Shown here piece after piece: positions 1 to 64,000 of a stretch of DNA of 64,000 nucleotides. A program made the translations under genes and the position numbers. The notes below the pieces were generated by a model, which was given only the letters and a program-made list of their open reading frames with translations, made no database searches and had not been told where the DNA came from. Source of the stretch: Shinella granuli (GTDB taxonomy: Bacteria; Pseudomonadota; Alphaproteobacteria; Rhizobiales; Rhizobiaceae); NCBI RefSeq assembly GCF_004341885.1, contig NZ_SLVX01000001.1, positions 434,001 through 498,000 on the forward strand. The letters are read 5' to 3'. The stretch's first letter is position 1; every line of letters begins with the position of its first letter.

Positions 1-697
1 CGCGCCACAGCCGGTCCCACAGCGAGAGCGCCCTGGCGCGGGGCACGAAGAGTTCGTAGCCGAGATCGCCGGTGAAGCCGGTGCGCGAGATGGTCACCGC
101 GCCGTCCTCGTGCGGGAAGGTGCCGATATGGAAGGGTTTCAACGCCTCCACGCCGGCAAACCCGGCATCGCGCAGCACCGCGTAGCTCGTCGGCCCCTGC
201 AGGGCGAGGCCGGCGATCTCCTCCGTCTCCTCGTGGATGTCGACCGCAAAGCCGAAGGCGCTGTCGAGGAGCCAGGGCAGGTGGCGTTCCTGGCAGCAAA
301 GGCGGAATTCGTTTTCGCCGAGGCGGAAGAGCGTGCCGTCGTCCAGCACATGGCCGTGGTCGTCGCACCAGGCGGTGTAGTGCACGCGGTTCACGCCGAG
401 CTTGCGCACGTCTCGCAGGGTCAGCCGGTTGAGGTAGCGCCCGGCATCCGGGCCGGTTATGCGGTACTTCACCATCGGCGATATGTCGAAGAGGGCGGCG
501 GTGGAGCGGATGGCGAAATATTCGAGCTCGCCGTCGAACAGCGCATGCGGCGCCTTGTAGCCGGCCCAGTTGTACCAGTCGTTGACCTCGCTCAGCGCGA
601 TCAGGCGGTCATGGAACGGGCTTTCCAGCCGCGGCGCGAGGATATGGTTGCGGGCGGCGCGGCGCAGGTCCGCGGCGGATTTCGTCATGGCGTTCAT
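1..697 (-). CDS. GcvT-family aminomethyltransferase-like protein (partial, 3' end beyond window)
   Basis: Read on the minus strand from an ATG at 697, the frame stays open for 232 codons to the window edge, so the C-terminus is missing. The translation has GcvT-family folate-binding features: a YNWAGYKAP-like segment, RSTAALFDISPMVKYRITGPDA near residues 65-85, and a later LQGPTSYAVL and ISRTGFTGDLGYELF stretch, which is the conserved core of glycine cleavage T protein and its relatives (dimethylglycine oxidases, DMSP demethylase). It would pass a one-carbon unit to tetrahydrofolate. Its ATG overlaps the stop of the upstream FAD oxidoreductase by 4 bp (ATGA), so the two are translationally coupled. 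No other glycine-cleavage gene is near, which points to a demethylation pathway rather than glycine catabolism; that last step is inference. Confidence 0.8.
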   Translation of the reverse strand, partial: MNAMTKSAADLRRAARNHILAPRLESPFHDRLIALSEVNDWYNWAGYKAPHALFDGELEYFAIRSTAALFDISPMVKYRITGPDAGRYLNRLTLRDVRKLGVNRVHYTAWCDDHGHVLDDGTLFRLGENEFRLCCQERHLPWLLDSAFGFAVDIHEETEEIAGLALQGPTSYAVLRDAGFAGVEALKPFHIGTFPHEDGAVTISRTGFTGDLGYELFVPRARALSLWDRLWR

Positions 698-2250
698 GCG
701 CTCGCTCCCGAAAGGATGTGGCGGGCCGCGTTCCAGCCCGGCAGGCCGGAAATGCCGCCGCCCGGATGCGCGCCGGCGCTCGCGAGATAAAGGCCTTCGA
801 TCGGCGTGCGGTAGCCGGAGGCGGCGCTGGTCGGTCGGTTGACGAGGAGCTGGTCGGCCTGCAGCTCGCCGTGATGCCAGTGGCCGCCGGGCAGGTTGTA
901 TTCCGCCTCGATATCGACCGGCGTCATCAGGCTGGCCGCGACCACGGACTTTTCGAGGCCGGGCGCATGGCGCTCCAGCGTGTCGAGCACGATCTTGAGG
1001 AAGGCCGGCTTGCCGCTCTCCCAGCCTGCCTTGAGGCGATAGGGCGCATATTGCACGAGCGCCGAGAGCGTGCAGGCGCCGCCAGGGGACAATGACGGGT
1101 CGGTAAGGCTCGGCAACGTCACCTCCATGACGGGATCGCTGGAGAATTCGCCGTATTTCGCCGGGTTGAAGGCCTCCTCGACCTGCTCCATCGAGCGCAC
1201 CAGCACGATGCGCCCGCCGCGGGCTTCCGCCGGCAGGCCGGTGAAATCCGGGACGCGGTCGAGCGCGAGGTCGAGCTTGGCGACATTGCCGTGGCTGCGC
1301 ACGTTCTTGACCGAGCGCACGAAGCCGGTGCCGCTTTCGGCGGGATCGACGAGGTGGAGGAAGGTCGTCTGCGGGTGGATCGCCGAGACGATGACGGGGG
1401 CGGTGATCTCCGTGCCGTCGCCGAGAACGACGCCGCTCGCCCGGCCGCGATCGGCGAGGATGCGGCCGACGGGCGTGCCGCAGCGCAGGGTGACGCCGGC
1501 CTTTTCCGCGGCGCGCAGGAAGGCGGGCGCGACGCGCGCCATGCCGCCCGCCGGCACGAACTGGCCGCCGGCCTTGCCCGCGACCTCGCCGGTCAGGCGA
1601 TAGTAGAGGCCGAGCAGGGAGGTCGGCGAGCGGGGACCGAGATGGATGCCGAGCGTCGCATCGAAGGCGAGGAGGCCTTTCAGCCGGTCGTCCGAAAGAT
1701 ATTCGTCGGCGACGTCGGCGACGTTCATCAGCAGCATGCGCAGGAAATCGCGGCCCTCGCCGCGCCCCTTGCGGATGAGGCCGAAGCCGGCGGAAGCGAA
1801 GGTGGAGAGGTCGCCGAGCGAGAGCGCGCCGATCTGCGGCGGGGGGCGGCGGAGGAACCGCTTCAGGATGCCCGCCTGGAAGACCAGCTTCCTGCGCAGC
1901 GCCGCGAAGGCCTCCGCCTCCTCGGGCGAGACGCCGTCGATGCGCTCGCCATAGGCGCCGTGCAGCACGGCGGCCTTTCCCGAGCCGTCGAGAACCGTGG
2001 TCGGCAGCAAGGTGTCCGTGCCGGCAAGGTCGAGGCCGATGTCGCGCGCCACGTCCGCATCGAGCCGGTTGACGAGATGGGCAAGGCCGGCGGAGCGGAA
2101 GCCGGGCGCGAATTCGCGGCCGCGCGTCGCCCCGCCCGGTTCGCTTGCTGCTTCCAGCACCAGGACCTTGCGGCCGCCCTTGGCGAGGCGCGTGGCGGCG
2201 GCAAGGCCGTTGTGGCCGGCGCCGATCACGATGGCATCAAATGACGTCAT
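694..2250 (-). CDS. CrtI-type NAD(P)/FAD-dependent oxidoreductase, second of a pair
   Basis: A 518-residue flavoprotein with an N-terminal dinucleotide-binding fold (DAIVIGAGHNGLAAATRLA, residues 5-23) and the acidic end of the second beta strand (VLVLEAASEPGGAT). The C-terminus has the conserved FAD-contacting segment GLYLASAGAHPGGGISGLPG. This is the phytoene-desaturase-like oxidoreductase family, which oxidises C-C or C-N bonds and is not limited to carotenoids. It lies between a paralogue upstream (14 bp overlap) and the GcvT-like gene downstream (4 bp overlap), in one minus-strand operon. The context suggests oxidation of an amine-derived substrate. No carotenoid genes are present. The exact reaction cannot be told from sequence. 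Confidence 0.88.
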   Translation of the reverse strand: MTSFDAIVIGAGHNGLAAATRLAKGGRKVLVLEAASEPGGATRGREFAPGFRSAGLAHLVNRLDADVARDIGLDLAGTDTLLPTTVLDGSGKAAVLHGAYGERIDGVSPEEAEAFAALRRKLVFQAGILKRFLRRPPPQIGALSLGDLSTFASAGFGLIRKGRGEGRDFLRMLLMNVADVADEYLSDDRLKGLLAFDATLGIHLGPRSPTSLLGLYYRLTGEVAGKAGGQFVPAGGMARVAPAFLRAAEKAGVTLRCGTPVGRILADRGRASGVVLGDGTEITAPVIVSAIHPQTTFLHLVDPAESGTGFVRSVKNVRSHGNVAKLDLALDRVPDFTGLPAEARGGRIVLVRSMEQVEEAFNPAKYGEFSSDPVMEVTLPSLTDPSLSPGGACTLSALVQYAPYRLKAGWESGKPAFLKIVLDTLERHAPGLEKSVVAASLMTPVDIEAEYNLPGGHWHHGELQADQLLVNRPTSAASGYRTPIEGLYLASAGAHPGGGISGLPGWNAARHILSGASA

Positions 2251-3856
2251 GGGCTTTGCTCATCTGTTCGGGGGAACGCTTCAGGTCGCGCAGGATCTCG
2301 GCGGCGGCGTTGCGGCCGGGCGCGCCCATCACCCCGCCGCCCGGATGGGTGGAGGAGCCGCACATGTAGAGGCCGGATATCGGGCTGCGGTACTGGGCGT
2401 AGCCGGGCACGGGCCGGTTGAAGAGCAACTGGTCGAAGGTGAGCTCGCCCTGGAAGATGTTGCCTTCCGTCAGGCCGACCTCGTTCTCGATCTCGCGCGG
2501 CGTGCGCACCTCCATATGCACGATGCGCTCTCGGAAGCCCGGCGAATAGTCCGCGATCTGGCCGATCACCGTCTCGGCGAAGGCGTCGCGGTCGGCATCC
2601 GTCCAGTCGCGGCCCTGAAGTTTTGGCGGGCAGTACTGGACGAAGCAGCTCATGAAGTGCTTTCCTGGCGAGGCCATGGTCGGGTCGAGCGTCGTCGGGA
2701 TCACCATGTCGAGGAAGGGATCGGCCGACCAGCGCCCCGCCTTCCAGTCGTCATAGGCGCGCTCCATGCGCTCGATCGAATCGGTGAAATGCATGTCGCC
2801 GCGTATGCAGGAGGAGCCTTCCGGCAGGGCCGGGAACTCCGGCAGGCTGTCGAGCGCGATGTTCACCTTGCCGGAGGAGCCGCGCATCTTGAAATGCCTG
2901 ACCCGGTGGACGAAGTCGCCGGGCAGGGTGTCCTCGTCGACGAGCTTGAGGAAGGTGCGCTTCACGTCGGCATTCGAGACGACGAGGTCGGCGCGCACCT
3001 CGTCGCCGTTGGCGAGCACGACGCCGGTGGTGCGGCCGCCGCGGGTGAGAATTTTGGAGACCTCGGCGTCGGTGCGGATCGTGCCGCCGGCGGCCTCGAA
3101 GGAGCGGGCGAGGGCCTGCGTCACCGCGCCCATGCCGCCGCGCGCATAGCCCCAGGCGCCGACGGAGCCGTCCACCTCGCCCATGTAGTGGTGCAGCAGG
3201 ACATAGGCGGTGCCGGGCGACATGGGGCCGAGCGCGGTGCCGATGATGCCCGAGAGCGCGAGATAGGCCTTGATGACGTCGGTCTCGAAATATTCGTCGA
3301 GGAAGTCGGAGATCGACATGGTCCAGAAGCGCAGCGTCTCGGCCATTTCCTGCGGGCTGAACTCGCCGAACTTCTTGGCGAGATAGAGGAATTCGGAAAT
3401 GTCGCGTGGGCGAAAACCGAAGGGATCCGGCGCGGTGCGCATCAGGAGCGGCTGGATGAAGCGGCACTGGCGCGTCACGTCGCGGGCGTAGCGCTCGTAG
3501 GCCTCGGCGTCGCGTTTCGAATAGCGCGCGAATTCGCGGCGGTGGCTGTCGTGGTCACGGTAGGAGGCGAGGTAGTCGCCGTCGCGGGTGAAGACCGCGC
3601 CGCCCTCGTAGGCGATGACCTGGAGGCCGTGTTTCGGCAGTTCCAGGTCGCGCATGATCTCCGGCCGGAAGAGGGAGCAGACATAGGAACAGTTGGAGTA
3701 GAGGAAGCCCGGGGTCAGTTCGCGGCTCGTCGCAGCCCCGCCGACCCAGCCGTTCTTTTCGAGCACCGCGACGTTCAGGCCGGAGCGCTGGAGATAACAG
3801 GCGGTAACCAGCCCGTTATGGCCGCCGCCGACGATCAGGGCATCGTACTTTTGCAT
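2237..3856 (-). CDS. CrtI-type NAD(P)/FAD-dependent oxidoreductase, first of a pair
   Basis: The chosen start is the ATG at 3856 (protein begins MQKYDALIVGGGHNGL), because a GGGAGA ribosome site lies just upstream and the FAD-binding fold begins immediately; an in-frame extension to 4021 would run through the operator. The protein is 539 residues, with the Rossmann GGGHNGLVTACYL at about 10-22 and the C-terminal GLYMCGSSTHPGGGVMGAPG that matches its downstream neighbour in position and pattern. It is the promoter-proximal gene of an operon with the second oxidoreductase and the GcvT-like gene. A perfect 16 bp palindrome 60-75 bp upstream is a probable repressor site. Function beyond an FAD-dependent oxidation is not assigned. 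Confidence 0.88.
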   Translation of the reverse strand: MQKYDALIVGGGHNGLVTACYLQRSGLNVAVLEKNGWVGGAATSRELTPGFLYSNCSYVCSLFRPEIMRDLELPKHGLQVIAYEGGAVFTRDGDYLASYRDHDSHRREFARYSKRDAEAYERYARDVTRQCRFIQPLLMRTAPDPFGFRPRDISEFLYLAKKFGEFSPQEMAETLRFWTMSISDFLDEYFETDVIKAYLALSGIIGTALGPMSPGTAYVLLHHYMGEVDGSVGAWGYARGGMGAVTQALARSFEAAGGTIRTDAEVSKILTRGGRTTGVVLANGDEVRADLVVSNADVKRTFLKLVDEDTLPGDFVHRVRHFKMRGSSGKVNIALDSLPEFPALPEGSSCIRGDMHFTDSIERMERAYDDWKAGRWSADPFLDMVIPTTLDPTMASPGKHFMSCFVQYCPPKLQGRDWTDADRDAFAETVIGQIADYSPGFRERIVHMEVRTPREIENEVGLTEGNIFQGELTFDQLLFNRPVPGYAQYRSPISGLYMCGSSTHPGGGVMGAPGRNAAAEILRDLKRSPEQMSKAHDVI

Positions 3857-3915
3857 TATTGATGTCTCCCTTGTTTCTAAAAGCTGCATCAAAAGCAAAA
3901 TGTTGTCCAGATATT

Positions 3916-3931
3916 CTGAATGATCATTCAG
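3916..3931. promoter_or_regulatory. Palindromic operator CTGAATGATCATTCAG between divergent operons (BetI-like site 1)
   Basis: Perfect 16 bp inverted repeat, CTGAATGA followed by its reverse complement. Its core TGAATG-N2-CATTCA recurs, with one base change in the left arm, at 9856-9869 and 12781-12794, each time upstream of a gene of the same island. It sits between the oxidoreductase operon (minus) and the methyltransferase-TetR-SBP operon (plus). Size and symmetry fit a TetR-family dimer, most simply the BetI-like regulator encoded at 4835. Confidence 0.72.
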
Positions 3932-4019
3932 CAAGTATCTTGCAATCGCCTGATTATGCGCTAGAATTTCGGCCAGGGAAAAAGCGCGCCGGCCATGCGG
4001 CCGAAGGGTGACGGAGGCC

Positions 4020-4838
4020 ATGACGGCAACAGGCAGGGACGGTGCGGCGGCGGAGCCGGAATATGACGAGGCGGCGATCCGCTTCCTCGCGGTCCTGTGG
4101 GGCGAGGGTTATCTTTCGCCGGGCGGCCCGGCGGAGGTCGATCGCGTCCTTGCGGGCGTCGACCTCAAGGGCCGGCGTGTCCTCGATTTCGGCTGCGGGG
4201 CCGGCGGCATCACGCTGCATATCGCAAGGACGCATGGTCCGGCCGAGATCGTCGGCTACGACGTGGAGCAGCCGGTCATCGACCGGGCGCGGGCGGCGGC
4301 GGCCAAAGCAGGGCTTTCCGCGGTCGCACGTTTCGTCTCCAGTCCTCCGGGCCGCCTGCCGTTCGACGATAATGAATTCGACGTCGTCTTCTCCAAGGAT
4401 GCGATGATCCATGTGCCGGACAAGGAGGCGCTGTTCGCCGAGCTTTACCGCGTGCTGAAGCCGGGCGGCGTTCTGGCCGCGTCCGACTGGCTGATCGGCC
4501 ATGACGGCGCGCCGAGCCCGGACATGCAGGACTACATCGCCGCCGAAGGGCTGAGCTTCGGCATGGCCTCGCCGCGCCGCTATCTTGAGGCCATGGCGGC
4601 GGCGGGCTTTGCCGATGGCAGGGTGGAGAGCCGCAATGCCTGGTATCGCGAGGTGGCGCGCGGCGAGCTGGCGCGGCTCAAGGGGCCGCTCCATGCCGAG
4701 GCGGTGGCGGCGGTCGGCGAAGCCTATGTCGCCAAGAACATCCGCACCTGGACGGCCATGCAGAAGGTTCTTGACAGCGGGGAGCATTGTCCGGCTCATC
4801 TGCGCGGCATCAAGCCGGCCGCGGGAGTTCGCCCGTGA
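4020..4838 (+). CDS. Class I SAM-dependent methyltransferase (phosphoethanolamine/amine N-methyltransferase-like)
   Basis: A soluble Rossmann-fold methyltransferase of 272 residues. Motif I is [16 protein letters not shown] (about 50-65), followed by the acidic [10 protein letters not shown], a motif II region [26 protein letters not shown], and ASDWLIGH. The [11 protein letters not shown] and SDWL segments resemble the phosphoethanolamine/sarcosine N-methyltransferase branch, so an amine nitrogen is a plausible acceptor; that is inference. Start is uncertain: ATG 4020 has GGAGG only 2 bp away, and a GTG at 4008 is the alternative. The stop overlaps the TetR start by 4 bp (GTGA), and the substrate-binding protein follows, so the three form one operon. 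A methyltransferase inside an apparently demethylating island is unexpected. Confidence 0.82.
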
Positions 4839-5545
4839 CCGTGACGATGCGCAATCCCAAAGGCAAGGTGGCGGTGAAGATGCGGGCAGGCGGGGCTGAA
4901 CAGGGCTCGGGCGACGGCGAGAAGCGGGGGCGCAAGGCCTCCAAGGAGACGCGGCGGCAGCAGCTCGTCGAGGCGACGATCGATTCGCTCGCCAGGCGCG
5001 GCTATTCCGACACGACGCTCGCGGACGTCGCGGACGGTGCCGGCCTTTCGCGCGGCATCGTCAACTTCCATTTCGAGAGCAAGGAAAACCTGCTCATCGC
5101 CACGCTGCAGTTCATGTCCGAGGAATATGCGGACCACTGGAACGCGGCGCTGGAAAAGGCCGGCCCGAGCGCGGCGAGCCGCGTCTGGGCCCTCGTGCAT
5201 GCGGATTTCGACCGCAAGATCTGCACCAAGCGCAAGCTTGCCGCCTGGTGCGCCTTCTGGGGCGAGGCCAAGTCGCGGCCGACCTACCAGGCGCTGTGCG
5301 GCGCGCGTGACGTGAAGTACCAGGAGACCGTGATCTCGCTCTGCGCCGCGCTGAAGGCGGAGGGCGGCTATGCCTACGAGCCGGAGCCGATGGCGCTCTC
5401 GCTCTGCGCCATGCTGGAGGGCCTGTGGCTGCGCCTGATGATGGGCGACGGCACCACGCGGGAAAAGGCGCTGGAGGCGGCCATCGCCTTCGTCGTCGCG
5501 ATCTTCCCGAAGCATCTCACCTTGCAAGGACCACAATCACAATAG
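4835..5545 (+). CDS. BetI-like TetR/AcrR-family transcriptional regulator
   Basis: The GTG at 4835 is preferred as start because GGGAG lies 7 bp upstream and it overlaps the preceding stop; an ATG at 4847 is possible. The 236-residue protein has an Arg/Lys-rich lead-in, then a TetR helix-turn-helix ([45 protein letters not shown]). The ligand-binding half carries [15 protein letters not shown] and [14 protein letters not shown], the two positions where BetI has its AFW...P and DGLWLR signatures. BetI represses choline-betaine genes and responds to choline. Here the neighbours are not betA/betB, so the effector may be another quaternary amine. It probably controls its own operon through the palindrome at 3916. 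Confidence 0.88.
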
Positions 5546-5573
5546 GGAACCCGAAACGGGGAAGGAGTACGGC

Positions 5574-6656
5574 ATGAAGACTGCACACACGGCCAGGCGC
5601 ACCACACTGGCGGCATTGGCCGCCTTCCTCGCCTTCGGAACCGCCCTTCCAGCCTTTTCCGCCGATACGCTCACCGTCTTCGACTGGTCCGGCTACGAGG
5701 ACCCCGCCTTCCACCCCGCTTACACGGAAAAGCACGGCAACTCGCCGGATTTCTCGTTCTTCGGCGACGAGGAGGAGGCCTTCCAGAAGCTGCGCTCCGG
5801 CTTCAAGGCCGATGTCGCGCATCCCTGCGCGCAAAGCATCGTCAAATGGCGCGAGGCCGGGCTGCTGGAGCCGCTCGACACCGCCAGGCTGGCCGCGTGG
5901 AACGATATCCTGCCGGCCTTCAAGGACATGAAGAACCTGATGACCTCGGACGACGGAACGGCCTGGTTCCTGCCCTTCGAATGGGGCAACACGGTGCTGA
6001 CCTACCGCACCGACACGGTGAAGCCGGAAGAAATCGCCTCGCTCAGGGCCTTTGCCGATCCGAAGTTCAAGGATCGCGTCTCGATCGGCGACAATGTCGA
6101 CGACGCCTATGCGCTGGCGAGCCTTGCCATCGGCGTCAAGGACTGGGCGAGCCTGACGGACGCGCAGTTCGAGGAGGCTTCCGCCTTCCTGCGCGAGGTG
6201 CACAAGAACGTGCGGCTCTACTGGACGGACAATACCGACCTCAGCCAGGCGCTGGCGAGCGGCGAGGTCGATCTCGCCTGGGCCTGGAACGAGACGGCGA
6301 CGACGCTGCAGGCCGAAAGCCAGCCGGTCGCCATCAAGAAGGACACCAAGGAGGGACTGTCCACCTGGGTCTGCGGCTATTCGCGGCTGAAGGGCGGCGA
6401 AGGCAGCCTCGACCTTGCCTATGACTACCTCAACGCCGTCACCGATCCGGCCGTCGCGGCCTACATGGTCGAAAGCTGGGGCTACGGCCATTCCAACGCC
6501 AAGGGCATGGCCGCCGTCGACCCGAAGATCCTCGCCGACAAGGGCTATGCGGATGTCGAGGCCTTCGTCGCCAACACCCTGTTCCAGGCGCCGATCCCGA
6601 CGGAGCTGCGGCAGAAGATGATCGCGGAGTTCGAGAAGATCAAATCGGGGTATTGA
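5574..6656 (+). CDS. Periplasmic spermidine/putrescine-type ABC substrate-binding protein
   Basis: A 360-residue exported protein. The signal peptide is clear: MKTAHTARRTT, a hydrophobic stretch, then cleavage near AFSADTL. The mature part begins LTVFDWSGYEDPAF, the usual start of PotD/PotF-type proteins, and continues with the FFGDEEEAFQKLRSG and WNETATTLQAES regions of that fold. It would bind a cationic or amine ligand in the periplasm. GAAGGAG lies just before the ATG. It is the last gene of the methyltransferase-TetR operon, 28 bp after the regulator, whereas the matching ATPase and permeases are on the other strand at 6.8-9.7 kb. The binding protein is thus coupled to the regulator rather than to its own permease genes. 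Confidence 0.9.
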   Translation: MKTAHTARRTTLAALAAFLAFGTALPAFSADTLTVFDWSGYEDPAFHPAYTEKHGNSPDFSFFGDEEEAFQKLRSGFKADVAHPCAQSIVKWREAGLLEPLDTARLAAWNDILPAFKDMKNLMTSDDGTAWFLPFEWGNTVLTYRTDTVKPEEIASLRAFADPKFKDRVSIGDNVDDAYALASLAIGVKDWASLTDAQFEEASAFLREVHKNVRLYWTDNTDLSQALASGEVDLAWAWNETATTLQAESQPVAIKKDTKEGLSTWVCGYSRLKGGEGSLDLAYDYLNAVTDPAVAAYMVESWGYGHSNAKGMAAVDPKILADKGYADVEAFVANTLFQAPIPTELRQKMIAEFEKIKSGY

Positions 6657-6667
6657 GAGGGCGGCTG

Positions 6668-6815
6668 CCCCTCATCCGGCCTGCCGGCCACCTTCTCCCC
6701 GCAGGCGGGGAGAAGGGACATTGCCGCAGGGTTTTCCCTCTATCATCGCAAAAGCGTCACCACAGCTTCCTTCTCCCCGCTTGCGGGGAGAAGGTCGCGG
6801 CAGCGGGATGAGGGG
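6668..6815. repeat. Palindromic repeat doublet, family A
   Basis: A 148 bp element bounded by CCCCTCATCC and its inverse GGATGAGGGG. It contains two strong hairpins, CCTTCTCCCCGC-N2-GCGGGGAGAAGG at 6691-6716 and again at 6769-6794. A related copy is at 28283-28420. It fills the gap between two convergent genes and probably ends transcription from both sides. This type of non-coding palindrome is common in rhizobial genomes. Confidence 0.85.
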
Positions 6816-6820
6816 CTAAG

Positions 6821-7930
6821 TCACACGCGCGTAACCGGCGGGTCTTCCGCCAAAAGCACGAACGCCTCCGGATCATAGGCCAGCCGGATCTCCGCGCCGA
6901 CCGGCAGGTCGTCGGCGCCGAAATTGTTCGTCTCGACCATGGAGAGCGGCTGTTCCAGCCCGTCCACGCCGACCGTCAGGTGGGTGACCTCCCCGAAATA
7001 GGCGCGGTTCTCGATGCGGCCGGCAAGCTCGTGCGGGGCGCGGTCGTCGTCCCACAGGAGCCGCAGCCGTTCCGGGCGGATGCCGACGGTGACATGGCCG
7101 TTGGTGGCGGCAAAGCCCTGCGGCTTGTCGAGGCTGACCGCGCCGAAGCGGGCGGCGTCGACGGAGACGGCGTTGCCCTGTTCTCCCAGCACCTTCGCCT
7201 TCAAAAAGTTCATGCCGCCGAGGAAGTCGGCGACTTTTCGCGTGCGCGGGCGCTGGTAGATTTCCTTCGGGCTGGCGATCTGGGCGATGCGGCCGCCGAA
7301 CATCACGGCGATGCGGTCGGAGAGCGCCAGCGCCTCGTACTGGTCGTGCGTGACGAGGATGAAGGTGATGCCGACGGCCTTCTGCAGCGTGCGCAGCTCC
7401 ACCTGCATCTCCTCGCGCAGCTTCTTGTCGAGGGCGGAGAGCGGTTCGTCGAGCAGCAGCACCTTCGGCCGCATGACGAGGGCGCGGGCGAGCGCCACGC
7501 GCTGGCGCTGGCCGCCGGAGAGTTCATGCGCCTTGCGTTGGCCGAGGCCCGTGAGGCGCACCTGGTCGAGCGCGTCGCCCACCCGCTTCCTCTCGTCCTG
7601 CGCGGAAAGCCTCAGCCGCTTCAGGCCGTAGGCGACGTTTTCGGCGACGTCGAGATGGGGAAAGATGGCGTAGTTCTGGAAGACCATGTTGGTCGGGCGC
7701 CTGTTCGGCGGCAGCGCGAGGGAGGGCACGCCGTCGATGAAGATCTCGCCCGCCGTCGGCGTCTCGAAGCCGGCAATCGAGCGCAGCAGCGTGGTCTTGC
7801 CGCAGCCGGACGGGCCGAGCAGCGAGAAGAACTCGCCTTCGCCGATGGTGAGCGAGACATCGTCGAGCGCCTTGTAGATGCCGTAGAACTTCGACACGTT
7901 GGCGATCTCGATCATCGGGCGGTCGGCCAT
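6821..7930 (-). CDS. ABC transporter ATP-binding protein (PotA-like)
   Basis: A 369-residue ATPase of the polyamine/opine importer class. Walker A GPSGCGKTT is at residues 39-47, the Q-loop in NMVFQNYAIFPHL near 85, the signature LSGGQ at 137-141, Walker B VLLLDEP with D161-E162, and the switch histidine in VTHDQ at 195. A C-terminal TOBE-type regulatory domain follows from about residue 240 (VGIRPERLRLL). The ATG at 7930 has an AGGAAGAGGAA site. It is the third gene of a permease-permease-ATPase operon, 15 bp after the second permease. The cognate binding protein is the one at 5574. Confidence 0.93.
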   Translation of the reverse strand: MADRPMIEIANVSKFYGIYKALDDVSLTIGEGEFFSLLGPSGCGKTTLLRSIAGFETPTAGEIFIDGVPSLALPPNRRPTNMVFQNYAIFPHLDVAENVAYGLKRLRLSAQDERKRVGDALDQVRLTGLGQRKAHELSGGQRQRVALARALVMRPKVLLLDEPLSALDKKLREEMQVELRTLQKAVGITFILVTHDQYEALALSDRIAVMFGGRIAQIASPKEIYQRPRTRKVADFLGGMNFLKAKVLGEQGNAVSVDAARFGAVSLDKPQGFAATNGHVTVGIRPERLRLLWDDDRAPHELAGRIENRAYFGEVTHLTVGVDGLEQPLSMVETNNFGADDLPVGAEIRLAYDPEAFVLLAEDPPVTRV

Positions 7931-7945
7931 GTCCGGTTCCTCTTC

Positions 7946-8770
7946 CTAGGGCAGCGTGAAGGCCATCTGCGTGCGGCGTTCGGCCCGGCGGCGCAGGATT
8001 TCGGTAAGGGTGAGCATGAGGATGGAGGCGACGAGCATGACGGTGCCGAGCGCCAGCACGCCCGGCAGCTTCGCCGCGAAGCGCAACTGCCCCCAGATAT
8101 AGACCGGCAGCGTCGGCTCGGTGCCGGAAAGGAAGAAGGCGAGGATGAACTCGTCGAGCGAGATGGTGAAGGTGACGAGCAGGCTGGAAACGATGGCCGG
8201 CGCGACGACCGGCAGCGTGACGCGCCGGAAGGTGCCGATGGCGGTCTCACCGAGATCGTAGGAGGCCTCCTCCAGGCTGCGGTCGAACCCCTCGAAGCCG
8301 GAGACCAGCACCGACATGGCATAGGGCACGCAGAACACCGTCTGGCCGAGGATGACCGTGATCAGCGACAGTTCGACGCCCATCGCCAGCACGATCATCA
8401 AGAGCGAGACGGCAACGATGATCTCCGGCAGGAAGAGCGGCGCCATGATGAGGCCGGCTGCCGCCCTCTGGCCGCGGAAGCGGTAGCGCGTGATGGCGCG
8501 GGCGGCGCAAATGCCGAGCACGGTGGAGAGCAGCGAGACGGCGACGCCGACGACGAGGCTGTTCCAGGCCGCTTGCAGCATGACCGAATTGCCGGCGAGC
8601 GAGGCGTACCACTTGGTGGTGAAGCCGGCGAGGGGGAAGGTGGTCGTCGCCGCATCGTTGAGGGAGAAGACCGGCAGAAGCAGGATCGGCAGGTAGAGGA
8701 AGAGGAAATAGAGCGCGACATAGGCCGGCAGGAACGGAAGGACGCGCAGGCGCTGCGTGAGGAGGCTCAT
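7946..8770 (-). CDS. ABC transporter permease (PotC-like)
   Basis: An inner-membrane permease of 274 residues with about six hydrophobic segments. The cytoplasmic EAA loop, EEASYDLGETAIGTFRRVTLP near residues 165-186, is the contact for the ATPase. The N-terminus has the LPAYVALYFLFLYLPILLLPVFSLND pattern of PotC/PotI-type proteins. The ATG at 8770 overlaps the stop of the first permease by 4 bp, so translation is coupled. It partners with the permease at 8767-9684 and the ATPase at 6821 in an importer for a small amine-like solute. Confidence 0.92.
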   Translation of the reverse strand: MSLLTQRLRVLPFLPAYVALYFLFLYLPILLLPVFSLNDAATTTFPLAGFTTKWYASLAGNSVMLQAAWNSLVVGVAVSLLSTVLGICAARAITRYRFRGQRAAAGLIMAPLFLPEIIVAVSLLMIVLAMGVELSLITVILGQTVFCVPYAMSVLVSGFEGFDRSLEEASYDLGETAIGTFRRVTLPVVAPAIVSSLLVTFTISLDEFILAFFLSGTEPTLPVYIWGQLRFAAKLPGVLALGTVMLVASILMLTLTEILRRRAERRTQMAFTLP

Positions 8771-9684
8771 CTGATCCTCCTGACGGTGAATTTCAGCGCC
8801 AGCACGACGGCTGCTGCCGTCAGCGAGACGAGCACCATGGTCGTGACGGAGAGGGCGGCGCCGAGCGGCCAGTTGGCGCCCTTGCCGAACTGCGCCTGGA
8901 TGGCGGTCGCGATCATCACGCCGTCCTTGCCGCCGACGAGGCGCGGCGTGACATAGTCGCCGACGGTCGGGATCATCACGATCAGGAAGGCGGAGATGAT
9001 GCCGGGCAGCGAGAGCGGCAGGGTGATGCGCAGGAAAGCCTTGAAGCGGCTGTCGCCGAGATCGCGCGCCGCCTCGATCAGCGTGCGGTCGATCTTCTGC
9101 AGCGAGACGTAGATCGGCAGGATGGCGAAGGCCGCCCAGCTATGCACCAGCGTGATGACGACGGCGTTGGAATTGTAGAGCAGCGAGGTCAGCGGCTTGT
9201 CGATGAGGCCCATCGAGATGAGGCCGGTGTTCATGACGCCGCCATAGCCGAGGATGACCTTCCACGACATGACGCGCAGAAGATAGCTCGTCCAGCAGGG
9301 CACGGTGACGAGGAAGAGCCAGAGGTTCTTGTGCACCCCGCCGTGGAAGGAGATGAACCAGGCGATCGGATAGGAGAAGACGACGGTGACGATGCTGACC
9401 GTCAGCGAGATCCACAGCGAGCGGATGAAGAGGTCACGATAGATCGGCTCGGTGAGGGCTTGCCGGTAGTTTTCCAGCGTGAAGGTGCGGTCGATGTCGA
9501 GATAGTCCTGGGTCCAGAAACTGTAGGCGATGACGATGAGGACCGGGAGGAAGAGCAGCGCCAGCGCATAGAGGAAGGTCGGCGAGATCAGGGCGAGGCC
9601 GCGGGCCTCCTCGCTGCGCATCCAGGCCCTGCGCCTCCCGGAGGAGGGCGTGTCGGCAAGCGCGCCAAACGCCGCCGCCGTCAT
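8767..9684 (-). CDS. ABC transporter permease (PotB-like)
   Basis: A 305-residue membrane permease. The start is taken as the ATG at 9684 because GGGAGG lies 8 bp upstream; a TTG at 9708 would add eight residues without a ribosome site. A short soluble N-terminus is followed by about six membrane segments, the first near LISPTFLYALALLFLPVLIVIAYSF. The EAA loop is IEAARDLGDSRFKAFLRITLPLSLPG. It heads the permease-permease-ATPase operon and is divergent from the class III aminotransferase. The shared 260 bp spacer carries a copy of the island's palindromic operator. Confidence 0.92.
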   Translation of the reverse strand: MTAAAFGALADTPSSGRRRAWMRSEEARGLALISPTFLYALALLFLPVLIVIAYSFWTQDYLDIDRTFTLENYRQALTEPIYRDLFIRSLWISLTVSIVTVVFSYPIAWFISFHGGVHKNLWLFLVTVPCWTSYLLRVMSWKVILGYGGVMNTGLISMGLIDKPLTSLLYNSNAVVITLVHSWAAFAILPIYVSLQKIDRTLIEAARDLGDSRFKAFLRITLPLSLPGIISAFLIVMIPTVGDYVTPRLVGGKDGVMIATAIQAQFGKGANWPLGAALSVTTMVLVSLTAAAVVLALKFTVRRIR

Positions 9685-9853
9685 CGGCCGCACCTCCCGC
9701 CGCGACAACTCTCATGGAGCGTGAGATTTCCCGTTCCCATGCGCTTGCGCCTTTTCGGCCTCTGTGTGCTCGTTTTCGGGCACGCTGCTGTTCCCTGATG
9801 GACAGCATGCGCCGAAATCCCCGTTGAAATCAAGCCCTGTTTCTGCAATATTG

Positions 9854-9871
9854 ATTGAACGAACATTCAAT
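9854..9871. promoter_or_regulatory. Palindromic operator ATTGAACGAACATTCAAT (BetI-like site 2)
   Basis: An 18 bp near-perfect inverted repeat, ATTGAACG-AA-CATTCAAT, between the divergent permease operon and the aminotransferase gene. It shares TGAAyG-N2-CATTCA with the sites at 3917-3930 and 12781-12794. The surrounding bases (AATATTG on the left, ATAT on the right) are AT-rich in a GC-rich genome, as expected for a promoter. A TetR-family regulator such as that at 4835 is the likely ligand. Confidence 0.72.
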
Positions 9872-9945
9872 ATGATTGGGAAAACCAAAATCTTTCATAT
9901 CGTTGTTCCAAGATTCTTTCTGGTAAATAATCGATGGAGAGGGAC

Positions 9946-11370
9946 ATGGCGGCAATTCCGAAGACGGCGAACGAGGACCTGCGTGCCGACGAGGCGGCCG
10001 GTGACGAACTCACCCGGCTGGCCGAGCGCCACCTGGTGCAGCCCTGGCCGGTTTCCGGCTCCATCGGCGCGGAAGCGCGCGGGCGCATCGAGGCGGGCGA
10101 GGGCATCTATGTGACCGACGCCGCCGGTCGCCGCCTGATCGACGGGCCTGCCGGCATGTGGTGCGTCAATGCGGGGCATCGCAACAGGCAACTGGCCGAC
10201 GTCATGGCTGCGCAGGCGATGGAGCTCTCCTACAATTCGCCCTGGTACACGACCAACACGCCGTCCGCCGTGCTCTCCGCCCGCCTTGCCGAACATGCGC
10301 CCGACGGGATCGACCATGTCTTCTACACGACCGGCGGCTCGTCGGCGGTCGAGACGGCGCTGCGCTTCATGCAGTTCGCCAACAATGTGAAGGGCCGTCC
10401 GGAGAAGAAGCTGATCGTCTCGCGCCAGGGCGGCTATCACGGCTCGACATACCTCTCCGCCTCGCTCAACGGCCGGCCGCGCGATCATGACTGGATGGAC
10501 AGCGCCGCCGATCTCGTTGTCAAGCTCTCCTGCCCCGATCCGTTCCGCCGGCCGGAGGGCATGAGCGTCGAGGCCTTCTGCGATTTCCTCGTCGAGGAGT
10601 TCCGCGCGGTCATCGAAGAGAGGGGGGCGGAACATATCGGCGCCTTCATCGCCGAGCCGGTCATGGCCTCCGGCGGGGTCATCGTGCCGCCCGCCGGTTA
10701 CCTCAAACGCATGCACGCGCTCTGCCGCGCCAACGACATCCTCTTCATCGCGGACGAGGTGGTGACCGCCTTCGGCCGCCTCGGCCATGTCTTCGCCTCG
10801 CAGGACGTCTTCGGCATCGACCCGGACATGATCACCTTCGCCAAGGGCGTGACGTCGGGCTATTTCCCGCTCGGCGGGGTGATGATCGCCGGGCGCCTCT
10901 TCGAGGAACTGCGCCGTTCGAGCCATTCGGAGGCGATGTTCGCGCATGGCCTCACCTATTCCAGCCATCCGGTCGGCTGCGCGGTGGCGCTGAAGAACCT
11001 CGACATCCTGGAGGACGGGCTGCTCGACCATGCGCGCGCCGTCACCGACCATTTCCAGGCGAGCCTGAAGGCGCTGGAGGAGCTGCCGCTGGTCGGCGAG
11101 GTGCGCGGCCTCGGCCTGATGGCCTGCGTGGAATGCGTCGCCGACCGCGTCAGCAAGAACCCGCTGACGCTCGATCTGGAAGTCGGCAAGCGCATCGACC
11201 GGCATTGCCAGGATCTCGGCCTGCTGGTGCGCCCGCTCATCAACATGTGCGTGATGTCGCCGCCGCTCACCATTTCGCTGGAACAGATCGACGACATGGC
11301 ATCGATCCTGCGTCGTGGCATCGAGCTGACGATGGACGACTTGACGCGCGAAGGGCTCTGGAAGGGCTGA
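9946..11370 (+). CDS. Class III PLP-dependent aminotransferase (omega-amino acid/polyamine type)
   Basis: A 474-residue PLP enzyme. The ATG at 9946 is chosen because GGAGAGGG lies immediately before it; the ATG at 9934 would use no site. The fold-type I landmarks are present: TTGGSSAVETALR binding the cofactor phosphate (about 128-140), ADEVVTAFGRLG with the cofactor-pairing Asp near 270, and the Schiff-base Lys in TFAKGVTSGYFPLGG near 300. The family transfers amino groups from omega-amino acids, diamines or beta-alanine to pyruvate or 2-oxoglutarate. Next to a polyamine-type importer it probably removes the terminal amine of the imported compound or of a demethylated product. It is transcribed away from the transporter, across operator site 2. 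Confidence 0.92.
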   Translation: MAAIPKTANEDLRADEAAGDELTRLAERHLVQPWPVSGSIGAEARGRIEAGEGIYVTDAAGRRLIDGPAGMWCVNAGHRNRQLADVMAAQAMELSYNSPWYTTNTPSAVLSARLAEHAPDGIDHVFYTTGGSSAVETALRFMQFANNVKGRPEKKLIVSRQGGYHGSTYLSASLNGRPRDHDWMDSAADLVVKLSCPDPFRRPEGMSVEAFCDFLVEEFRAVIEERGAEHIGAFIAEPVMASGGVIVPPAGYLKRMHALCRANDILFIADEVVTAFGRLGHVFASQDVFGIDPDMITFAKGVTSGYFPLGGVMIAGRLFEELRRSSHSEAMFAHGLTYSSHPVGCAVALKNLDILEDGLLDHARAVTDHFQASLKALEELPLVGEVRGLGLMACVECVADRVSKNPLTLDLEVGKRIDRHCQDLGLLVRPLINMCVMSPPLTISLEQIDDMASILRRGIELTMDDLTREGLWKG

Positions 11371-11404
11371 GGCTCTTCGCGTTGGGCCTGCCGTGTGATG
11401 TGGG

Positions 11405-11530
11405 TCCTCGGGTCAAGCCCGAGGATGACGGGGAGGAGGCTCCCACCCGTCAAGCGGTGCAGCATATGGCCATGTCGCTTTTGCCCGCCGTGCTTCTCTT
11501 CCATCGTCATCCTCGGGCTTGACCCGAGGA
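11405..11530. repeat. Palindromic repeat doublet, family B
   Basis: Two perfect 26 bp inverted copies at 11405-11430 and 11505-11530. Each is itself a hairpin built on TCCTCGGGTCAAGCCCGAGGA and ends in the bases ATGACG. A second element with the same ends is at 50389-50480. It lies between the convergent aminotransferase and Rieske genes and may act as a terminator. Confidence 0.85.
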
Positions 11531-11563
11531 TCCGCGCGGCACCCACGGCCCTGCCGGAGAAGC

Positions 11564-12760
11564 CTAGCCTTGCCGCAGCCCGGCATTGACCTCCGCCATC
11601 GCCTTCTCCTCCGGCGCGTCCTTCAGCGTCACCACCGGCAGCACCTTGCGCAGATGGTCGTGATGGGTGCGCACGCCGTATTCGAGGTCGGAGAGGTAGA
11701 AGCCGGCAAAGGCGTTGGAGGTCATCGCCTCGTTCGACCAGACGGTGAGCTGCACGTCCTCGGCCTGGGTGTCGCGGTCGATGCGGAAGGCGAGGTAGCG
11801 GGCGAGGCGGTGGGCGCGCTCCTCCTGCCGGTAACGGTAGATGCCGCCGCGCAGCAGCGTGCGGCCGACGCCGAGCGGAAATTCCTGGTAGAACTGCACG
11901 GTCTCCGGCGTGACGGCGATGACGGCATTCGGGAACAGGCCGAAATAGATCCAGGCCTTGCGCAGCCGCTCCGGCAGCGCATGGTTTTCGGGAGAGATCT
12001 TCACATAGTTGCGCACGCTCCAGCGCCGGCCGGCATGCGGGTTGTAGGTGGCGAAGGAGCGGCAGAGGCCATCGACGAAGGGCTCGTCGTAGTAGGTCGA
12101 GCCGTAGAGGTCCTGCAGGGCGGGATGCGCCATGGCGACGTGGTAGCCCTCGTTGTCGACATCGCGCACGGATTTCCAGTTGACGGGCGTCTCCTGGGTC
12201 CAGATCTCGCCCGCCGGGATCATCTCCTCGGTGCGGTAATGCGCCAGCTCCTCTTCGAAGGGCTTCATCAGCTCGACGACGGAAGGCTGCGGGCCGGGCG
12301 CGAAGCGGATGAAGACGAAGCCCTGCCAGACCTCGCATTCCAGCGTTTTCAGTGCGAATTCGTTCTTGTCGAGCGGGGGAAAGCTGCGGGGGCGCGCGGC
12401 GCCGCGCAGCGTGCCGTCAAGATTGTAGACCCAGCCGTGGAAGGGACAGACCAGCGCGTTGCGGCAACTGCCCTTCTCGTCGGCGACGAGACGCGAGCCG
12501 CGATGGCGGCAGATGTTGTGGAAGGCACGCACCGTGCCGTCCTGCCCGCGCAGGATGAGCGCGCGCTCGCCGACGACGTCCATGGCGAGGTAGTTGCCGG
12601 GCTCGGGAATGTCGGAGACGTGGCAGGCGATCTGCCAGTGCTCGCGGAAGACATGCTGCTTCTCCAATTCGAGGAGGGCGGGGCTGTGATAACACCAGCC
12701 GGGAAGTCCGCTCCTGTCCCAGTCGTTCGGAACGCTGATATCGCGGATCATCTCGTTCAT
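11564..12760 (-). CDS. Rieske non-heme iron oxygenase, alpha subunit (GbcA/stachydrine demethylase-like)
   Basis: A 398-residue ring-hydroxylating-type oxygenase. The Rieske cluster ligands are C84, H86, C105 and H108 (CRH...CPFHGW). The catalytic iron site shows as DVDNEGYHVAMAH, with histidines at 207 and 212. Close relatives act on quaternary amines such as glycine betaine and proline betaine, removing a methyl group as formaldehyde, as well as on aromatics; the island's importer and BetI-like regulator favour an amine substrate, but that is inference. No ferredoxin reductase gene is adjacent, so electrons must come from elsewhere. GGGAG precedes the ATG, and operator site 3 lies about 20-35 bp upstream. 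Confidence 0.9.
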   Translation of the reverse strand: MNEMIRDISVPNDWDRSGLPGWCYHSPALLELEKQHVFREHWQIACHVSDIPEPGNYLAMDVVGERALILRGQDGTVRAFHNICRHRGSRLVADEKGSCRNALVCPFHGWVYNLDGTLRGAARPRSFPPLDKNEFALKTLECEVWQGFVFIRFAPGPQPSVVELMKPFEEELAHYRTEEMIPAGEIWTQETPVNWKSVRDVDNEGYHVAMAHPALQDLYGSTYYDEPFVDGLCRSFATYNPHAGRRWSVRNYVKISPENHALPERLRKAWIYFGLFPNAVIAVTPETVQFYQEFPLGVGRTLLRGGIYRYRQEERAHRLARYLAFRIDRDTQAEDVQLTVWSNEAMTSNAFAGFYLSDLEYGVRTHHDHLRKVLPVVTLKDAPEEKAMAEVNAGLRQG

Positions 12761-12780
12761 GTCGCTCCCCTGTCTTTTGC

Positions 12781-12796
12781 TGAACGTTCATTCAAT
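12781..12796. promoter_or_regulatory. Palindromic operator TGAACGTTCATTCAAT upstream of the Rieske gene (BetI-like site 3)
   Basis: TGAACG-TT-CATTCA matches the core of the sites at 3917-3930 and 9856-9869. The Rieske start codon is at 12760, so the site is placed to block its promoter. Nothing on the other side is divergent (the next gene is on the same strand and has its own terminator), so this copy serves the Rieske gene alone. Confidence 0.72.
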
Positions 12797-12856
12797 ATAA
12801 GCACGATTTCCGTTCAAAAGGAATAGGTTGCGAACGCCGTGTGTTTTCACAATGGC

Positions 12857-12883
12857 AAAACCCCGGCCGCAGGGCGGCCGGGG
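12857..12883 (-). terminator. Rho-independent terminator of the small secreted-protein gene
   Basis: On the minus strand, CCCCGGCCGC-CCT-GCGGCCGGGG is followed by TTTTGCC. The 10 bp GC-rich stem is about 40 bp past the stop of the gene at 12925. Confidence 0.85.
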
Positions 12884-12924
12884 CAGGGCGGATTCTCCGC
12901 GGAAAACCGCGCCAGGACCGATGC

Positions 12925-13155
12925 TTAACGGCAGACCTTCACGCGCTTGTAGACGACGTGTCCCCACTTGTTGTAGCGCTTGACCTTCTTCCAGAAGCAA
13001 TGGCGGTGATGGCCATAGTAGTGGCTGACATAGCCGTGGTGATGGACGCCCCAGCCATGGCCGAAGCCGATATAGAAGCCGCCGGCCTGCGAAGGGGCGG
13101 CGAAGGACACCGCTGCGACGGTCGCGACAACGGCGGACATGATGAACTTGCGCAT
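12925..13155 (-). CDS. Small secreted His/Tyr/Gly-rich protein of unknown function
   Basis: I do not recognise this 76-residue protein. The start at 13155 gives a good signal peptide (MRKFIMSAVVATVAAVSFAAPSQA) with cleavage likely after SQA; the longer frame to 13191 would bury it. The mature part of about 52 residues is rich in His, Tyr and Gly (GFGHGWGVHHHGYVSHYYGHHRH), then basic (KKVKRYNKW...KRVKVCR) with two cysteines. This could bind metal or the cell surface. It is a single-gene unit with its own terminator at 12857-12883. Confidence 0.75.
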   Translation of the reverse strand: MRKFIMSAVVATVAAVSFAAPSQAGGFYIGFGHGWGVHHHGYVSHYYGHHRHCFWKKVKRYNKWGHVVYKRVKVCR

Positions 13156-13255
13156 TTCAGTCTCCTCTCTACCAGTCAATGGACGAACCATTTCATCCAG
13201 CAGGGGGACTGTCGCATGGGGGACCGGGACGGCGCTGTTTCGGTTGGAACAGGGC

Positions 13256-14065
13256 TCAGCGGTCGAGTTCCGGATAGAAGCGCTCCATGTAGCTGGGCCT
13301 CAGCTTTTCGCCGATCAGGCAATCGGCCGGCCCTCCGGCGGCCGGAATGATGCGGGCAGGCGGCTCGATGCCGCTGACTTCGAGGATCAGCTTGCGGCGG
13401 ATGGCGATGGCGAAATCCTCCGGCTCCTGCACCGGCAGCACGAAGGCGCCGGGGCCGCCGATGACGCAGTTGGCATAGTAGTCGTCGAGCGAGCCATAGG
13501 CGGCGGAGGGGCGGATCATGATGGCAAGGCCGTTGATGATGATGCCGAGCGCGGTCGCCGCGTCGCGCGCCGGCGTCACCGGCGGGCCGAAATTGTTCGG
13601 GCCGTCGCCGGATACATCGATGACGCGGCGCAGGCCGGTATAGCCGTTGGCATCGAAGAGTTGCGCGCCATAGGCAATGGCGCCTGATATCGACGTGCCG
13701 CGGCGCGTGGCGATCGGGCGGGCTTCGAGCTGGGCGGCGAAGGCGTCGGCGTCCTCCGGGCCGGAGATGATCTGCCAGGGCACGAGGGAATTGTCGCGGA
13801 TCGTGCCGGCCCATTCGAAATAGCTGATGGCGATGCGGCCGGTCAGCCCGTCGCGCACGGCATTGATGAAGTCGGGGTGGCGCAGGGCATCGACGTAACC
13901 GGCGCGCTGCACCTGCGCCTCCTCGAGGTCCATGGAGCCGGAGACGTCGACCGCCAGCACCAGTTCCACATCCACCTCAACGTCCCCGGCGGCGAGTTCC
14001 GCGCCGGGCATCAGGCTCATCAGCAAGGCAAGCGTTGTCAGCATGGCCGTCACCCATCCGTGCAT
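13256..14065 (-). CDS. DUF1194 domain-containing protein (von Willebrand factor A-like, exported)
   Basis: A 269-residue protein whose N-terminus (MLTTLALLMSLMPGAELAAG) looks like a signal peptide. The mature part begins VDVELVLAVDVSGSMDLEE, a metal-ion-dependent adhesion site (DxSxS), followed by RRGTSISGAIAYG and VIDVSGDGPNNFG, the other positions of a VWA-like fold. This is the DUF1194 family; its role is unknown but a periplasmic binding function is likely. Start is uncertain: ATG 14065 is the longest form, while ATG 14044 has a better GGGTGACGG site and would remove seven residues. It is divergent from the gene at 14219. Confidence 0.85.
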   Translation of the reverse strand: MHGWVTAMLTTLALLMSLMPGAELAAGDVEVDVELVLAVDVSGSMDLEEAQVQRAGYVDALRHPDFINAVRDGLTGRIAISYFEWAGTIRDNSLVPWQIISGPEDADAFAAQLEARPIATRRGTSISGAIAYGAQLFDANGYTGLRRVIDVSGDGPNNFGPPVTPARDAATALGIIINGLAIMIRPSAAYGSLDDYYANCVIGGPGAFVLPVQEPEDFAIAIRRKLILEVSGIEPPARIIPAAGGPADCLIGEKLRPSYMERFYPELDR

Positions 14066-14218
14066 CCGGGGTTTGGAAATGTATCACGACCGGCGGAGGG
14101 AAAGAGCATGCGCTCTTCAAAAATCGGTGATGACAGGCGAATAGCCGCCGGGCTGCAGCCGTCTTCCGCTGGTTCCCGCCGCATGCGGGTGGACCGGGGG
14201 CTGAGAAAGCGGATCGAC

Positions 14219-15307
14219 ATGGTTTTCAGGGATATTCTTGCCACTTTGCGCAACAGGATGTTCGGCCGGGCGAGCGCGGCGCCGCAGGAACTCCTGTCGC
14301 CGGAGGAGCGGCTGGTGCGCGACTACGACCTCTATCTCGTCGATCTCCACGACGAAATACCGGCCCTCGTGCCGCAGCGCGACGCCCTGCGCGCGGCCTG
14401 GCGCAACGGCGATTTCGAGGCCTATCAGCGGGCCTTCGAGGCGGCGCGGGCGAGCGGCGTCATCACGGAAAGCGGCCGGCCGCTCTATTCGCTGGTCAAG
14501 GAATGGTTCCTCGAACCGTTCCTGGAGTTGCCGGACGACGAGGCGGCGGCGCATGTCGCCGGGCTGGAACCCTTCCGGGCTTTCTTCGAGCGCAGCCCGT
14601 CGGCCTTTTCCGCCGCGACCTATGCCGATGCCCTGCGCGTGGCGGCCTTCGCGCAGCGCGGCACCGCCTACGGGCACCTTGTCCGGGCGGAGCAGTGGCA
14701 GAGCTGCGAGGCGTTGCTGAAGGCGGCGGACGATGTGCTCGACAGCCAGGTCGACCCGGACAATTTCTGCTGGCGGATGAGCGACTACCGCCGCTCGGCC
14801 AATGACGGCGATTTCGAGACATTCGCGGCGCGCTTCGAGCAGGCCTGGCGGCTCGATCGCTACAATATCGACCTCTGTCGCGCGCATGCCCGCATGATCA
14901 TGCCGCGCTGGCTGGGGCGCGATGCGCAGGATCTCGAAAACTTCGCCCGCCGGGCGGCGGCACTGACGCAGGATCGTTTCGGCCTCGGCTTCTACGCGCT
15001 GATCCAGCAGGCCAACACCGAGGTCGGCGACCACGCGCTTGCCGATACGCTCTGCGATCCGGACATGGCGAAACAGGGTTTCGAGGACCTCCTGTCGCGC
15101 TTTCCCGCGCCGAGCGTGATGAACCTCTATGCCGACATGCTGGAATGGATGGGCGACACCGAGGCGCTGGCGGATCTGCTCCAAACCCGCTTCCGCGTGA
15201 TGGTGCCGCAGATCTGGTACGGCGATACGCGCAGCGACAAGATCGCCCATCTCTTCGCCACGCTGCTCGAGGCGGCCGAGGTGCTGGAGGCGCGGCGCGC
15301 CCGATAG
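14219..15307 (+). CDS. Hypothetical protein, alpha-helical, no recognised domain
   Basis: I do not recognise this 362-residue protein. From the ATG at 14219 it begins MVFRDILATLRNRMFGR and has no signal peptide or membrane segment. The sequence is rich in Ala, Leu, Glu and aromatic residues, with many predicted helices (FEAYQRAFEAAR, FETFAARFEQAWRLDRYNIDLCRAHARM), which suggests a helical-repeat scaffold similar to TPR or Sel1. An in-frame ATG at 14182 is an alternative start with no better ribosome site. Its stop is 1 bp from that of the convergent TetR gene. No functional partner is evident; it is transcribed alone. Confidence 0.7.
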   Translation: MVFRDILATLRNRMFGRASAAPQELLSPEERLVRDYDLYLVDLHDEIPALVPQRDALRAAWRNGDFEAYQRAFEAARASGVITESGRPLYSLVKEWFLEPFLELPDDEAAAHVAGLEPFRAFFERSPSAFSAATYADALRVAAFAQRGTAYGHLVRAEQWQSCEALLKAADDVLDSQVDPDNFCWRMSDYRRSANDGDFETFAARFEQAWRLDRYNIDLCRAHARMIMPRWLGRDAQDLENFARRAAALTQDRFGLGFYALIQQANTEVGDHALADTLCDPDMAKQGFEDLLSRFPAPSVMNLYADMLEWMGDTEALADLLQTRFRVMVPQIWYGDTRSDKIAHLFATLLEAAEVLEARRAR

Positions 15308-15308
15308 G

Positions 15309-15917
15309 CTACAGCGCCGTCAGCTCCCGGATCGCCATGCGCTTGTAGGCCTCGACCAGCCTGTCGCCCTCCGCCCGGTCGACCGAGACGGCAAGGCGCA
15401 TCGTCGCCTCGCCGAGATGCATGACGAGGAGGGCGGTCGCCTCGATCCGGGCGGCATCGGCCTTGGGGCGCAACATCCGCAGCCGGGCGGCGAGCAGGGC
15501 ACCGTTGCGGCGGCTCTCCTCCGCCTCCATGGCCCGCAGCGCCCCGTCCGCCTGCACGGCGGACCAGATGTCGCGGATGACCGGTTCGGCGAGGAAGAGC
15601 GCGTAATAGGTGTCGATTAGGCTGCCGAAGGCGTCGGCAAGCGCCTCCATGCTGCCGACGGCGGCAAGGCCTTCGGCGATGCAGGCGCGGCTTTCCGCAT
15701 TGCAGCGTTCGGCAAGCGCGTGCACCACGGCGCTCTTGTCGGGAAAATACTGGTAGAGCGAGCCGATCGAGATGCCCGTGCGCTGGGCGAGTTCGCTCAT
15801 GCGCAGGGCGTCGCTGCCCGCCTGCGCGATCATGTCCGTCGCATTGGCGAGGATGGCGTCCACCCGTTCGCGGCTGCGTTTCTGGGTCGGTGCGCGGCGG
15901 GTCTGCGGTTCGGCCAT
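15309..15917 (-). CDS. TetR/AcrR-family transcriptional regulator
   Basis: A 202-residue regulator. The helix-turn-helix is in ERVDAILANATDMIAQAGSDALRMSELAQRTGISIGSLYQYFPDKSAVV (about 18-63), with the recognition helix GISIGSLYQYFPDK typical of the family. The rest is an all-helical ligand-binding domain with no assignable effector. The ATG at 15917 is used because the frame upstream is the intergenic region. It is divergent from the DUF1772 membrane gene at 16126, and two palindromes lie between them at 15953-16001. The regulator probably represses both itself and that neighbour. Confidence 0.88.
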   Translation of the reverse strand: MAEPQTRRAPTQKRSRERVDAILANATDMIAQAGSDALRMSELAQRTGISIGSLYQYFPDKSAVVHALAERCNAESRACIAEGLAAVGSMEALADAFGSLIDTYYALFLAEPVIRDIWSAVQADGALRAMEAEESRRNGALLAARLRMLRPKADAARIEATALLVMHLGEATMRLAVSVDRAEGDRLVEAYKRMAIRELTAL

Positions 15918-15952
15918 CGGTCTTTCCGAAAGGACTTTCGATTGGTCTTGAC

Positions 15953-16001
15953 AAATACGAGGATTCCTCACATTTTGCAAATATGAGGATTGCTCATATT
16001 T
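15953..16001. promoter_or_regulatory. Two tandem palindromic operators (AAATAyGAG-N5-CTCAyATTT) with a -35 element
   Basis: The second copy (15979-16001) is a perfect inverted repeat, AAATATGAG-GATTG-CTCATATTT. The first (15953-15975) is the same with two arm mismatches. They are 26 bp apart, so dimers would sit on nearly the same face after two and a half turns. A TTGACA at 15948-15953 on the plus strand overlaps the first copy, so binding would block a promoter reading toward 16126. The adjacent TetR protein is the likely ligand. Confidence 0.75.
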
Positions 16002-16125
16002 TTGGGCGGCGATGACAGGTGGAACGTGCATCCGGGTGGTGATGCCGCGCGTGGCCGGCCGACCGCCACGCGATTTTTCGAGTTCGCCCGTGATGCGGAC
16101 GAAACGGCTTCCGGAGGACCCGACC

Positions 16126-16617
16126 ATGGCAAGCGCCTTTCCCATCCTGACCTTCCTTTCCATTCTCGCCGCGGCGCTGAATGCCGGGCTGTTCTTCATC
16201 TTCTCGGTCTGCATCATGGCGGCCTTTGCCCGTCTTTCGCCTGCGGAAGGGGCGGCGGCGATGAACGCCATCAATGCCGTCATCCAGAACCCCTGGTTCT
16301 TCTCGGCCTTCTTCGGCGGGGCGTTGCTGTCGCTGGTGCTGGCGGTCCTCGGCTTCCTGCAGGGCGGAGCCGGCGGTCTGCTGGCCGCGGCGGGCGGTGT
16401 CGTCTTCCTTGTCGCCGTCATCGGCGTGACCGTTGTCTTCAACGTGCCGCTCAACGATGCGCTCGCCGCCGCACCCGCCGGCAGCCCTGAACAGGCGGCC
16501 CTCTGGCAGCGCTATCTCGGCGTCTGGACGATGTGGAACCACGTGCGCACGGTCGGCTCGCTCGCTGCCGTCGGTTTCTTCGCACTCGCCTTCCGCCAGG
16601 GCGTCCCGCTCGGCTAG
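16126..16617 (+). CDS. DUF1772 (anthrone oxygenase-like) membrane protein
   Basis: A 163-residue integral membrane protein with four hydrophobic segments (ILTFLSILAAALNAGLFFIFSVCIM; FFSAFFGGALLSLVLAVLGFL; AAAGGVVFLVAVIGVTVVFNVPLND; VGSLAAVGFFALAF). The NVPLND and WTMWNHVRT segments are DUF1772 marks. The family includes anthrone oxygenases and nodulation-associated proteins, but its bacterial role is unclear. The ATG at 16126 has GGAGG 8 bp upstream. It is divergent from a TetR gene with tandem operators between, so it is probably induced by that regulator's ligand. Confidence 0.85.
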   Translation: MASAFPILTFLSILAAALNAGLFFIFSVCIMAAFARLSPAEGAAAMNAINAVIQNPWFFSAFFGGALLSLVLAVLGFLQGGAGGLLAAAGGVVFLVAVIGVTVVFNVPLNDALAAAPAGSPEQAALWQRYLGVWTMWNHVRTVGSLAAVGFFALAFRQGVPLG

Positions 16618-16666
16618 GACCGGGCTGGCGCTCCTTCCTTCCGCCTGCTAGCTCTGTTCCAGACGA

Positions 16667-18100
16667 ATGCCGGAGCCGACCTTGCAGGACATCACCGACC
16701 TTTCCGCCCTTGCCCTTTCCGCTGCCATCGCCGAGCGCCGGCTCGACTGCCGCAGCGTCATGGCGGCCTATCTTTCCCGCATCGAGGCGATCAACCCGCG
16801 CCTCAACGCCCTTGTCAGCCTGCGCCCGACCGATGTGCTGCTGGCCGAGGCGGAGGCGGCGGACCGGGCGCTCGCGGCGGGGGACCGTCACGGCTGGTTG
16901 CACGGCATGCCTTTCGCGGTGAAGGACCTTTCCGAGGCGAAGGGCATCATCTGCTCCTTCGGTTCGGCCAATTATGCGGATTTCGTGCCCGACTACGACG
17001 ACATCCATGTCGAGCGCATCAGTGCCGCCGGCGCCATCATCATCGGCAAGACCAATGCGCCGGAAATGGGCCTCGGCTCGCACACTTACAACCCGGTCTT
17101 CGGCGTCACGCGCAATCCCTACGATACCGGCAGGAGCGCCGGCGGCTCCTCGGGCGGCGCGGCGGCGGGGCTGGCGGCGCGGCTGCTGCCGGTCGCCGAT
17201 GGCAGCGACATGATGGGCTCGCTGCGCAATCCCGCCGGCTTCAACAATGTCGTCGGCTTCCGCCCGTCCTTCGGCCGGGTGCCCTCGCTCAACACCGAGC
17301 TCTTCCTCGGCCAGCTCGCCGTCAACGGCCCGATGGGGCGCAGCGTCGCCGATGTCGCTGCCCTCCTGGCGACGCAATCCGGCCAACATCCGCGCGACCC
17401 GCTGTCGCTTCCCGACGATGGCCTCGCGTTCGATGCCGACCGCGATCTCTCCGGCGCCCGCATCGGCTGGCTCGGCGATTTCGGCGGCTACCTTCCCTTC
17501 GAGCCCGGCGTGCTGGAGCTTTGCCGCGCCTCGCTCGACGTCTTCCGGCGGCTTGGATGCCGCGTGGAGGAGGTGCCGCCGGGCTTCGACATGGCGCGGC
17601 TCTGGCAGATCTGGCGCACGCTGCGCCATTTCCTCGTCGCCAACGGCCAGGCGGCCGACTATGCCGATCCGGTCCGGCGCGCGCGCATGAAGCCGGAGAT
17701 GATCTGGGAAATCGAGAACGGCCAGAACCTCTCGGCGGCGGAGGTCTATGCCGCCTCGCTCGGCCGCAGCGACTGGCTGCGCCACGTCTCCGGCCTCTTC
17801 GAACGCTACGATTTCCTCATCCTGCCCACCGCCCAGGTCTTCCCCTTCGAGGCCGAACTCGACTGGCCGAAGGCGATCGCGGGGCGGGCGATGGACACCT
17901 ATCATCGCTGGATGGAGGTGGTCATCGGCCCGACGCTGGCCGGCCTTCCCGTCGCCGCCATGCCGGCCGGTTTCGGGGCGGGGGGATTGCCCGCCGGCAT
18001 CCAGATCATCGGCCGTCCGCGGGCTGACAGCGACGTGCTGGCGGTCGCCGCGCGCTACGAGGCGGCGACCGACTGGCTCGCCCGGCATCCCCAGTTCTAG
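16667..18100 (+). CDS. Amidase signature-family hydrolase
   Basis: A 477-residue amidase. The Ser-cisSer-Lys triad is visible: Lys86 in PFAVKDLSE, the cis-Ser at about 161 in SAGGSSGGAAAG, and the nucleophile Ser185 in SDMMGSLRNPAG. The family hydrolyses linear amides to acid and ammonia; substrate cannot be told. It follows the DUF1772 gene by about 50 bp on the same strand. The nitrile hydratase operon at 52 kb makes amides, so this enzyme could complete a nitrile-to-acid route, but the 34 kb separation makes that only a possibility. Confidence 0.9.
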   Translation: MPEPTLQDITDLSALALSAAIAERRLDCRSVMAAYLSRIEAINPRLNALVSLRPTDVLLAEAEAADRALAAGDRHGWLHGMPFAVKDLSEAKGIICSFGSANYADFVPDYDDIHVERISAAGAIIIGKTNAPEMGLGSHTYNPVFGVTRNPYDTGRSAGGSSGGAAAGLAARLLPVADGSDMMGSLRNPAGFNNVVGFRPSFGRVPSLNTELFLGQLAVNGPMGRSVADVAALLATQSGQHPRDPLSLPDDGLAFDADRDLSGARIGWLGDFGGYLPFEPGVLELCRASLDVFRRLGCRVEEVPPGFDMARLWQIWRTLRHFLVANGQAADYADPVRRARMKPEMIWEIENGQNLSAAEVYAASLGRSDWLRHVSGLFERYDFLILPTAQVFPFEAELDWPKAIAGRAMDTYHRWMEVVIGPTLAGLPVAAMPAGFGAGGLPAGIQIIGRPRADSDVLAVAARYEAATDWLARHPQF

Positions 18101-18353
18101 GGATACGGGGGCTTTCGACACGCCAGCGCCGCATTCTCGTGACAGGCAGCCTTGCCGGATGTTGAGGACCTGCCGGCGGACTCCTTCAAAAACGCGAGGC
18201 GCCGTTTAGGAATTGCTTACCATATTTCGTCATTCTTTGCTTGTTCGGCAGAAGCCCGGGACGCGTGATCCCGCCGCCTGCCGCAAGCGTAACGGCTTCC
18301 GGAGCGTGTTTTCCGCGGCCGCGTCGAGTAACGAGTATCGGGTAACGAGTATC

Positions 18354-19544
18354 ATGGCGTCTGTATACGGTTCCGCGCGTTCCGCGTCCAAATCCCGTCG
18401 GGGTCGTTCCGGGGGTATCCTTCTCAGCACAATCCTTGCCTGCGGCGTCATCGCCGGCTCCGTCTGGGCCGTCGTCTCGACGCTCGGCGCGATGCAGGGG
18501 GCGGCGTCCACGCTCTCCGAGGGCAGCAAGACCCTTGCCGGCTCGCTGCACGAAAAGCCCGCTACCACGCAGAGGCTTGCCGAGCGCGTGGTGAAGGTCG
18601 CAAAATTCTCGCGGCTTTCGCAGCCCTCGGACAGCGAGATCCGCCAGAAGCAGTTGACCGCCGAGGCGATCCAGATCGCGCACCAGCGCCGCATCTCCGT
18701 CCAGCTCGCCTCCGCCGTCAAGCGCGAGAAGGCCAAGGCCGCGATGATCGAGGCGGCCATCGCCCGTGCCGAGCGCTCCGTCGAGGACGAGAAGCGGATC
18801 ACCGGCCAGCCGACCATGGTGACCGCGCTGGTCGAGGACGTTTCGGCCCGCAAGGACATCCAGCCCTTCGGCCTCGTCATGCAGAAGCCGGAGGAAGAGG
18901 AGGAAAATCTCCTCAGCGTGATCCCGCTGCCGGAAGCAAAACCCGCGCTGGAGACGGTCACCATCGAAAAGCCGGTGGTCGAGGAAAAGCCTGTCGCGCG
19001 CAGCCGGCGCGAAAAGGCGAAGGACAAGGAAGACGTCGCCCTCGTCAAGCCCGAGCGCTCGCTGTTCGGCGATCTCTTCAAGGGCAAGGGCGGCAGCAGC
19101 ACCGGCTGGCCGGGCCGCGGCACGAAGGTGGCGATCTACGATGTCTCCAACGCGACGGTCTACATGCCCGACGGCACGAAGCTGCGCGCCCATTCCGGCA
19201 TCGGCAAGATGCGCGACAATCCGCGCTATGAGCACGTCAAGATGAACGGCCCGACCCCGGCCGGCATCTATCGTCTGAAGATGCGCGAGCGGCGCTTCCA
19301 CGGCGTCGAGGCGATCCGCATGACCTCGATCGACGGGCGGGACCCGAAGAACCGCACGGGCCTTCTGACGCACACCAACCTGCTGCGCGGCCAGAAGGGC
19401 TCGCATGGCTGCGTCGCCTTCCAGAACTACGAGCCGTTCCTCAACGCCTTCAAGCGCGGCCATGTCACGATGATGGTCGTGGTCCCTGAACTGCCGTCCT
19501 CGCGCACCCAGCTTGCCGCGCTCTATCGCAAGGCCGGCGCCTGA
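18354..19544 (+). CDS. DUF2778-domain protein (YkuD-like, membrane anchored)
   Basis: A 396-residue protein. An N-terminal membrane anchor at about 20-45 (GGILLSTILACGVIAGSVWAVVSTL) is followed by a long charged, partly coiled linker (to about 250) and a C-terminal DUF2778 domain. That domain has AHSGIGKMRDNP, NGPTPAGIYRL and the catalytic-type GSHGCVAFQNYE, so a Cys/His peptidoglycan-acting active site is likely. DUF2778 includes the Tlde1 L,D-transpeptidase-exchange toxins; here the anchor suggests a housekeeping periplasmic cell-wall role instead. The ATG at 18354 directly follows two copies of GTAACGAGTATC. The frame is open further upstream, but without a ribosome site. Confidence 0.82.
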   Translation: MASVYGSARSASKSRRGRSGGILLSTILACGVIAGSVWAVVSTLGAMQGAASTLSEGSKTLAGSLHEKPATTQRLAERVVKVAKFSRLSQPSDSEIRQKQLTAEAIQIAHQRRISVQLASAVKREKAKAAMIEAAIARAERSVEDEKRITGQPTMVTALVEDVSARKDIQPFGLVMQKPEEEEENLLSVIPLPEAKPALETVTIEKPVVEEKPVARSRREKAKDKEDVALVKPERSLFGDLFKGKGGSSTGWPGRGTKVAIYDVSNATVYMPDGTKLRAHSGIGKMRDNPRYEHVKMNGPTPAGIYRLKMRERRFHGVEAIRMTSIDGRDPKNRTGLLTHTNLLRGQKGSHGCVAFQNYEPFLNAFKRGHVTMMVVVPELPSSRTQLAALYRKAGA

Positions 19545-19566
19545 TTGCTCTCATCCTCGGCGGTGG

Positions 19567-19719
19567 CCCCCCTCTGCCCTGCCGGGCATCTCCCCCTCAA
19601 GGGGGGAGATTGGATGGAGGACCGTTTCGTCAAATCAAGACGTTGCTGATCGAGCAAGGTTTTCGCGGCTTGCCGATCTCCCCGCTTGAGGGGGAGATGC
19701 CCGGCAGGGCAGAGGGGGG
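19567..19719. repeat. Palindromic repeat element, family C
   Basis: A 153 bp element with perfect 35 bp terminal inverted repeats at 19567-19601 and 19685-19719. Each end begins CCCCCCTCTGCCCTGCCGGG and can also fold on itself (ATCTCCCCC / GGGGGGAGAT). There is no reading frame inside, so it looks like a non-autonomous palindromic element. It lies between the convergent DUF2778 and uvrD genes. Confidence 0.85.
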
Positions 19720-19755
19720 TGTACCGGACACGCTAATAATCAGATGCCGCCGGTA

Positions 19756-22212
19756 TCAGGCTCGCTCGACAAAGCCGTCCAGAACGCGCTTCTGGCCCGC
19801 GCGGTCGAAATCGATCGTCAGCTTGTTGCCCTCGATCGCCGCCACGTTGCCGTTGCCGAACTTGATGTGGAAGACCCGGTCGCCGACCGCAAATTTCGAC
19901 GGCTCGCTCACGGTCGATTTCGCCACGAGCTCGCCGTCGATGGTTTTTGCCCGCGGGCCGCTTTCCCCATAGCCGATGCGCTCGACGGCGTGGCCGGAGC
20001 GTGAGCCCCAGTTGTCGCGCGTCGCGTCGGTGCGGTTCGCCTGGGCGCGCCGCCAGCCGGGCGTCGAATAGGCGTTCTGAAAGGGCTCCTGCTTGTCGAA
20101 GCGGGACTGGCCGTAGCCGCCGCGGCCGTAACCGCCATAGGATTGCTCCACCTCCGCCACCTCGACATGGGCTTCCGGCAGTTCGTCGAGGAAGCGCGAG
20201 GGCAGGGTCGTCTGCCAGAGACCGTGGATGCGACGGTTCGAGACGAACCAGATGTGGCAGCGGCGCTTGGCCCGCGTGATGCCGACATAGGCGAGGCGGC
20301 GTTCTTCTTCCAGGCCCGAGCGGCCGCCCTCGTCGAGCGAGCGCTGGTGCGGGAACAGGCCTTCCTCCCAGCCGGGCAGGAAGACGGTCTCGAATTCGAG
20401 GCCCTTGGCCGAATGCAGCGTCATGATCGAGACGGCGTCGAGATTCTCGTTCTGCTCGGCATCCATGACGAGCGAGACATGTTCGAGGAAGCCGCGCATC
20501 GATTCGAAGGCCTCCATCGAGCGGATGAGTTCTTTCAGGTTTTCCAGCCGCCCCGGCGCCTCGGCCGATTTGTCGGCCTGCCACATGGCGGTATAGCCGC
20601 TCTCGTCGAGGATCTGCTCGGCAAGCTCGGTGTGCGGCATGGTCTCCAGCAGCGACTGCCAGCGGCTGAAATCGGTGACGACGTCGAAGAGGGCCTTGCG
20701 CGCCTTCGGCTTCAGTTCGTCCGTCTCGATGATGTCGGCGGCGGCGGCGAGCATGGGGATGTCGCGGGCGCGGGCATAGTCGTGCAGGTTGCGGATCGTC
20801 GTATCGCCGAGGCCGCGCTTCGGCGTGTTGACGATGCGCTCGAAGGCGAGGTCGTCGGCCGGCTGGCTGACCAGGCGGAAATAGGCCATCGCGTCGCGGA
20901 TCTCGAGCCGCTCGTAGAAGCGCGGGCCGCCGATGACGCGGTAGTTGAGGCCGAGCGTGACGAAGCGGTCTTCGAATTCGCGCATCTGGAAGGAGGCGCG
21001 CACGAGGATCGCCATGTCGTTCAGCTTGTGCGCCTTGCGCTGGAGCTGCTCGATCTCCTCGCCGACGGCGCGGGCCTCCTCTTCCGAATCCCAGGCGGCG
21101 TGCACCACGACCTTGTCGTCGTCGGGATCGTGCCGGTCGGTAAAGAGCGTCTTGCCGAGACGATCCTCGTTATGGGCGATGAGATGGCCGGCCGCGCCGA
21201 GGATATGGGCGGTGGAGCGGTAGTTGCGCTCCAGCTTGATGACCTTCGCGCCCGGGAAATCCTTCTCGAAGCGCAGGATGTTGTCCACCTCCGCGCCGCG
21301 CCAGCCGTAGATCGACTGGTCGTCGTCGCCGACGCAGCAGACGTTCTGCGGCGTGCCCTTCGGCCGCTGGGCGAGAAGACGCAGCCACATGTACTGCGCG
21401 GTGTTGGTGTCCTGGTATTCGTCGACGAGGATGTAGCGGAATTTCTGGTGGTATTCGGCGAGCACATCCGGATTGGCGCGGAACAGGCGGATCGGGTGCA
21501 GCAGGAGGTCGCCGAAATCGCAGGCGTTCAGCGTCTTCAGGCGGTTCTGGTAGGCGACGTAGAGTTCGCGGCCCTTGCCGTTGGCGAAGGCGCGGGCGTC
21601 GCCTTCCGGGATCTGCGCCGGGTCGAGGCCCTTGTTCTTCCAGGTGTCGATCATGCCGGCGAACTGCTTGGCCGGCCAGCGCTTGTCGTCGATGCCCTCG
21701 GCCTGGATGATCTGCTTGATCAGCCGCACCACGTCATCGGTGTCGAGGATGGAGAAATCCGACCTGAGGCCGACGAGTTCGGCATGGCGGCGCAGCAGCT
21801 TGACGCCGATCGAGTGGAAGGTGCCGAGCCAGGGCATGCCCTCGACGGCGCCGCCGACGAGGAGGCCGATGCGCTCCTTCATCTCGCGCGCGGCCTTGTT
21901 GGTGAAGGTCACGGCCAGCATCTGGCTGGGGAAGGCGCGGCCGGTGGCGAGGATATGGGCGATGCGGGTGGTGAGCACGCGCGTCTTGCCGGTGCCGGCG
22001 CCGGCGAGCACCAGCACGGGGCCGTCGAGCGTTTCCACCGCCTCACGCTGCTCGGGATTGAGGCCGGAGAGATAATCCGGCGCCCGGTGCGCATCGCGCG
22101 CCGCCATGGCGCGCGCGGCGATGCCGCCCGTCGGCTTGGCCGGCGCCGCGGGCTTGCCGGCCAGTTGCGGGTCCTCGTCGAAGAAGGGAATGTCGTCGTA
22201 ACCGCTGATCAT
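19756..22212 (-). CDS. uvrD: UvrD/PcrA-type ATP-dependent DNA helicase
   Basis: An 818-residue superfamily 1A 3'-5' helicase. The motifs are in order: LNPEQREAV (Q motif), VLAGAGTGKTRVL (I), TFTNKAAREMKERI (Ia), LVDEYQDTN (II), GDDDQSIYGWRGA (III), YRST (IV), TLHSAKGLEFETVFLPGWEEGLFP (V) and EEERRLAYVGITRAKRRC (VI). A C-terminal tail ends in a PcrA/UvrD-like segment (VGDRVFHIKFGNGNV) that binds RNA polymerase in relatives. It acts in nucleotide excision and mismatch repair. The ATG at 22212 is chosen; a TTG three codons earlier is possible. Its N-terminal 40 residues are not part of the helicase. Confidence 0.95.
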   Translation of the reverse strand: MISGYDDIPFFDEDPQLAGKPAAPAKPTGGIAARAMAARDAHRAPDYLSGLNPEQREAVETLDGPVLVLAGAGTGKTRVLTTRIAHILATGRAFPSQMLAVTFTNKAAREMKERIGLLVGGAVEGMPWLGTFHSIGVKLLRRHAELVGLRSDFSILDTDDVVRLIKQIIQAEGIDDKRWPAKQFAGMIDTWKNKGLDPAQIPEGDARAFANGKGRELYVAYQNRLKTLNACDFGDLLLHPIRLFRANPDVLAEYHQKFRYILVDEYQDTNTAQYMWLRLLAQRPKGTPQNVCCVGDDDQSIYGWRGAEVDNILRFEKDFPGAKVIKLERNYRSTAHILGAAGHLIAHNEDRLGKTLFTDRHDPDDDKVVVHAAWDSEEEARAVGEEIEQLQRKAHKLNDMAILVRASFQMREFEDRFVTLGLNYRVIGGPRFYERLEIRDAMAYFRLVSQPADDLAFERIVNTPKRGLGDTTIRNLHDYARARDIPMLAAAADIIETDELKPKARKALFDVVTDFSRWQSLLETMPHTELAEQILDESGYTAMWQADKSAEAPGRLENLKELIRSMEAFESMRGFLEHVSLVMDAEQNENLDAVSIMTLHSAKGLEFETVFLPGWEEGLFPHQRSLDEGGRSGLEEERRLAYVGITRAKRRCHIWFVSNRRIHGLWQTTLPSRFLDELPEAHVEVAEVEQSYGGYGRGGYGQSRFDKQEPFQNAYSTPGWRRAQANRTDATRDNWGSRSGHAVERIGYGESGPRAKTIDGELVAKSTVSEPSKFAVGDRVFHIKFGNGNVAAIEGNKLTIDFDRAGQKRVLDGFVERA

Positions 22213-22314
22213 GCGGCTCAATGTAGTGATTCGGTCCCGAAAGGCCAGTTTTCCGTTCTGCTTTTATTCCGCGGGGAAAAAGATTGGCCGGAAGATTGTG
22301 GAAAGCGGCGCCGT

Positions 22315-22728
22315 TCAGGGCTTTCGGCGGTCGGCGTCGAAGACCTCGTCCACGGGCACCTGCAAGGCGGTGGCGAGCTGGTTCGTCTTGCCGGCGAGCG
22401 AGACGATGGCGAGCAGCTCGGCATGGTGCGCATCCGTCATGCCCTTGGCTTTCGCGGCGGCGGTGTGGGAATGGACGCAGTAGCTGCAGCCGTTCGTCAC
22501 CGAGACGGCGATGTAGAGCATTTCCTTGACCAGCGGATCGAGCGCCGAGGGCGTCGCCATGACGGCCTTCACCTCCGCCCAGGTGCGCTCCAGTAGCGCC
22601 GGGTCGAAGGCGAGGTAGCGCCACATATTGTTGACGAAGTCCGATTTGCGGGTGGCGCGGATGTCGTCGAACACCGCCTTGACGCGCGGGTCGGCTTCCA
22701 GATCGTCGGCGGGCTTGACGGTGCTCAT
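22315..22728 (-). CDS. Carboxymuconolactone decarboxylase/AhpD-family protein
   Basis: A 137-residue all-helical protein. The redox site is NGCSYCVHSH near residues 86-95, a CxxC followed by a His, as in AhpD-type alkylhydroperoxidases. Members act as peroxidase partners or gamma-carboxymuconolactone decarboxylases; the CxxCxxxH pattern favours the redox type. GGAGGAACC precedes the ATG. It is 50 bp downstream of a Tat-exported cyclase gene on the same strand, so both may be transcribed together, and 100 bp upstream of uvrD. Confidence 0.9.
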   Translation of the reverse strand: MSTVKPADDLEADPRVKAVFDDIRATRKSDFVNNMWRYLAFDPALLERTWAEVKAVMATPSALDPLVKEMLYIAVSVTNGCSYCVHSHTAAAKAKGMTDAHHAELLAIVSLAGKTNQLATALQVPVDEVFDADRRKP

Positions 22729-22778
22729 GGTTCCTCCGGGAGAATGGGCCGGCGGCGGAACCGCCGGCCGGATGGGGA

Positions 22779-23600
22779 TCAGGCCAGCGCGATGACGCGG
22801 GTCGGGCCGCCCGTGCCGCCGCGCACCTTGGGCGCGCCGACGACGAGGGTCGCGCCCCTGGCCGGAAGCTGATCCAGATTGGCGGCCGCCTCAAGCCCCC
22901 AATGGCCGGAGGCAAGCCAGGAATAGTGCGTCGCGAAATCCGGGGAAATGCCGTAGTCGAGCGAGAGCGTATCGACGGCGATGCCGACCGCGCTCGAATT
23001 TTCCGCGAGGTATTGCACCGCTTCGACATGGAAGCCGGGGAAGTGCATCTTGCCCTCGCCATCGGCATTGCGGAACTTGTCTGTGCCGAGATGCTTGTCC
23101 CAGCCGGACAGCAGCGCGACGCAGGCCCTTTCCGGCAGCTCGCCATTGGCCGCGATCCAGGCCTTGATGTCGTCCGGCGTCAGTTGCGCATCGGCATTGG
23201 CGGCGGCCTTTTCCCTGATATCGATGACGGCGAGCGGCACGACGAGATCGGAGACCGGGATTTCCGCCACCGATGTGCCGTCCTCGGAGAAATGCAGCGG
23301 TGCGTCGAGATGGGTGCCGGTATGCTCGTTCACGCGCAGTTCGAAGAGATTGAACTTGTGTTCCTTGTAATTGAACTTCTGCTCGCGCCAGAACTGCTGC
23401 TCTCCGAAAAAGGTCGGAAATTCCTCGTAGAGTTCATGGGTGAGGTCCGTTGCCTTCGTCGGCGCCTGGGCGAGCGCCGGGCTGAGCGCGCCGGAACTTG
23501 CGGCGGCGACCGTTGCTGCCCCCGCGGCAGCCGCGCGGAAAAAGCTCCTCCTCGAAAGCATGCGGTTCTTGACGGTATCGATGACACAGGCGTCACACAT
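22779..23600 (-). CDS. Cyclase-family metal-dependent hydrolase with Tat signal
   Basis: A 273-residue protein in the kynurenine formamidase-like cyclase family. The metal-binding motif EHTGTHLDAPLHF is at about residues 101-113. A twin-arginine signal is present: LSRRSFFRAAAAGAATVAAASSGALSPALA at residues 15-45. The start at 23600 has GGGGG 7 bp upstream and gives an unusual N-terminus with a CDAC pair before the Tat motif. The family opens amide or lactone bonds in a Mn/Zn-dependent way. Here the enzyme should fold in the cytoplasm and be exported. It is followed by an AhpD-like gene; the shared substrate is unknown. Confidence 0.88.
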   Translation of the reverse strand: MCDACVIDTVKNRMLSRRSFFRAAAAGAATVAAASSGALSPALAQAPTKATDLTHELYEEFPTFFGEQQFWREQKFNYKEHKFNLFELRVNEHTGTHLDAPLHFSEDGTSVAEIPVSDLVVPLAVIDIREKAAANADAQLTPDDIKAWIAANGELPERACVALLSGWDKHLGTDKFRNADGEGKMHFPGFHVEAVQYLAENSSAVGIAVDTLSLDYGISPDFATHYSWLASGHWGLEAAANLDQLPARGATLVVGAPKVRGGTGGPTRVIALA

Positions 23601-23753
23601 GGAATTCCCCCTGTCGTTCAATGCGTTGATGAAAGAATACTGAAATAGGGCTCGGCCGCTGTGGCCGGGAAAAAGCTATCACAAGTGGAGGAAGCGTCCA
23701 GTCATGCGCATGCTCGCAGAAGGGGCGGCGAGGGAAGATTTCTCCGCCTTTTC

Positions 23754-23799
23754 TTACATTTCGGTAACAGAGCGGGCCGACAACCTTACATTTCCGTAA
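23754..23799. promoter_or_regulatory. Two TTAC-N6-GTAA sites upstream of the RND efflux operon
   Basis: TTACATTTCGGTAA (23754-23767) and TTACATTTCCGTAA (23786-23799) are near-identical 14 bp inverted repeats 32 bp apart. They lie 100-145 bp before the efflux start at 23900 and 155-200 bp from the cyclase start. This pattern fits a TetR-type repressor of efflux genes. No such regulator lies beside the operon, so it would be encoded elsewhere. Confidence 0.6.
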
Positions 23800-23899
23800 T
23801 GAACGCATTCTTTCATTGCCCGTTCATTTTCAAAGCGGGATACTTGGCCTATGTCGCGCCGCAACAGATGACGGTTCGCTTCCTTCGGAGACAGATTGC

Positions 23900-25075
23900 A
23901 TGCGGGTTTGGAAACAGCTCCTCATAAGCCTTGGCGTCATTTCGGCGGGGGTCTTGCTCTGGGGTCGCTTCGTGCCCGGGGCAAATGCCATGCTGGAGGC
24001 CACGGGCCTGCCCGGCACGCTCGTGGCGGCCATCGCGCCGGCCGGCGACGGCGAGGCGCAGGGCGGCCGCGAGGGTGGCCGCCGCGGCGGCTTCGGCGGC
24101 GGGCCGGCACTGGTCGCCACCAAGAAGGTGGCCATGTCCGTCGTCAACGACCGGCTGAACGCCATCGGCGACGGCGAGGCGATCCGCACCGTGACCGTGA
24201 CGCCCTATGCCACCGGGAACCTCACGGAGGTTCTGGTGAAATCCGGCGAACGGGTGGAGCAGGGCCAGGTGATCGCCCGCCTCGACAGCGACGAGCAGCG
24301 CATCGCCGCCGACCAGGCGCGCGTGGCGCGAGACAGCGCCCGGCAGAAGCTGACGCGCATCGAGAACCTGAAATCCACCATGAGCACCGCCGAGCTGCAG
24401 GACGCCCAGACGGCGCTGCAGGCTGCCGAACTCGCCTTGCAGAACGCAGAGCTGACGCTGCGCCGCCGGGACATCACCGCGCCCTATAGCGGCGTCGTCG
24501 GCATCATCTCCGTCAATCCCGGCGACTACGTCACCACGTCGTCGGCGATCGCCCGCATCGATGACCGTTCGGAAATCCTCGTCGATTTCTGGGTGCCGGA
24601 GCGGTTTGCGACGAGCGTGCGCGTCGGCGGCGCCGTGACGGCGACGGCGGTCGCGCGGCCGGGCGAGACCTTCACCGGCGAGGTGCAGGCGATCGACAAC
24701 CGCATCGACCAGGAGAGCCGGACGTTGCGCGTGCGCGCCCAGATCGACAATCCCGAGGACCTCCTGCGCGCGGGCATGTCCTTCCAGGTGACCATGCGCT
24801 TTGCCGGCGACCTCTATCCGAGCGTCGATCCGCTTTCCGTGCAGTGGAGCGCCGACGGTTCCTATGTCTGGCGCGTGAAGGACGAAAAGGTCGAGCGCGT
24901 GCCGGTCCATATCGTGCAGCGCAACCCGGACAAGGTTCTGGTGAAGGCCGAGATCGCCGAGGGCGACCAGATCGTCACCGAGGGCGTGCAGACGCTGAGG
25001 CCGGGCGGCGCGGTGCGCACGGCCGCCCGGGAGCGCGACCAGCAGACGACCTCCTCCGTGACGGAGGGGTCGTAA
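23900..25075 (+). CDS. RND efflux periplasmic adaptor subunit (membrane fusion protein)
   Basis: A 391-residue adaptor. An N-terminal membrane anchor (LLISLGVISAGVLLWGRFV) is followed by a Gly/Arg-rich linker (QGGREGGRRGGFGGG, about 52-66), a lipoyl-like half (NLTEVLVKSGERVEQGQVIARLD), a coiled-coil hairpin of about 60 residues, and the second lipoyl half with ITAPYSGVVGIISVNPGDYV. The C-terminus has the beta-barrel and membrane-proximal domains. It links the inner-membrane pump to an outer-membrane channel not in this window. The ATG at 23900 has GGAGA upstream. Its stop overlaps the pump start in TAATG. Confidence 0.93.
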   Translation: MRVWKQLLISLGVISAGVLLWGRFVPGANAMLEATGLPGTLVAAIAPAGDGEAQGGREGGRRGGFGGGPALVATKKVAMSVVNDRLNAIGDGEAIRTVTVTPYATGNLTEVLVKSGERVEQGQVIARLDSDEQRIAADQARVARDSARQKLTRIENLKSTMSTAELQDAQTALQAAELALQNAELTLRRRDITAPYSGVVGIISVNPGDYVTTSSAIARIDDRSEILVDFWVPERFATSVRVGGAVTATAVARPGETFTGEVQAIDNRIDQESRTLRVRAQIDNPEDLLRAGMSFQVTMRFAGDLYPSVDPLSVQWSADGSYVWRVKDEKVERVPVHIVQRNPDKVLVKAEIAEGDQIVTEGVQTLRPGGAVRTAARERDQQTTSSVTEGS

Positions 25076-28000
25076 TGTCGGGGGAGACGAACGCGCTCGA
25101 CACATCCGGCAAGGCGGGGTTCACCGCGCTCTTCATCCGCCGGCCGATCTTCGCCCTCGTGCTCAACACGCTGATCGTCGTCGCCGGCCTTGCCGCCTTC
25201 AACGGCGTGGAGATCCGCGAGCTTCCCTCCGTCGACCAGCCGGTCATCAGCGTCTCGACCACCTTCGACGGCGCCTCGCCGGAAACCGTCGACCGCGAGC
25301 TGACCGATGCGATCGAGGGCGCAGTCTCGCGCGTCCAGGGCATCAAGGACATTTCCTCGTCCTCTTCCTTCGGCCGCAGCCGCGTCACCCTGCAATTCTC
25401 CGACACGACCGACGTCAACCAGGCGGCCAACGACGTGCGCGATGCGCTCGGCCGCGTGGCCAACCAGCTTCCCGACGGTGCCGACGAGCCGCGCGTCGTG
25501 AAGGCCGATGCGGACAGCCAGCCGATCATGCGCCTGGCGCTGACCTCCGACACGCTCTCGCTCGAAGACCTGACGCTGCTCGCCGAGAACGAGATCACCG
25601 ACCGGCTCGCCTCCGTCGAGGGCGTCGCCGACGTCGTCGCCTATGGCGACCAGGAGAAGATCTTTCGCGTCGATGTCGACCAGTCGAAGCTCGCCGCGCG
25701 CGGCCTGACGGTCGCGGACCTGCGCAACGCGCTGGCGACCGCCGCCTTCGACGTGCCCGCCGGTTCGCTGAAGAGCCAGAGCCAGGACATCACGGTGCGC
25801 GCGACGGCGGACCTGAAGACGCCCGCCGATTTCGAGAACCTGATCCTGAAGAACCGCGTGCGTATCGGCGACGTGGCCATGGTGACGATGGGCCCGGACG
25901 AGGGCTCCACCGCGCTGCGCTCCAACGGCCGCCAGGGCATCGGCCTCGGCATCATCCGCCAGGCGCAGTCCAACACGCTCGATATCTCGGCCGGCGTGAA
26001 GCAGATGGTGGCGCAGTTCGGGAGCATCCTGCCCGAGGGCACCGAGATCAAGATCACCAGCGACGACGCCGTCTTCATCGAGGGCGCGATCCACGAGGTG
26101 GAGATCGCGCTCATCGTCGCGGTGTCGATCGTCACGCTCGTCATCTATCTCTTCCTGCTCGACTGGCGCGCGACGCTGATCCCGACGATCAGCATGCCGA
26201 TCGCGCTCATCGGCACGATCGCCGCCATCTACATGGCCGGGTTCTCCGTCAACATCCTGACTTTGCTCGCCATCGTGCTGGCGACGGGGCTCGTGGTGGA
26301 CGACGCCATCGTCGTCCTCGAAAACATCGTGCGCCGCCGGGCCGAGGGCCTGAAGCCGCGCGCGGCCGCCATCCTCGGCACGCTGGAAGTGTTCTTCGCG
26401 GTCATCGCGACCACGGCGACGCTTGCCGCCGTCTTCGTGCCGCTCTCCTTCCTTCCCGGCCAGGCGGGGCGGCTCTTCCGCGAATTCGGCTTCGTGCTCG
26501 CCTTCGCCATCCTCCTGTCGTCCTTCGTGGCGCTGACGCTCTGCCCGATGCTGGCCTCGCGCATGCTGACCAAGGACATGACGCACGGGCATACGGGCCT
26601 TCTCGCCCGCATCGGCGGCGCGGCCTCACGCCTCTACCGCTCGACCCTGCACGCCTGCCTCGGTGCGCCCGTCATCGTCTTCGTCGTGGCACTCATCTTC
26701 ACCGCGGCGGGCGCCACCTCCTTCTTCACCATCAAGTCCGAGCTGACGCCGAGCGAGGACCGGTCCATGGTCATGCTGCGCGTGAACGCGCCGCAGGGCG
26801 TGTCGCTGGAATATGCGCAGGACCAGATGAAGCTGATCGAGAACAAGCTGCGCCCGCTCTACGAGGACGGCGAGATCGTCAACATCTTCTCGATCTCCGG
26901 CCAGGGCGGCTCGACGAACAGCGGCTTCATGGTGCTGACGCTGGCGCCCTGGGGCGAGCGCGAGCGCACGCAGCAGGAGATCGTGCAGGACATCAACGCG
27001 GCGGTCGGTTCCGTGCCCTCGGTGCGCGCCTTCGCCATGCAGCCGAACAGCCTCGGCATCCGCGGCGCCGGCAACGGCCTGCAGGTCGCGCTTGTCGGCA
27101 ACGACTATACCAAGCTCGGCAATGCGGCGGCCGAACTCGTGCGCCAGATCGAGGACAGCGGCCGCTTCCAGAACGTGCGGCTGAACTACGAGGCCAACCA
27201 GGCCCAGCTTTCCGTGAGCGTCGACCGCGAGCGCGCCGCCGATCTCGGCATCGACATCACCGGTCTTTCCGCGGCGCTGCAGGCCATGCTGGAAGGCACG
27301 AGCGTCGTCGACATCTATGTCGAGGGGCAGGCCTACCCCGTCAAGCTGTCCTCGACGACGCAGCCGATCAACGACCCGATGGATCTGGAGAACATCTTCC
27401 TCAAGACCGGCGACGGCAAGATCGTGCCCATGTCGTCCATCGCCTCGCTGGAGGAAAAGGCCGTCGCCCCGCAGCTTTCGCGCGAACAGCAGTTGCGCGC
27501 CGTCTCGCTGTCGGCCGGCCTCAAGGACGGCCTGGCGCTCGGCGAGGCGCTGTCCCTGGTTCAGGAGATGGCCGCGCCGCTGCTGCCGGAAGGCTCCCGC
27601 GTATTGCCGATGGCCGAGGCGGCGACGCTGCAGGAGAATTCCAACGGGCTCTTCATCACCTTCGGCTTCGCGCTCGCCATCATCTTCCTGGTGCTCGCCG
27701 CGCAGTTCGAGAGCTTCGTCAGCGCGATCATCATCATGGTGACGGTGCCGCTGGGGCTTGCCTGCGCGGTCTTCGCGATGATCATTACGGGCACGACGCT
27801 GAACATCTACAGCCAGATCGGGCTCGTGCTGCTCGTCGGCATCATGGCGAAGAACGGCATCCTGATCGTCGAATTCGCCAACCAGTTGCGCGACCGCGGG
27901 CAGGATATCCGCAGCGCCATCGAGGATGCCTCGAACATCCGCCTGCGCCCGGTCCTGATGACGATGATCGCCACCGTCGTCGGCGCCCTGCCGCTGATCC

Positions 28001-28251
28001 TCGCCAGCGGGGCGGGCGCGGAGGCGCGCATCTCGCTCGGCTGGGTGCTGGTCGGCGGCCTCGGCCTTGCCACCGTCGTCACGCTCTACCTGACCCCCGT
28101 CGCCTATCTGGTCATCGCCGGCTTCACCAGTCCGCATGCCGACGAGGAGAAGCGCCTCGCCGCCGAGCTGGCCCATGCCGAGACGCTCGGCAGGCGCAAG
28201 GACGAGGCCTTGCCGCCGCCGGCGGAAGTCCTGCCGCAGGCGGCGGAGTAA
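25075..28251 (+). CDS. RND-family efflux pump, inner-membrane permease
   Basis: A 1058-residue proton-driven pump. Twelve membrane segments are in the usual two-repeat layout, with TM1 at FIRRPIFALVLNTLIVVAGL. The TM4 proton relay GLVVDDAIVVLENIVRR and the TM10 GIMAKNGILIVEFAN are both present, and the Asp pair in TM4 marks a drug-type (HAE1/MexF-like) rather than metal pump. The large periplasmic loops carry the porter domains. It is coupled to its adaptor by a 1 bp overlap. No outer-membrane channel gene follows, so the pump must borrow a TolC-like protein. Substrates are not predictable. Confidence 0.94.
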   Translation: MSGETNALDTSGKAGFTALFIRRPIFALVLNTLIVVAGLAAFNGVEIRELPSVDQPVISVSTTFDGASPETVDRELTDAIEGAVSRVQGIKDISSSSSFGRSRVTLQFSDTTDVNQAANDVRDALGRVANQLPDGADEPRVVKADADSQPIMRLALTSDTLSLEDLTLLAENEITDRLASVEGVADVVAYGDQEKIFRVDVDQSKLAARGLTVADLRNALATAAFDVPAGSLKSQSQDITVRATADLKTPADFENLILKNRVRIGDVAMVTMGPDEGSTALRSNGRQGIGLGIIRQAQSNTLDISAGVKQMVAQFGSILPEGTEIKITSDDAVFIEGAIHEVEIALIVAVSIVTLVIYLFLLDWRATLIPTISMPIALIGTIAAIYMAGFSVNILTLLAIVLATGLVVDDAIVVLENIVRRRAEGLKPRAAAILGTLEVFFAVIATTATLAAVFVPLSFLPGQAGRLFREFGFVLAFAILLSSFVALTLCPMLASRMLTKDMTHGHTGLLARIGGAASRLYRSTLHACLGAPVIVFVVALIFTAAGATSFFTIKSELTPSEDRSMVMLRVNAPQGVSLEYAQDQMKLIENKLRPLYEDGEIVNIFSISGQGGSTNSGFMVLTLAPWGERERTQQEIVQDINAAVGSVPSVRAFAMQPNSLGIRGAGNGLQVALVGNDYTKLGNAAAELVRQIEDSGRFQNVRLNYEANQAQLSVSVDRERAADLGIDITGLSAALQAMLEGTSVVDIYVEGQAYPVKLSSTTQPINDPMDLENIFLKTGDGKIVPMSSIASLEEKAVAPQLSREQQLRAVSLSAGLKDGLALGEALSLVQEMAAPLLPEGSRVLPMAEAATLQENSNGLFITFGFALAIIFLVLAAQFESFVSAIIIMVTVPLGLACAVFAMIITGTTLNIYSQIGLVLLVGIMAKNGILIVEFANQLRDRGQDIRSAIEDASNIRLRPVLMTMIATVVGALPLILASGAGAEARISLGWVLVGGLGLATVVTLYLTPVAYLVIAGFTSPHADEEKRLAAELAHAETLGRRKDEALPPPAEVLPQAAE

Positions 28252-28282
28252 AGGCCGGCGGCGCTGTCCCCTGTGGCGATTG

Positions 28283-28420
28283 CCCCTCACCCTAACCCTC
28301 TCCCCGCAAGCGGGGAGAGGCGACTTGCTCCGCGAAACGTTGAGGAATTGGGGAAATCGGTGCGGCATATCCCTTCGCCCCGCTTGCGGGGAGAAGGTGG
28401 CCGGCAGGCCGGATGAGGGG
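28283..28420. repeat. Palindromic repeat doublet, family A (second copy)
   Basis: Bounded by CCCCTCACCC and GGATGAGGGG, with two hairpins, CCTCTCCCCGC-AA-GCGGGGAGAGG (28297-28320) and a second with the TTGCGGGGAGAAGG right arm (28373-28397). It matches the element at 6668-6815 apart from a few changes and a shorter spacer. It follows the efflux pump and may act as its terminator. Confidence 0.85.
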
Positions 28421-28510
28421 CTACCAAGACTTTCATCCTTCGCGCAATTGCGGCTGGACAGCCGCCCGCCAATTTGCTGAGTAAATCCTCACGGAATTGA
28501 GGACCTTACG

Positions 28511-29932
28511 ATGGCTTTGGCGGATATCAGGGGCGGCGCGCGCAACGAGGAGGGCATCGCCGCGGCGCTGCCGCGGCTTGCCGGGCGCTTCGGCGCGCGG
28601 TTCCAGACGGGCGAGGCGATCCGCGCCCAGCATGCGCACACCACTACCTATATTCCCGCCCAGTTGCCGGACGGCGTCGTCTTCGTCGAGAATGCCGAGG
28701 AGGTGAAGGCCGTCGTCTCCCTCTGCGCCGAACTGAAGGTGCCGGTCATTCCCTTCGGCACGGGCTCCTCGCTGGAGGGGCAGGTGAACGCGCCGAACGG
28801 CGGCATCTCCATCGATTTCAGCAACATGAAGCGGGTCCTTGAGGTCAATGCCGAAGACCTCGACTGCACCGTCGAGCCCGGCATCACGCGCGAGGAGCTG
28901 AACGTCTACCTGCGCGATACCGGTCTCTTCTTCCCGATCGATCCCGGCGCGAACGCCTCGATCGGCGGCATGACCTCGACGCGCGCCTCGGGCACCAATG
29001 CGGTGCGCTACGGCACGATGAAGGACAATGTGCTCGCCGTGACCGCCGTCACCGCCACCGGCGAGGAGATCCGCACCGCCCGCCGCGCGCGAAAATCCTC
29101 CGCCGGCTACGACCTGACGCGGCTCTTCGTCGGCGCCGAGGGAACGCTCGGCGTGCTGACCTCGATCACGCTGCGCCTCCAGGGCATCCCCGCGGTCATC
29201 GCCGGCGGCATCTGCGGCTTCCCGACGCTGAAGGACGCCTGCAATGCCGTCATCATGACCATCCAGCTCGGCATTCCCGTCGCCCGCATCGAGCTCGTCA
29301 ACACGCTGCAGATCAAGGCCTGCAACGCCTATTCCGGCCTGACGCTGCCGGAGCAGCCGACGCTCTTCGTCGAGTTCCACGGCAACGAGGAGAGCGTGCG
29401 CCTGCAGTCGGAAGAGTTCGGCGCGATCGCCGCCGAATGCGGCGGCGGGGCGTTCCAGTGGAGTTCGGACGCGGAGGAGCGCGCGAAGCTCTGGAAGGCG
29501 CGGCACAATGTCTACTGGTCGGCCAAGGCGCTGCGGCCCGGCTGGGAGGCGATCGCGACCGACGTCTGCGTGCCGATCTCGCGCCTTGCCGACTGCGTGG
29601 CCGAAACGGAAGTGGATATCGAGGAGCACGGGCTGCTGGCGCCGATCGTCGGCCATGCCGGCGACGGCAATTTCCATGTCAGCCTCGTCTTCGACGACAA
29701 GGACCCGGCGCATGTCGCCGAGGTGGAGGCCTTCGTCGGCCGGCTCAATGCCCGGGCGCTCGCCATGGATGGCACCTGCACCGGCGAACACGGCATCGGC
29801 CAGGGCAAGCAGGGCTTCCTGCCGGGCGAGCTCGGCGGCACGGTCCAGTTGATGCGGCAGATCAAGCAGGCGCTCGACCCGGACAACATTCTGAACCCCG
29901 GCAAGATTTTTTCGACCCTCTCGGGCAATTAG
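28511..29932 (+). CDS. FAD-linked oxidase, D-lactate dehydrogenase (cytochrome)-like
   Basis: A 473-residue flavoprotein. The VAO-type FAD-binding half contains VIPFGTGSSLEGQ (about 78-90) and PGANASIGGMTSTRASGTNAVRYG (about 142-165); the C-terminal half has VGHAGDGNFHV, the conserved His/Asp substrate site, and ends LDPDNILNPGKIF. The family oxidises D-2-hydroxy acids and passes electrons to the respiratory chain. It most resembles D-lactate dehydrogenase (Dld/LDHD) rather than the larger glycolate oxidase GlcD. It is a single gene, 40 bp upstream of the AsmA-like gene. Confidence 0.9.
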   Translation: MALADIRGGARNEEGIAAALPRLAGRFGARFQTGEAIRAQHAHTTTYIPAQLPDGVVFVENAEEVKAVVSLCAELKVPVIPFGTGSSLEGQVNAPNGGISIDFSNMKRVLEVNAEDLDCTVEPGITREELNVYLRDTGLFFPIDPGANASIGGMTSTRASGTNAVRYGTMKDNVLAVTAVTATGEEIRTARRARKSSAGYDLTRLFVGAEGTLGVLTSITLRLQGIPAVIAGGICGFPTLKDACNAVIMTIQLGIPVARIELVNTLQIKACNAYSGLTLPEQPTLFVEFHGNEESVRLQSEEFGAIAAECGGGAFQWSSDAEERAKLWKARHNVYWSAKALRPGWEAIATDVCVPISRLADCVAETEVDIEEHGLLAPIVGHAGDGNFHVSLVFDDKDPAHVAEVEAFVGRLNARALAMDGTCTGEHGIGQGKQGFLPGELGGTVQLMRQIKQALDPDNILNPGKIFSTLSGN

Positions 29933-29974
29933 TCGTTATCCTGAGGCGGTGAAACGAAATTCAAGGCAGGCGGC

Positions 29975-32900
29975 GTGCTTTCGAGAATTATGCTCTTCGT
30001 TGGCGGCTTGGTGGTCGTGGCGCTCTTTGCGGCGCTGCTCGCGCCGCTCTTCGTCGACTGGACCAGCTTCCGCCAGGATTTCGAGCGCGAGGCGAGCCGC
30101 ATCATGGGCCGCACTGTCGTGGTGCATGGCAGCGTCGATGCCCGTCTGATCCCGTTCCCCTCCGTGACGCTCAACGACGTGCGGGTCGGGGCGCCCGAGG
30201 ACGGGCAGCCGCTGGTCGAGGTCGCACGCTTTTCCATGGATGCGGAGCTGGCGCCGTTCCTCTCCGGCGAGGCGCTGATCTTCGACATGCGCATCGAGGA
30301 GCCGAAGGCGCGCATCAAGCTTTTCGAGGACGGCACGCTGGACTGGGCGCGCGGCCGCAAGTCCGATATCCCGGCCCGCACCGTCATCCTCGAAAATGTC
30401 GCGATATCAGGCGGCGAGATCGAGTTCGTCGATGCGCAGACCGGCCGCACCCGCCATGTCACCGGCCTCGATGCGCAGGTCTCGGCAAAGTCGCTCGCCG
30501 GCCCGTGGCGCATCGACGGGCGCGCGGCGCTCGATGGCGAGAGCGGCGCCTTCCAGCTTTCGAGCGGCCAGGTGGAGAACGGCGCGCTTTCCCTGCGCGC
30601 CCGCATCGTGCCCGACCGGCTCGCCTTCACCGCCGATCTCGACGGTGCGCTGAAGGTCGTCGATTTCCGCCCGCAATATCACGGCGACTTCACCGTCTCG
30701 GAAAAGCCGCGGCCGAAGGGCGAGGGGCCGGCCGATCCGATCCGCGTTGCGGGAAAGTTCGAGCTTTCCAACGAGCGCATCCGCGTGCCGGAATACCGCC
30801 TCGAAGCCGGCCCGCACGAAGACCCCTATGTGGTGACCGGCGAGGCGACGCTCGATACCGGCCGCGCGCCGGAGTTTCTCCTGATCGCCGACGGCCAGCA
30901 GATAGACGTCTCGCGCATCGGCAACAGCGGCGAGGGCGGCAAGACCGGCCGCAACCCGCAGGTCTCCGTGCGCCAGCGGCTCCAGGCGCTGCTGGCGATC
31001 GCCGCCGACATCCCGATCCCGCAGGTGCCGGGCCGCGCCAGCCTGTTCCTGCCGGCCGTGGTGGTCGGCGACACGACGGTGCGCGAGGTGCGCCTCGACG
31101 TGAAGCCGGACGGCGAGGGCTGGCGGATCGACCGGGCGGATGCGATTCTGCCCGGTCGCACCACGCTGGAGGCCAAGGGCCGGCTGCGGCTCAAGGAGAA
31201 CCGCGGCTTCGTCGGCGACCTGCTGGTCGCCTCGAACCAGCCCTCGGGACTGGCGACCTGGCTTGCCGGATCCGTCGATCCGGAAATCCGCAAGCTCAAG
31301 ACGGCCGGTTTTTCCGCCGAGGTGAACCTGACCGACGAGCTGCAACGCTTCGAAAATCTCGAAATCGCCATCGGCGCCGCCTCGCTGCTCGGCCGCATGG
31401 AGCGCGAATCGCGCGCGGATGCCGTGCCCACCCTGTCGCTGCAACTGCGCGGCAACGAGATCGCGCTGGAATCGCTCCAGGCGCTTGTCGGCCTCGTGGC
31501 GGGCGATGCCTCGCTTTCGGCCGTGCTGGAGCATTCGATCGCGCTCGACATCAAGGCCGACCATTTCCTCGCCTTCGGCGAGAGCGTGTCCGGCGTCAAT
31601 GCGGCGCTGTCCGTCAAGGACGGCCTCATGACGCTGAGCCGTCTGAACATTGCCTCGCTGGACGGTGCGGCCCTCTCGGCCAGCGGCACGCTCGGCGGCT
31701 CCCTTCTGGCGCCGAGCGCCGGGCTCGACATGAGGGTGAAGGCGGCCGCGATGCGCCCGGTGGCCGAGCTCCTGGCGCGGCACCTACCGGCCCATCCGGT
31801 GCTTGCCCGTTTCCTCGCCAATGCCGGCTACTATGACGATGCGGACCTTGCCGTCCGGCTGGCCTTTTCCGGCGAGGCGGGAAATCCGGCGACGCTGACG
31901 CTCAGCGGTCCCGTCAATGACGGGCGGGTCGAGATGAAGCTCTCGGCCGCAACGCCCGTCGATCTGCTGGAGGGGCGCAATTTCGAGATCGAGGGCAGCA
32001 TCTTCAATCCGCAGTCGGTCGTGCTGGCCGGACAGGTCGGGCTCGACCCGCTGCCCTTTGATGCGGACCCCGACGGCAGCGTCACCTTCCGCGTGAAGCA
32101 GCCGGAGGATGGCCCGGCCGATGTCTCGGCGGCCTTCAATGCCGGCAGCACGACGATCTCCGTCAAGGGCACCGCTGCGCTCAACGCTGCCGATTTCCCC
32201 GTCGGTGCGCTCGCGCTTTCGGCGAAAAGCGACGACATCGAGCCCTATCTGATGATGAACGGCATCGCCGTGCCGCAGGCCGGCGCCGGCCTGCCGCTTG
32301 CGCTGCAGGCGTCCGTCGCCACGAGCGCCGAGGCGATCACGATCACCGACATTGCAGGGGAGGCCGACCGCAACGCCTTTTCCGGCCGCCTGACGCTCGA
32401 TCGCACGGCGCCGACGCTCAGGGGCACGGGCGCGCTGCGTTTCGATACGGTCGACTTCGCCTTCCTCGCCGAGGCCGTCGCCGGGCCGGTGACGGATCTC
32501 CTCGAAGGCGGGCTGAATGCGGCGCCGCTCGTGCAGCCGCTTCAGGATGCGGCCGATCTATCCGTCGCGCTGGAGGCCGGTTCGTTCTGGCCGGGCCTCT
32601 ACGGCGCGGTGGAGGGTTTTTCGGGCAATCTCGTCTGGAAGGGCGGCGAGCTGACGCTGACCGACATGGCCGGCGACTGGCTGGGCGGACGGTTGGCCGG
32701 ACGCCTCAAGGTCGCCAATGCCGAGGAGAACGGTCTGTTCGAGGCGCGGGCGGAACTGTCGGGTGTCGATCTCGCCAGGATCGTCTGGGCCGGCCCCGAG
32801 GGCGCCGTCGCCACGGGCAAGGCGGATGTGACGCTGGCCGTCGATGCCTCGGGTAAAAGCGTGCGCGCCATGGTCGAGGGGGCCAGCGGCTCGGGCGAGG

Positions 32901-33775
32901 CGCGGATCTCCGATCTCACCCTGCGCGGGCTCGATACGGGCGCGCTGCCGGCGCTGCTGAAGGCGGCGGACGACATCGAGGGCGACATCACGCCCGAGCG
33001 CGTGGCCGGGTTCGCGGCGGATGCGATCCTCAGGGGCGAGGCGGCGCTGGGCGCGGTGCGCATGCCCTTCGCGCTTGCCGGCGGCAAGCTGCGCGTCCAG
33101 AACGTGACCGCCGGGGACGGCAAGGCCGGCTTTTCCGGGGATGCGGATATCGATCTTGCCGGCGATGCGATGACGGGCCGTCTGTCCGTCACCTATGCGG
33201 CCGGCGAGGAGGCGCTTGCGGGAGCGGAGCCCGAAGTGGCGCTCGACTATCGCGGCCTCTTGGAAGCGCCGGGCGTGACGCTCGACGTGCAGCCGCTTGC
33301 CAACTACCTCTCACTGCGCCGCTTCGAGACGGAGCGCCGCCGGGTGGAAACCCTGCAGGCCAATGTGCTGGAAAAGCAGCGCCTGCGGCGCGAGGCGGCG
33401 CTCTACCGTTCGCGTGCCGAGGCGCGGGCCGCACTTGCCGAGGCGATGCGGCTGCAGATGGAGGAGGAACAGCGCCGCCGCACCGAGGCCCGCGATCGCG
33501 CCGAGCGGGAACGGAGCGCGCGGGAGGCCGCCGAAGCGGCCGAGCGCGCCCGCCGCAAGGCCGCGGACGACGCGCGCCGCCTGCAGGCGGCCGAGGAACA
33601 GGCCCGCCGCCTTGCCGAGCAGCGCGCCGCGGAGGAAGCCCGCCGGGCCGAGGAAGAGGCCGAGCGCCGCCGCCTGCCCGCGCTGCGGGGCGAGGGCGTC
33701 GAGCGCGGCGGCGAACTGCCGCCCCTCGATAGCGGGCAGAACCTGAATTTCGATACGCTGCCGGGCGTCAACTGA
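29975..33775 (+). CDS. AsmA-family outer-membrane assembly-like protein
   Basis: A 1266-residue protein. The N-terminal membrane segment (IMLFVGGLVVVALFAALLAPLFVDW) leads to the AsmA mark, DWTSFRQDFEREASRIMGRTVVVHGSVDARLIPFPSVTLNDV. The long beta-rich middle ends in a second AsmA-like region near 1100. The last 130 residues (from about 1130) are a highly charged Arg/Glu/Ala coiled coil (EEEQRRRTEARDRAERERSA...). AsmA proteins shape outer-membrane lipid or protein transport. The GTG at 29975 is chosen because AAGG lies 8 bp upstream; an ATG at 29990 is an alternative. It stands alone. Confidence 0.88.
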   Translation: MLSRIMLFVGGLVVVALFAALLAPLFVDWTSFRQDFEREASRIMGRTVVVHGSVDARLIPFPSVTLNDVRVGAPEDGQPLVEVARFSMDAELAPFLSGEALIFDMRIEEPKARIKLFEDGTLDWARGRKSDIPARTVILENVAISGGEIEFVDAQTGRTRHVTGLDAQVSAKSLAGPWRIDGRAALDGESGAFQLSSGQVENGALSLRARIVPDRLAFTADLDGALKVVDFRPQYHGDFTVSEKPRPKGEGPADPIRVAGKFELSNERIRVPEYRLEAGPHEDPYVVTGEATLDTGRAPEFLLIADGQQIDVSRIGNSGEGGKTGRNPQVSVRQRLQALLAIAADIPIPQVPGRASLFLPAVVVGDTTVREVRLDVKPDGEGWRIDRADAILPGRTTLEAKGRLRLKENRGFVGDLLVASNQPSGLATWLAGSVDPEIRKLKTAGFSAEVNLTDELQRFENLEIAIGAASLLGRMERESRADAVPTLSLQLRGNEIALESLQALVGLVAGDASLSAVLEHSIALDIKADHFLAFGESVSGVNAALSVKDGLMTLSRLNIASLDGAALSASGTLGGSLLAPSAGLDMRVKAAAMRPVAELLARHLPAHPVLARFLANAGYYDDADLAVRLAFSGEAGNPATLTLSGPVNDGRVEMKLSAATPVDLLEGRNFEIEGSIFNPQSVVLAGQVGLDPLPFDADPDGSVTFRVKQPEDGPADVSAAFNAGSTTISVKGTAALNAADFPVGALALSAKSDDIEPYLMMNGIAVPQAGAGLPLALQASVATSAEAITITDIAGEADRNAFSGRLTLDRTAPTLRGTGALRFDTVDFAFLAEAVAGPVTDLLEGGLNAAPLVQPLQDAADLSVALEAGSFWPGLYGAVEGFSGNLVWKGGELTLTDMAGDWLGGRLAGRLKVANAEENGLFEARAELSGVDLARIVWAGPEGAVATGKADVTLAVDASGKSVRAMVEGASGSGEARISDLTLRGLDTGALPALLKAADDIEGDITPERVAGFAADAILRGEAALGAVRMPFALAGGKLRVQNVTAGDGKAGFSGDADIDLAGDAMTGRLSVTYAAGEEALAGAEPEVALDYRGLLEAPGVTLDVQPLANYLSLRRFETERRRVETLQANVLEKQRLRREAALYRSRAEARAALAEAMRLQMEEEQRRRTEARDRAERERSAREAAEAAERARRKAADDARRLQAAEEQARRLAEQRAAEEARRAEEEAERRRLPALRGEGVERGGELPPLDSGQNLNFDTLPGVN

Positions 33776-33859
33776 GCCGTCCCGGCAAAGGGGGGCGAAG
33801 CCGGCGGGCCGCGCCAATCCCGGGAAAGGGCGGCCGACGATGCTTTTGCGGCTTCTGCG

Positions 33860-34084
33860 CTACGCCGCGCCCCCCGCCTTGTGCTTCAGCCAGTCCAGCA
33901 CATGCAGCCGAAGGGCCGAGGACAGGTTGCCCTCGACACCCCTCGTGTCGTCGATGTCGCGGATGAGGGCGGCGAGCGGCAGGCCGCGCTCGCCGGCAAT
34001 GGCCTTCAGTTCGTCATGAAAGGCGGGTTCGAGCGAGAAGCTCGTGCGGTGGCCGTGCAGGGTGGTCGAATATTTTCGGATCAT
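33860..34084 (-). CDS. Small ribbon-helix-helix DNA-binding protein
   Basis: A 74-residue protein. The start at 34084 is preferred because AGGGATGG lies before it; ATG 34090 is the other option. The sequence KYSTTLHGHRTSFSLEPAFHDELKAIAGERGLPLAALIRDIDDTRG has the RHH_4 pattern of a beta strand (RTSFSLE) and two helices. Such proteins dimerise and bind short operators. It is the third gene on the minus strand after sspB and the DUF4169 gene, with a 160 bp gap that could hold its own promoter. The target is unknown. Confidence 0.82.
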   Translation of the reverse strand: MIRKYSTTLHGHRTSFSLEPAFHDELKAIAGERGLPLAALIRDIDDTRGVEGNLSSALRLHVLDWLKHKAGGAA

Positions 34085-34244
34085 GGCCATCCCTGCACAC
34101 ACCGCCGTCCGGTTGGAGCCATTCCAGCAGAGCACGGCTGTTGCGTGCTCGAAAGCGCGGGAGCCAAGGGGCGCTCTCTGACCCGAGAAACGCCGGAACG
34201 CTCTTTGAAATCGATTCCGCTCCTGCCGGCAGGGGCTTGAAAGA

Positions 34245-34454
34245 TCAGTCTTTGCCGTCCTTGGGGCCGTCTTCCGGCCGTTCCAAGTGGCCCTGTTCGA
34301 ACGCCTTCTGCGCCTTGTCGTTCAGCGCGCGCGTCAATGCCTTCTCCGCCTTGGTGCGGCCGAAGCTGACGCGGTTCTGCTCGGCCTGCTTCTCCTTTTC
34401 GGAGCGGGCCTTCTGCTTGCGGACCTGGCGGAGATTGACGACGTCGCCGCTCAT
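34245..34454 (-). CDS. DUF4169 family protein
   Basis: A 69-residue, very hydrophilic, Lys/Glu/Arg-rich helical protein (NLRQVRKQKARSEKEKQAEQNRVSFGRTKAEK). The LRxxRK...FGRTKAEK pattern marks DUF4169, an alphaproteobacterial family with no assigned function. It starts 9 bp after the sspB stop, so the two are an operon. That linkage to a protease adaptor is conserved in this group, as far as I recall, and suggests a related role. Confidence 0.85.
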   Translation of the reverse strand: MSGDVVNLRQVRKQKARSEKEKQAEQNRVSFGRTKAEKALTRALNDKAQKAFEQGHLERPEDGPKDGKD

Positions 34455-34463
34455 CGCGCGGCC

Positions 34464-34985
34464 TCAGTTCTTCTTGCGGAAGGAATCGAGCGAGACGACG
34501 GAACCACCACCCTTGTTGTTGTCGTCGCCACCGGTCGGCGGTGCCGGATCCTCGGTGGTTTCCTCGGTCTTTTCCGCCACGGCGGGATAGGCGGTGATCT
34601 CGGCGGAGTGTTCGTCTTCCTCGACGGCCGGCACGTCGAATTCCAGCTCGAAGCTTACCGACGGGTCATAGAAGCCGCGGATGGCGTTGAACGGGATGAC
34701 GAGCTTTTCCGGCGTGTCGGAGAAGGAAAGGCCGATCTCGAACAGGCTCTCGGTGACCTTGAGATCCCAGAACTGGTGCTGGATGACGATGGTCATCTGC
34801 TCGGCATATTTCGCCTTCAGGTGCTGCGAGATGCGCACGCCGGGGGCGTTGGTGAGGAAGGTGATGAAGAAGTGGTGCTCGCCCGGCAGGTGCCCGGTGA
34901 CGGCGACCTCGGACAAAACCTTGCGGATGACGCTGCGCAGCGCGTCCTGGGCGAGAATGTCGTAGCGAATGTGGTCTTGCGCCAT
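34464..34985 (-). CDS. sspB: Alphaproteobacterial SspB, ClpXP adaptor
   Basis: A 173-residue protein. The N-terminal 120 residues (HIRYDILAQDALRSVIRKVL, HHFFITF, FDVPAV) match the SspB-alpha fold that binds the ssrA degradation tag. The C-terminal tail is acidic and flexible (EEDEHSAEITAY...) and ends VVSLDSFRKKN, the module that docks on ClpX. It delivers tagged proteins to ClpXP. The tmRNA gene that supplies the tag lies just upstream, 100 bp away on the same strand. AGGA precedes the ATG by 5 bp. Confidence 0.92.
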   Translation of the reverse strand: MAQDHIRYDILAQDALRSVIRKVLSEVAVTGHLPGEHHFFITFLTNAPGVRISQHLKAKYAEQMTIVIQHQFWDLKVTESLFEIGLSFSDTPEKLVIPFNAIRGFYDPSVSFELEFDVPAVEEDEHSAEITAYPAVAEKTEETTEDPAPPTGGDDNNKGGGSVVSLDSFRKKN

Positions 34986-35088
34986 CCGTTCCTGTCTTTC
35001 TTCCAGCCTTTGTGTTCAGGCATTGCTTGTCTACTCACACCTTCCGGCACGAGTCATCTGGCACAGCTATAGACCATTTCAAGAGATT

Positions 35089-35416
35089 GGAGAAGGTGAA
35101 GGCTTCTGTTGCCAGGTGCCTTCGGACCCCGCCTGCCGGTGCGACCCGTCAGGACTTTGAGTGAAGTGTCACACCGCCATTAGGCAGCGAGACGAGCTTC
35201 CGCATAGTTGTCGTTTGCAACTACAAGTTTAGCCCGATAACGGTGGTACAATGCCGAGCAAAAAGTCGATCTTTACGCCCTTGTCGATCCTATTTCGCCC
35301 CCATCAAAAGCCGGTCCGCTTCAAGACCGGTTTTTGGTGGAGGCGCCGGGTACCGCCCCCGGGTCCAATGGGTTTATTACACCGCCCGTTTATTGCCATA
35401 GCTGCCGAGGCAGCAC
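35089..35416 (-). ncRNA. ssrA: Circularly permuted two-piece tmRNA (ssrA)
   Basis: On the minus strand the acceptor RNA comes first and ends in CCA at 35335-35337. A loop of about 32 nt with a CCGGTC/GACCGG hairpin follows, then the coding RNA from 35302. The acceptor stem is GGGGGCG (35302-35296) paired with CGCCTCC (35339-35345), with a G-U pair at the third position, the alanine identity mark. The tag frame (35218-35180) reads ANDNYAEARLAA then TAA. Ends are estimated from the sizes of the two pieces I recall for Sinorhizobium: the 5' end near 35416 and the 3' end near 35089. tmRNA rescues stalled ribosomes, and SspB handles the products. Confidence 0.93.
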
Positions 35417-35420
35417 CCTT

Positions 35421-35449
35421 CATATAGGCGCTCTCTGCTCCCAAGAAAA
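35421..35449 (-). promoter_or_regulatory. Possible ssrA promoter
   Basis: On the minus strand a TATATG at 35426-35421 could be the -10 element, 5 bp before the estimated tmRNA start. The -35 region is weak (TTTTCT at 35449-35444, spacing 17). I cannot exclude a promoter further up, inside the end of the EAL gene. Confidence 0.4.
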
Positions 35450-35485
35450 GGGCTTTGTGACAGGGATTTGGCAAAGTTTTCAGGT

Positions 35486-36817
35486 TCAGGCGGTTTCGGC
35501 GAGCGGCGGCGGGGTTTCCGCGGCCCATTGCGTCTGGAAGTCGGCCAGCGGCACGGGGCGGCCGAAATAGAAACCCTGGAAGGCCATGCCGCCGAAGGAT
35601 TGCAGGAGCAGGAACTGTTCCTTCGTCTCGATGCCTTCGGCGACGACGGCAAGGTCGAGCGTGCGGGCGATGTCGAAGATGCTCTTCAGGAGCAGGCGGT
35701 TGCGCTTGCTCTCCGGCGCATCCTTGACGAAGGAGCGGTCGATCTTGATCTCCTGGATCGGCAGGCGGCGCAGGTGGCTGAGCGAGGAATAGCCGGTGCC
35801 GAAATCGTCGAGCGAGAGGGTGAGGCCGGCCGCACGCAGCACGCCCATCTTTTCCGCGATGGCGTCGACATCGTTCGCCATCATGCTTTCGGTCAGTTCC
35901 AGCTTGAGGCGTGCGGGGTCGATGTCCTGCGCGCGGATCCGGGCGAGCACGGCGTCGGCGAAATCGGCTTTCATGAACTGGTCGGCGCTGACATTGACCG
36001 CGAGCCTCAGGTGGCGCGTTCCGTCATCCTGCTGCCAGAAGGACAGCGTCTTGAGCGCCTCGTTCAGCACCCAGTCGCCGATGGCGGGCATCAGGCCGGC
36101 CTGCTCGGCGATGGGGATGAAGTCGCCGGGCGAGACGAAGCTGCCGTCCGGCCGCCGCCAGCGCAGCAGCGCCTCCGCACCGGTGACCGCGCCCGCCTGG
36201 TCCACCTGCGGCTGGTAGAAGAGTTCGAACTCGCGGTTCTTCAGCGCGGCGGCGATGTCGCGCTCCCGGCCGAGATTGCGGGCGAATTCCTGCCGCATCA
36301 TGTAGAGGCAGCCGCACAGCATGGCGACCGCGATCGTCACGTTGACCCATGCGCCGACGAAGCGGAAATCATCGGAGATCGGCCGGGCGAAGGGCAGGGC
36401 GAGCTGCGTGCTGGCGAAGACGACGAAGGCGGCGAGCGAGAGCGCGACGATGGCCATCTGCCGGCGCGAGGGGCGTTGCTGGTAGTTGATGTAGCCGATC
36501 ATCGCCAGCACGAGCAGGAAGAGATGCGAGACCCGCGGGGCGACATCGTTCGGGACATCGAACAGCAGGCAGAAGGCGGCGATGATGACGAGGAAGGCGA
36601 CCTGGGAGAAGAGGATGGCGGCGGTCAGCTGGCGGCGGCGGACGAGCACGAAGCTCGCGACGGCGACGGTGACCAGCGCGATATCCATGGCGACCATCGA
36701 CCATTCCTGCATCGCCGCGAAGACGACGCCCCAGCCGGCCGTCAGCACGCCCGCGGCGAGCGAGGCCGTGGCATAGACGAGCCGGAAGCGATCGGAATAG
36801 TCGTCAGTGTGTCTCAC
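35486..36817 (-). CDS. Membrane EAL-domain cyclic-di-GMP phosphodiesterase
   Basis: A 443-residue protein. The first 175 residues carry about six membrane segments (for example MVAMDIALVTVAVASFVLV and HLFLLVLAMIGYINY). An EAL domain follows at about 190-435 without a GGDEF domain: GAEALLRW (EAL at 215-217), LELTESMM, LDDFGTGYSSLSHLR, IKIDRSFV, VAEGIET and FQGFYFGRP. The catalytic Glu and metal-binding residues are present, so an active phosphodiesterase that lowers c-di-GMP is likely. The membrane region may sense a signal. The gene ends about 70 bp before the tmRNA start on the same strand. Confidence 0.92.
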   Translation of the reverse strand: MRHTDDYSDRFRLVYATASLAAGVLTAGWGVVFAAMQEWSMVAMDIALVTVAVASFVLVRRRQLTAAILFSQVAFLVIIAAFCLLFDVPNDVAPRVSHLFLLVLAMIGYINYQQRPSRRQMAIVALSLAAFVVFASTQLALPFARPISDDFRFVGAWVNVTIAVAMLCGCLYMMRQEFARNLGRERDIAAALKNREFELFYQPQVDQAGAVTGAEALLRWRRPDGSFVSPGDFIPIAEQAGLMPAIGDWVLNEALKTLSFWQQDDGTRHLRLAVNVSADQFMKADFADAVLARIRAQDIDPARLKLELTESMMANDVDAIAEKMGVLRAAGLTLSLDDFGTGYSSLSHLRRLPIQEIKIDRSFVKDAPESKRNRLLLKSIFDIARTLDLAVVAEGIETKEQFLLLQSFGGMAFQGFYFGRPVPLADFQTQWAAETPPPLAETA

Positions 36818-37057
36818 ATGCGGGGGTGCTCGCTGCGGATTGGTCCATCGGGCTTTTGGCCGGATAGCTGTAACGGAAATTCCTTCAGAAAGTGCAAAAA
36901 TGTTGCCCGTTGTAACCCAGGCGGGCGGAGCTTGCGCAAGCCGGCGGCTTCCGGTCGTGCTTTATTAGCGCTTGACTTGCCGAGGCCGCATGAAAAACAT
37001 GGCGGCGCGGCAGGTCCGTCATGAGGGCGGCGGCCGGGCAATCGGAGAGGGGATACC

Positions 37058-37369
37058 ATGACCGACTATCTCGCAGACGTCCGCAAGTATGACAGCGGTG
37101 CGGACGAGGCCATCGTCAAAAAGATCGTGAGCCATCTCGGCATCGCGCTGCGCAACCGCGACTCCTCGCTCGTCTCCTGCTCGGATCCGGAAGAGCTGAA
37201 CCGCGTCAAGGAAAAGTGGTGCGCCAAGAAGTTCGGCATCACGGGCGAGGCAGCCGACAAGGCGGTGGAGGCCGTCTGCAAGACCATGGCCGACGACCGC
37301 ACGAAATCGCGCGTCACCTTCTACTATCTCACGGCCAAGGAGCTCGGCACGCTCGGCGCGCTCGCCTGA
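37058..37369 (+). CDS. DUF2853 family protein
   Basis: A 103-residue soluble protein. The DYLADVRKYDSGADEAIVKKIVSHLGIAL start and CSDPEELNRVKEKWCAKKFG segment are the DUF2853 pattern. No function is known; the two conserved cysteines and the all-helical pattern suggest a small stress or structural protein. A candidate promoter TTGACT lies at 36972-36977 with a weak AAACAT 17 bp later, and GGAGAGGGG precedes the ATG. It is followed by thyA, but the 87 bp gap could hold another promoter. Confidence 0.88.
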   Translation: MTDYLADVRKYDSGADEAIVKKIVSHLGIALRNRDSSLVSCSDPEELNRVKEKWCAKKFGITGEAADKAVEAVCKTMADDRTKSRVTFYYLTAKELGTLGALA

Positions 37370-37456
37370 GGAAAACCGGGACAACCCGATTTCACGCTTT
37401 GGCCGCCGCCGTTCCCGCTCTAGTATCTTACGCTGGACAACGAATCGGCGGCGACC

Positions 37457-38251
37457 ATGCAGCAATATCTCGACCTTCTCGCCCATGTGATGGAAAACGG
37501 CACCGACCGCGGCGACCGGACCGGCACGGGCACGCGCGGCGTCTTCGGTTACCAGATGCGCTTCGACCTTTCGGAAGGCTTTCCGGTTCTGACCACCAAG
37601 AAGCTGCACCTTCGCTCGATCATCCATGAACTCCTGTGGTTCCTGAAGGGCGACACCAACATCGCCTATCTCCACGAGAACGGCGTGACCATCTGGGACG
37701 AATGGGCCGATGCCGAGGGCGAACTCGGCCCGGTCTACGGCTACCAGTGGCGCTCCTGGCCGACCCATGACGGGCGCCATCTCGACCAGATCGTCGCCGT
37801 CCTCGACAGCATCAGGCGCAATCCGAACTCGCGCCGCCATATCGTCTCGGCCTGGAACCCGGCGCTGGTCGACGAGATGGCGCTGCCGCCCTGCCATTGC
37901 CTGTTCCAGTTCTACGTGGCGGACGGAAAGCTCTCCTGCCAGCTCTACCAGCGTTCCGCCGACATCTTCCTCGGCGTGCCCTTCAATATCGCCTCCTATG
38001 CGCTGCTGACCATGATGGTGGCGCAGGCGACCGGCCTGCAGCCGGGTGATTTCGTGCACACGCTCGGCGACGCGCATATCTATTCCAACCATTTCGAGCA
38101 GGTGCGCACCCAGTTGACGCGCCGCCCGAAACCCTTGCCCTTCATGAAGCTCAACCCCGATGTGAAGGACCTTTTCTCCTTCAAGTTCGAGGACTTCACC
38201 CTGATCGGCTACGAAGCCGATTCAACCATCAAGGCGCCCATCGCCGTCTGA
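37457..38251 (+). CDS. thyA: Thymidylate synthase
   Basis: A 264-residue enzyme of full length. It converts dUMP to dTMP using methylene-tetrahydrofolate, giving dihydrofolate. Landmarks are [12 protein letters not shown] (phosphate loop, about 20-31), the catalytic Cys146 in [29 protein letters not shown] and [10 protein letters not shown]. It starts the usual thyA-folA pair: the next gene reduces the dihydrofolate product and begins 15 bp later. Confidence 0.97.
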
Positions 38252-38266
38252 TTTTCGGGTATCCGC

Positions 38267-38788
38267 ATGACTGAAGCCAAGATCGTCCTCGTCGTGGCCG
38301 TCGCCCGGAACGGCGTCATCGGCCGCGACGGCGACCTGCCGTGGCGCCTGCCGTCGGACCTCAAGCGCTTCAAGCAACTGACGCTCGGCAAGCCGGTGCT
38401 GATGGGGCGGAAGACCTGGGATTCGATCGGCAAGCCGCTGCCCGGCCGGCCGAACATCGTCATGACCCGCGACACGACGTTTTGCGCGCACGGTGCCGCG
38501 GTCGTCTCCTCGCTCGACGAGGGACTGGATGCCGCCCGCCGCGAGGCGGAAAAACTCGGGGTCGACGAGGTCTGCGTCATCGGCGGCGGGCAGATCTATG
38601 CCCAGGCCTTCGACCGGGCGGATATCCTGCACGTCACCCGTGTGGAGGCGGACGTGGAGGGCGATACGCGCTTTCCCGACATCGATCCGGCCATCTTCGA
38701 GAAGGTGGCGGAAGAGCCCATTCCGCAGGGCGAGAAGGACAGCCACGCCATGCATTTCGTCACCTGGCGCCGAAAAGCGGCCGCATAG
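38267..38788 (+). CDS. folA: Dihydrofolate reductase
   Basis: A 173-residue NADPH-dependent reductase that regenerates tetrahydrofolate. The N-terminus has the substrate region GVIGRDGDLPWRLPSDLKRFKQLT with the catalytic Asp in the LPSDLK helix, then MGRKTWDSIG (NADPH binding), PGRPNIVMTR and VIGGGQIYAQAF. It forms an operon with thyA (15 bp gap). The start at 38267 keeps the conserved KIVLVVAVARNGVIG N-terminus intact. Confidence 0.96.
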   Translation: MTEAKIVLVVAVARNGVIGRDGDLPWRLPSDLKRFKQLTLGKPVLMGRKTWDSIGKPLPGRPNIVMTRDTTFCAHGAAVVSSLDEGLDAARREAEKLGVDEVCVIGGGQIYAQAFDRADILHVTRVEADVEGDTRFPDIDPAIFEKVAEEPIPQGEKDSHAMHFVTWRRKAAA

Positions 38789-38841
38789 GCCCCGATCACG
38801 AACTATTTTGCCGCACAAGCCCGCAAGCACACGCGGATTTG

Positions 38842-38870
38842 TTGAAAGGTGCCGGAGGGATACCTATAAC
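38842..38870 (+). promoter_or_regulatory. Sigma-70-like promoter for hflK-hflC
   Basis: TTGAAA (38842-38847) and TATAAC (38865-38870) are 17 bp apart and 74 bp upstream of the hflK start. Both hexamers are close to consensus. No alternative sigma pattern was evident. Confidence 0.7.
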
Positions 38871-38943
38871 GGGTTCACCTCGCGTTGCGCGGTGAAACAC
38901 TCCGCGAAATGCGGCACGTAGGGATAAAAAGAAAGAGGTATTG

Positions 38944-40065
38944 ATGCCCTGGAGCAATCAGAACGGCGGCGGCGGCCCTTGGGGCGGCGGCGGCGGAAAC
39001 AATCAGGGGCCATGGGGGCAGGGACCGAACCGCCCCCGCGGCGGCGGCGGCAATGGCGGGCCGCCCGACCTTGAGGACATCATCCGGCGCGGCCAGGACC
39101 AGCTGAAGAACGTCATGCCTGGCGGCATCAACGGCGGCGTCGTGGTCATCGCGCTGCTTCTCGTCGGCGTCTTCTGGCTGATGAACTCCATCTACACCGT
39201 CCAGCCGGACGAGCGCGGCGTCGAGCTGCGCTTCGGCAAGCCGAAGCAGGAAGTCTCCATGCCCGGCCTGCATTTCCACCTCTGGCCGCTGGAAACCGTC
39301 GAACTCGTGAAGATCACCGAGCAGCAGCAGAATATCGGCCGCCGCACGGCCGCTTCCAGTTCCGACAGCTCCGGCCTGATGCTGACGGGCGACCAGAACA
39401 TCGTCAACGTGCAGTTCTCGGTGCTCTACTCGGTCACGGATCCGCAGGCCTACCTCTTCAACCTCGAATATCCTGCCGAGACGCTGCAGCAGGTTGCCGA
39501 AAGCGCCATGCGCGAGGTCGTCGGCCGCCGTCCCGCCCAGGACATCTTCCGCGACAACCGTCAGGCGATCGCGGAAGGCGTGAAGACGACGATCCAGGCG
39601 ACCATGGACGCCTATGGCTCCGGCATCTCGATCAACACCGTCGCGATCGAGGACGCGGCCCCGCCGCGCGAAGTCGCCGATGCGTTCGACGAGGTGCAGC
39701 GCGCCGAGCAGGACGAGGACCGTTTCCTCGAAGAAGCCAACCAGTATGCCAACCAGAAGCTCGGTCTTGCCCGCGGTCAGGCCGCGCAGGTCCGCGAAGA
39801 GGCGGCCGCCTACAAGGACCGTGTCGTCAAGGAAGCCGAAGGTGAAGCAGCCCGCTTCCTGTCGATCTACGAACAGTACAAGGTCGCTCCCGACGTCACC
39901 CGCAAGCGTCTCTTCCTCGAAACGATGGAAGGCGTGATGAAGAACTCCAAGAAGGTCATCATCGACGAGAAGCAGGGCGGACAGGGTGTCGTTCCCTTCC
40001 TGCCGCTGCACGAACTGGGCCGTGACGCGACCCAGCAGCAGCAGAGCGTAGGAGGCACGCAGTAA
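38944..40065 (+). CDS. hflK: FtsH protease regulator HflK
   Basis: A 373-residue membrane protein of the SPFH/prohibitin family. A Gly/Asn/Pro-rich N-terminus (GGGGPWGGGGGNNQGPWGQ) is followed by a single membrane segment at about 60-80 (GGVVVIALLLVGVFWLMNSIYTV) and the SPFH domain (QPDERGVELRFGKPKQEV). A charged coiled coil rich in Glu/Ala/Arg follows. With HflC it forms a periplasm-facing complex that controls FtsH proteolysis. GAGG is 5 bp before the ATG; a TTG directly before it would add one residue. Its stop overlaps hflC in TAATG. Confidence 0.96.
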   Translation: MPWSNQNGGGGPWGGGGGNNQGPWGQGPNRPRGGGGNGGPPDLEDIIRRGQDQLKNVMPGGINGGVVVIALLLVGVFWLMNSIYTVQPDERGVELRFGKPKQEVSMPGLHFHLWPLETVELVKITEQQQNIGRRTAASSSDSSGLMLTGDQNIVNVQFSVLYSVTDPQAYLFNLEYPAETLQQVAESAMREVVGRRPAQDIFRDNRQAIAEGVKTTIQATMDAYGSGISINTVAIEDAAPPREVADAFDEVQRAEQDEDRFLEEANQYANQKLGLARGQAAQVREEAAAYKDRVVKEAEGEAARFLSIYEQYKVAPDVTRKRLFLETMEGVMKNSKKVIIDEKQGGQGVVPFLPLHELGRDATQQQQSVGGTQ

Positions 40066-41009
40066 TGGGCAACCGGATACCGACCATTCTGATCGCCGTC
40101 GGCGTTCTTCTCTTCATCGCCTATTCCTCGGTGTTCGTCGTCAACGAGCGCCAGCAGGCGATCGTCATCCGCTTCGGCCAGATCCAGGACGTCAAGTCCG
40201 AGCCGGGCCTCTACTTCAAGCTGCCCTTCGGCTTCATGGATGCCGACAGCGTGCAGTACATCCAGGACCAGGCGCTGCGCTTCGATCTCGACGACATCCG
40301 CGTCCAGGTCTCGGGCGGCAAGTTCTACGAGGTCGATGCCTTCGTGGTCTACAAGATCACGGATGCCCGCCGCTTCCGCGAAGCCGTCTCGGGCGACCGG
40401 GAATCGGCCGAAGCGCGCCTGCGCACCCGTCTCGATGCGGCTCTGCGCCGCGTCTACGGTCTGCGCGGCTTCGAATCCGCCCTGTCCGAAGAGCGTGCGT
40501 CGATGATGCGCGAAGTGCGCGGCGAGCTGACGAACGACGCCTCGAACCTCGGTCTCACGATCTCCGACGTGCGTATCCGCCGGACGGATCTCACGCAGGA
40601 AGTCTCGCAACAGACCTTCGAGCGCATGAAGGCCGAGCGTCTTGCCGAAGCCGAACTCATCCGCGCGCGCGGCAACGAGGCCGGTCAGCGCCGCCGCGCC
40701 ATCGCCGATCGCCAGGTCGTCGAGTTCCTCGCGGCCGCACAGCGCGATTCGGAAATCCTCAGAGGTGAGGGCGAAGGCGAGCGCAACCGCGTCTTCGGCG
40801 AAGCCTTCTCGCAGGATCCGGCCTTCTTCGACTTCTACCGGTCGATGAGCGCCTACCGGACCTCGATGACCGCGTCCGACACCACGCTGGTGCTGTCGCC
40901 GCAGTCGGAGTTCTTCCGCTACTTCGAGGACGCCGCCGGCACGACGCCTGCAACCTCGGGCGCGGCAGCGGGCACCGGCACGACGACGACGCCGTCGACC
41001 GCAGACTGA
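40065..41009 (+). CDS. hflC: FtsH protease regulator HflC
   Basis: A 314-residue SPFH-domain partner of HflK. The N-terminal membrane segment is IPTILIAVGVLLFIAYSSVFVVN, then ERQQAIVIRFGQIQDV and a typical SPFH core. The second half is a long coiled coil (RTDLTQEVSQQTFERMKAERLAEAELIRARGNEAGQRRR). It ends in a Thr/Ala-rich tail. The overlap with hflK (TAATG) implies coupled translation and equal amounts of the two. The DUF2065 gene follows by 7 bp. Confidence 0.96.
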   Translation: MGNRIPTILIAVGVLLFIAYSSVFVVNERQQAIVIRFGQIQDVKSEPGLYFKLPFGFMDADSVQYIQDQALRFDLDDIRVQVSGGKFYEVDAFVVYKITDARRFREAVSGDRESAEARLRTRLDAALRRVYGLRGFESALSEERASMMREVRGELTNDASNLGLTISDVRIRRTDLTQEVSQQTFERMKAERLAEAELIRARGNEAGQRRRAIADRQVVEFLAAAQRDSEILRGEGEGERNRVFGEAFSQDPAFFDFYRSMSAYRTSMTASDTTLVLSPQSEFFRYFEDAAGTTPATSGAAAGTGTTTTPSTAD

Positions 41010-41016
41010 GAACGCC

Positions 41017-41205
41017 ATGTCCGATTTCCTGACGGGGATCGCGTTCTTCCTGATCATCGAGGGGCTGGTGTACGCACTGGCCCCTTCGATTTTGAAGCGC
41101 ATGGCGGAAATGCTGCCGCAGATTCCGGAAAGCCAGCTGCGTGCCTCCGGGCTCGTTGCCGTGGCGCTCGGCGTTGCCATGGTGTGGTTCATCCGCGGCG
41201 CGTGA
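41017..41205 (+). CDS. DUF2065 small membrane protein
   Basis: A 62-residue protein with two membrane segments (DFLTGIAFFLIIEGLVYALAPSILK and LRASGLVAVALGVAMVWFI). DUF2065 genes are often next to hflC in proteobacteria, so it may belong to the HflKC-FtsH system; its activity is unknown. It starts 7 bp after the hflC stop, in the same operon. Confidence 0.9.
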   Translation: MSDFLTGIAFFLIIEGLVYALAPSILKRMAEMLPQIPESQLRASGLVAVALGVAMVWFIRGA

Positions 41206-41332
41206 ACGCGGCCCTTGCGGCTGCCCGCGAAGACGGGCAAGACTTCACATGATTTCAGCGCGGCGGACTGATTTTTGCCGTATCCGGGGCAAACACTCGC
41301 CGCGACAATCCAGACGAAAGAGGATGCCGACC

Positions 41333-42856
41333 ATGGCTTTGAAGATGAGGTCCAGCGTTGCCCATGCGGCACTCGCGCTCGCGGTGAGTTTTTCGCTGGT
41401 CGCGGGAGGACCGTTCGTCGTCCCGGCGGCGGCGCAGGTCCAGCCGAACGGCCCGGAATCGGTCGCCGACCTCGCCGAAAGCCTGCTCGACGCCGTGGTG
41501 AACATCTCCACCTCGCAGAACGTCAAGAGCGATGACAAGGCGCCCGTTCCGCAAGTGCCTGAAGGCTCGCCCTTCCAGGATTTCTTCGACGAGTTCTTCA
41601 AGGGCGAGGGCGGCGAAGGCGGCAACCAGGGCCAGACCGTCAATTCGCTCGGCTCCGGCTTCGTCATCGATCCCACGGGTTACATCGCCACCAACAACCA
41701 CGTCATCGAGGGCGCGGACGATATCGAGGTGAACTTCGCCAATGGCTCCAAGCTGAAGGCGAAGCTCGTCGGCACCGATCCGAAGACCGATCTTGCGCTC
41801 CTGAAGGTCGAGCCGAAGGCACCGCTGAAGGCAGTGCCCTTCGGCGATTCGCGCACCATGCGCATCGGCGACTGGGTGATGGCGATCGGCAACCCGTTCG
41901 GCCTCGGCGGCTCGGTGACGGTCGGCATCATCTCGGCGCGCGGGCGCAACATCAATGCCGGTCCCTACGACAACTTCATCCAGACGGACGCGGCCATCAA
42001 CCGCGGCAATTCCGGCGGCCCGCTGTTCAACATGAAGGGCGAGGTCATCGGCATCAACACGGCGATCATCTCGCCCTCCGGCGGGTCGATCGGCATCGGC
42101 TTCTCCGTGCCGACGGAGCTCGCGCAGAACATCTTCCTGCAATTGCGCGATTTCGGCGAGACGCGGCGCGGCTGGCTCGGCGTGCGCATCCAGCCGGTCA
42201 CCGACGACATCGCCGAAAGCATCGGCATGAGCGAGGCCAAGGGCGCGCTCGTCGCCGGCATCATCAAGGGTGGCCCGGTCGACAACGGCTCGATCATGAC
42301 CGGCGACGTCATCATCCGTTTCGACGGCAAGGATGTCGACGAGATGCGCGACCTGCCGCGCGTCGTCGCCGAAAGCCCGGTTGGCAAGGCCGTCGACGTC
42401 GTGCTGCTGCGCGACGGCAAGGAGATGACCATCAAGGTCACGCTCGGCCGCCTCGAGGACGGCGAGAAGCAGGCTGACGACGACGAGGTGACCGAGGGCG
42501 AGGACACGCCGGACGAGGGCACGACGCCCGAGACCGGCGAAGCCCAGCCCAGCAAGGTCGACAGGGTGCTCGGCATGGGCATCAGCGACCTCGGCGAGGA
42601 GGCGCGCAAGACCTTCGAGATCGTCGAAAGCGTCAAGGGCGTCGTCATCACCGAGGTGGCGCCCGATTCGGCCGCCGCCGAGCGCGGCATCGTGCCCGGC
42701 GACGTGATCGTCGAGATCGGCCAGGAGGCGGTGACGACGGCGGAGGAGGTCAAGAGCCGCATCGCCAAGCTGAAGTCGGAAGACCGCCGCAACGCGCTGA
42801 TGATGATCGCCAACCGCACGGGGGCGCTGCGCTACATCACCGTGCGCATCGATTAA
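41333..42856 (+). CDS. degP: Periplasmic serine protease/chaperone of the Do (DegP/HtrA) family
   Basis: A 507-residue protein. The start ATG at 41333 has AGAGG 9 bp upstream; ATG 41324 has it too close. A signal peptide ends at PAAAQ (about residue 35). The trypsin-like triad is His123 (ATNNHVIEG), Asp153 (KTDLALL) and Ser227 (GNSGGP). Two PDZ domains follow (WLGVRIQPVTDD and GVVITEVAPDS), separated by an acidic stretch (DDDEVTEGEDTPDEG). It degrades misfolded envelope proteins. It follows hflKC, fitting an envelope quality-control cluster. A terminator follows at 42905. Confidence 0.96.
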   Translation: MALKMRSSVAHAALALAVSFSLVAGGPFVVPAAAQVQPNGPESVADLAESLLDAVVNISTSQNVKSDDKAPVPQVPEGSPFQDFFDEFFKGEGGEGGNQGQTVNSLGSGFVIDPTGYIATNNHVIEGADDIEVNFANGSKLKAKLVGTDPKTDLALLKVEPKAPLKAVPFGDSRTMRIGDWVMAIGNPFGLGGSVTVGIISARGRNINAGPYDNFIQTDAAINRGNSGGPLFNMKGEVIGINTAIISPSGGSIGIGFSVPTELAQNIFLQLRDFGETRRGWLGVRIQPVTDDIAESIGMSEAKGALVAGIIKGGPVDNGSIMTGDVIIRFDGKDVDEMRDLPRVVAESPVGKAVDVVLLRDGKEMTIKVTLGRLEDGEKQADDDEVTEGEDTPDEGTTPETGEAQPSKVDRVLGMGISDLGEEARKTFEIVESVKGVVITEVAPDSAAAERGIVPGDVIVEIGQEAVTTAEEVKSRIAKLKSEDRRNALMMIANRTGALRYITVRID

Positions 42857-42904
42857 GGCGAGTCCCTTCAGGGGCTTGCGGGCGAAAGCTGCGAGATGGA
42901 ATCG

Positions 42905-42938
42905 GGCCGCTGGAGTATTGCTTCAGCGGCCTTTTTAT
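42905..42938 (+). terminator. Rho-independent terminator after degP
   Basis: An 11 bp stem, GGCCGCTGGAG / CTTCAGCGGCC, with a TATTG loop and a CTTTTTAT tail, starting 48 bp after the degP stop. Confidence 0.88.
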
Positions 42939-42958
42939 GGGACTGCATGAAAAACCCG

Positions 42959-43060
42959 TCATCCGCCTGCCGGCACCTTCCTCCCGTTGGGGGGAGATCG
43001 CCGGTGTCTCGTTTTCCTTCTCTCCGTCGGGAAGAAGGTCGCCGAAAGGGCCGGATGAGG
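42959..43060. repeat. Degenerate family A palindromic repeat
   Basis: It carries parts of the family A ends (CATCCGCCTGCCGGCACCTTC on the left and GGCCGGATGAGGGG on the right) and the inner arm GGGGGGAGAT, but the hairpins are broken. It sits between the degP terminator and the convergent acetyltransferase gene. Confidence 0.55.
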
Positions 43061-43069
43061 GGATTTCTC

Positions 43070-43627
43070 TCAGCGGCGCTGCCAGCCGGCGCGATCCAGC
43101 GCGTAGAGGACATGCGGGCGAAGGGTGGGGTCGTCGAGGCCTGGCATGTCGAAATTCCGCTCCGGGAAGGCGCGCATGCCGATGCGCTGCATGACAGCGA
43201 CGGAGCGCGTGTTGCCGGCGACGGCGAAGGAGACGATTTCGGCGAGGCCTTTCTCCTCGAAGCCGAAGGCGAGCAGCCGTTCGGCGGCCTCGGTGACGTA
43301 GCCCCGGCCCCAATGGCGCCGCGCCAGCCGCCAGCCGATCTCCACCGTGCCGGCCGGCAGGTGCGGTTCCAGCCGCTCCGTCGTGCGCGAGAGGCCGCAG
43401 AAGCCGAGGGCGACGCCGCTTTCCCGCTCGGCGAGCGCGTAGAAGCCGAGGCCGGTCTCGGCGATGATGCCGCGGATGCGCTCGAAGAGCTCGTCGGACT
43501 GGGCGCGCGTGCGCAGGAACGGGAAGAATTCCATCACCACGGGATCGGAATTGATCTCGTGGAAGAGGTCCCGGTCCTTTTCCTCCCAGTTCCGGAGCGT
43601 CAGGCGCCTGGTCGTGGCGATGGGCAT
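43070..43627 (-). CDS. GNAT-family N-acetyltransferase (RimJ/RimL-like)
   Basis: A 185-residue acetyltransferase. TRRLTLRNWEEKDRDLFHEINSDPVVMEFF opens the RimJ/RimL-type domain. The acetyl-CoA-binding motif is RRHWGRGYVTEAAERLLAFGF (about 110-130), followed by AVAGNTRSVAVMQRIGM. Substrate is unknown; relatives modify ribosomal proteins or small molecules. Its ATG overlaps the serB stop by 1 bp (TGATG), so it is translated with serB from one transcript. Confidence 0.9.
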   Translation of the reverse strand: MPIATTRRLTLRNWEEKDRDLFHEINSDPVVMEFFPFLRTRAQSDELFERIRGIIAETGLGFYALAERESGVALGFCGLSRTTERLEPHLPAGTVEIGWRLARRHWGRGYVTEAAERLLAFGFEEKGLAEIVSFAVAGNTRSVAVMQRIGMRAFPERNFDMPGLDDPTLRPHVLYALDRAGWQRR

Positions 43628-44517
43628 CAGCCGGTCACGAAATCGGATCTGCGGTAGCCCTGGAGGTAGAGCAGGGCGGTGAGGTCGCCGTGGTCGATGC
43701 GGATCTTCGCCTCCGCCGCGACGGCCGGCTTGGCGTGCAGCGCGACGCCGGCGCCCGACAGGTGCAGCATGCCGAGGTCGTTCGCGCCGTCGCCGACAGC
43801 CATGGCTTCGTCCGGCGAGATGCCGAGCCGTTCGGAAATCTCGGTGAGAGCGTCGACCTTGGCCTGCTTGCCGAGGATCGGCTCGGCGACCGCGCCGGTG
43901 AGCTTGCCGTCGGCGTCGAGCAGCAGGTTGGCGCGGTTCTCGTCGAAGCCGAGCATGGCGGCGATGCGGCTCGTGAACACGGTGAAGCCGCCGGAGACGA
44001 GGGCGGTATAATACCCCTTGGCCTTCATCGTCGCGATCAGTTCGCGTCCGCCCGGCGTCAGCGTGATGCGCTTTTCGATGACCTCGTCGATGACGGAGAC
44101 GGGAAGCCCCTTGAGAAGGGCGACGCGCTCGCGAAGCGCGGGCTCGAAGGCGATCTCGCCGTTCATGGCGCGGGCGGTGATCGCCGCGACCTTGTCCTTG
44201 AGGCCGACTTCGGCGGCCAGTTCGTCGATGCATTCCTGGCCGATCATCGTCGAATCCATGTCGGCGATCAGCAGTTTCTTGCGCCGCGTTTCCGCTTCCT
44301 GGATGGCAAGATCGACCGGCTCGCCGCCGATGACGGCGCGGATTGCGGCCTCAGCGGCGCCAAGGTCGCTGCCGTCGCGCAGCGCGATGTCGCAGGCGAT
44401 GCCGTCGGCAAGCCAGTAAAGCCCGGATGCGTTGACCGCATCGGCGGCCTTTTCGGCAAGGCTGGGCGTCAGGACGGGATTTGACGGATTGGCGACAAGC
44501 GTGGCAACGAAAGCCAT
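43627..44517 (-). CDS. serB: Phosphoserine phosphatase
   Basis: A 296-residue enzyme that performs the last step of serine synthesis. The HAD motif I is IADMDSTMI with nucleophile D86 and D88, motif II in ALVSGGFTVF, and motif III-IV in KQAKVDALTEISERLG and AVGDGANDLGML. The first 75 residues form a small N-terminal domain. The ATG at 44517 is chosen because it gives the expected N-terminus (MAFVATLVANPSNPVLTPSLAEKA). The start codon overlaps that of divergent miaA (CATG), so there is no spacer between the genes. The downstream acetyltransferase is coupled. Confidence 0.95.
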   Translation of the reverse strand: MAFVATLVANPSNPVLTPSLAEKAADAVNASGLYWLADGIACDIALRDGSDLGAAEAAIRAVIGGEPVDLAIQEAETRRKKLLIADMDSTMIGQECIDELAAEVGLKDKVAAITARAMNGEIAFEPALRERVALLKGLPVSVIDEVIEKRITLTPGGRELIATMKAKGYYTALVSGGFTVFTSRIAAMLGFDENRANLLLDADGKLTGAVAEPILGKQAKVDALTEISERLGISPDEAMAVGDGANDLGMLHLSGAGVALHAKPAVAAEAKIRIDHGDLTALLYLQGYRRSDFVTG

Positions 44518-45445
44518 GATGAGAAACCTTGATCGAAAGCGGGACGCGATCCTGATAACGGGCCCGACGGCCAGCGGCAAGTCCGCGCTCGCCGTACGGC
44601 TGGCGGCCGAGCACGATGGCGTGGTGGTGAATGCCGACAGCATGCAGGTCTACGACACGCTGAACGTGCTCACCGCCCGCCCGCAGCCGGCGGATATGGC
44701 CGGCATCGAGCATCGGCTCTACGGCCATGTGCCGGCCGGCGCGGCCTATTCCACCGGCGACTGGCTGCGCGAGGCGGCGGCGGTCGTTGCGGAATTGCGG
44801 CAGCGGGAGAAACTGCCTGTCTTTGTCGGCGGCACGGGGCTTTATTTCCGCGCGCTGACGGGCGGGCTCTCCGACATGCCCGCCATCCCCGAAGCTGTCC
44901 GCGCCCACCTGCGCGGCCGCCTCGCGGACGAGGGGGCAGAAGCCCTCTACCGTGACCTTGAGGCGCGCGATGCGCAGACGGCGGTGCGCCTCAAGCCGGG
45001 CGACGGGCAGCGCATCGTGCGGGCGCTGGAGGTGCTGGAGGCGACGGGGCAGTCGATCTCGGCCTTCCAGGCGGCGGCAGGACCGGCCGTCATTGATGCG
45101 GACCGGGCGGAGAAACTCGTCGTCCTGCCGGACCGGGCAGTGCTTGCCGCCCGCATCGACCGGCGTTTCGCAGACATGCTGGCATCCGGCGCGGTGGAGG
45201 AGGTGCAGGCCCTGCTGGCGCTCGATCTTTCCCCCGCCATGCCCGTCATGAAGGCGATCGGCGTGCCGCAGATCACGGCGATGCTGGCCGGGACGATGAG
45301 TGCGGCGGAGGTTGTCGAGCGTGGCGCGGCGGCGACGCGGCAATATGCCAAGCGCCAGATGACCTGGTTCCGCAACCAGCTCGACGAGAGCTGGCGGCGC
45401 ATCGATCCGCTGGCCGCAGAAGGCACGCCCGGCGCGGGTGCGTAG
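44516..45445 (+). CDS. miaA: tRNA dimethylallyltransferase
   Basis: A 309-residue enzyme that adds a dimethylallyl group to A37 of UNN-decoding tRNAs. The P-loop GPTASGKSALAVRLA is near residues 15-30, followed by NADSMQVYDTLNVLTARP, and VGGTGLYFRALTGGL. The C-terminal zinc-free region ends RQYAKRQMTWFRNQLDE. ATG 44516 or ATG 44519 are both possible starts; the first overlaps the serB start codon on the other strand by two bases. The promoter must lie inside serB. Confidence 0.95.
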   Translation: MMRNLDRKRDAILITGPTASGKSALAVRLAAEHDGVVVNADSMQVYDTLNVLTARPQPADMAGIEHRLYGHVPAGAAYSTGDWLREAAAVVAELRQREKLPVFVGGTGLYFRALTGGLSDMPAIPEAVRAHLRGRLADEGAEALYRDLEARDAQTAVRLKPGDGQRIVRALEVLEATGQSISAFQAAAGPAVIDADRAEKLVVLPDRAVLAARIDRRFADMLASGAVEEVQALLALDLSPAMPVMKAIGVPQITAMLAGTMSAAEVVERGAAATRQYAKRQMTWFRNQLDESWRRIDPLAAEGTPGAGA

Positions 45446-45462
45446 CGGTCGGTGGAAACGTC

Positions 45463-47532
45463 TCAGCGCCGGATCAGGCTGCTCAGCGGCTTCTTGAGAA
45501 GCTGTTCGCGGATGGAGCCCTCGCGCCGCGGCTCCTGCTGCTCGCCGAAGGCGGGCGCGGGGCGTGTTGCCGGCTGGCGATAGGGATCGGCCGCCGGGCG
45601 CTGCGGCTCGGAGGTCAATTCCCGGCGGATCGCCTCGAACCGTTCCTGGGGCGAGGGGTCGTAGGCGCCCTGGGCGCCCGGCAGCATGTCGGGCCGGTAC
45701 GGCTCGTGCTGGAGCGGCTGGGCGGCGGGACGCGCGGCCTCTGCGGCCCGCAGCGTCTCGACATAGTCTTCCTCGTCCTCGTAGGGCGCATCCTCGTAGC
45801 CGGTCGGCAACGGGGTGTTCTGGCCCTGGGCGGCGAGGTAGGAACTCTGGAAGCCGGAAATGTCGGGCCCGGTGATGGCGCGCATGCGGGCGACGATGGA
45901 GCGCAGGTCGACGCTTTGCGGCGTCTCGTCGCTGATCTTGACGCCGGTGCCGTTCGCCTTCGGCAGGCGATTGGCCTCGACGCGCGAAAAGCGCATACGC
46001 ATCGGCACGGCCACGGCCTCGCCGAAGGCGATCGCCTCGCCATTGCCGATGGAGGAGATGAAGCTGGTCGTCGAGGACGATGAGTTGGGGATCGCCGAGC
46101 GGATGATCTCCTGGTCGTGCTCGTTGGCAAGGCGCATGGCGAAGATCGTCGAGCACTGGGAGAGGATCGTCGGGTCGAGCTCGCCGGGGCGCTGGGTGAT
46201 GATGCCGAGCGAGACGCCGTATTTGCGGCCTTCCTTGGCGATGCGGGCGATGGCCTGGCGCGTCGGCATGAAGCCGAGCTTCATGTCGGCCGGCACGTAG
46301 CGGTGCGCCTCCTCGCAGACGACGAGCATGTGCACGCCGCCATTGCTCCAAAGGCCGATCTCGAAGGCCATGCGGCAGAGCACGGAGGCGACCGAATTGA
46401 CGACTTCGGAAGGAATGCCGGCGAGCTGGAAGGTCGTCACCGGCTTGCCGTCGCCGGGAATGCGGAAGATGCGGGCGATCGTATCGAGGATCGTGTCGGT
46501 GATCGTGTTCGAGGAGAACATGAAATGGTAGCGCGGGTCGTTGATCGCCGACATGATCTTGACCTTGAGCGAGCGCAGGTGCGGCTTTTCCGCCCGGCCC
46601 TCCAGGCGCCCGATGCGCTCGTCGACGAGGGCGAGCAGGTCGGCGATGCGGAAGGGCACCGGCGTATCGGCCGTCACCGAGCTTTTCTCGCTGCTGCGGC
46701 GCATCAGGCCGTTGTCGCTCGATCCGCGGAAGGCGCGCTTGGCCTCCGGGATCAGGTCGCGCAGGATGTCCATCTCCTCCGGCACCGGCGGGCGGCCGCG
46801 GAAGACGACTTCGGCGAATTCCTCCAGCCGGAACAGCCAGAAGGGCAGGTCCAGCGTGTCGGTGTCGATGATGACTGCAAGATCGCCGAAGGCGGAAGCG
46901 AATTCGTTGTGCGGGTCGAGAATGAGCACGCGCAGGCGCGGATCGGCCTGGATCGCCTTGTGCAGCAGCAGCGTGACGGCGGTGGACTTGCCGACGCCGG
47001 TCGTGCCGACGATGGCGAAGTGCTTCTCCAGCATGGAGGGCACGTGGATCGTCGCGTCGATCGTCTCGTCCTGCGTCAGCTTGCCGATGGCGCAGACATC
47101 GTTCTTGCCGGTGTCGTAGACCTTGGCGAGATCCGAAGCGCGGATGCGATGGGCGATGGCGCCGAGATGCGGATAGTCGGTGATGCCGGCGGAAAATTCC
47201 TCGCGGCCATCGGCGCTGACATGCACTTCGCCCAGCAGCTCGACCTCGATGCGGAAGACCGTGTCGTGGTTCTCCACCCAGCTTTGCTGGTCGGTGGACA
47301 TGGAATAGACGAGCGCGACGATCCGGTTGCGGCCGACGGAGATGGAAATCAGTCGGCCGACGGCCCACAGTTCCGTGAGCGCCGTTTCCCCGCCTTCGGC
47401 GACGGCGCTGATGGTGGCATGCGAGCCGTTGCAGGCGACGACGCGGCCGAGCAGGCGGTTGCCCGTCGAAACGCCGTCCCGGCGCTCCTGCTCCCCAGCC
47501 ACGATGGAACTTTGAAAATCACTGTTCAGCAA
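45463..47532 (-). CDS. HerA-like/DUF87 ATP-binding protein
   Basis: A 689-residue ATPase. An N-terminal HAS-barrel-like region (LLGRVVACNGSHATISAV) precedes the P-loop FAIVGTTGVGKSTAVTLLLHKAI near 180. The Walker B is HMLVVCEEAHRYVP, with a later IITQRPGELDPTILSQC. The C-terminal 120 residues are Pro/Arg/Glu-rich and end in KKPLSSLIRR. HerA hexamers pump DNA with NurA nuclease, but no NurA gene is here. The TTG at 47532 is a real start candidate because AGGAG is 9 bp upstream. It is divergent from the ilv leader. Confidence 0.88.
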   Translation of the reverse strand: MLNSDFQSSIVAGEQERRDGVSTGNRLLGRVVACNGSHATISAVAEGGETALTELWAVGRLISISVGRNRIVALVYSMSTDQQSWVENHDTVFRIEVELLGEVHVSADGREEFSAGITDYPHLGAIAHRIRASDLAKVYDTGKNDVCAIGKLTQDETIDATIHVPSMLEKHFAIVGTTGVGKSTAVTLLLHKAIQADPRLRVLILDPHNEFASAFGDLAVIIDTDTLDLPFWLFRLEEFAEVVFRGRPPVPEEMDILRDLIPEAKRAFRGSSDNGLMRRSSEKSSVTADTPVPFRIADLLALVDERIGRLEGRAEKPHLRSLKVKIMSAINDPRYHFMFSSNTITDTILDTIARIFRIPGDGKPVTTFQLAGIPSEVVNSVASVLCRMAFEIGLWSNGGVHMLVVCEEAHRYVPADMKLGFMPTRQAIARIAKEGRKYGVSLGIITQRPGELDPTILSQCSTIFAMRLANEHDQEIIRSAIPNSSSSTTSFISSIGNGEAIAFGEAVAVPMRMRFSRVEANRLPKANGTGVKISDETPQSVDLRSIVARMRAITGPDISGFQSSYLAAQGQNTPLPTGYEDAPYEDEEDYVETLRAAEAARPAAQPLQHEPYRPDMLPGAQGAYDPSPQERFEAIRRELTSEPQRPAADPYRQPATRPAPAFGEQQEPRREGSIREQLLKKPLSSLIRR

Positions 47533-47667
47533 TCACGGCACTCCTTGCCATCAAAGGCGAAGTCTAACGGCTGGCGCTTAATAAGACGTTTCGTCATGAT
47601 GCATCCCTGGATTGCAATTTCGGAGATATGCGCGAATCCGTGCCGTTTCGAAACAGACGGAAAGGCG

Positions 47668-47696
47668 TTGACGCGCGTGGGCTTTGCCGTTAACAC
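47668..47696 (+). promoter_or_regulatory. Promoter of the ilv leader and operon
   Basis: TTGACG (47668-47673) and TAACAC (47691-47696) are 17 bp apart. Transcription would start near 47702-47704, right at the leader ATG (47705), which would make the leader mRNA leaderless. Confidence 0.65.
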
Positions 47697-47704
47697 TTCG
47701 CCCC

Positions 47705-47764
47705 ATGAAAAATCTGACCTCTATCATTCTTGTGGTGGGAACGCGCATGGGCAGGGTGGTGTAA
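47705..47764 (+). CDS. ilv operon leader peptide
   Basis: A 19-codon frame encoding MKNLTSIILVVGTRMGRVV. Eight of its residues are Leu, Ile or Val, which fits ribosome-mediated attenuation in response to branched-chain amino acid levels. It has no ribosome site and starts at or next to the predicted transcript 5' end, as is known for the trp leader of rhizobia. It runs into the attenuator stems and ends 33 bp before the terminator stem. Confidence 0.85.
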   Translation: MKNLTSIILVVGTRMGRVV

Positions 47765-47821
47765 CCACCCGGCGAAAGCACCCATGCGCGGTAAGCAGGC
47801 TCCTCCAAGGGGCCTTTTTTT
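47743..47821 (+). promoter_or_regulatory. ilv transcription attenuator
   Basis: A long hairpin pairs GCGCATGGG (47743-47751) with CCCATGCGC (47781-47789) and holds an inner GGGTGGT/ACCACCC stem at the leader stop. After it comes the terminator GGCTCC-TCCAA-GGGGCC (47798-47814) with seven T. The start of the main pairing is in the leader codons, so ribosome stalling at the Val codons would change which stem forms. Confidence 0.85.
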
Positions 47822-47875
47822 ATGCCCAGAAATTCGATAATCACCCGAAATACGAAAGAGACGGACGGAAATCCG

Positions 47876-49654
47876 ATGAGCGGAACAGAAAATCAGATGA
47901 CGGGCGCCGAAATTGTCTTGCAGGCCCTGAAAGACAATGGCGTGGAACATATCTTCGGCTATCCGGGCGGTGCCGTCCTGCCGATCTATGACGAGATCTT
48001 CCAGCAGGACGACATCGAGCACATCCTGGTGCGCCACGAGCAGGGCGCCGGCCACATGGCCGAAGGCTATGCCCGCTCCACCGGCAAGGTCGGCGTCATG
48101 CTCGTCACCTCGGGTCCGGGCGCGACCAATGCCGTCACGCCGCTGCAGGACGCGTTGATGGATTCCATCCCGCTCGTCTGCCTCACCGGTCAGGTTCCGA
48201 CCACGCTCATCGGATCGGACGCCTTCCAGGAATGCGACACGGTCGGCATCACGCGCCCCTGCACCAAGCACAACTGGCTGGTCAAGGACGTCAACGATCT
48301 CGCCCGCATCATCCACGAGGCCTTCCGCATCGCGCAGTCCGGCCGTCCCGGTCCCGTCGTCGTCGATATCCCGAAGGACGTCCAGTTCGCGACCGGCACC
48401 TATACGCCGCCCTCCGCAGCGCCCATCCAGAAGAGCTACCAGCCGAAGCTGCAGGGCGATGCGAACCAGATCGCGGCTGCCGTCAGCCTGATGCGCTCGG
48501 CCCGCCGGCCGATCATCTATTCCGGCGGCGGCGTCGTGAATTCCGGGCCGGAAGCCTCGCGCCTGCTGCGCGAGCTGGTCGAGATCACCGGCTTCCCGAT
48601 CACCTCGACGCTGATGGGCCTTGGTGCCTATCCGGCCTCCGGCAAGAACTGGCTGGGCATGCTGGGCATGCACGGATCCTACGAGGCGAACATGGCGATG
48701 CATGACTGCGACGTCATGGTCTGCATCGGTGCGCGCTTCGACGACCGCATCACCGGCCGCCTTAACGCCTTTTCGCCGAACTCGAAGAAGATCCACATCG
48801 ACATCGACCCGTCCTCGATCAACAAGAACGTCCGTGTCGACGTTCCGATCCTCGGCGATGTCGGCGCGATCCTGGAGGACATGGTCCGCCAGTGGCGTGC
48901 TGCCGCGAAGGATTACGACAAGGCGGTCCAGAACGACTGGTGGACGTCGATCGCCAAGTGGCGCGCGCGCAACTCGTTCGCCTACAAGGCGAGCGACGAC
49001 GTGATCATGCCGCAATATGCGATCCAGCGGCTCTACGAACTGACCAAGGACCGCGACACCTACATCACGACGGAAGTCGGCCAGCACCAGATGTGGGCGG
49101 CGCAGTTCTACGGCTTCGAGCAGCCGAACCGCTGGATGACCTCGGGCGGCCTCGGCACGATGGGCTACGGCTTCCCGGCGGCGATCGGCGTGCAGGTCGC
49201 GCACCGCGACAGCCTCGTCATCGACATCGCGGGCGATGCCTCGATCCAGATGTGCATCCAGGAGATGAGCTGTGCGGTCCAGTATAACCTGCCGGTCAAG
49301 ATCTTCATCCTGAACAACCAGTATATGGGCATGGTGCGCCAGTGGCAGCAGCTCCTGCATGGCAACCGCCTGTCGAATTCCTACACGGAGGCGATGCCTG
49401 ACTTCGTCAAGCTCGCGGAAGCCTATGGCGGTGTCGGCATCGCCTGCGACAAGCCCGGCGATCTCGACGGTGCGATCCAGGAGATGATCGACGTCAAGCG
49501 CCCGGTCATCTTCGACTGCCGCGTGGCGAACCTTGCCAACTGCTTCCCGATGATCCCTTCGGGCAAGGCGCACAATGAAATGCTGCTGCCCGACGAGGCC
49601 ACGGACGAAGCGGTCGCCAATGCGATCGACGCCAAGGGCCGCCAGCTCGTTTGA
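47876..49654 (+). CDS. ilvB: Acetolactate synthase, large (catalytic) subunit
   Basis: A 592-residue TPP enzyme, the first common step of branched-chain amino acid synthesis. The N-terminus MTGAEIVLQALKDNGVEHIFGYPGGAVLPIYDEI carries the catalytic Glu region of RHEQGAGHMAEGYAR just after. FAD-region residues follow in the middle domain. The TPP motif is GDASIQMCIQEM...FILNNQ. The ATG at 47876 is preferred; an in-frame ATG at 47822 lies on the terminator T-run and would add 18 residues. It is followed by the small subunit gene. Confidence 0.96.
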   Translation: MSGTENQMTGAEIVLQALKDNGVEHIFGYPGGAVLPIYDEIFQQDDIEHILVRHEQGAGHMAEGYARSTGKVGVMLVTSGPGATNAVTPLQDALMDSIPLVCLTGQVPTTLIGSDAFQECDTVGITRPCTKHNWLVKDVNDLARIIHEAFRIAQSGRPGPVVVDIPKDVQFATGTYTPPSAAPIQKSYQPKLQGDANQIAAAVSLMRSARRPIIYSGGGVVNSGPEASRLLRELVEITGFPITSTLMGLGAYPASGKNWLGMLGMHGSYEANMAMHDCDVMVCIGARFDDRITGRLNAFSPNSKKIHIDIDPSSINKNVRVDVPILGDVGAILEDMVRQWRAAAKDYDKAVQNDWWTSIAKWRARNSFAYKASDDVIMPQYAIQRLYELTKDRDTYITTEVGQHQMWAAQFYGFEQPNRWMTSGGLGTMGYGFPAAIGVQVAHRDSLVIDIAGDASIQMCIQEMSCAVQYNLPVKIFILNNQYMGMVRQWQQLLHGNRLSNSYTEAMPDFVKLAEAYGGVGIACDKPGDLDGAIQEMIDVKRPVIFDCRVANLANCFPMIPSGKAHNEMLLPDEATDEAVANAIDAKGRQLV

Positions 49655-49665
49655 TGGAAAGGAGA

Positions 49666-49709
49666 GCAATTCCAGCAAAAGCGTGAAGCGGTTTTGCGTT
49701 TGGAATTGC
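49666..49709. repeat. 44 bp palindrome between ilvB and ilvN
   Basis: GCAATTCCA (49666-49674) pairs with TGGAATTGC (49701-49709), and inside GCAAAA with TTTTGC. Palindromes of this shape are frequent in rhizobial genomes. It lies just after the ilvB stop and could tune the expression ratio of the two subunits or stabilise the upstream mRNA. Confidence 0.8.
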
Positions 49710-49725
49710 GTGAGGAAAGAAGATC

Positions 49726-50298
49726 ATGAACGCACACCTTCAGCCCACGGGCTCCGCCTATTTCATCGCCAAGGAAACCCAGGTCGCGGAGAGCCACACG
49801 CTCTCCGTGCTGGTCGACAACGAGCCGGGCGTGCTTGCCCGCGTCATCGGCCTGTTCTCCGGCCGCGGGTACAACATCGAGAGCCTCACGGTTTCCGAGA
49901 CCGAGCATGAGGCGCACCTTTCGCGCATCACCATCGTGACGCGCGGCACGCCCGGTGTTCTCGAACAGATCAAGTCGCAGCTCGAGCGCATCGTGCCGGT
50001 GCACCGGGTCGTCGATCTCACCGTCCGCGCCAAGACGATGGGCCAGGAACGGCCGATCGAGCGGGAGGTCGCGCTGGTCAAGGTCACGGGGGCCGGCGAA
50101 TTGCGCGCGGAAACCCTGCGCCTTGCCGATGCCTTCCACGCCAAGGTCGTCGATGCGACCACCGAGCATTTCATCTTCGAGATCACCGGCAAGTCGTCCA
50201 AGGTCGACCAGTTCGTGGCGGTCATGAAGCCGCTCGGCCTCAGCGAAGTGTGCCGCACGGGCATCGCCGCGATGAATCGCGGTCCGCAGGGCATGTGA
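49726..50298 (+). CDS. ilvN: Acetolactate synthase, small (regulatory) subunit
   Basis: A 190-residue subunit with an N-terminal ACT domain (SHTLSVLVDNEPGVLARVIGLFSGRGYNIESLTVS) that binds valine and gives feedback inhibition, and a C-terminal domain (REVALVKVTG...ETLRLADAFHAKVVDATTEHF) typical of IlvH. It activates the large subunit. It is 71 bp after ilvB, in the same operon, with a palindrome in the gap. Confidence 0.95.
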   Translation: MNAHLQPTGSAYFIAKETQVAESHTLSVLVDNEPGVLARVIGLFSGRGYNIESLTVSETEHEAHLSRITIVTRGTPGVLEQIKSQLERIVPVHRVVDLTVRAKTMGQERPIEREVALVKVTGAGELRAETLRLADAFHAKVVDATTEHFIFEITGKSSKVDQFVAVMKPLGLSEVCRTGIAAMNRGPQGM

Positions 50299-50388
50299 GC
50301 GGGTAGGGGGGCGGAAGCCTTCAGACGTGTTCGACCGGCGTCAGCCTCCCGGTGTATTGACGGGCGACTGGACCTAAAAACCTCTCCT

Positions 50389-50480
50389 CCGTCATCCTCG
50401 GGCTTGACCCGAGGATCCACATTCCGCGGCCCGCCTTGAGTTCGTGGTATGGATCCTCGGGTCAAGCCCGAGGATGACGG
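50389..50480. repeat. Palindromic repeat doublet, family B (second copy)
   Basis: Perfect 31 bp inverted ends, 50389-50419 and 50450-50480, built on the same CCTCGGGTCAAGCCCGAGG hairpin as the element at 11405-11530. It follows ilvN and may serve as its terminator. Confidence 0.87.
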
Positions 50481-50553
50481 CAGAGGGCGGGGCGAGGCGA
50501 GGTGTAAAACGTATGGCAGGGGCCTGCCGCCCAAGCGCGGACGCCCCTTCCTT

Positions 50554-51399
50554 TCAGATCATCTCCAGCGGCCGCTTGCGCGTCGGCGGCGGGAAGGCGT
50601 CGTCGAGGAGGCGGAGGTCTTCCGAGGTCAGGCGGATTTCGGCGGCGTGGAAGTTTTCGCGCACGCGGTCCGGCGAGCCGGATTTCGGGATGGCGATGAC
50701 GCCGGGCCTCGTCAGGAGGAAGGCGAGGGCGACCTGGGCGGCGCTCGCCTTGTGGATGCGGCCGATCTCCTCCAGCACCGGGTGGCCGACGAGGCGGCCC
50801 TCGTCGAGCGGCGAATAGGCCATGATCGGGATGCCCTGCACCTGGCTCCAGCGCAGGAGATCGAACTCGATGCCGCGGCGGGACAGGTTGTAGAGCACCT
50901 GGTTGGCGGCGGGACGGGCGGGCTCGGCGGCGTCGAGCAGTTCCAGCATGTCGTCCTTGTCGAAGTTGGAGACGCCCCAGGCGCCGATCTTGCCCTCAGC
51001 CTTCAGCATCTCGAAGGCCTCGACCGTCTCGGCAAGCGGATGGCGGCCGCGCCAGTGCAGGAGGTAGAGGTCGACATGGTCGGTGCCGAGGCGCTTCAGG
51101 CTTGCCTCGCAGGCGGCGATCGTGCCGCTGCGGCTGGCATTGTAGGGCAGCACCTTGCTGACGAGGTACACCGCATCGCGCCGCCCCCGGATCGCCTCGC
51201 CGACCACGGTCTCGGCGCCGCCGTCGGCATACATTTCCGCCGTGTCGATCAGCGTCATGCCGAGGTCGATGCCGGCGCGCAGGCTGTTCGCCTCCTCGGC
51301 CATCGAGGCATCGCCTTCGCCCATGTGCCAGGTGCCGAGGCCAAGGGCCGGTACCTGCCGACCGCCGGGGAAGGTGACTGCCGGTAGTTCCGCTTTCAT
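50554..51399 (-). CDS. Aldo/keto reductase
   Basis: A 281-residue NADPH-dependent reductase. The (alpha/beta)8 barrel marks are [34 protein letters not shown] with the Asp and catalytic Tyr, VYLVSKVLP with Lys, [13 protein letters not shown] with His, and [15 protein letters not shown] for cofactor binding. It is closest to the general aldo/keto reductases of bacteria that detoxify carbonyls; substrate is unknown. GGAG lies 6 bp before the ATG at 51399. It is divergent from a LysE-type exporter. Confidence 0.92.
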
Positions 51400-51525
51400 G
51401 GTGCGCTCCGCTTGCAAGGGCCATGCATCAGCCATCCGAATTGCATGCATGACAAGAATTGGCTGGTCGTTGCAAGGAGATGGACTATCAATCGAAAAAA
51501 ACAACCGGGTTATTCAGGACCTCCC

Positions 51526-52119
51526 ATGCAGATCGAGATTTTTCTGGCGCTTCTGGTCTTCGCCTTCACCACCTCCATCACCCCCGGCCCGAACAACATG
51601 ATGCTCTTCGCCTCCGGCGTGAACTTCGGTTTCGTGCGCACGATCCCGCATATGTGCGGCATCGGCGTCGGTTTCCTCGTGCTGCTGCTCGCCGTCGGCT
51701 TCGGGCTCGGCGCGCTGCTGGAGGCCGTCCCGCTGGTCTATACGCTGCTGAAATTCGCGGGCGGTGCCTATCTCATCTGGATCGCCTGGAAGATCGGCAC
51801 GTCGCGCTCGCTGAGCGAAGGCAAGACGGGGGCGCGGCCGATGAGCTTCCTTGAGGCAGCCGCCTTCCAGTGGGTCAACCCGAAGGCCTGGGTGATGGCC
51901 GTCTCCGCCATGGCGACCTATACGAACGCGGCGAACTACACGATGAGCGTGCTGATCGTCGGCATCGCCTTCGCCATCGTCAATTTCCCCAGCGTCTCCA
52001 CTTGGGCCGGCTTCGGCTCGGCGCTGCGCCAGTGGCTCTCCGATCCGGTGCGGCTGAAATGGTTCAACATGACGATGGCCCTGCTGCTCGTCGCAAGCCT
52101 CTGGCCGATGCTGCGCTAG
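51526..52119 (+). CDS. LysE-family amino acid exporter
   Basis: A 197-residue membrane protein. The N-terminus FLALLVFAFTTSITPGPNNMMLFASGVNFGF has the TPGPNN motif of the LysE/RhtB family, and further segments are VGFLVLLLAVGFGLGALL, LKFAGGAYLIWIAWKIG and MALLLVASLWPM. About six membrane segments are expected. It probably exports an amino acid or a related amine. The ATG at 51526 has AGGA upstream. The nitrile hydratase operon begins 35 bp later on the same strand. Confidence 0.9.
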   Translation: MQIEIFLALLVFAFTTSITPGPNNMMLFASGVNFGFVRTIPHMCGIGVGFLVLLLAVGFGLGALLEAVPLVYTLLKFAGGAYLIWIAWKIGTSRSLSEGKTGARPMSFLEAAAFQWVNPKAWVMAVSAMATYTNAANYTMSVLIVGIAFAIVNFPSVSTWAGFGSALRQWLSDPVRLKWFNMTMALLLVASLWPMLR

Positions 52120-52154
52120 GCGCGTAAAAGGAAAGCCGGAGCGGAGGGACCGCC

Positions 52155-52784
52155 ATGCACATCCATGACCACGACGACGACCATCATCACGACAACCATT
52201 TCTCGCCAATGGAAGCGCGCGTGCGCGCGCTCGAAACCATCCTGACGGAGAAGGGCCTGATCGATCCGAAGGCCATCGACGTCATCGTGGAGACCTACGA
52301 GACGAAGATCGGCCCGCGCAACGGCGCGCGCGTCGTCGCCAAGGCCTGGGCGGAGCCGGATTTCGCCGCCTGGCTGAAACAGGATGCGACGGCGGCGATC
52401 GCCAGCCTCGGTTATACCGGCCGGCAGGGCGAGCATATGCGGGCGGTGTTCAACGACGGCGAGACGCACAACCTCGTCGTCTGCACGCTCTGCTCCTGTT
52501 ATCCCTGGTCCGTGCTCGGCCTGCCGCCCGTCTGGTACAAGGCGCCGGCCTATCGCGCGCGCGCTGTGATGGACCCGCGCGGCGTGCTGGAGGAATTCGG
52601 CGTCACGCTGCCGGCCGACCGGAAGATCCGCGTGTGGGATTCGACGGCGGAGCTGCGCTATCTTGTCGTGCCGGAGCGGCCGGCGGGCAGCGAGGGGCTC
52701 GACCAGGAAGCGCTTGCCGATCTCGTGACGCGCGATGCCATGATCGGCACCGGGCTGGCGCTTTCCCCCGAGGCGCGGGCATGA
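52155..52784 (+). CDS. nthA: Nitrile hydratase alpha subunit (cobalt type)
   Basis: A 209-residue subunit. The metal site [10 protein letters not shown] has C110, C113, S114 and C115; threonine after the first cysteine is the cobalt-type mark. The N-terminus is a His/Asp-rich stretch ([16 protein letters not shown]) that may bind cobalt. The enzyme hydrates nitriles to amides. It overlaps the beta subunit gene by 4 bp (ATGA), and the third gene is an accessory protein. The LysE gene is 35 bp upstream. Confidence 0.95.
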
Positions 52785-53440
52785 ACGGGCCGCACGATCT
52801 CGGCGGCCTGCACGGCTTCGGCCCCGTCGCGCCGGAGGCTGACGAGCCGTATTTCCATGCCGAGTGGGAAAAGCGGGCGCTCGGCGTGACGCTCTCCTGC
52901 GGCGCCTTCGGCGCCTGGACCATCGACGAAAGCCGCCATGCGCGGGAAAACATTCCGCCGGCCATCTATCTTGCCGCAAGCTATTACGAGATCTGGATCC
53001 GGGCGCTGGAAACGCTGCTTGCGCGCCACGGCTTCGTCAGCGGGGCGGAGCTCGCCGAGGGCCGGATGCTGGAGAAGGGTGCGACGCCGAAGCGCGTGCT
53101 GACGGCGGAGATGGTGCCGGCCGTCCTTGCGAGGGGCGGGCCGTGCGACCGGCCGCTCGACACGGCGCCACGGTTTGCCGCCGGCGCGCGCGTGCGCACC
53201 CGCAATGTCAATCCGGCGACGCATACCCGCCTGCCGCGCTATGCCCGCGGCAAGGTCGGCATGGTCGAGACCGTGCAGGGCTCCTTCGTCTTTCCGGACG
53301 ACAGCGCGCACGGCAAGGGCGAGAACCCGCAATGGGTCTATACCGTCGTCTTCGACGGCGGCGAGATCTGGGGCGAGGGGGCCGCGCCCGGCCTCACCGT
53401 CTCGATCGACGCCTGGGAGAGCTATCTTGAGCCGGTGTGA
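52781..53440 (+). CDS. nthB: Nitrile hydratase beta subunit
   Basis: A 219-residue subunit. [16 protein letters not shown] is the conserved N-terminus. The mid-part [29 protein letters not shown] and the C-terminal [22 protein letters not shown] with [15 protein letters not shown] are family marks that line the active site and fold against the alpha subunit. Start overlaps nthA by 4 bp, so synthesis of the two is coupled. The next gene begins inside its last 14 bp. Confidence 0.95.
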
Positions 53441-53834
53441 GACGCCCGCCGATTCGCCCGGCCTGCCGAAATCCCGGGAAGGCGACCCGGTCTTTGCCGA
53501 ACCCTGGCAGGCGCAGGCCTTCGCGATGACGGTGCGCCTCCACGAACGGGGCGTCTTCACCTGGGGCGAGTGGGCCGAGGCCCTGTCGCGCGAGGTTCAC
53601 CGGCCCGCAAGGGCGGCCGATGGTGCCGATTATTTCGACTGCTGGGTTGCCGCGCTGTCCTCGCTGCTGGCCGAAAGGGGCGTTGCGAGCGAGGCGGAGC
53701 AGGCCGCGCTGTCCGATCGCTGGGCCCGCGCCGCCGAGGCGACGCCGCACGGAAAGCCCATCCTCCTTGAAAACGCAGCCGACCAGGACCAGTCGCCCTT
53801 CAGCCCATGCCGGTCTGGGCTGGATGTCGATTGA
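53427..53834 (+). CDS. Nitrile hydratase accessory (activator) protein
   Basis: A 135-residue protein similar to the N-terminal part of the beta subunit (FAEPWQAQAFAMTVRLHERGVFTWGEWAEALSREV, YFDCWVAALSSLLAERG). Such proteins help put cobalt into the alpha subunit by subunit exchange. The TTG at 53427 is chosen as start: it is 7 bp after GGGAG and lies 14 bp inside nthB, and there is no ATG nearby. Its stop is 2 bp from the convergent AbrB-family gene. Confidence 0.88.
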   Translation: MSRCETPADSPGLPKSREGDPVFAEPWQAQAFAMTVRLHERGVFTWGEWAEALSREVHRPARAADGADYFDCWVAALSSLLAERGVASEAEQAALSDRWARAAEATPHGKPILLENAADQDQSPFSPCRSGLDVD

Positions 53835-53836
53835 TC

Positions 53837-54925
53837 CTAAGCCCGGTCGGCGACGAAGCGGGCGAGCCACGGGCCGAACAGGGTCACGAGGATGAGGCGG
53901 GCCGTCTGCAGCGTCATGACGAAAGCGATGTCGACCTTGCTGGAGGCAGCGATGACGGCGATGGAATCGAGGCCGCCGGGGCTGGTCGAGAGATAGGCCG
54001 TCAGCGGGTCGATGCCGAGGACGAGGATCAGCAGGCCGGCAAGCAGGCCGGAAAAGCTGATCAGCGCAAGGATGGAGAGCACCGTCGGCAGGAGCGCCCG
54101 GCGCGCATGCAGGAGGATGGCGCGGGTGAAGCCGAGGCCGATGTTCCAGCCGAGCAGCGTGAAGGCGATGACGAGCAGCCATTGCGGCAGTTCGATGCTG
54201 ATCGTGCCGGAGGCGTTGAGCACGGCGGCGAGCGCGAAGGGCACCAGGAAGGCGCCGGCCGGGATGCGCAGCTTCTGGCCGGCGAGGCCGCAGACGATGC
54301 CGACCGCCAGCATCAGGACGAGCGGCGGCAGCGGCACCGGCTCGAACCAGGCATACGGCGGCACGGCCGCGCCGTCGTGCCCGCCGAAATGGGCGACGAG
54401 CGTGGCGAGGCTGGCGACGAAGACGACGCGCAGATACTGCATGAAGGCGACGAGCCGGGCATCGGCGCCATAGGCTTCCGCCATCATCATCATGGTCGAG
54501 GCGGCGCCGGCGGAAGAGCCCCAGATCGCCGTCGTGCCGGGCAGGATGCCGGTGCGCGTGATCAGCCAGCCGCACAGCGTGCTGACGCTGATGACGGAGA
54601 CCACGACGAACAGCATCAGCGGCCAGTTGCGCTGGAAGGTCCCGAGGAAATCCTCGGAGACCGTGGTGGCGATCATCAGCGCCAGCACGACCTGGACGAT
54701 GAAGAAGAAGATGCGCGGCAGGCGGATCGTTCCGCCGCCCAGCGCCACGACGATGCCGGCCAGCATCGGTCCCATCAGCAGGGCGGCGGGAAAGCCCCCG
54801 AGTTCAAGTGGCACCGTGATGACGATCGAGAGCGCGCCGACCGTGGCCCATTGCAGGACGGCGGACAGCTTGCCGATCCCCGTCGGCACGGCGGTGTTCT
54901 TTGTGGAAGGGGAGGCGCGGGACAA
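53837..54925 (-). CDS. AbrB-family integral membrane protein
   Basis: A 362-residue membrane protein with about 10 segments, made of two similar halves, each with a GxxAxxxMGPMLAG or GWNIGLGFTR type pattern. It carries the TAIWGSSAGAASTMMMMAEAYGADARLVAFMQYLR segment of the AbrB duplication family (formerly called ammonia monooxygenase-like). Function is unproven; transport or regulation has been suggested. The TTG start at 54925 has GGAG 6 bp upstream and there is no better ATG. The gene is convergent with the nitrile hydratase operon. Confidence 0.85.
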   Translation of the reverse strand: MSRASPSTKNTAVPTGIGKLSAVLQWATVGALSIVITVPLELGGFPAALLMGPMLAGIVVALGGGTIRLPRIFFFIVQVVLALMIATTVSEDFLGTFQRNWPLMLFVVVSVISVSTLCGWLITRTGILPGTTAIWGSSAGAASTMMMMAEAYGADARLVAFMQYLRVVFVASLATLVAHFGGHDGAAVPPYAWFEPVPLPPLVLMLAVGIVCGLAGQKLRIPAGAFLVPFALAAVLNASGTISIELPQWLLVIAFTLLGWNIGLGFTRAILLHARRALLPTVLSILALISFSGLLAGLLILVLGIDPLTAYLSTSPGGLDSIAVIAASSKVDIAFVMTLQTARLILVTLFGPWLARFVADRA

Positions 54926-55072
54926 GGATCGCTCCGGAAAACTGGGCCCTCAATAGCGCGGCAGCGCACCGGCGAACAGGGGAAAATCGCCCGGGGGCCG
55001 ATTCCGTCCGTCGAACCGTGAAAGGGGCACGTTTCTCTTGCTTCACGGCGCCGAATCCTGCCAAGTCCGGTC

Positions 55073-56200
55073 ATGGAATTTGCACCCCAACAGGATGACG
55101 CGCTGAAGGCCGTCGCGCGGTGGCTGAAGGACGGGCGCGAGCCTTTGTTCCGCCTGTTCGGTTATGCCGGCACGGGCAAGACGACGCTGGCGCGCCATTT
55201 TGCGGAAAATGTCGACGGCGAGGTGCTGTTCGCCGCCTTCACCGGCAAGGCGGCCCAGGTGCTGCGCTCCAAGGGCGCGACCAATGCCAAGACGATCCAT
55301 TCGCTGATCTATCGCCCGCGCGGCGAGGAAGAGGTGTCGGACGAGGAGACGGGCAAGACCTCGATCTCGCCGATGTTCTCCATCAACCGCCAGAGCCCGG
55401 TGGCCAAGGCCGCCCTCGTCGTCGTCGACGAGTGCTCGATGGTCGACGAGGCGCTCGGCAAGGACCTGATGAGCTTCGGCACGCCGATCCTCGTGCTCGG
55501 CGATCCCGGCCAGCTTCCGCCGGTTTCCGGTGGCGGCTACTTCACCAACCAGGAGCCGGATTACCTTTTGACGGACATCCACCGGCAGGCGCGCGACAAT
55601 CCCATCATCCAGCTCGCCATGCAGGTGCGCGAAGGCAGTGACATCGCCTATGGCGACTATGGCGCCGCGCGCGTCATCGGTCGCAACGAGGTGGACCAGA
55701 CGCTCGTGCTCGATGCCGACCAGGTGCTCGTCGGCACGAACCGGACGCGGCGGCGCTACAACCAGCGCCTGCGCGAGCTGAAGGGGTTCACCACCGACTA
55801 TCCGCAATCCGGCGACAAGCTGGTGTGCCTGCGCAACGACCCGGCCAAGGGCCTGCTCAACGGCTCGCTCTGGCAGGTGATGAGCTCGTCGAAGGAGACG
55901 GTGAAGCCCGGCATCAACCTGATGATCCGGCCGGAGGACGACGACATGGATCGCGGCGCGGCCAAGATCAAGCTCCTGAAGGCCGCCTTCGAGAATCTCG
56001 ACGAGGAAATCCCCTGGTCGACGCGCAAGCGCTATGACGAGTTCGATTTCGGCTATGCGCTGACCGTGCACAAGGCGCAGGGCTCGCAGTGGAACAATGT
56101 CGTGCTGTTCGATGAAAGTTATGCTTTCCGCGACACGCGCGAACGCTGGCTCTACACCGCCATTACGCGCGCCGCGGAAACGCTCACCGTCGTGCGATAG
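55073..56200 (+). CDS. RecD-like AAA ATPase/helicase
   Basis: A 375-residue superfamily 1B helicase-like protein. P-loop GYAGTGKTTLARHFA is at about 24-38, Walker B VVVDECSMVD, motif III GDPGQLPPVSGGGYF, and a C-terminal UvrD_C_2 region, FGYALTVHKAQGSQWNNVVLFDES, ending in YTAITRAAETLTVV. It lacks the N-terminal domains of RecD2, so it is a short RecD-like form often found in alphaproteobacteria. It probably unwinds DNA 5'-3'. It is a single gene, divergent from the AbrB gene. Confidence 0.9.
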   Translation: MEFAPQQDDALKAVARWLKDGREPLFRLFGYAGTGKTTLARHFAENVDGEVLFAAFTGKAAQVLRSKGATNAKTIHSLIYRPRGEEEVSDEETGKTSISPMFSINRQSPVAKAALVVVDECSMVDEALGKDLMSFGTPILVLGDPGQLPPVSGGGYFTNQEPDYLLTDIHRQARDNPIIQLAMQVREGSDIAYGDYGAARVIGRNEVDQTLVLDADQVLVGTNRTRRRYNQRLRELKGFTTDYPQSGDKLVCLRNDPAKGLLNGSLWQVMSSSKETVKPGINLMIRPEDDDMDRGAAKIKLLKAAFENLDEEIPWSTRKRYDEFDFGYALTVHKAQGSQWNNVVLFDESYAFRDTRERWLYTAITRAAETLTVVR

Positions 56201-56279
56201 TTGAGACCCGCACGGCGGACCGCTCCTCAGGAAGCGGATGGAAGGGGCCGGTCGTCATGTCCGGCCCGTCTCATCGGTC

Positions 56280-56960
56280 TCAGTGACCGACGATGCCGAG
56301 CATGACCGCCTTGGCGACGGCCTGGAAACGGTTGTTGCTGTCGAATTTCGCGATGATGTTCTTTTCCATCACCTGCACTTCGCCGGGCTCGATCTCGAGC
56401 GCGCGGGCGATGCGGCTCGTCGGATAGCCTTCCGCCATCAGAGCGAGGCAGCGCAGTTCGGCCGGCGCCAGGTTGGCGCAGGGGGTGTTGTCGTTCGTCT
56501 CCGGCTCGTGGGCGGAGCTGAAATCGAGCAATTCGTTGATCTGCTGCATCTGCCGGCGGATCGTCGATTGCTGCGCCACCAGTTCGCGCTTGCGGGCGAT
56601 CATGGCGTTGCGGAAGACGCCGTCGGCTTCCTCCTGGCTTTCGGCGGACGAAAGGCGCTCCAGCAATTCCTGGATCACCGCGACGGGCATGCCCGTCTCG
56701 CGGCAGGTGTTGACCACCGCCATCTGCTGGATTTCATCCGGGCCGTAGACCCGCATGGGGCCGACGCGGGCCGCGGTCAGAAGGCCCTTCTCCTCGTAGA
56801 AATGCAGCGTGCGATGGGTCACGCCGAAGGCATTGGCCATGTCGGCGATGGCAAGGCGTCCTTCGGGCAGGTTCTCCGGCACGGGCGCGACCGGCAGGAA
56901 ACGGATGGATTTGCGCGTGCCCGAACGGCTGTCGGCCTTCTTCGACTCATTGGTCATCAT
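56280..56960 (-). CDS. MerR-LuxR fusion transcriptional regulator
   Basis: A 226-residue regulator with two DNA-binding modules. An N-terminal MerR domain (LAIADMANAFGVTHRTLHFYEEKGLLTAARVGPMRVYG, about 35-75) is followed by a coiled region (ELVAQQSTIRRQMQQINELLDF), and then a LuxR/GerE-type helix-turn-helix at the C-terminus (LAPAELRCLALMAEGYPTSRIARALEIEPGEVQVMEKNIIAKF, about 165-208). This combination is uncommon. No metal-binding cysteines of classical MerR are seen. ATG 56960 and 56957 or a TTG at 56975 are all possible starts. Confidence 0.88.
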   Translation of the reverse strand: MMTNESKKADSRSGTRKSIRFLPVAPVPENLPEGRLAIADMANAFGVTHRTLHFYEEKGLLTAARVGPMRVYGPDEIQQMAVVNTCRETGMPVAVIQELLERLSSAESQEEADGVFRNAMIARKRELVAQQSTIRRQMQQINELLDFSSAHEPETNDNTPCANLAPAELRCLALMAEGYPTSRIARALEIEPGEVQVMEKNIIAKFDSNNRFQAVAKAVMLGIVGH

Positions 56961-57281
56961 GAAAGCAGCCCGCAAACAAGTAGATTGGTCATGTGCTTAA
57001 CCCCCGGTCGCCGGCCCGTGGCCAGCCTCATTGCGAAGGCTGGATGACAAGCCGGCGGACAATGCCCCTGTTTCGCCGGCTGTGCATGCCGGTAAAACTG
57101 TATACGATCGTGCAGGGATTCCAGATCCATTTCGCGCTTTAATTGTGCGGGATCGTGAATCCGAGCGGCACACATTACCAATCCGCCCTGCATTCTAAAA
57201 TAAACCCAAGGGGGGGATGTGCCTATCGTTATATCTAGGGATGTATTTTCTGGCGTTGCCTGCGGGCTGGAGAAAGGGCGT
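56961..57281. other. Intergenic spacer without a recognised gene
   Basis: 321 bp between the MerR-LuxR gene and the end of the CadC-like gene, both on the minus strand. It is less GC-rich than the genes. I see no terminator hairpin and no coding frame with a ribosome site. It probably holds the promoter of the MerR-LuxR gene. Confidence 0.6.
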
Positions 57282-58379
57282 TCAACGCGTCAGCGTGATG
57301 TCGGGGCCTTCTTCCGGCGAGACGTCGGCAAGCGCCGCGGGCAGATGGCTGCAGGCTGCCGGCTCGCCGGCAAGGGGTGTTCCGCGCGGCGGATCCTGCT
57401 CCCCTTGTGCGAGACATTCCATGAGGTTGCTGGCCACACCCGTGCGCATGGCATGGCGATACAGCGGGCCGGTGGCGGTGAGGGCACGGGCGGTGAAGGT
57501 GACCGCCTCATAGGCGATGCCGCCTTCGCCGCGCAGCTGCTCGCGTGAAAAATGGCGGGTGAAGACCGTGGTGCCGGATGGTTGGTGGACCAGCCGGGCA
57601 TAGATGCCTTGTCCGTTCGGCTGGCTCTCGATGCGGATGGCATAGGAAAGCGCGTGCGGTTCCGCTGCATCGCGCGAATCGACGAGATGCACGGTCCTGT
57701 GGTAGCCGGCGGATCCGGCGATGGCGCGGGCCAGCGCATTGCATTCGCCGCCCGATGGCCAGCATTGCATGATGTGGAGGCTCGGCAGCGCCTGGACGCG
57801 CCCCGCGAGCTTGTTCTGCACCGACAGCACGAGCTGGGCCTTGGCGATCGCCGTGCTGGAGGCATCCGGATAGATCGAAGGGGCCAGGAAGAAGAGCGGC
57901 AGCAGCGAGAAGAGAGCGAGCGGCGAGGAGACCGGCGCGGGAAGCCAGGAGCGGCGCACTGCCGGCTTCTGCCGGAGCGGCCGCACGGTGGAAGGCGGTG
58001 TGTGCGGGGCTTTGCCCGCGGTCTCCGGCTCGTCCTCGGCGGCGCTGTATTCCGGCACGTAGCTGCCGAGCGGCACGCGGATGCGCAGGCGGTCTGTCGC
58101 GCCCTCCGTCTCGTAATACTGCTCCAGCAATTTCCGGAGCTTGCCGGCCTGGACGCGCACGAGCGGATCGTTGCCGGCATCGAAGCCCGGCGGGCGGCCG
58201 AAGACGTCGATGCCGATGGTGTAGCCCTTCAACTGGGCGGCTTTGCCGGAAAGCTCGTTTTCGACGATATAGGAGAGGAACGAGCGCAACCGCTCGGACC
58301 GGGCGAACGCTTCGCTTGCGATGATGGCATCGAGCGCGCGCCGCACACGTTCGCACGCCGGCCTGTCGGTCCTGCTCAT
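57282..58379 (-). CDS. Membrane-bound winged-helix protein with CadC/ToxR-like layout
   Basis: A 365-residue protein. The ATG at 58379 is chosen because the upstream frame is non-conserved in character. Residues 20-110 have a winged-helix-like region (RLRSFLSYIVENELSGKAAQLKGYTIGIDVFGRPPGFDAGNDPLVRVQAGKLRKLLEQYY, then RIRVPLGSYVPEY), seen in many proteins with fused cyclase or TPR modules. A membrane segment follows at about 150-170, and the last 190 residues would be periplasmic. The architecture suggests a membrane-anchored transcription factor. Targets and signal are unknown. Confidence 0.75.
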   Translation of the reverse strand: MSRTDRPACERVRRALDAIIASEAFARSERLRSFLSYIVENELSGKAAQLKGYTIGIDVFGRPPGFDAGNDPLVRVQAGKLRKLLEQYYETEGATDRLRIRVPLGSYVPEYSAAEDEPETAGKAPHTPPSTVRPLRQKPAVRRSWLPAPVSSPLALFSLLPLFFLAPSIYPDASSTAIAKAQLVLSVQNKLAGRVQALPSLHIMQCWPSGGECNALARAIAGSAGYHRTVHLVDSRDAAEPHALSYAIRIESQPNGQGIYARLVHQPSGTTVFTRHFSREQLRGEGGIAYEAVTFTARALTATGPLYRHAMRTGVASNLMECLAQGEQDPPRGTPLAGEPAACSHLPAALADVSPEEGPDITLTR

Positions 58380-58626
58380 GGTGCCACCACAGAGGAGACC
58401 ATCGCTGCTGCCCGATTCCTTTCCCGTTCCCCACGACGGGACGCCGGCGCGGCATCCCCCAAAATCACGGGGGATTCTACCGGTGATTCTTGCGCAACGG
58501 CAAGAGGGCATGCACAGGCTCCCGCCACAAAGCCGCAGGGCGGCGGCAAGGCGGGCCTTCGAGGCGATTGCCCTTGTGGAAACAACAGGCTAGAGCTTGT
58601 GGCCTGCAAGAGGAGTGTGCGTCGCC

Positions 58627-59379
58627 ATGCCTGCGAAACTGTCGGTCAATCTCAATGCCATTGCCATGCTGCGCAACCGGCGGGATCTGCCCTGGCCGAG
58701 CGTCACCGGCCTTGGCCGGATCGCCCTTCAGGCGGGTGCGAGCGGCCTCACCGTGCACCCAAGGCCCGACCAGCGCCATATACGCTTCTCCGATCTCGCG
58801 CCGATCCGCAGCCTCATCGACACCGAGTTCTCGGGCACGGAATTCAACATGGAAGGTTTTCCGGAAGAGGGGTTCATGCGGCTCGTCGAGGAGCATCGTC
58901 CCGAGCAGGTGACGCTCGTGCCCGACGATCCCTCCCAGGCGACCTCCGACCATGGCTGGGACTTCCGTGCGAACCACAATCTCCTCGGCAACATCGTCGG
59001 CCGGCTGAAGGCGCTCGGCCTGCGCGTCTCGGTCTTTGCCGATGGCGAGCCGGACCGCGAGGCGCTGACCATCGCGAAGGAGGTTGGCGCGGACCGGATC
59101 GAGCTTTACACCGGCCCCTATGGCGGCTGCTACGACGATCCGGCCGAGGCGGCGCGGCTCGTCGAGCGGCTTGGAGAGACCGCGGATATCGCCTTCGGGC
59201 TCGGCCTTGACGTCAATGCCGGCCATGACCTGACGGTCGCCAACCTGCCGGCGCTCGTCGCGCGCATCCCGCGCCTTGCCGAAGTGTCGATCGGCCATGG
59301 CCTGACCGCCGATGCGCTGGAATACGGCATGGCGGAAACCGTGCGGCGCTTCTGCCGCGCCTGCGGCCAGGACGTCTGA
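58627..59379 (+). CDS. pdxJ: Pyridoxine 5'-phosphate synthase
   Basis: A 250-residue (alpha/beta)8 enzyme of vitamin B6 synthesis. It joins 1-deoxyxylulose 5-phosphate with 3-amino-2-oxopropyl phosphate. The family marks are [71 protein letters not shown], and [21 protein letters not shown] is 11 bp upstream. It stands alone; the spacer from the CadC-like gene has an inverted repeat (ATCCCCC/GGGGGAT, 58454-58475). Confidence 0.95.
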
Positions 59380-59423
59380 CAAGTCCGTGCGGCGCCCGGT
59401 CGAGCGCCGCACCTTGAATAGCA

Positions 59424-60311
59424 TCAACCGAGAAACGCGGCCTTGTTCGCGGCGACGAAGTCCACAAGGGATGTCGGTGCGCGGCCGGAAAGCGCCTCGG
59501 CGTCTTCCGTCACCATCGCGATCTTGCCTTCGCGCGTGTTGGCGTCGAAGGAGACGATGGTCGGCACGAAGCCTTCCGGCAGGCCGGCGGCCTTCAGCCC
59601 CTCGGCAAGCTGGGCATCCGTGACATGCACGACGGCGAGCGGCTTGCCCGTCGCCGCGGAGACGATGGCGGCGATCTCCTCGGCCGTATGCGTCTTCGTG
59701 CCGGTCAGGGTGTAGGTGCGGCTCTCGTTTCCGGCCTTCAGCACGGCGCCGACAAGGGCGGCCGCGGTGTCGGCGCGGGTGATGTGGGCAATCCGGCCCG
59801 CGCCGGTCGAGGTGTACCAGGAGCCCGTCTGCAGCGCATGCGGCAGCGACATGAAGAGGTTTTCCGCATACCAGCCGTCGCGCAGGATCGTGTAGGGGAT
59901 GCCGGTCGCCTTGATGGCCTCCTCGCTGCCGAGATGGTCGGGGGCGAAGGTGACGAGCGAATCGTCCGGCTGCGGCATCGACGTGTAGAGGATGTGCTTT
60001 GCGCCCGCCTTGGCGGCGGCGGCGATGGCGGCCTTGTGCTGGGCGAGGCGCTTGCCGGGCGTGTCGAGCGCGTCGGTGGAGATGATCAGCACCTTGCCGG
60101 CGCCGGCGAAGGCCGCGTCGAGCGAGGCGGGATCGTCGAAGTCGGCGGCGCGCACGGTGACGCCCTTGTCGGCATAGGCGGCGAGCTTGGAGACGTCGCG
60201 GGTCGTGGCGATGATATCGGCGGGCGCGAGCTTGCCGGAGGCGAGGAGCGCGTCGATGACGAGGCGGCCGAGCTGGCCGGAGGCGCCGGTAACGAGAACT
60301 GTGTCGGTCAT
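59424..60311 (-). CDS. NmrA/QorB-like NAD(P)-dependent oxidoreductase
   Basis: A 295-residue short-chain-type protein. The dinucleotide motif [20 protein letters not shown] is at residues 5-24; [10 protein letters not shown] and [13 protein letters not shown] follow, then [10 protein letters not shown]. It is closest to QorB (YtfG) quinone reductases. The substrate is probably a quinone or other electrophile. It is divergent from an HxlR-family regulator, the usual arrangement for qorB genes, and the 168 bp spacer has an inverted repeat. Confidence 0.9.
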
Positions 60312-60386
60312 GTCTTTGCCTTTCTGGGCCCTTGCGGACCGTTCCTGCAGGCGTGGCGGGGAGGCGCCCTGGTCCTGCTGCGATTG

Positions 60387-60401
60387 GTCTCTAATCGAGA
60401 C
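60387..60401. promoter_or_regulatory. Inverted repeat GTCTC-N5-GAGAC between QorB-like and HxlR genes
   Basis: A 5 bp inverted repeat with a 5 bp spacer in the divergent promoter region. HxlR dimers bind short symmetric sites, so it is a plausible operator; the arms are short. Confidence 0.45.
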
Positions 60402-60479
60402 TTGCTCTTATCTGGTAATCTGCTAGGAGCTGTAAAGAAGGCAGTTTTTTCTGCGGTGGTTACCTGGAGGGAACCGGCC

Positions 60480-60887
60480 ATGAACAGGATCGTCGACCGT
60501 GCCGAGGGCGAGCGCGTCATTCTCATCGACGGCATTGCCATGTCGATGGACGATTGTCCGGTGCGCGACGTGCTGGACAGCGTCGGCGGCAAGTGGACGT
60601 CGCTGATGATCCTCGGCCTTGCCGACGGGCCGCGCCGCTTTTCGCAGTTGCGCCGCTTCATCCCCGACATATCGCAGCGCATGCTGACCCAGACGCTGCG
60701 CGACCTGCAGCGCGACGGCTATCTCACCCGCACCGTCTACCCCACCCAGCCGCCGAGCGTCGAATATTGCCTGACGCCGCTCGGCCATTCCTTCCTTGCG
60801 CTTCTGCGCTCCCTCGTGCAGTGGTCTTCCGAGAACCACGCCGCGATCCGGGCCGCCCGGCAGGTCTACGACGCGGCTCAGGACTGA
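60480..60887 (+). CDS. HxlR-family transcriptional regulator
   Basis: A 135-residue winged-helix protein. [78 protein letters not shown] is the full family pattern; the N-terminal Cys (in MDDCPVRD) is the redox-type cysteine of QorR/YodB-like sensors. It probably represses the divergent QorB-like gene and itself, and is relieved by electrophile attack on the Cys. GGAGG precedes the ATG by 9 bp. The flavin monooxygenase begins 46 bp later. Confidence 0.92.
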
Positions 60888-60933
60888 CGCTCCGGCCCTG
60901 GCGCTCCGGAGCCGCATGCAGGGAAGGCGGGCC

Positions 60934-62178
60934 ATGAAGCCACTCGATATCGCTATCGCCGGCGCGGGGCCTGCGGGGCTTGCGGCGGCGCTGTTTCTGT
61001 CGCGCGCCGGCCACCGGGTGGAGCTGATCGAACGCTTCGAGCAGCCGTCCCCGGTCGGCTCCGGCCTGCTGATGCAGCCGACGGGGCTCACCGTGCTCGA
61101 TGCGCTCGGCCTTTCCCCGGCCATTCACGCGCTCGGCAACCGTATCGACCGGCTGCACGGTGCCGACGCGCGCAGCGGGCGGACGGTGCTCGACGTGCGC
61201 TACGATGCGCTGGCCGGCGGCCGCTATGGCCTTGCCGTGCACCGGGCGGCGCTCTTTGCGACCCTGCATGATGCGGTGGCGGCCGCGGGCCTGCACATCC
61301 GCACCGGCATCACGCTTGCCAAGGCCGAGACGCGGCAGGCCCGCACGGCCCTGCACGATCCAGAGGGCGAGATCGTCGGCGACTACGACCTGGTGGTCGA
61401 CGCGACGGGCGCCCGGTCGCAGCTTGCCGCCGCGTCCGTCGTCGCGCCCGCTGTGCGCGAACTGCCCTGGGGCGCCTTCTGGGCGACGCTCGATTGCGAC
61501 GGCATCGCGCATGATGCGCGGGCGCTCGTGCAACGCTATGACGCTGCGAAGGTGATGATCGGCGTGCTGCCGGTCGGCCGGGCCCATGCGGGCGAGGGGC
61601 AGAAGGTCGCCTTCTTCTGGAGCCTGAAGGTGGCCGACGCGGACGCGGTGCAGCGGGCCGGCCTTCAGCACTGGAAGGCGCGCATCCTCGACTACTGGCC
61701 CGAGACCGCGCCCTTCCTCGACCAGATCACGGACTGGGACCAGTTGACGCTCGCCCGTTATGCCCACCGCACCACGCTGCCGCCCGTGGCGGACGGCATC
61801 GCCTTCATCGGCGACAGCGCCCATTCGACCAGCCCGCAGCTCGGGCAGGGGGCGAACATGGCGCTGCTCGATGCGGCGGCGCTGGCCCATGCCCTGTCCG
61901 CGGCTTCCACCCTGGAGGAAGGGCTGGCGGCCTATGCGGCCGCCCGGCGCAACCATGTCCGGCTGTTCCAGCTCCTCTCCTACGTCTTCACGCCCTTCTA
62001 CCAGTCGGATTCGCGGGCGATCGCCTGGCTGCGCGACCGGCTGGTGGCGACCGTCGCGAAAGTCCCGCCGGCACCGCAGATCCTTGCGGCCATCGTCTCC
62101 GGCACGCTTGCCGACCCGTTCACGCGGGCGGGGCTTCAGGAGTGCTGCTGGCCGGAGCGCGCGCTGCAGGAGGCGTGA
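60934..62178 (+). CDS. FAD-dependent monooxygenase (UbiH/PHBH-like)
   Basis: A 414-residue flavoprotein monooxygenase. DIAIAGAGPAGLAAALFLSRAGHRVELIERFE (5-36) is the FAD GxGxxG motif; DYDLVVDATGARSQLA is the DG motif region, and FIGDSAHSTSPQLGQGANMALLDAAAL is the GD motif. The family hydroxylates aromatic or cyclic substrates with NAD(P)H. It follows the HxlR gene on the same strand, so it may be part of that regulator's response. The last 59 bp overlap the convergent MarR-GNAT gene. Confidence 0.9.
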   Translation: MKPLDIAIAGAGPAGLAAALFLSRAGHRVELIERFEQPSPVGSGLLMQPTGLTVLDALGLSPAIHALGNRIDRLHGADARSGRTVLDVRYDALAGGRYGLAVHRAALFATLHDAVAAAGLHIRTGITLAKAETRQARTALHDPEGEIVGDYDLVVDATGARSQLAAASVVAPAVRELPWGAFWATLDCDGIAHDARALVQRYDAAKVMIGVLPVGRAHAGEGQKVAFFWSLKVADADAVQRAGLQHWKARILDYWPETAPFLDQITDWDQLTLARYAHRTTLPPVADGIAFIGDSAHSTSPQLGQGANMALLDAAALAHALSAASTLEEGLAAYAAARRNHVRLFQLLSYVFTPFYQSDSRAIAWLRDRLVATVAKVPPAPQILAAIVSGTLADPFTRAGLQECCWPERALQEA

Positions 62179-63133
62179 GCGGTTCCTGCCAGCCGGCCAG
62201 GTCGAGTACCCAGGTCTGCCCCACGAGGTCCTGGCCGAAGCTGTGGTGCGCCTCCTCCTTCTCCAGCGTGAAGCCGGCGGCCTGGTAGATGCGGCGGGCC
62301 GCCGTCAGGATGTCGTTCGTCCAGAGTTCCAGCCGCCTGTAGCCGGCACCTTGCGCAAAGCGGATGCAATCCGTCACCAGCCGGGTGCCGAGGCCATGGC
62401 CGCGCGCGGCCTCGGCGACATGCAGCAGGCGCAGCCTGGCCGTCGTCTCGCTGGCCTTCACCAGGAAGATGCTGCCGACAAGCGCGCCGTCCTGCTCGGC
62501 GATCCAGCAGTGCTCGCGGGTCGGATCGAAGTCGCGCAGGAATTTTGCGCAGATCTCGGCGACGAGCGCCTCGTATTCCTCGTTCCAGCCGTAGCTTTCC
62601 GCATAGCTTTGGGCCTGGCTGGCGATCACCCTGCCCATGTCGCCGGCCCGGTGGGGGCGGATCCGGATCGGGCCTGAAAGGCTTTCGCCGGCAAGGAGGG
62701 CCGTGACGTCGCGGAGCGCCGCGGTCAGCCTGTGCCGCGCCGCTTCGTCGAGCGGCTCGATCAGGGTCGCGATGCTCGCCCGCGACCGCGTGGCGAGGTC
62801 GGCGGCGACGGCCCGGCCGCTCTCCGTGAGGCTCAGCAGCCGTCCCCGGCCATCGGCAGGGTCCTTGCGGATGTCGACCAGACCCGTGCCGGAAAAGCCC
62901 TTCAGCATGCGGCTGACATAGGCGGGATCGAGCGACAGTTCCGTCGTCAGCTGCGAGGCGGCGGTCGCGCCGCCATTGGCGAGTTCGTAGATGACGCGCG
63001 CCTCGGTCAGCGTATAGGGCGTGTCGAGATAGGCGCGGTCGAGCACGCCGATGCGGTTGGTGTAGAAGCGGTTGAAAGCGCGGACCGCCTCGATCGTGTC
63101 CGAACCGGTTTCCTCAGGGGCAATGGCCGTCAT
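62120..63133 (-). CDS. MarR-GNAT fusion protein
   Basis: A 337-residue protein. A MarR-type winged helix lies at about 15-145 (FNRFYTNRIGVLDRAYLDTPYTLTEARVIYELANGGATAASQLTTELSLDPAYVSRMLKGF), then a GNAT acetyltransferase domain (about 160-320), with the acetyl-CoA motif LLHVAEAARGHGLGTRLVTDCIRFA and a late AARRIYQAAGFTLEKEE. The link suggests a regulator that also acetylates its target, or that responds to acetyl-CoA. AGGAG precedes the ATG. A MarR-like palindrome lies 35-48 bp upstream, so autoregulation is likely. The last 59 bp overlap the flavin monooxygenase gene. Confidence 0.92.
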   Translation of the reverse strand: MTAIAPEETGSDTIEAVRAFNRFYTNRIGVLDRAYLDTPYTLTEARVIYELANGGATAASQLTTELSLDPAYVSRMLKGFSGTGLVDIRKDPADGRGRLLSLTESGRAVAADLATRSRASIATLIEPLDEAARHRLTAALRDVTALLAGESLSGPIRIRPHRAGDMGRVIASQAQSYAESYGWNEEYEALVAEICAKFLRDFDPTREHCWIAEQDGALVGSIFLVKASETTARLRLLHVAEAARGHGLGTRLVTDCIRFAQGAGYRRLELWTNDILTAARRIYQAAGFTLEKEEAHHSFGQDLVGQTWVLDLAGWQEPLTPPAARAPASSTPEAPPA

Positions 63134-63168
63134 GATGATCTCCTTCGATCACCATGGTCGCTATTTAT

Positions 63169-63181
63169 TTGACTGAGTCAA
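63169..63181. promoter_or_regulatory. MarR-type operator TTGACT-G-AGTCAA
   Basis: A perfect inverted repeat with arms TTGACT and AGTCAA, 35 bp upstream of the MarR-GNAT start at 63133. The arms also resemble a -35 element, so binding would block transcription. Confidence 0.65.
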
Positions 63182-63232
63182 GTAATTTGCGTCGCTGCCG
63201 TTGCGTGGCAAGCATATCAAGGGACAGACGCA

Positions 63233-63259
63233 AAAAAGGCCGGATCGCTCCGGCCTTTC
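63233..63259 (-). terminator. Rho-independent terminator of the cold-shock gene
   Basis: Read on the minus strand, AAGGCCGGA-GCGA-TCCGGCCTT is followed by TTTTGCG, 25 bp after the cold-shock stop. Confidence 0.88.
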
Positions 63260-63283
63260 CGATTTCAATGCTGTCGCGGCCGA

Positions 63284-63493
63284 TCAGGCTGCGACGAGCT
63301 GGTCAGCCGACATCTTGCCGGACTTGCGGTCGCGAACCAGCTCGAAGCTGACCTTCTGACCTTCGTTGAGCGCTGCAAGGCCAGCGCGCTGAACGGCGGA
63401 GATGTGGACGAAAACGTCCGGCTCACCGCTGTCCTGCTGAATGAAGCCGTAACCCTTGGTCGTGTTGAACCACTTTACGGTACCAGTTGCCAT
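63284..63493 (-). CDS. cspA: CspA-family cold-shock protein
   Basis: A 69-residue cold-shock domain. The RNA-binding motifs are KGYGFIQQD (RNP-1-like) and DVFVHISAV (RNP-2). It melts RNA secondary structure and acts as an RNA chaperone. AGGAAAGG is before the ATG. The spacer upstream is more than 150 bp and contains a TGCAGGCG hairpin, consistent with a structured 5' untranslated region. Confidence 0.95.
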
Positions 63494-63581
63494 GACGAAA
63501 CCTTTCCTAAGCCGTCAAATCAATCTTCGGTCGCCGGGACGGCAACCATGGGAGGTCGAATTTGAAGGGTAGGTTCGTAAC

Positions 63582-63601
63582 TGCAGGCGTAAGCGCCTGC
63601 A
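63582..63601 (-). promoter_or_regulatory. Hairpin in the probable cold-shock 5' untranslated region
   Basis: TGCAGGCG-N4-CGCCTGCA, an 8 bp perfect stem with a 4 base loop, about 90-110 bp upstream of the cold-shock start. There is no T-run, so it is not a terminator. Possible promoter TTGACT lies just above it on the minus strand. Confidence 0.5.
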
Positions 63602-63791
63602 AATGCAGAAGTCAACGTTCAAATCTCGATGTGGGGAGAAATAAGTGGTTCGGTGGTCCGGGTCAAGATGCGTGCGGCCGGGATCGCCCAAGGTTTTCAT
63701 TCGACTGGCGGCAGCGCTGCAAGACCCGCAGTTGCCGGACGCTGTGACTGACGACGACCCGGCCTTGCGAGGCGTCGACCTTCACCTTCGT

Positions 63792-63830
63792 GCAGGCGCT
63801 GCCAAGATGTGCAGCGCCTGCCTCTTTTTT
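63792..63830 (+). terminator. Orphan rho-independent terminator on the plus strand
   Basis: GCAGGCGCTGC (63792-63802) pairs with GCAGCGCCTGC (63811-63821) over an 8 base loop, and CTCTTTTTT follows. This is an 11 bp perfect stem with a T-run. No plus-strand gene lies before it: the nearest coding genes are on the minus strand. A small RNA or an unannotated transcript ending here is the simplest reason. Confidence 0.8.
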
Positions 63831-63856
63831 CCGCCCCGGGGCGGGGTTTCTGGGAA

Positions 63857-64000
63857 TCAGGCCGGGCGGCGCTTGTCGACCCGGTGATGGTCGAGGAAGG
63901 CGGCGATGGCGGTCTCGCCGCACAGGCGACGCTGCTCGACGAGGGCGCCGGCAAGCTGGGCGGCATCGCCGAAGGTGCTGATCTCCGTGCCGGCCGCTGC
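63857..64000 (-). CDS. Hypothetical protein, C-terminal 47 residues (partial, 5' end beyond window)
   Basis: The minus-strand frame is open from the window edge to a TGA at 63857-63859. The visible part (EISTFGDAAQLAGALVEQ...ETAIAAFLDHHRVDKRRPA) is helical and charged at the end. I cannot recognise it. The rest lies past 64000. Confidence 0.55.
   Translation of the reverse strand, partial: AAAGTEISTFGDAAQLAGALVEQRRLCGETAIAAFLDHHRVDKRRPA

Follow-up and report, generated by a model that had tools for sequence, protein, structure and literature searches.

One palindromic operator recurs at all three start regions of an eleven-gene island of the soil bacterium Shinella granuli and, judged from its sequence, is probably the site of a single local repressor, most likely the TetR-family protein that the island itself encodes. 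We regard it as highly probable that this protein serves as the dedicated repressor of its own island and that the island would direct a pathway for an N-methylated amine. The account is carried by computed features, namely the sites, their conservation in relatives, the separation of the regulator from BetI, and a difference at base 4 of the operator half-site.

More tentatively, the island may constitute an undescribed rhizobial N-methylated-amine pathway, made up of a CntA-like Rieske oxygenase (RO), a CrtO-like FAD enzyme pair and a stand-alone Tdm-like folate enzyme, and run by a BetI-sister repressor insulated from BetI by operator base 4 and a helix change from ALA to GIV/GLV. Literature searches on homarine, stachydrine, trigonelline and the gene combination, and on BetI boxes, RegPrecise-type regulons and TetR specificity, did not yield this gene set among the matches listed. 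If the suggestion is true, nature would have insulated two related repressors in the same cell by a single base, and the pair would be a clean test case for how such repressors, their operators being nearly identical, keep clear of one another there. The prediction also names, ahead of experiment, the operator, the regulator and the member genes of a catabolic regulon that is widespread in rhizobia, so that the regulator and the binding protein could be used to find the substrate.

Genes and Operators of the Island

The features below lie at one end of the window, the whole 64,000-nucleotide stretch of DNA that was analysed.

1..697 (truncated at the edge of the window; complete gene L046:11466-12698), minus strand, GcvT-like aminomethyltransferase
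694..2250, minus strand, FAD oxidoreductase 2 (FAD2), of the same type as FAD1
2237..3856, minus strand, FAD oxidoreductase 1 (FAD1), CrtO/CrtI-like
3917-3930, no strand, operator 1, TGAATGATCATTCA, between the divergent FAD1 (minus) and methyltransferase-TetR (plus) genes
4020..4838, plus strand, SAM-dependent methyltransferase, nearest solved structure phosphomethylethanolamine N-methyltransferase
4835..5545, plus strand, TetR-family regulator with a BetI-type C-terminal domain (TetR_C_6)
5574..6656, plus strand, PotD-like periplasmic solute-binding protein (SBP)
6821..7930, minus strand, PotA-like ABC ATPase
7946..8770, minus strand, PotC-like permease
8767..9684, minus strand, PotB-like permease, leading the permease-ATPase operon
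9856-9869, no strand, operator 2, TGAACGAACATTCA, between the divergent permease (minus) and aminotransferase (plus) genes
9934..11370, plus strand, class III (omega) aminotransferase, above its NCBIfam cut-off (NF005447, 689.6 against 618)
11564..12760, minus strand, RO alpha subunit, nearest solved structure carnitine monooxygenase CntA
12781-12794, no strand, operator 3, TGAACGTTCATTCA, 20 bases before the RO start codon

The GcvT gene extends beyond the window to about position -535, and the methyltransferase gene, present in 63 of 80 relatives' stretches, overlaps the TetR start. No reductase gene was noticed among the island genes. The first-pass annotation had placed the FAD pair and GcvT on one side of the first site, methyltransferase-TetR-SBP on the other, and the permeases, aminotransferase and Rieske oxygenase at the other sites, all of which was borne out, the first group running leftwards and the second rightwards; its proposal of one regulon of at least ten genes is likewise supported, with eleven genes counted and operators that are conserved across genera and track the helix of the regulator.

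All three placements of the 14 bp core were confirmed, and a scan of the 6.59 Mb assembly found exactly three perfect matches to TGAAYG-N2-CRTTCA, all at the island promoters, many copies at unrelated genes not being found in the organism's own genome. For comparison, Markov models of order 1-4 put the expected number of perfect places at 0.55-1.21 in a genome and 0.005-0.012 in 64 kb. With one mismatch allowed, the symmetric form TGAAYGNNCRTTCA occurs at 24 places in the whole assembly, against 6 for a control pattern read backwards. The claim that the window holds no further copy also stands: allowing up to two mismatches adds four places, each with two, which is chance level because shuffled windows give a mean of 4.9 matches. 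In a promoter scan, the predicted -10 element of the aminotransferase promoter ends 3 bases before operator 2 and a 9-of-12 promoter lies downstream of operator 1; the scan found no promoter at operator 3.

Predicted Mechanism and Likely Substrate

Binding, repression, effector and pathway chemistry, as predicted from sequence, would fit together as follows. A TetR dimer would bind the BetI-type palindrome yTGAAYG-NN-CRTTCAr at the three promoter regions and hold down five predicted transcription units: FAD1-FAD2-GcvT; methyltransferase-TetR-SBP, and with it TetR itself by autoregulation; permease-permease-ATPase; the aminotransferase; and the RO. Release of the repressor may be brought about by an N-methylated, perhaps quaternary, amine or its breakdown product. 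The importer would take the amine in, the RO and the FAD enzymes would remove its methyl groups, the GcvT protein would transfer the resulting C1 unit onto tetrahydrofolate, and the freed amino nitrogen would be taken off by the aminotransferase.

The RO contains both the Rieske (PF00355) and the ring-hydroxylating catalytic (PF00848) domains. It resembles CntA and GbcA in that CntA is its nearest solved structure and GbcA its top NCBIfam match, and in having a Glu aligned with CntA E205 (a position counted by hand, allowing for a 20-residue tag), the role of which is taken from PMC10952381. It differs from them in scoring far below the GbcA cut-off (142.4 bits against 670), in its gene neighbours, and in lacking the Cys206-X-X-Cys209 pair that occurs in some Group V members (PMC10952381): Gly and Val stand at these two places, the aligned chain itself having Ala at 209. 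For the GcvT protein, the closest solved structure is the TMAO demethylase Tdm, over residues 410-755 of 793 and thus its C-terminal part, ahead of glycine-cleavage T-proteins; unlike Tdm, the island protein is a stand-alone GCV_T/GCV_T_C protein beside two CrtO-like FAD enzymes. A CntA-like RO together with a Tdm-like GcvT points to N-demethylation, and the gene set, with its two FAD enzymes, aminotransferase and PotABCD-type importer, probably serves to break down an amine that is N-methylated and perhaps quaternary.

A regulon that is real and serves a polyamine of the putrescine/spermidine type would instead account for the PotABCD-type importer, which resembles the spermidine/putrescine importer in all four components, and for the omega aminotransferase; a putrescine-oxidase-like flavoenzyme in relatives also fits, and 43 of the 80 loci have a gene family whose single scanned member is a flavin amine oxidase. 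The island components nevertheless fall below the NCBIfam equivalog cut-offs of their PotABCD counterparts. We compared the SBP with PotD at the ligand positions of the latter, four aromatic residues plus Asp168, Glu171 and Asp257; by hand count on the alignment, the aromatics are kept and the three acidic positions read Asn, Asp and Cys. A polyamine substrate is rendered unlikely by this replacement of two acidic positions, and the demethylation signature of the RO and GcvT proteins argues for the N-methylated amine instead.

Elsewhere, weak FAD1 relatives in Sphingobium (39% identity) have surroundings from which no clear pathway emerges, and a FAD1 paralogue of Shinella sumterensis (42%) lies beside GcvT in a CoA/BKACE-type cluster that betaine-type chemistry fits only loosely.

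A Sister Lineage of BetI

BetI features had been noted in the TetR protein at first pass, a reading that holds as far as likeness goes: besides the TetR_N helix-turn-helix domain (PF00440), the protein carries the BetI-type C-terminal domain TetR_C_6 (PF13977, 58.5 bits against 27). It is not BetI itself, the choline-responsive repressor of the TetR family, scoring below both family cut-offs (117.5 bits against 201.3 for TIGR03384, 111.9 against 118 for NF001978) and occupying its own branch, with the true BetI of S. granuli encoded elsewhere, on contig C2, adjoining the choline-sulfatase gene betC (779 bits against 433). A branch with 100/100 support splits 30 island-type rows from 32 BetI rows, the latter being 27 of 45 BetI loci plus 5 fetched later; L051, whose row held a stop, was left out. 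L086 forms a long branch in this tree. The regulator forms a lineage sister to that of BetI. Like BetI, it belongs to an amine-utilisation cluster and has next to its gene a palindrome of matching length and spacing; unlike BetI, it has no bet gene for company in the island, as far as the genes there were scanned, and its half-sites have A at base 4. With palindromes at its own promoter and at those of its neighbours, retained in relatives together with the gene, the protein fits a TetR-family local repressor, repression itself being the predicted outcome.

BetI2 of Alphaproteobacteria offers a parallel: it too is the second regulator of BetI type in its genome, and its box deviates from the betI consensus. 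Unlike the island regulator it controls betTA; in the same source, the region footprinted for BetI1 takes in the -35 box (PMC12442346). Five BetI-family matches, candidate second or divergent copies, group in the tree with BetI and not with the island proteins.

The island operator and the BetI box, equal in length and spacing, differ mainly by one base per half, base 4. This base is A in 310 of 320 island half-sites but in none of the 64 from ALA-helix BetIs, which make up 29 of the 30 BetI loci read from one family and have T, C or G there; one misplaced BetI locus near a contig start (L189) entered the box and base-4 tallies as a region without a box. With a looser pattern that is neutral at base 4, a box at one mismatch also turns up in 12 of 400 shuffled 400-mers. 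The statement in the first-pass annotation that BetI sites are TGAACG-type palindromes applies to two genomes of another family (L220, L221), in which a true BetI has boxes of the TGAATG/TGAACG type upstream, and fails for the ALA-helix BetIs. Base 4 of each half-site, A as opposed to T, C or G, is probably the main feature that keeps the regulator from the BetI box in the same genome. Such insulation is not universal, because a true BetI in G085, with betA in its vicinity, also has the island pattern upstream.

These comparisons bear on whether the true BetI binds the three sites and places the island in the choline/glycine-betaine regulon. The equal geometry of the boxes would allow it, and the boxes upstream of the true BetI in G085 and G120 fit the island pattern at 0 and 1 mismatch, respectively; yet the box of the S. 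granuli betI, TTGATTGATCACTCAA, is two mismatches away, and the ALA-helix half-sites without A at base 4 include those of its own BetI. We consider BetI control very improbable, and rejected it on family score, tree, gene content and box.

Conservation of the Sites in Relatives

Relatives were taken as the best 80 loci by FAD1 similarity, the motif playing no part in the choice, and FAD1, FAD2, GcvT and the regulator occur together in 74 of them. At no more than one mismatch, a site is present at the FAD1 promoter in 78 of 79 assessable relatives, exact in 22 and one base off in 56 (L139 is the sole exception, and one further locus lies at an edge), at the aminotransferase/permease promoter in 64 of 64, and at the RO promoter in 18 of 18, counts that are not independent events because the 80 loci are phylogenetically uneven, with many Mesorhizobium. 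The smaller denominators reflect an aminotransferase absent in 16 loci, permeases missing from 15 loci and lying at an edge in one more, and an RO that in 53 loci is missing from the stretch or falls below the identity limit and in 9 others lies at an edge. Among more distant loci (L048-L087), 6 of the 19 that hold FAD1 are without a site at this threshold (L050, L051, L068, L075, L076, L086). This comparison with relatives lifts the three sites far above chance. In an enumeration of all 4096 six-base half-sites with 9 spacers (0-8), TGAATG-N2 came out top, in 48 of 53 upstream regions of 27 hand-picked representatives.

The sites could in principle be used by an unlinked transcription factor, with the neighbouring TetR protein a bystander, binding by the latter being predicted from sequence and some relatives with the same helix having no nearby site. 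Against this, the sites follow the TetR orthologue, 20 picked genomes having 11 perfect sites in the 10 with the regulator and 1 in the 10 without (reversed control pattern, 3 in all). They also track its recognition helix, S[RS]GIVNFHF, being present at 17 of 24 loci with it against 1 of 15. One site, moreover, flanks the transcription unit of TetR itself and resembles the box of the sister family, BetI. An unlinked factor is accordingly a very doubtful candidate. Of the 12 perfect sites in the picked genomes, 8 belong to island-cluster promoters and 1 is found upstream of a true BetI; the remaining 3 are elsewhere, with two of them falling within open frames. Among the 24 regulators with the matching helix, the 7 that have no site within 6 kb, even with one mismatch allowed, include one on a 4 kb contig and that of L054, whose sites, further off, lie at the RO and at the aminotransferase/permease promoters, with none at FAD1/TetR.

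Chance or repeat-derived similarity, which the shortness of the motif and nothing else favours, has a negligible probability and was rejected on genome count, Markov expectation, conservation at the same promoters across genera, and half-site ranking.

Control by the adjacent TetR protein is also consistent with rearranged clusters. G265 has no FAD1 match at E 1e-80, so the FAD pair is not always in the set, and retains the regulator, sites, RO, aminotransferase and permeases; its RO/aminotransferase/permease genes lie about 31 kb from TetR-SBP, with a site on both parts. In the reordered clusters of L107, L109, L110, L117 and L169, the sites travel with their promoters.

Gene content of the island

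Profile scans identified the genes of the island, which from left to right encode:

GcvT-like protein: leftmost, 410 aa, running beyond the window edge
Two CrtO/CrtI-like FAD oxidoreductases (FAD1, FAD2): after GcvT
SAM methyltransferase: between the FAD oxidoreductases and the TetR regulator
TetR regulator: 4835-5545, after the methyltransferase
PotD-like solute-binding protein (SBP): after the TetR regulator
PotA-like ATPase, then two permeases: after the SBP
Class III aminotransferase, then Rieske oxygenase (RO): right end of the island

A similar gene set occurs in Shinella zoogloeoides, Rhizobium sp. SL42, Fuscovulum ytuae and Parasedimentitalea marina, as also in unannotated records of Ensifer adhaerens and Shinella sp. 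PSBB067; Shinella species are the nearest relatives among the matches listed in an FAD1 search of the genome collection. Judging by title and abstract start, no such cluster or regulon is described among the open-licence papers listed as matches. An RND efflux pump-like gene and an AcrR-like TetR gene, recognized by sequence reading (L046:7463-11230, window about -4538 to -771), adjoin the GcvT end of the island and lie outside the regulon. Palindromic intergenic repeats of two kinds, CTTCTCCCCG..CGGGGAGAAG and the CCTCGGGTCAAGCCCGAGG type, occur at window 6690-6815 and 11400-11535, and the second kind recurs elsewhere in the genome (L091, around 2099-2166).

Operator sites in the genome and among relatives

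The three copies of one operator claimed by the first-pass annotation are borne out: the 14 bp sites are present and exact at all three promoters and, in the whole assembly (6,587,143 bases, 97 contigs), the symmetric pattern TGAAYGNNCRTTCA has three perfect places, every one in the island and none at unrelated genes. With up to one mismatch, it has 24 places, compared with six for a reversed control pattern. Since Markov models (orders 1-4), trained on 125,851 bases of the same genome, put the expected number of perfect matches per genome at only 0.55 to 1.21, three inside 9 kb are not attributable to chance.

Conservation was assessed in the best 80 of at least 572 stretches encoding an FAD1 relative, chosen blind to the motif, 74 of which combine FAD1, FAD2, GcvT and the regulator. 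Wherever the upstream stretch was present, a site with at most one mismatch precedes RO in 18/18 loci (15 perfect), the aminotransferase in 64/64 (53 perfect), the first permease in 64/64 (54 perfect), and FAD1 in 78/79 (22 perfect). The aminotransferase and first permease have one common divergent site, and the FAD1 site is TGAACATTCATTCA, one mismatch off the pattern, in 46 of 78. When every 6-base half-site with spacers of 0 to 8 was enumerated in 53 upstream regions, taken from 27 representatives that were chosen by hand and mostly stand for a genus each, TGAATG-N2 ranked first (48 of 53 regions at two mismatches or fewer; median of all half-sites, 0), and site alignment widened the box to about yTGAAYG-NN-CRTTCAr. 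Sites stay with their promoters in reordered clusters (L107, L109, L110, L117, L169) and in the split cluster of G265, where some 31 kb separates TetR-SBP from the part with RO, aminotransferase and permeases, and each part retains the operator (an exact match at RO and single-mismatch copies at the other two places). This same-family genome (C23; L060, L176) keeps the regulator, SBP, RO, aminotransferase, permeases and operators, and a search of it at E 1e-80 found no FAD1.

Among 20 genomes hand-picked from 297, perfect sites number 11 in the ten with the regulator versus one in the ten without (reversed control, three in all); eight of these 12 fall at island-cluster promoters, one upstream of a true BetI with betA nearby (G085), and three at other places, of which two are within open frames. 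Counter to this pattern, a site with at most one mismatch is absent in six of 19 FAD1-bearing loci among L048-L087 (L050, L051, L068, L075, L076, L086), and all but L068 of these have a regulator with a different recognition helix.

The regulator and its relation to BetI

The regulator was also claimed to be BetI-like, with BetI sites being TGAACG-type palindromes; both claims hold in part. It has a BetI-type C-terminal domain but falls below both BetI family cut-offs in a profile scan, and the same genome encodes a true BetI (241 bits) adjoining the choline-sulfatase gene betC. Maximum-likelihood analysis of 64 regulators separates every one of the 30 island-type rows from every one of the 32 BetI rows by a single branch (support 100/100), with two rows in neither group; among the island rows, L086 sits on a long branch. 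The BetI side includes five sequences of that family retrieved as possible second or divergent copies. An in-frame stop codon interrupts two regulator homologues (G105:C25:8442-9062, TAG; G208:C1:146776-147456, TGA). The nearest precedent comes from Ruegeria pomeroyi, in which BetI1 has the box ATTGACG*CGTCAAT and the box of a second BetI deviates (PMC12442346).

De novo, boxes of true BetIs (45 upstream regions: the 30 of 50 matches with loci given, and all 15 of a further set) are TTGATTG-NN-CArTCAA-type, equal to the island operator in length and spacing but different at half-site base 4. With the base-4-neutral pattern TGANYGNNCRNTCA, this base is A in 156/156 FAD1, 118/128 permease and 36/36 RO half-sites, versus 0/64 for BetIs whose recognition helix reads ALA (T 39, C 20, G 5); BetIs with GIV, the island type, or GLV have A in 7/16. 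Across 39 loci with an island-type regulator, 17 of the 24 with helix S[RS]GIVNFHF have a site no more than 6 kb away, versus one of 15 with other helices (Fisher p 1.6e-4, kinship ignored). This association and the base-4 contrast support the TetR protein as the probable cognate factor, and the base-4 difference suggests how it may avoid BetI boxes, the match of particular helix residues to base 4 being a correlation over few lineages. Island-type regulators with helices SHGVVN (L081) or SHGLV (L075, L082, L083, L085) adjoin differing palindromes, TGACTGAACAGTCA near the first and TGAACTGTCAATCA or TGAATTGTCAATCA near the others, hinting at a wider helix-operator code.

Probable repression and a putative pathway

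Operator 2 begins three bases after the predicted -10 of the aminotransferase promoter and the RO start codon lies 20 bases past the end of operator 3, positions that make both natural places for repression; autoregulation is likely, because the regulator's own transcription unit begins beside operator 1.

The nearest solved structure to RO is carnitine monooxygenase (CntA), with which it shares a Glu at the E205 place but not, in the alignment, the Cys pair; no reductase partner was noticed among the island genes. Among solved structures, GcvT comes nearest to TMAO demethylase, the match spanning residues 410-755 of 793. Aligned with PotD, with correspondences counted by hand, the SBP retains the aromatic Trp34, Tyr37, Trp229 and Trp255, whereas Asn, Asp and Cys replace the acidic Asp168, Glu171 and Asp257, respectively; we take all seven to be PotD ligand residues. 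A gene family across L093-L172, of which the one member scanned (L115:5946-7418) is a flavin amine oxidase nearest to solved monoamine, cyclohexylamine and putrescine oxidases, is present in 43/80 loci; in the window, the SBP-ATPase gap is too small for this gene. Combined, these likenesses point to a pathway in which an amine bearing N-methyl groups would be imported and N-demethylated, with C1 captured by folate, and its amino nitrogen lost.

In the Fuscovulum cluster, the same gene run encodes DMSP-lyase-family and Amidohydro_3 proteins (L050:21207-23658), a possible substrate clue. On a Shinella sumterensis plasmid, a 42% FAD1 paralogue is paired with a GcvT gene (L175:11995-14746) inside a CoA-ligase/3-keto-5-aminohexanoate-cleavage cluster, suggesting that FAD(CrtO-like)+GcvT is a recurring module.
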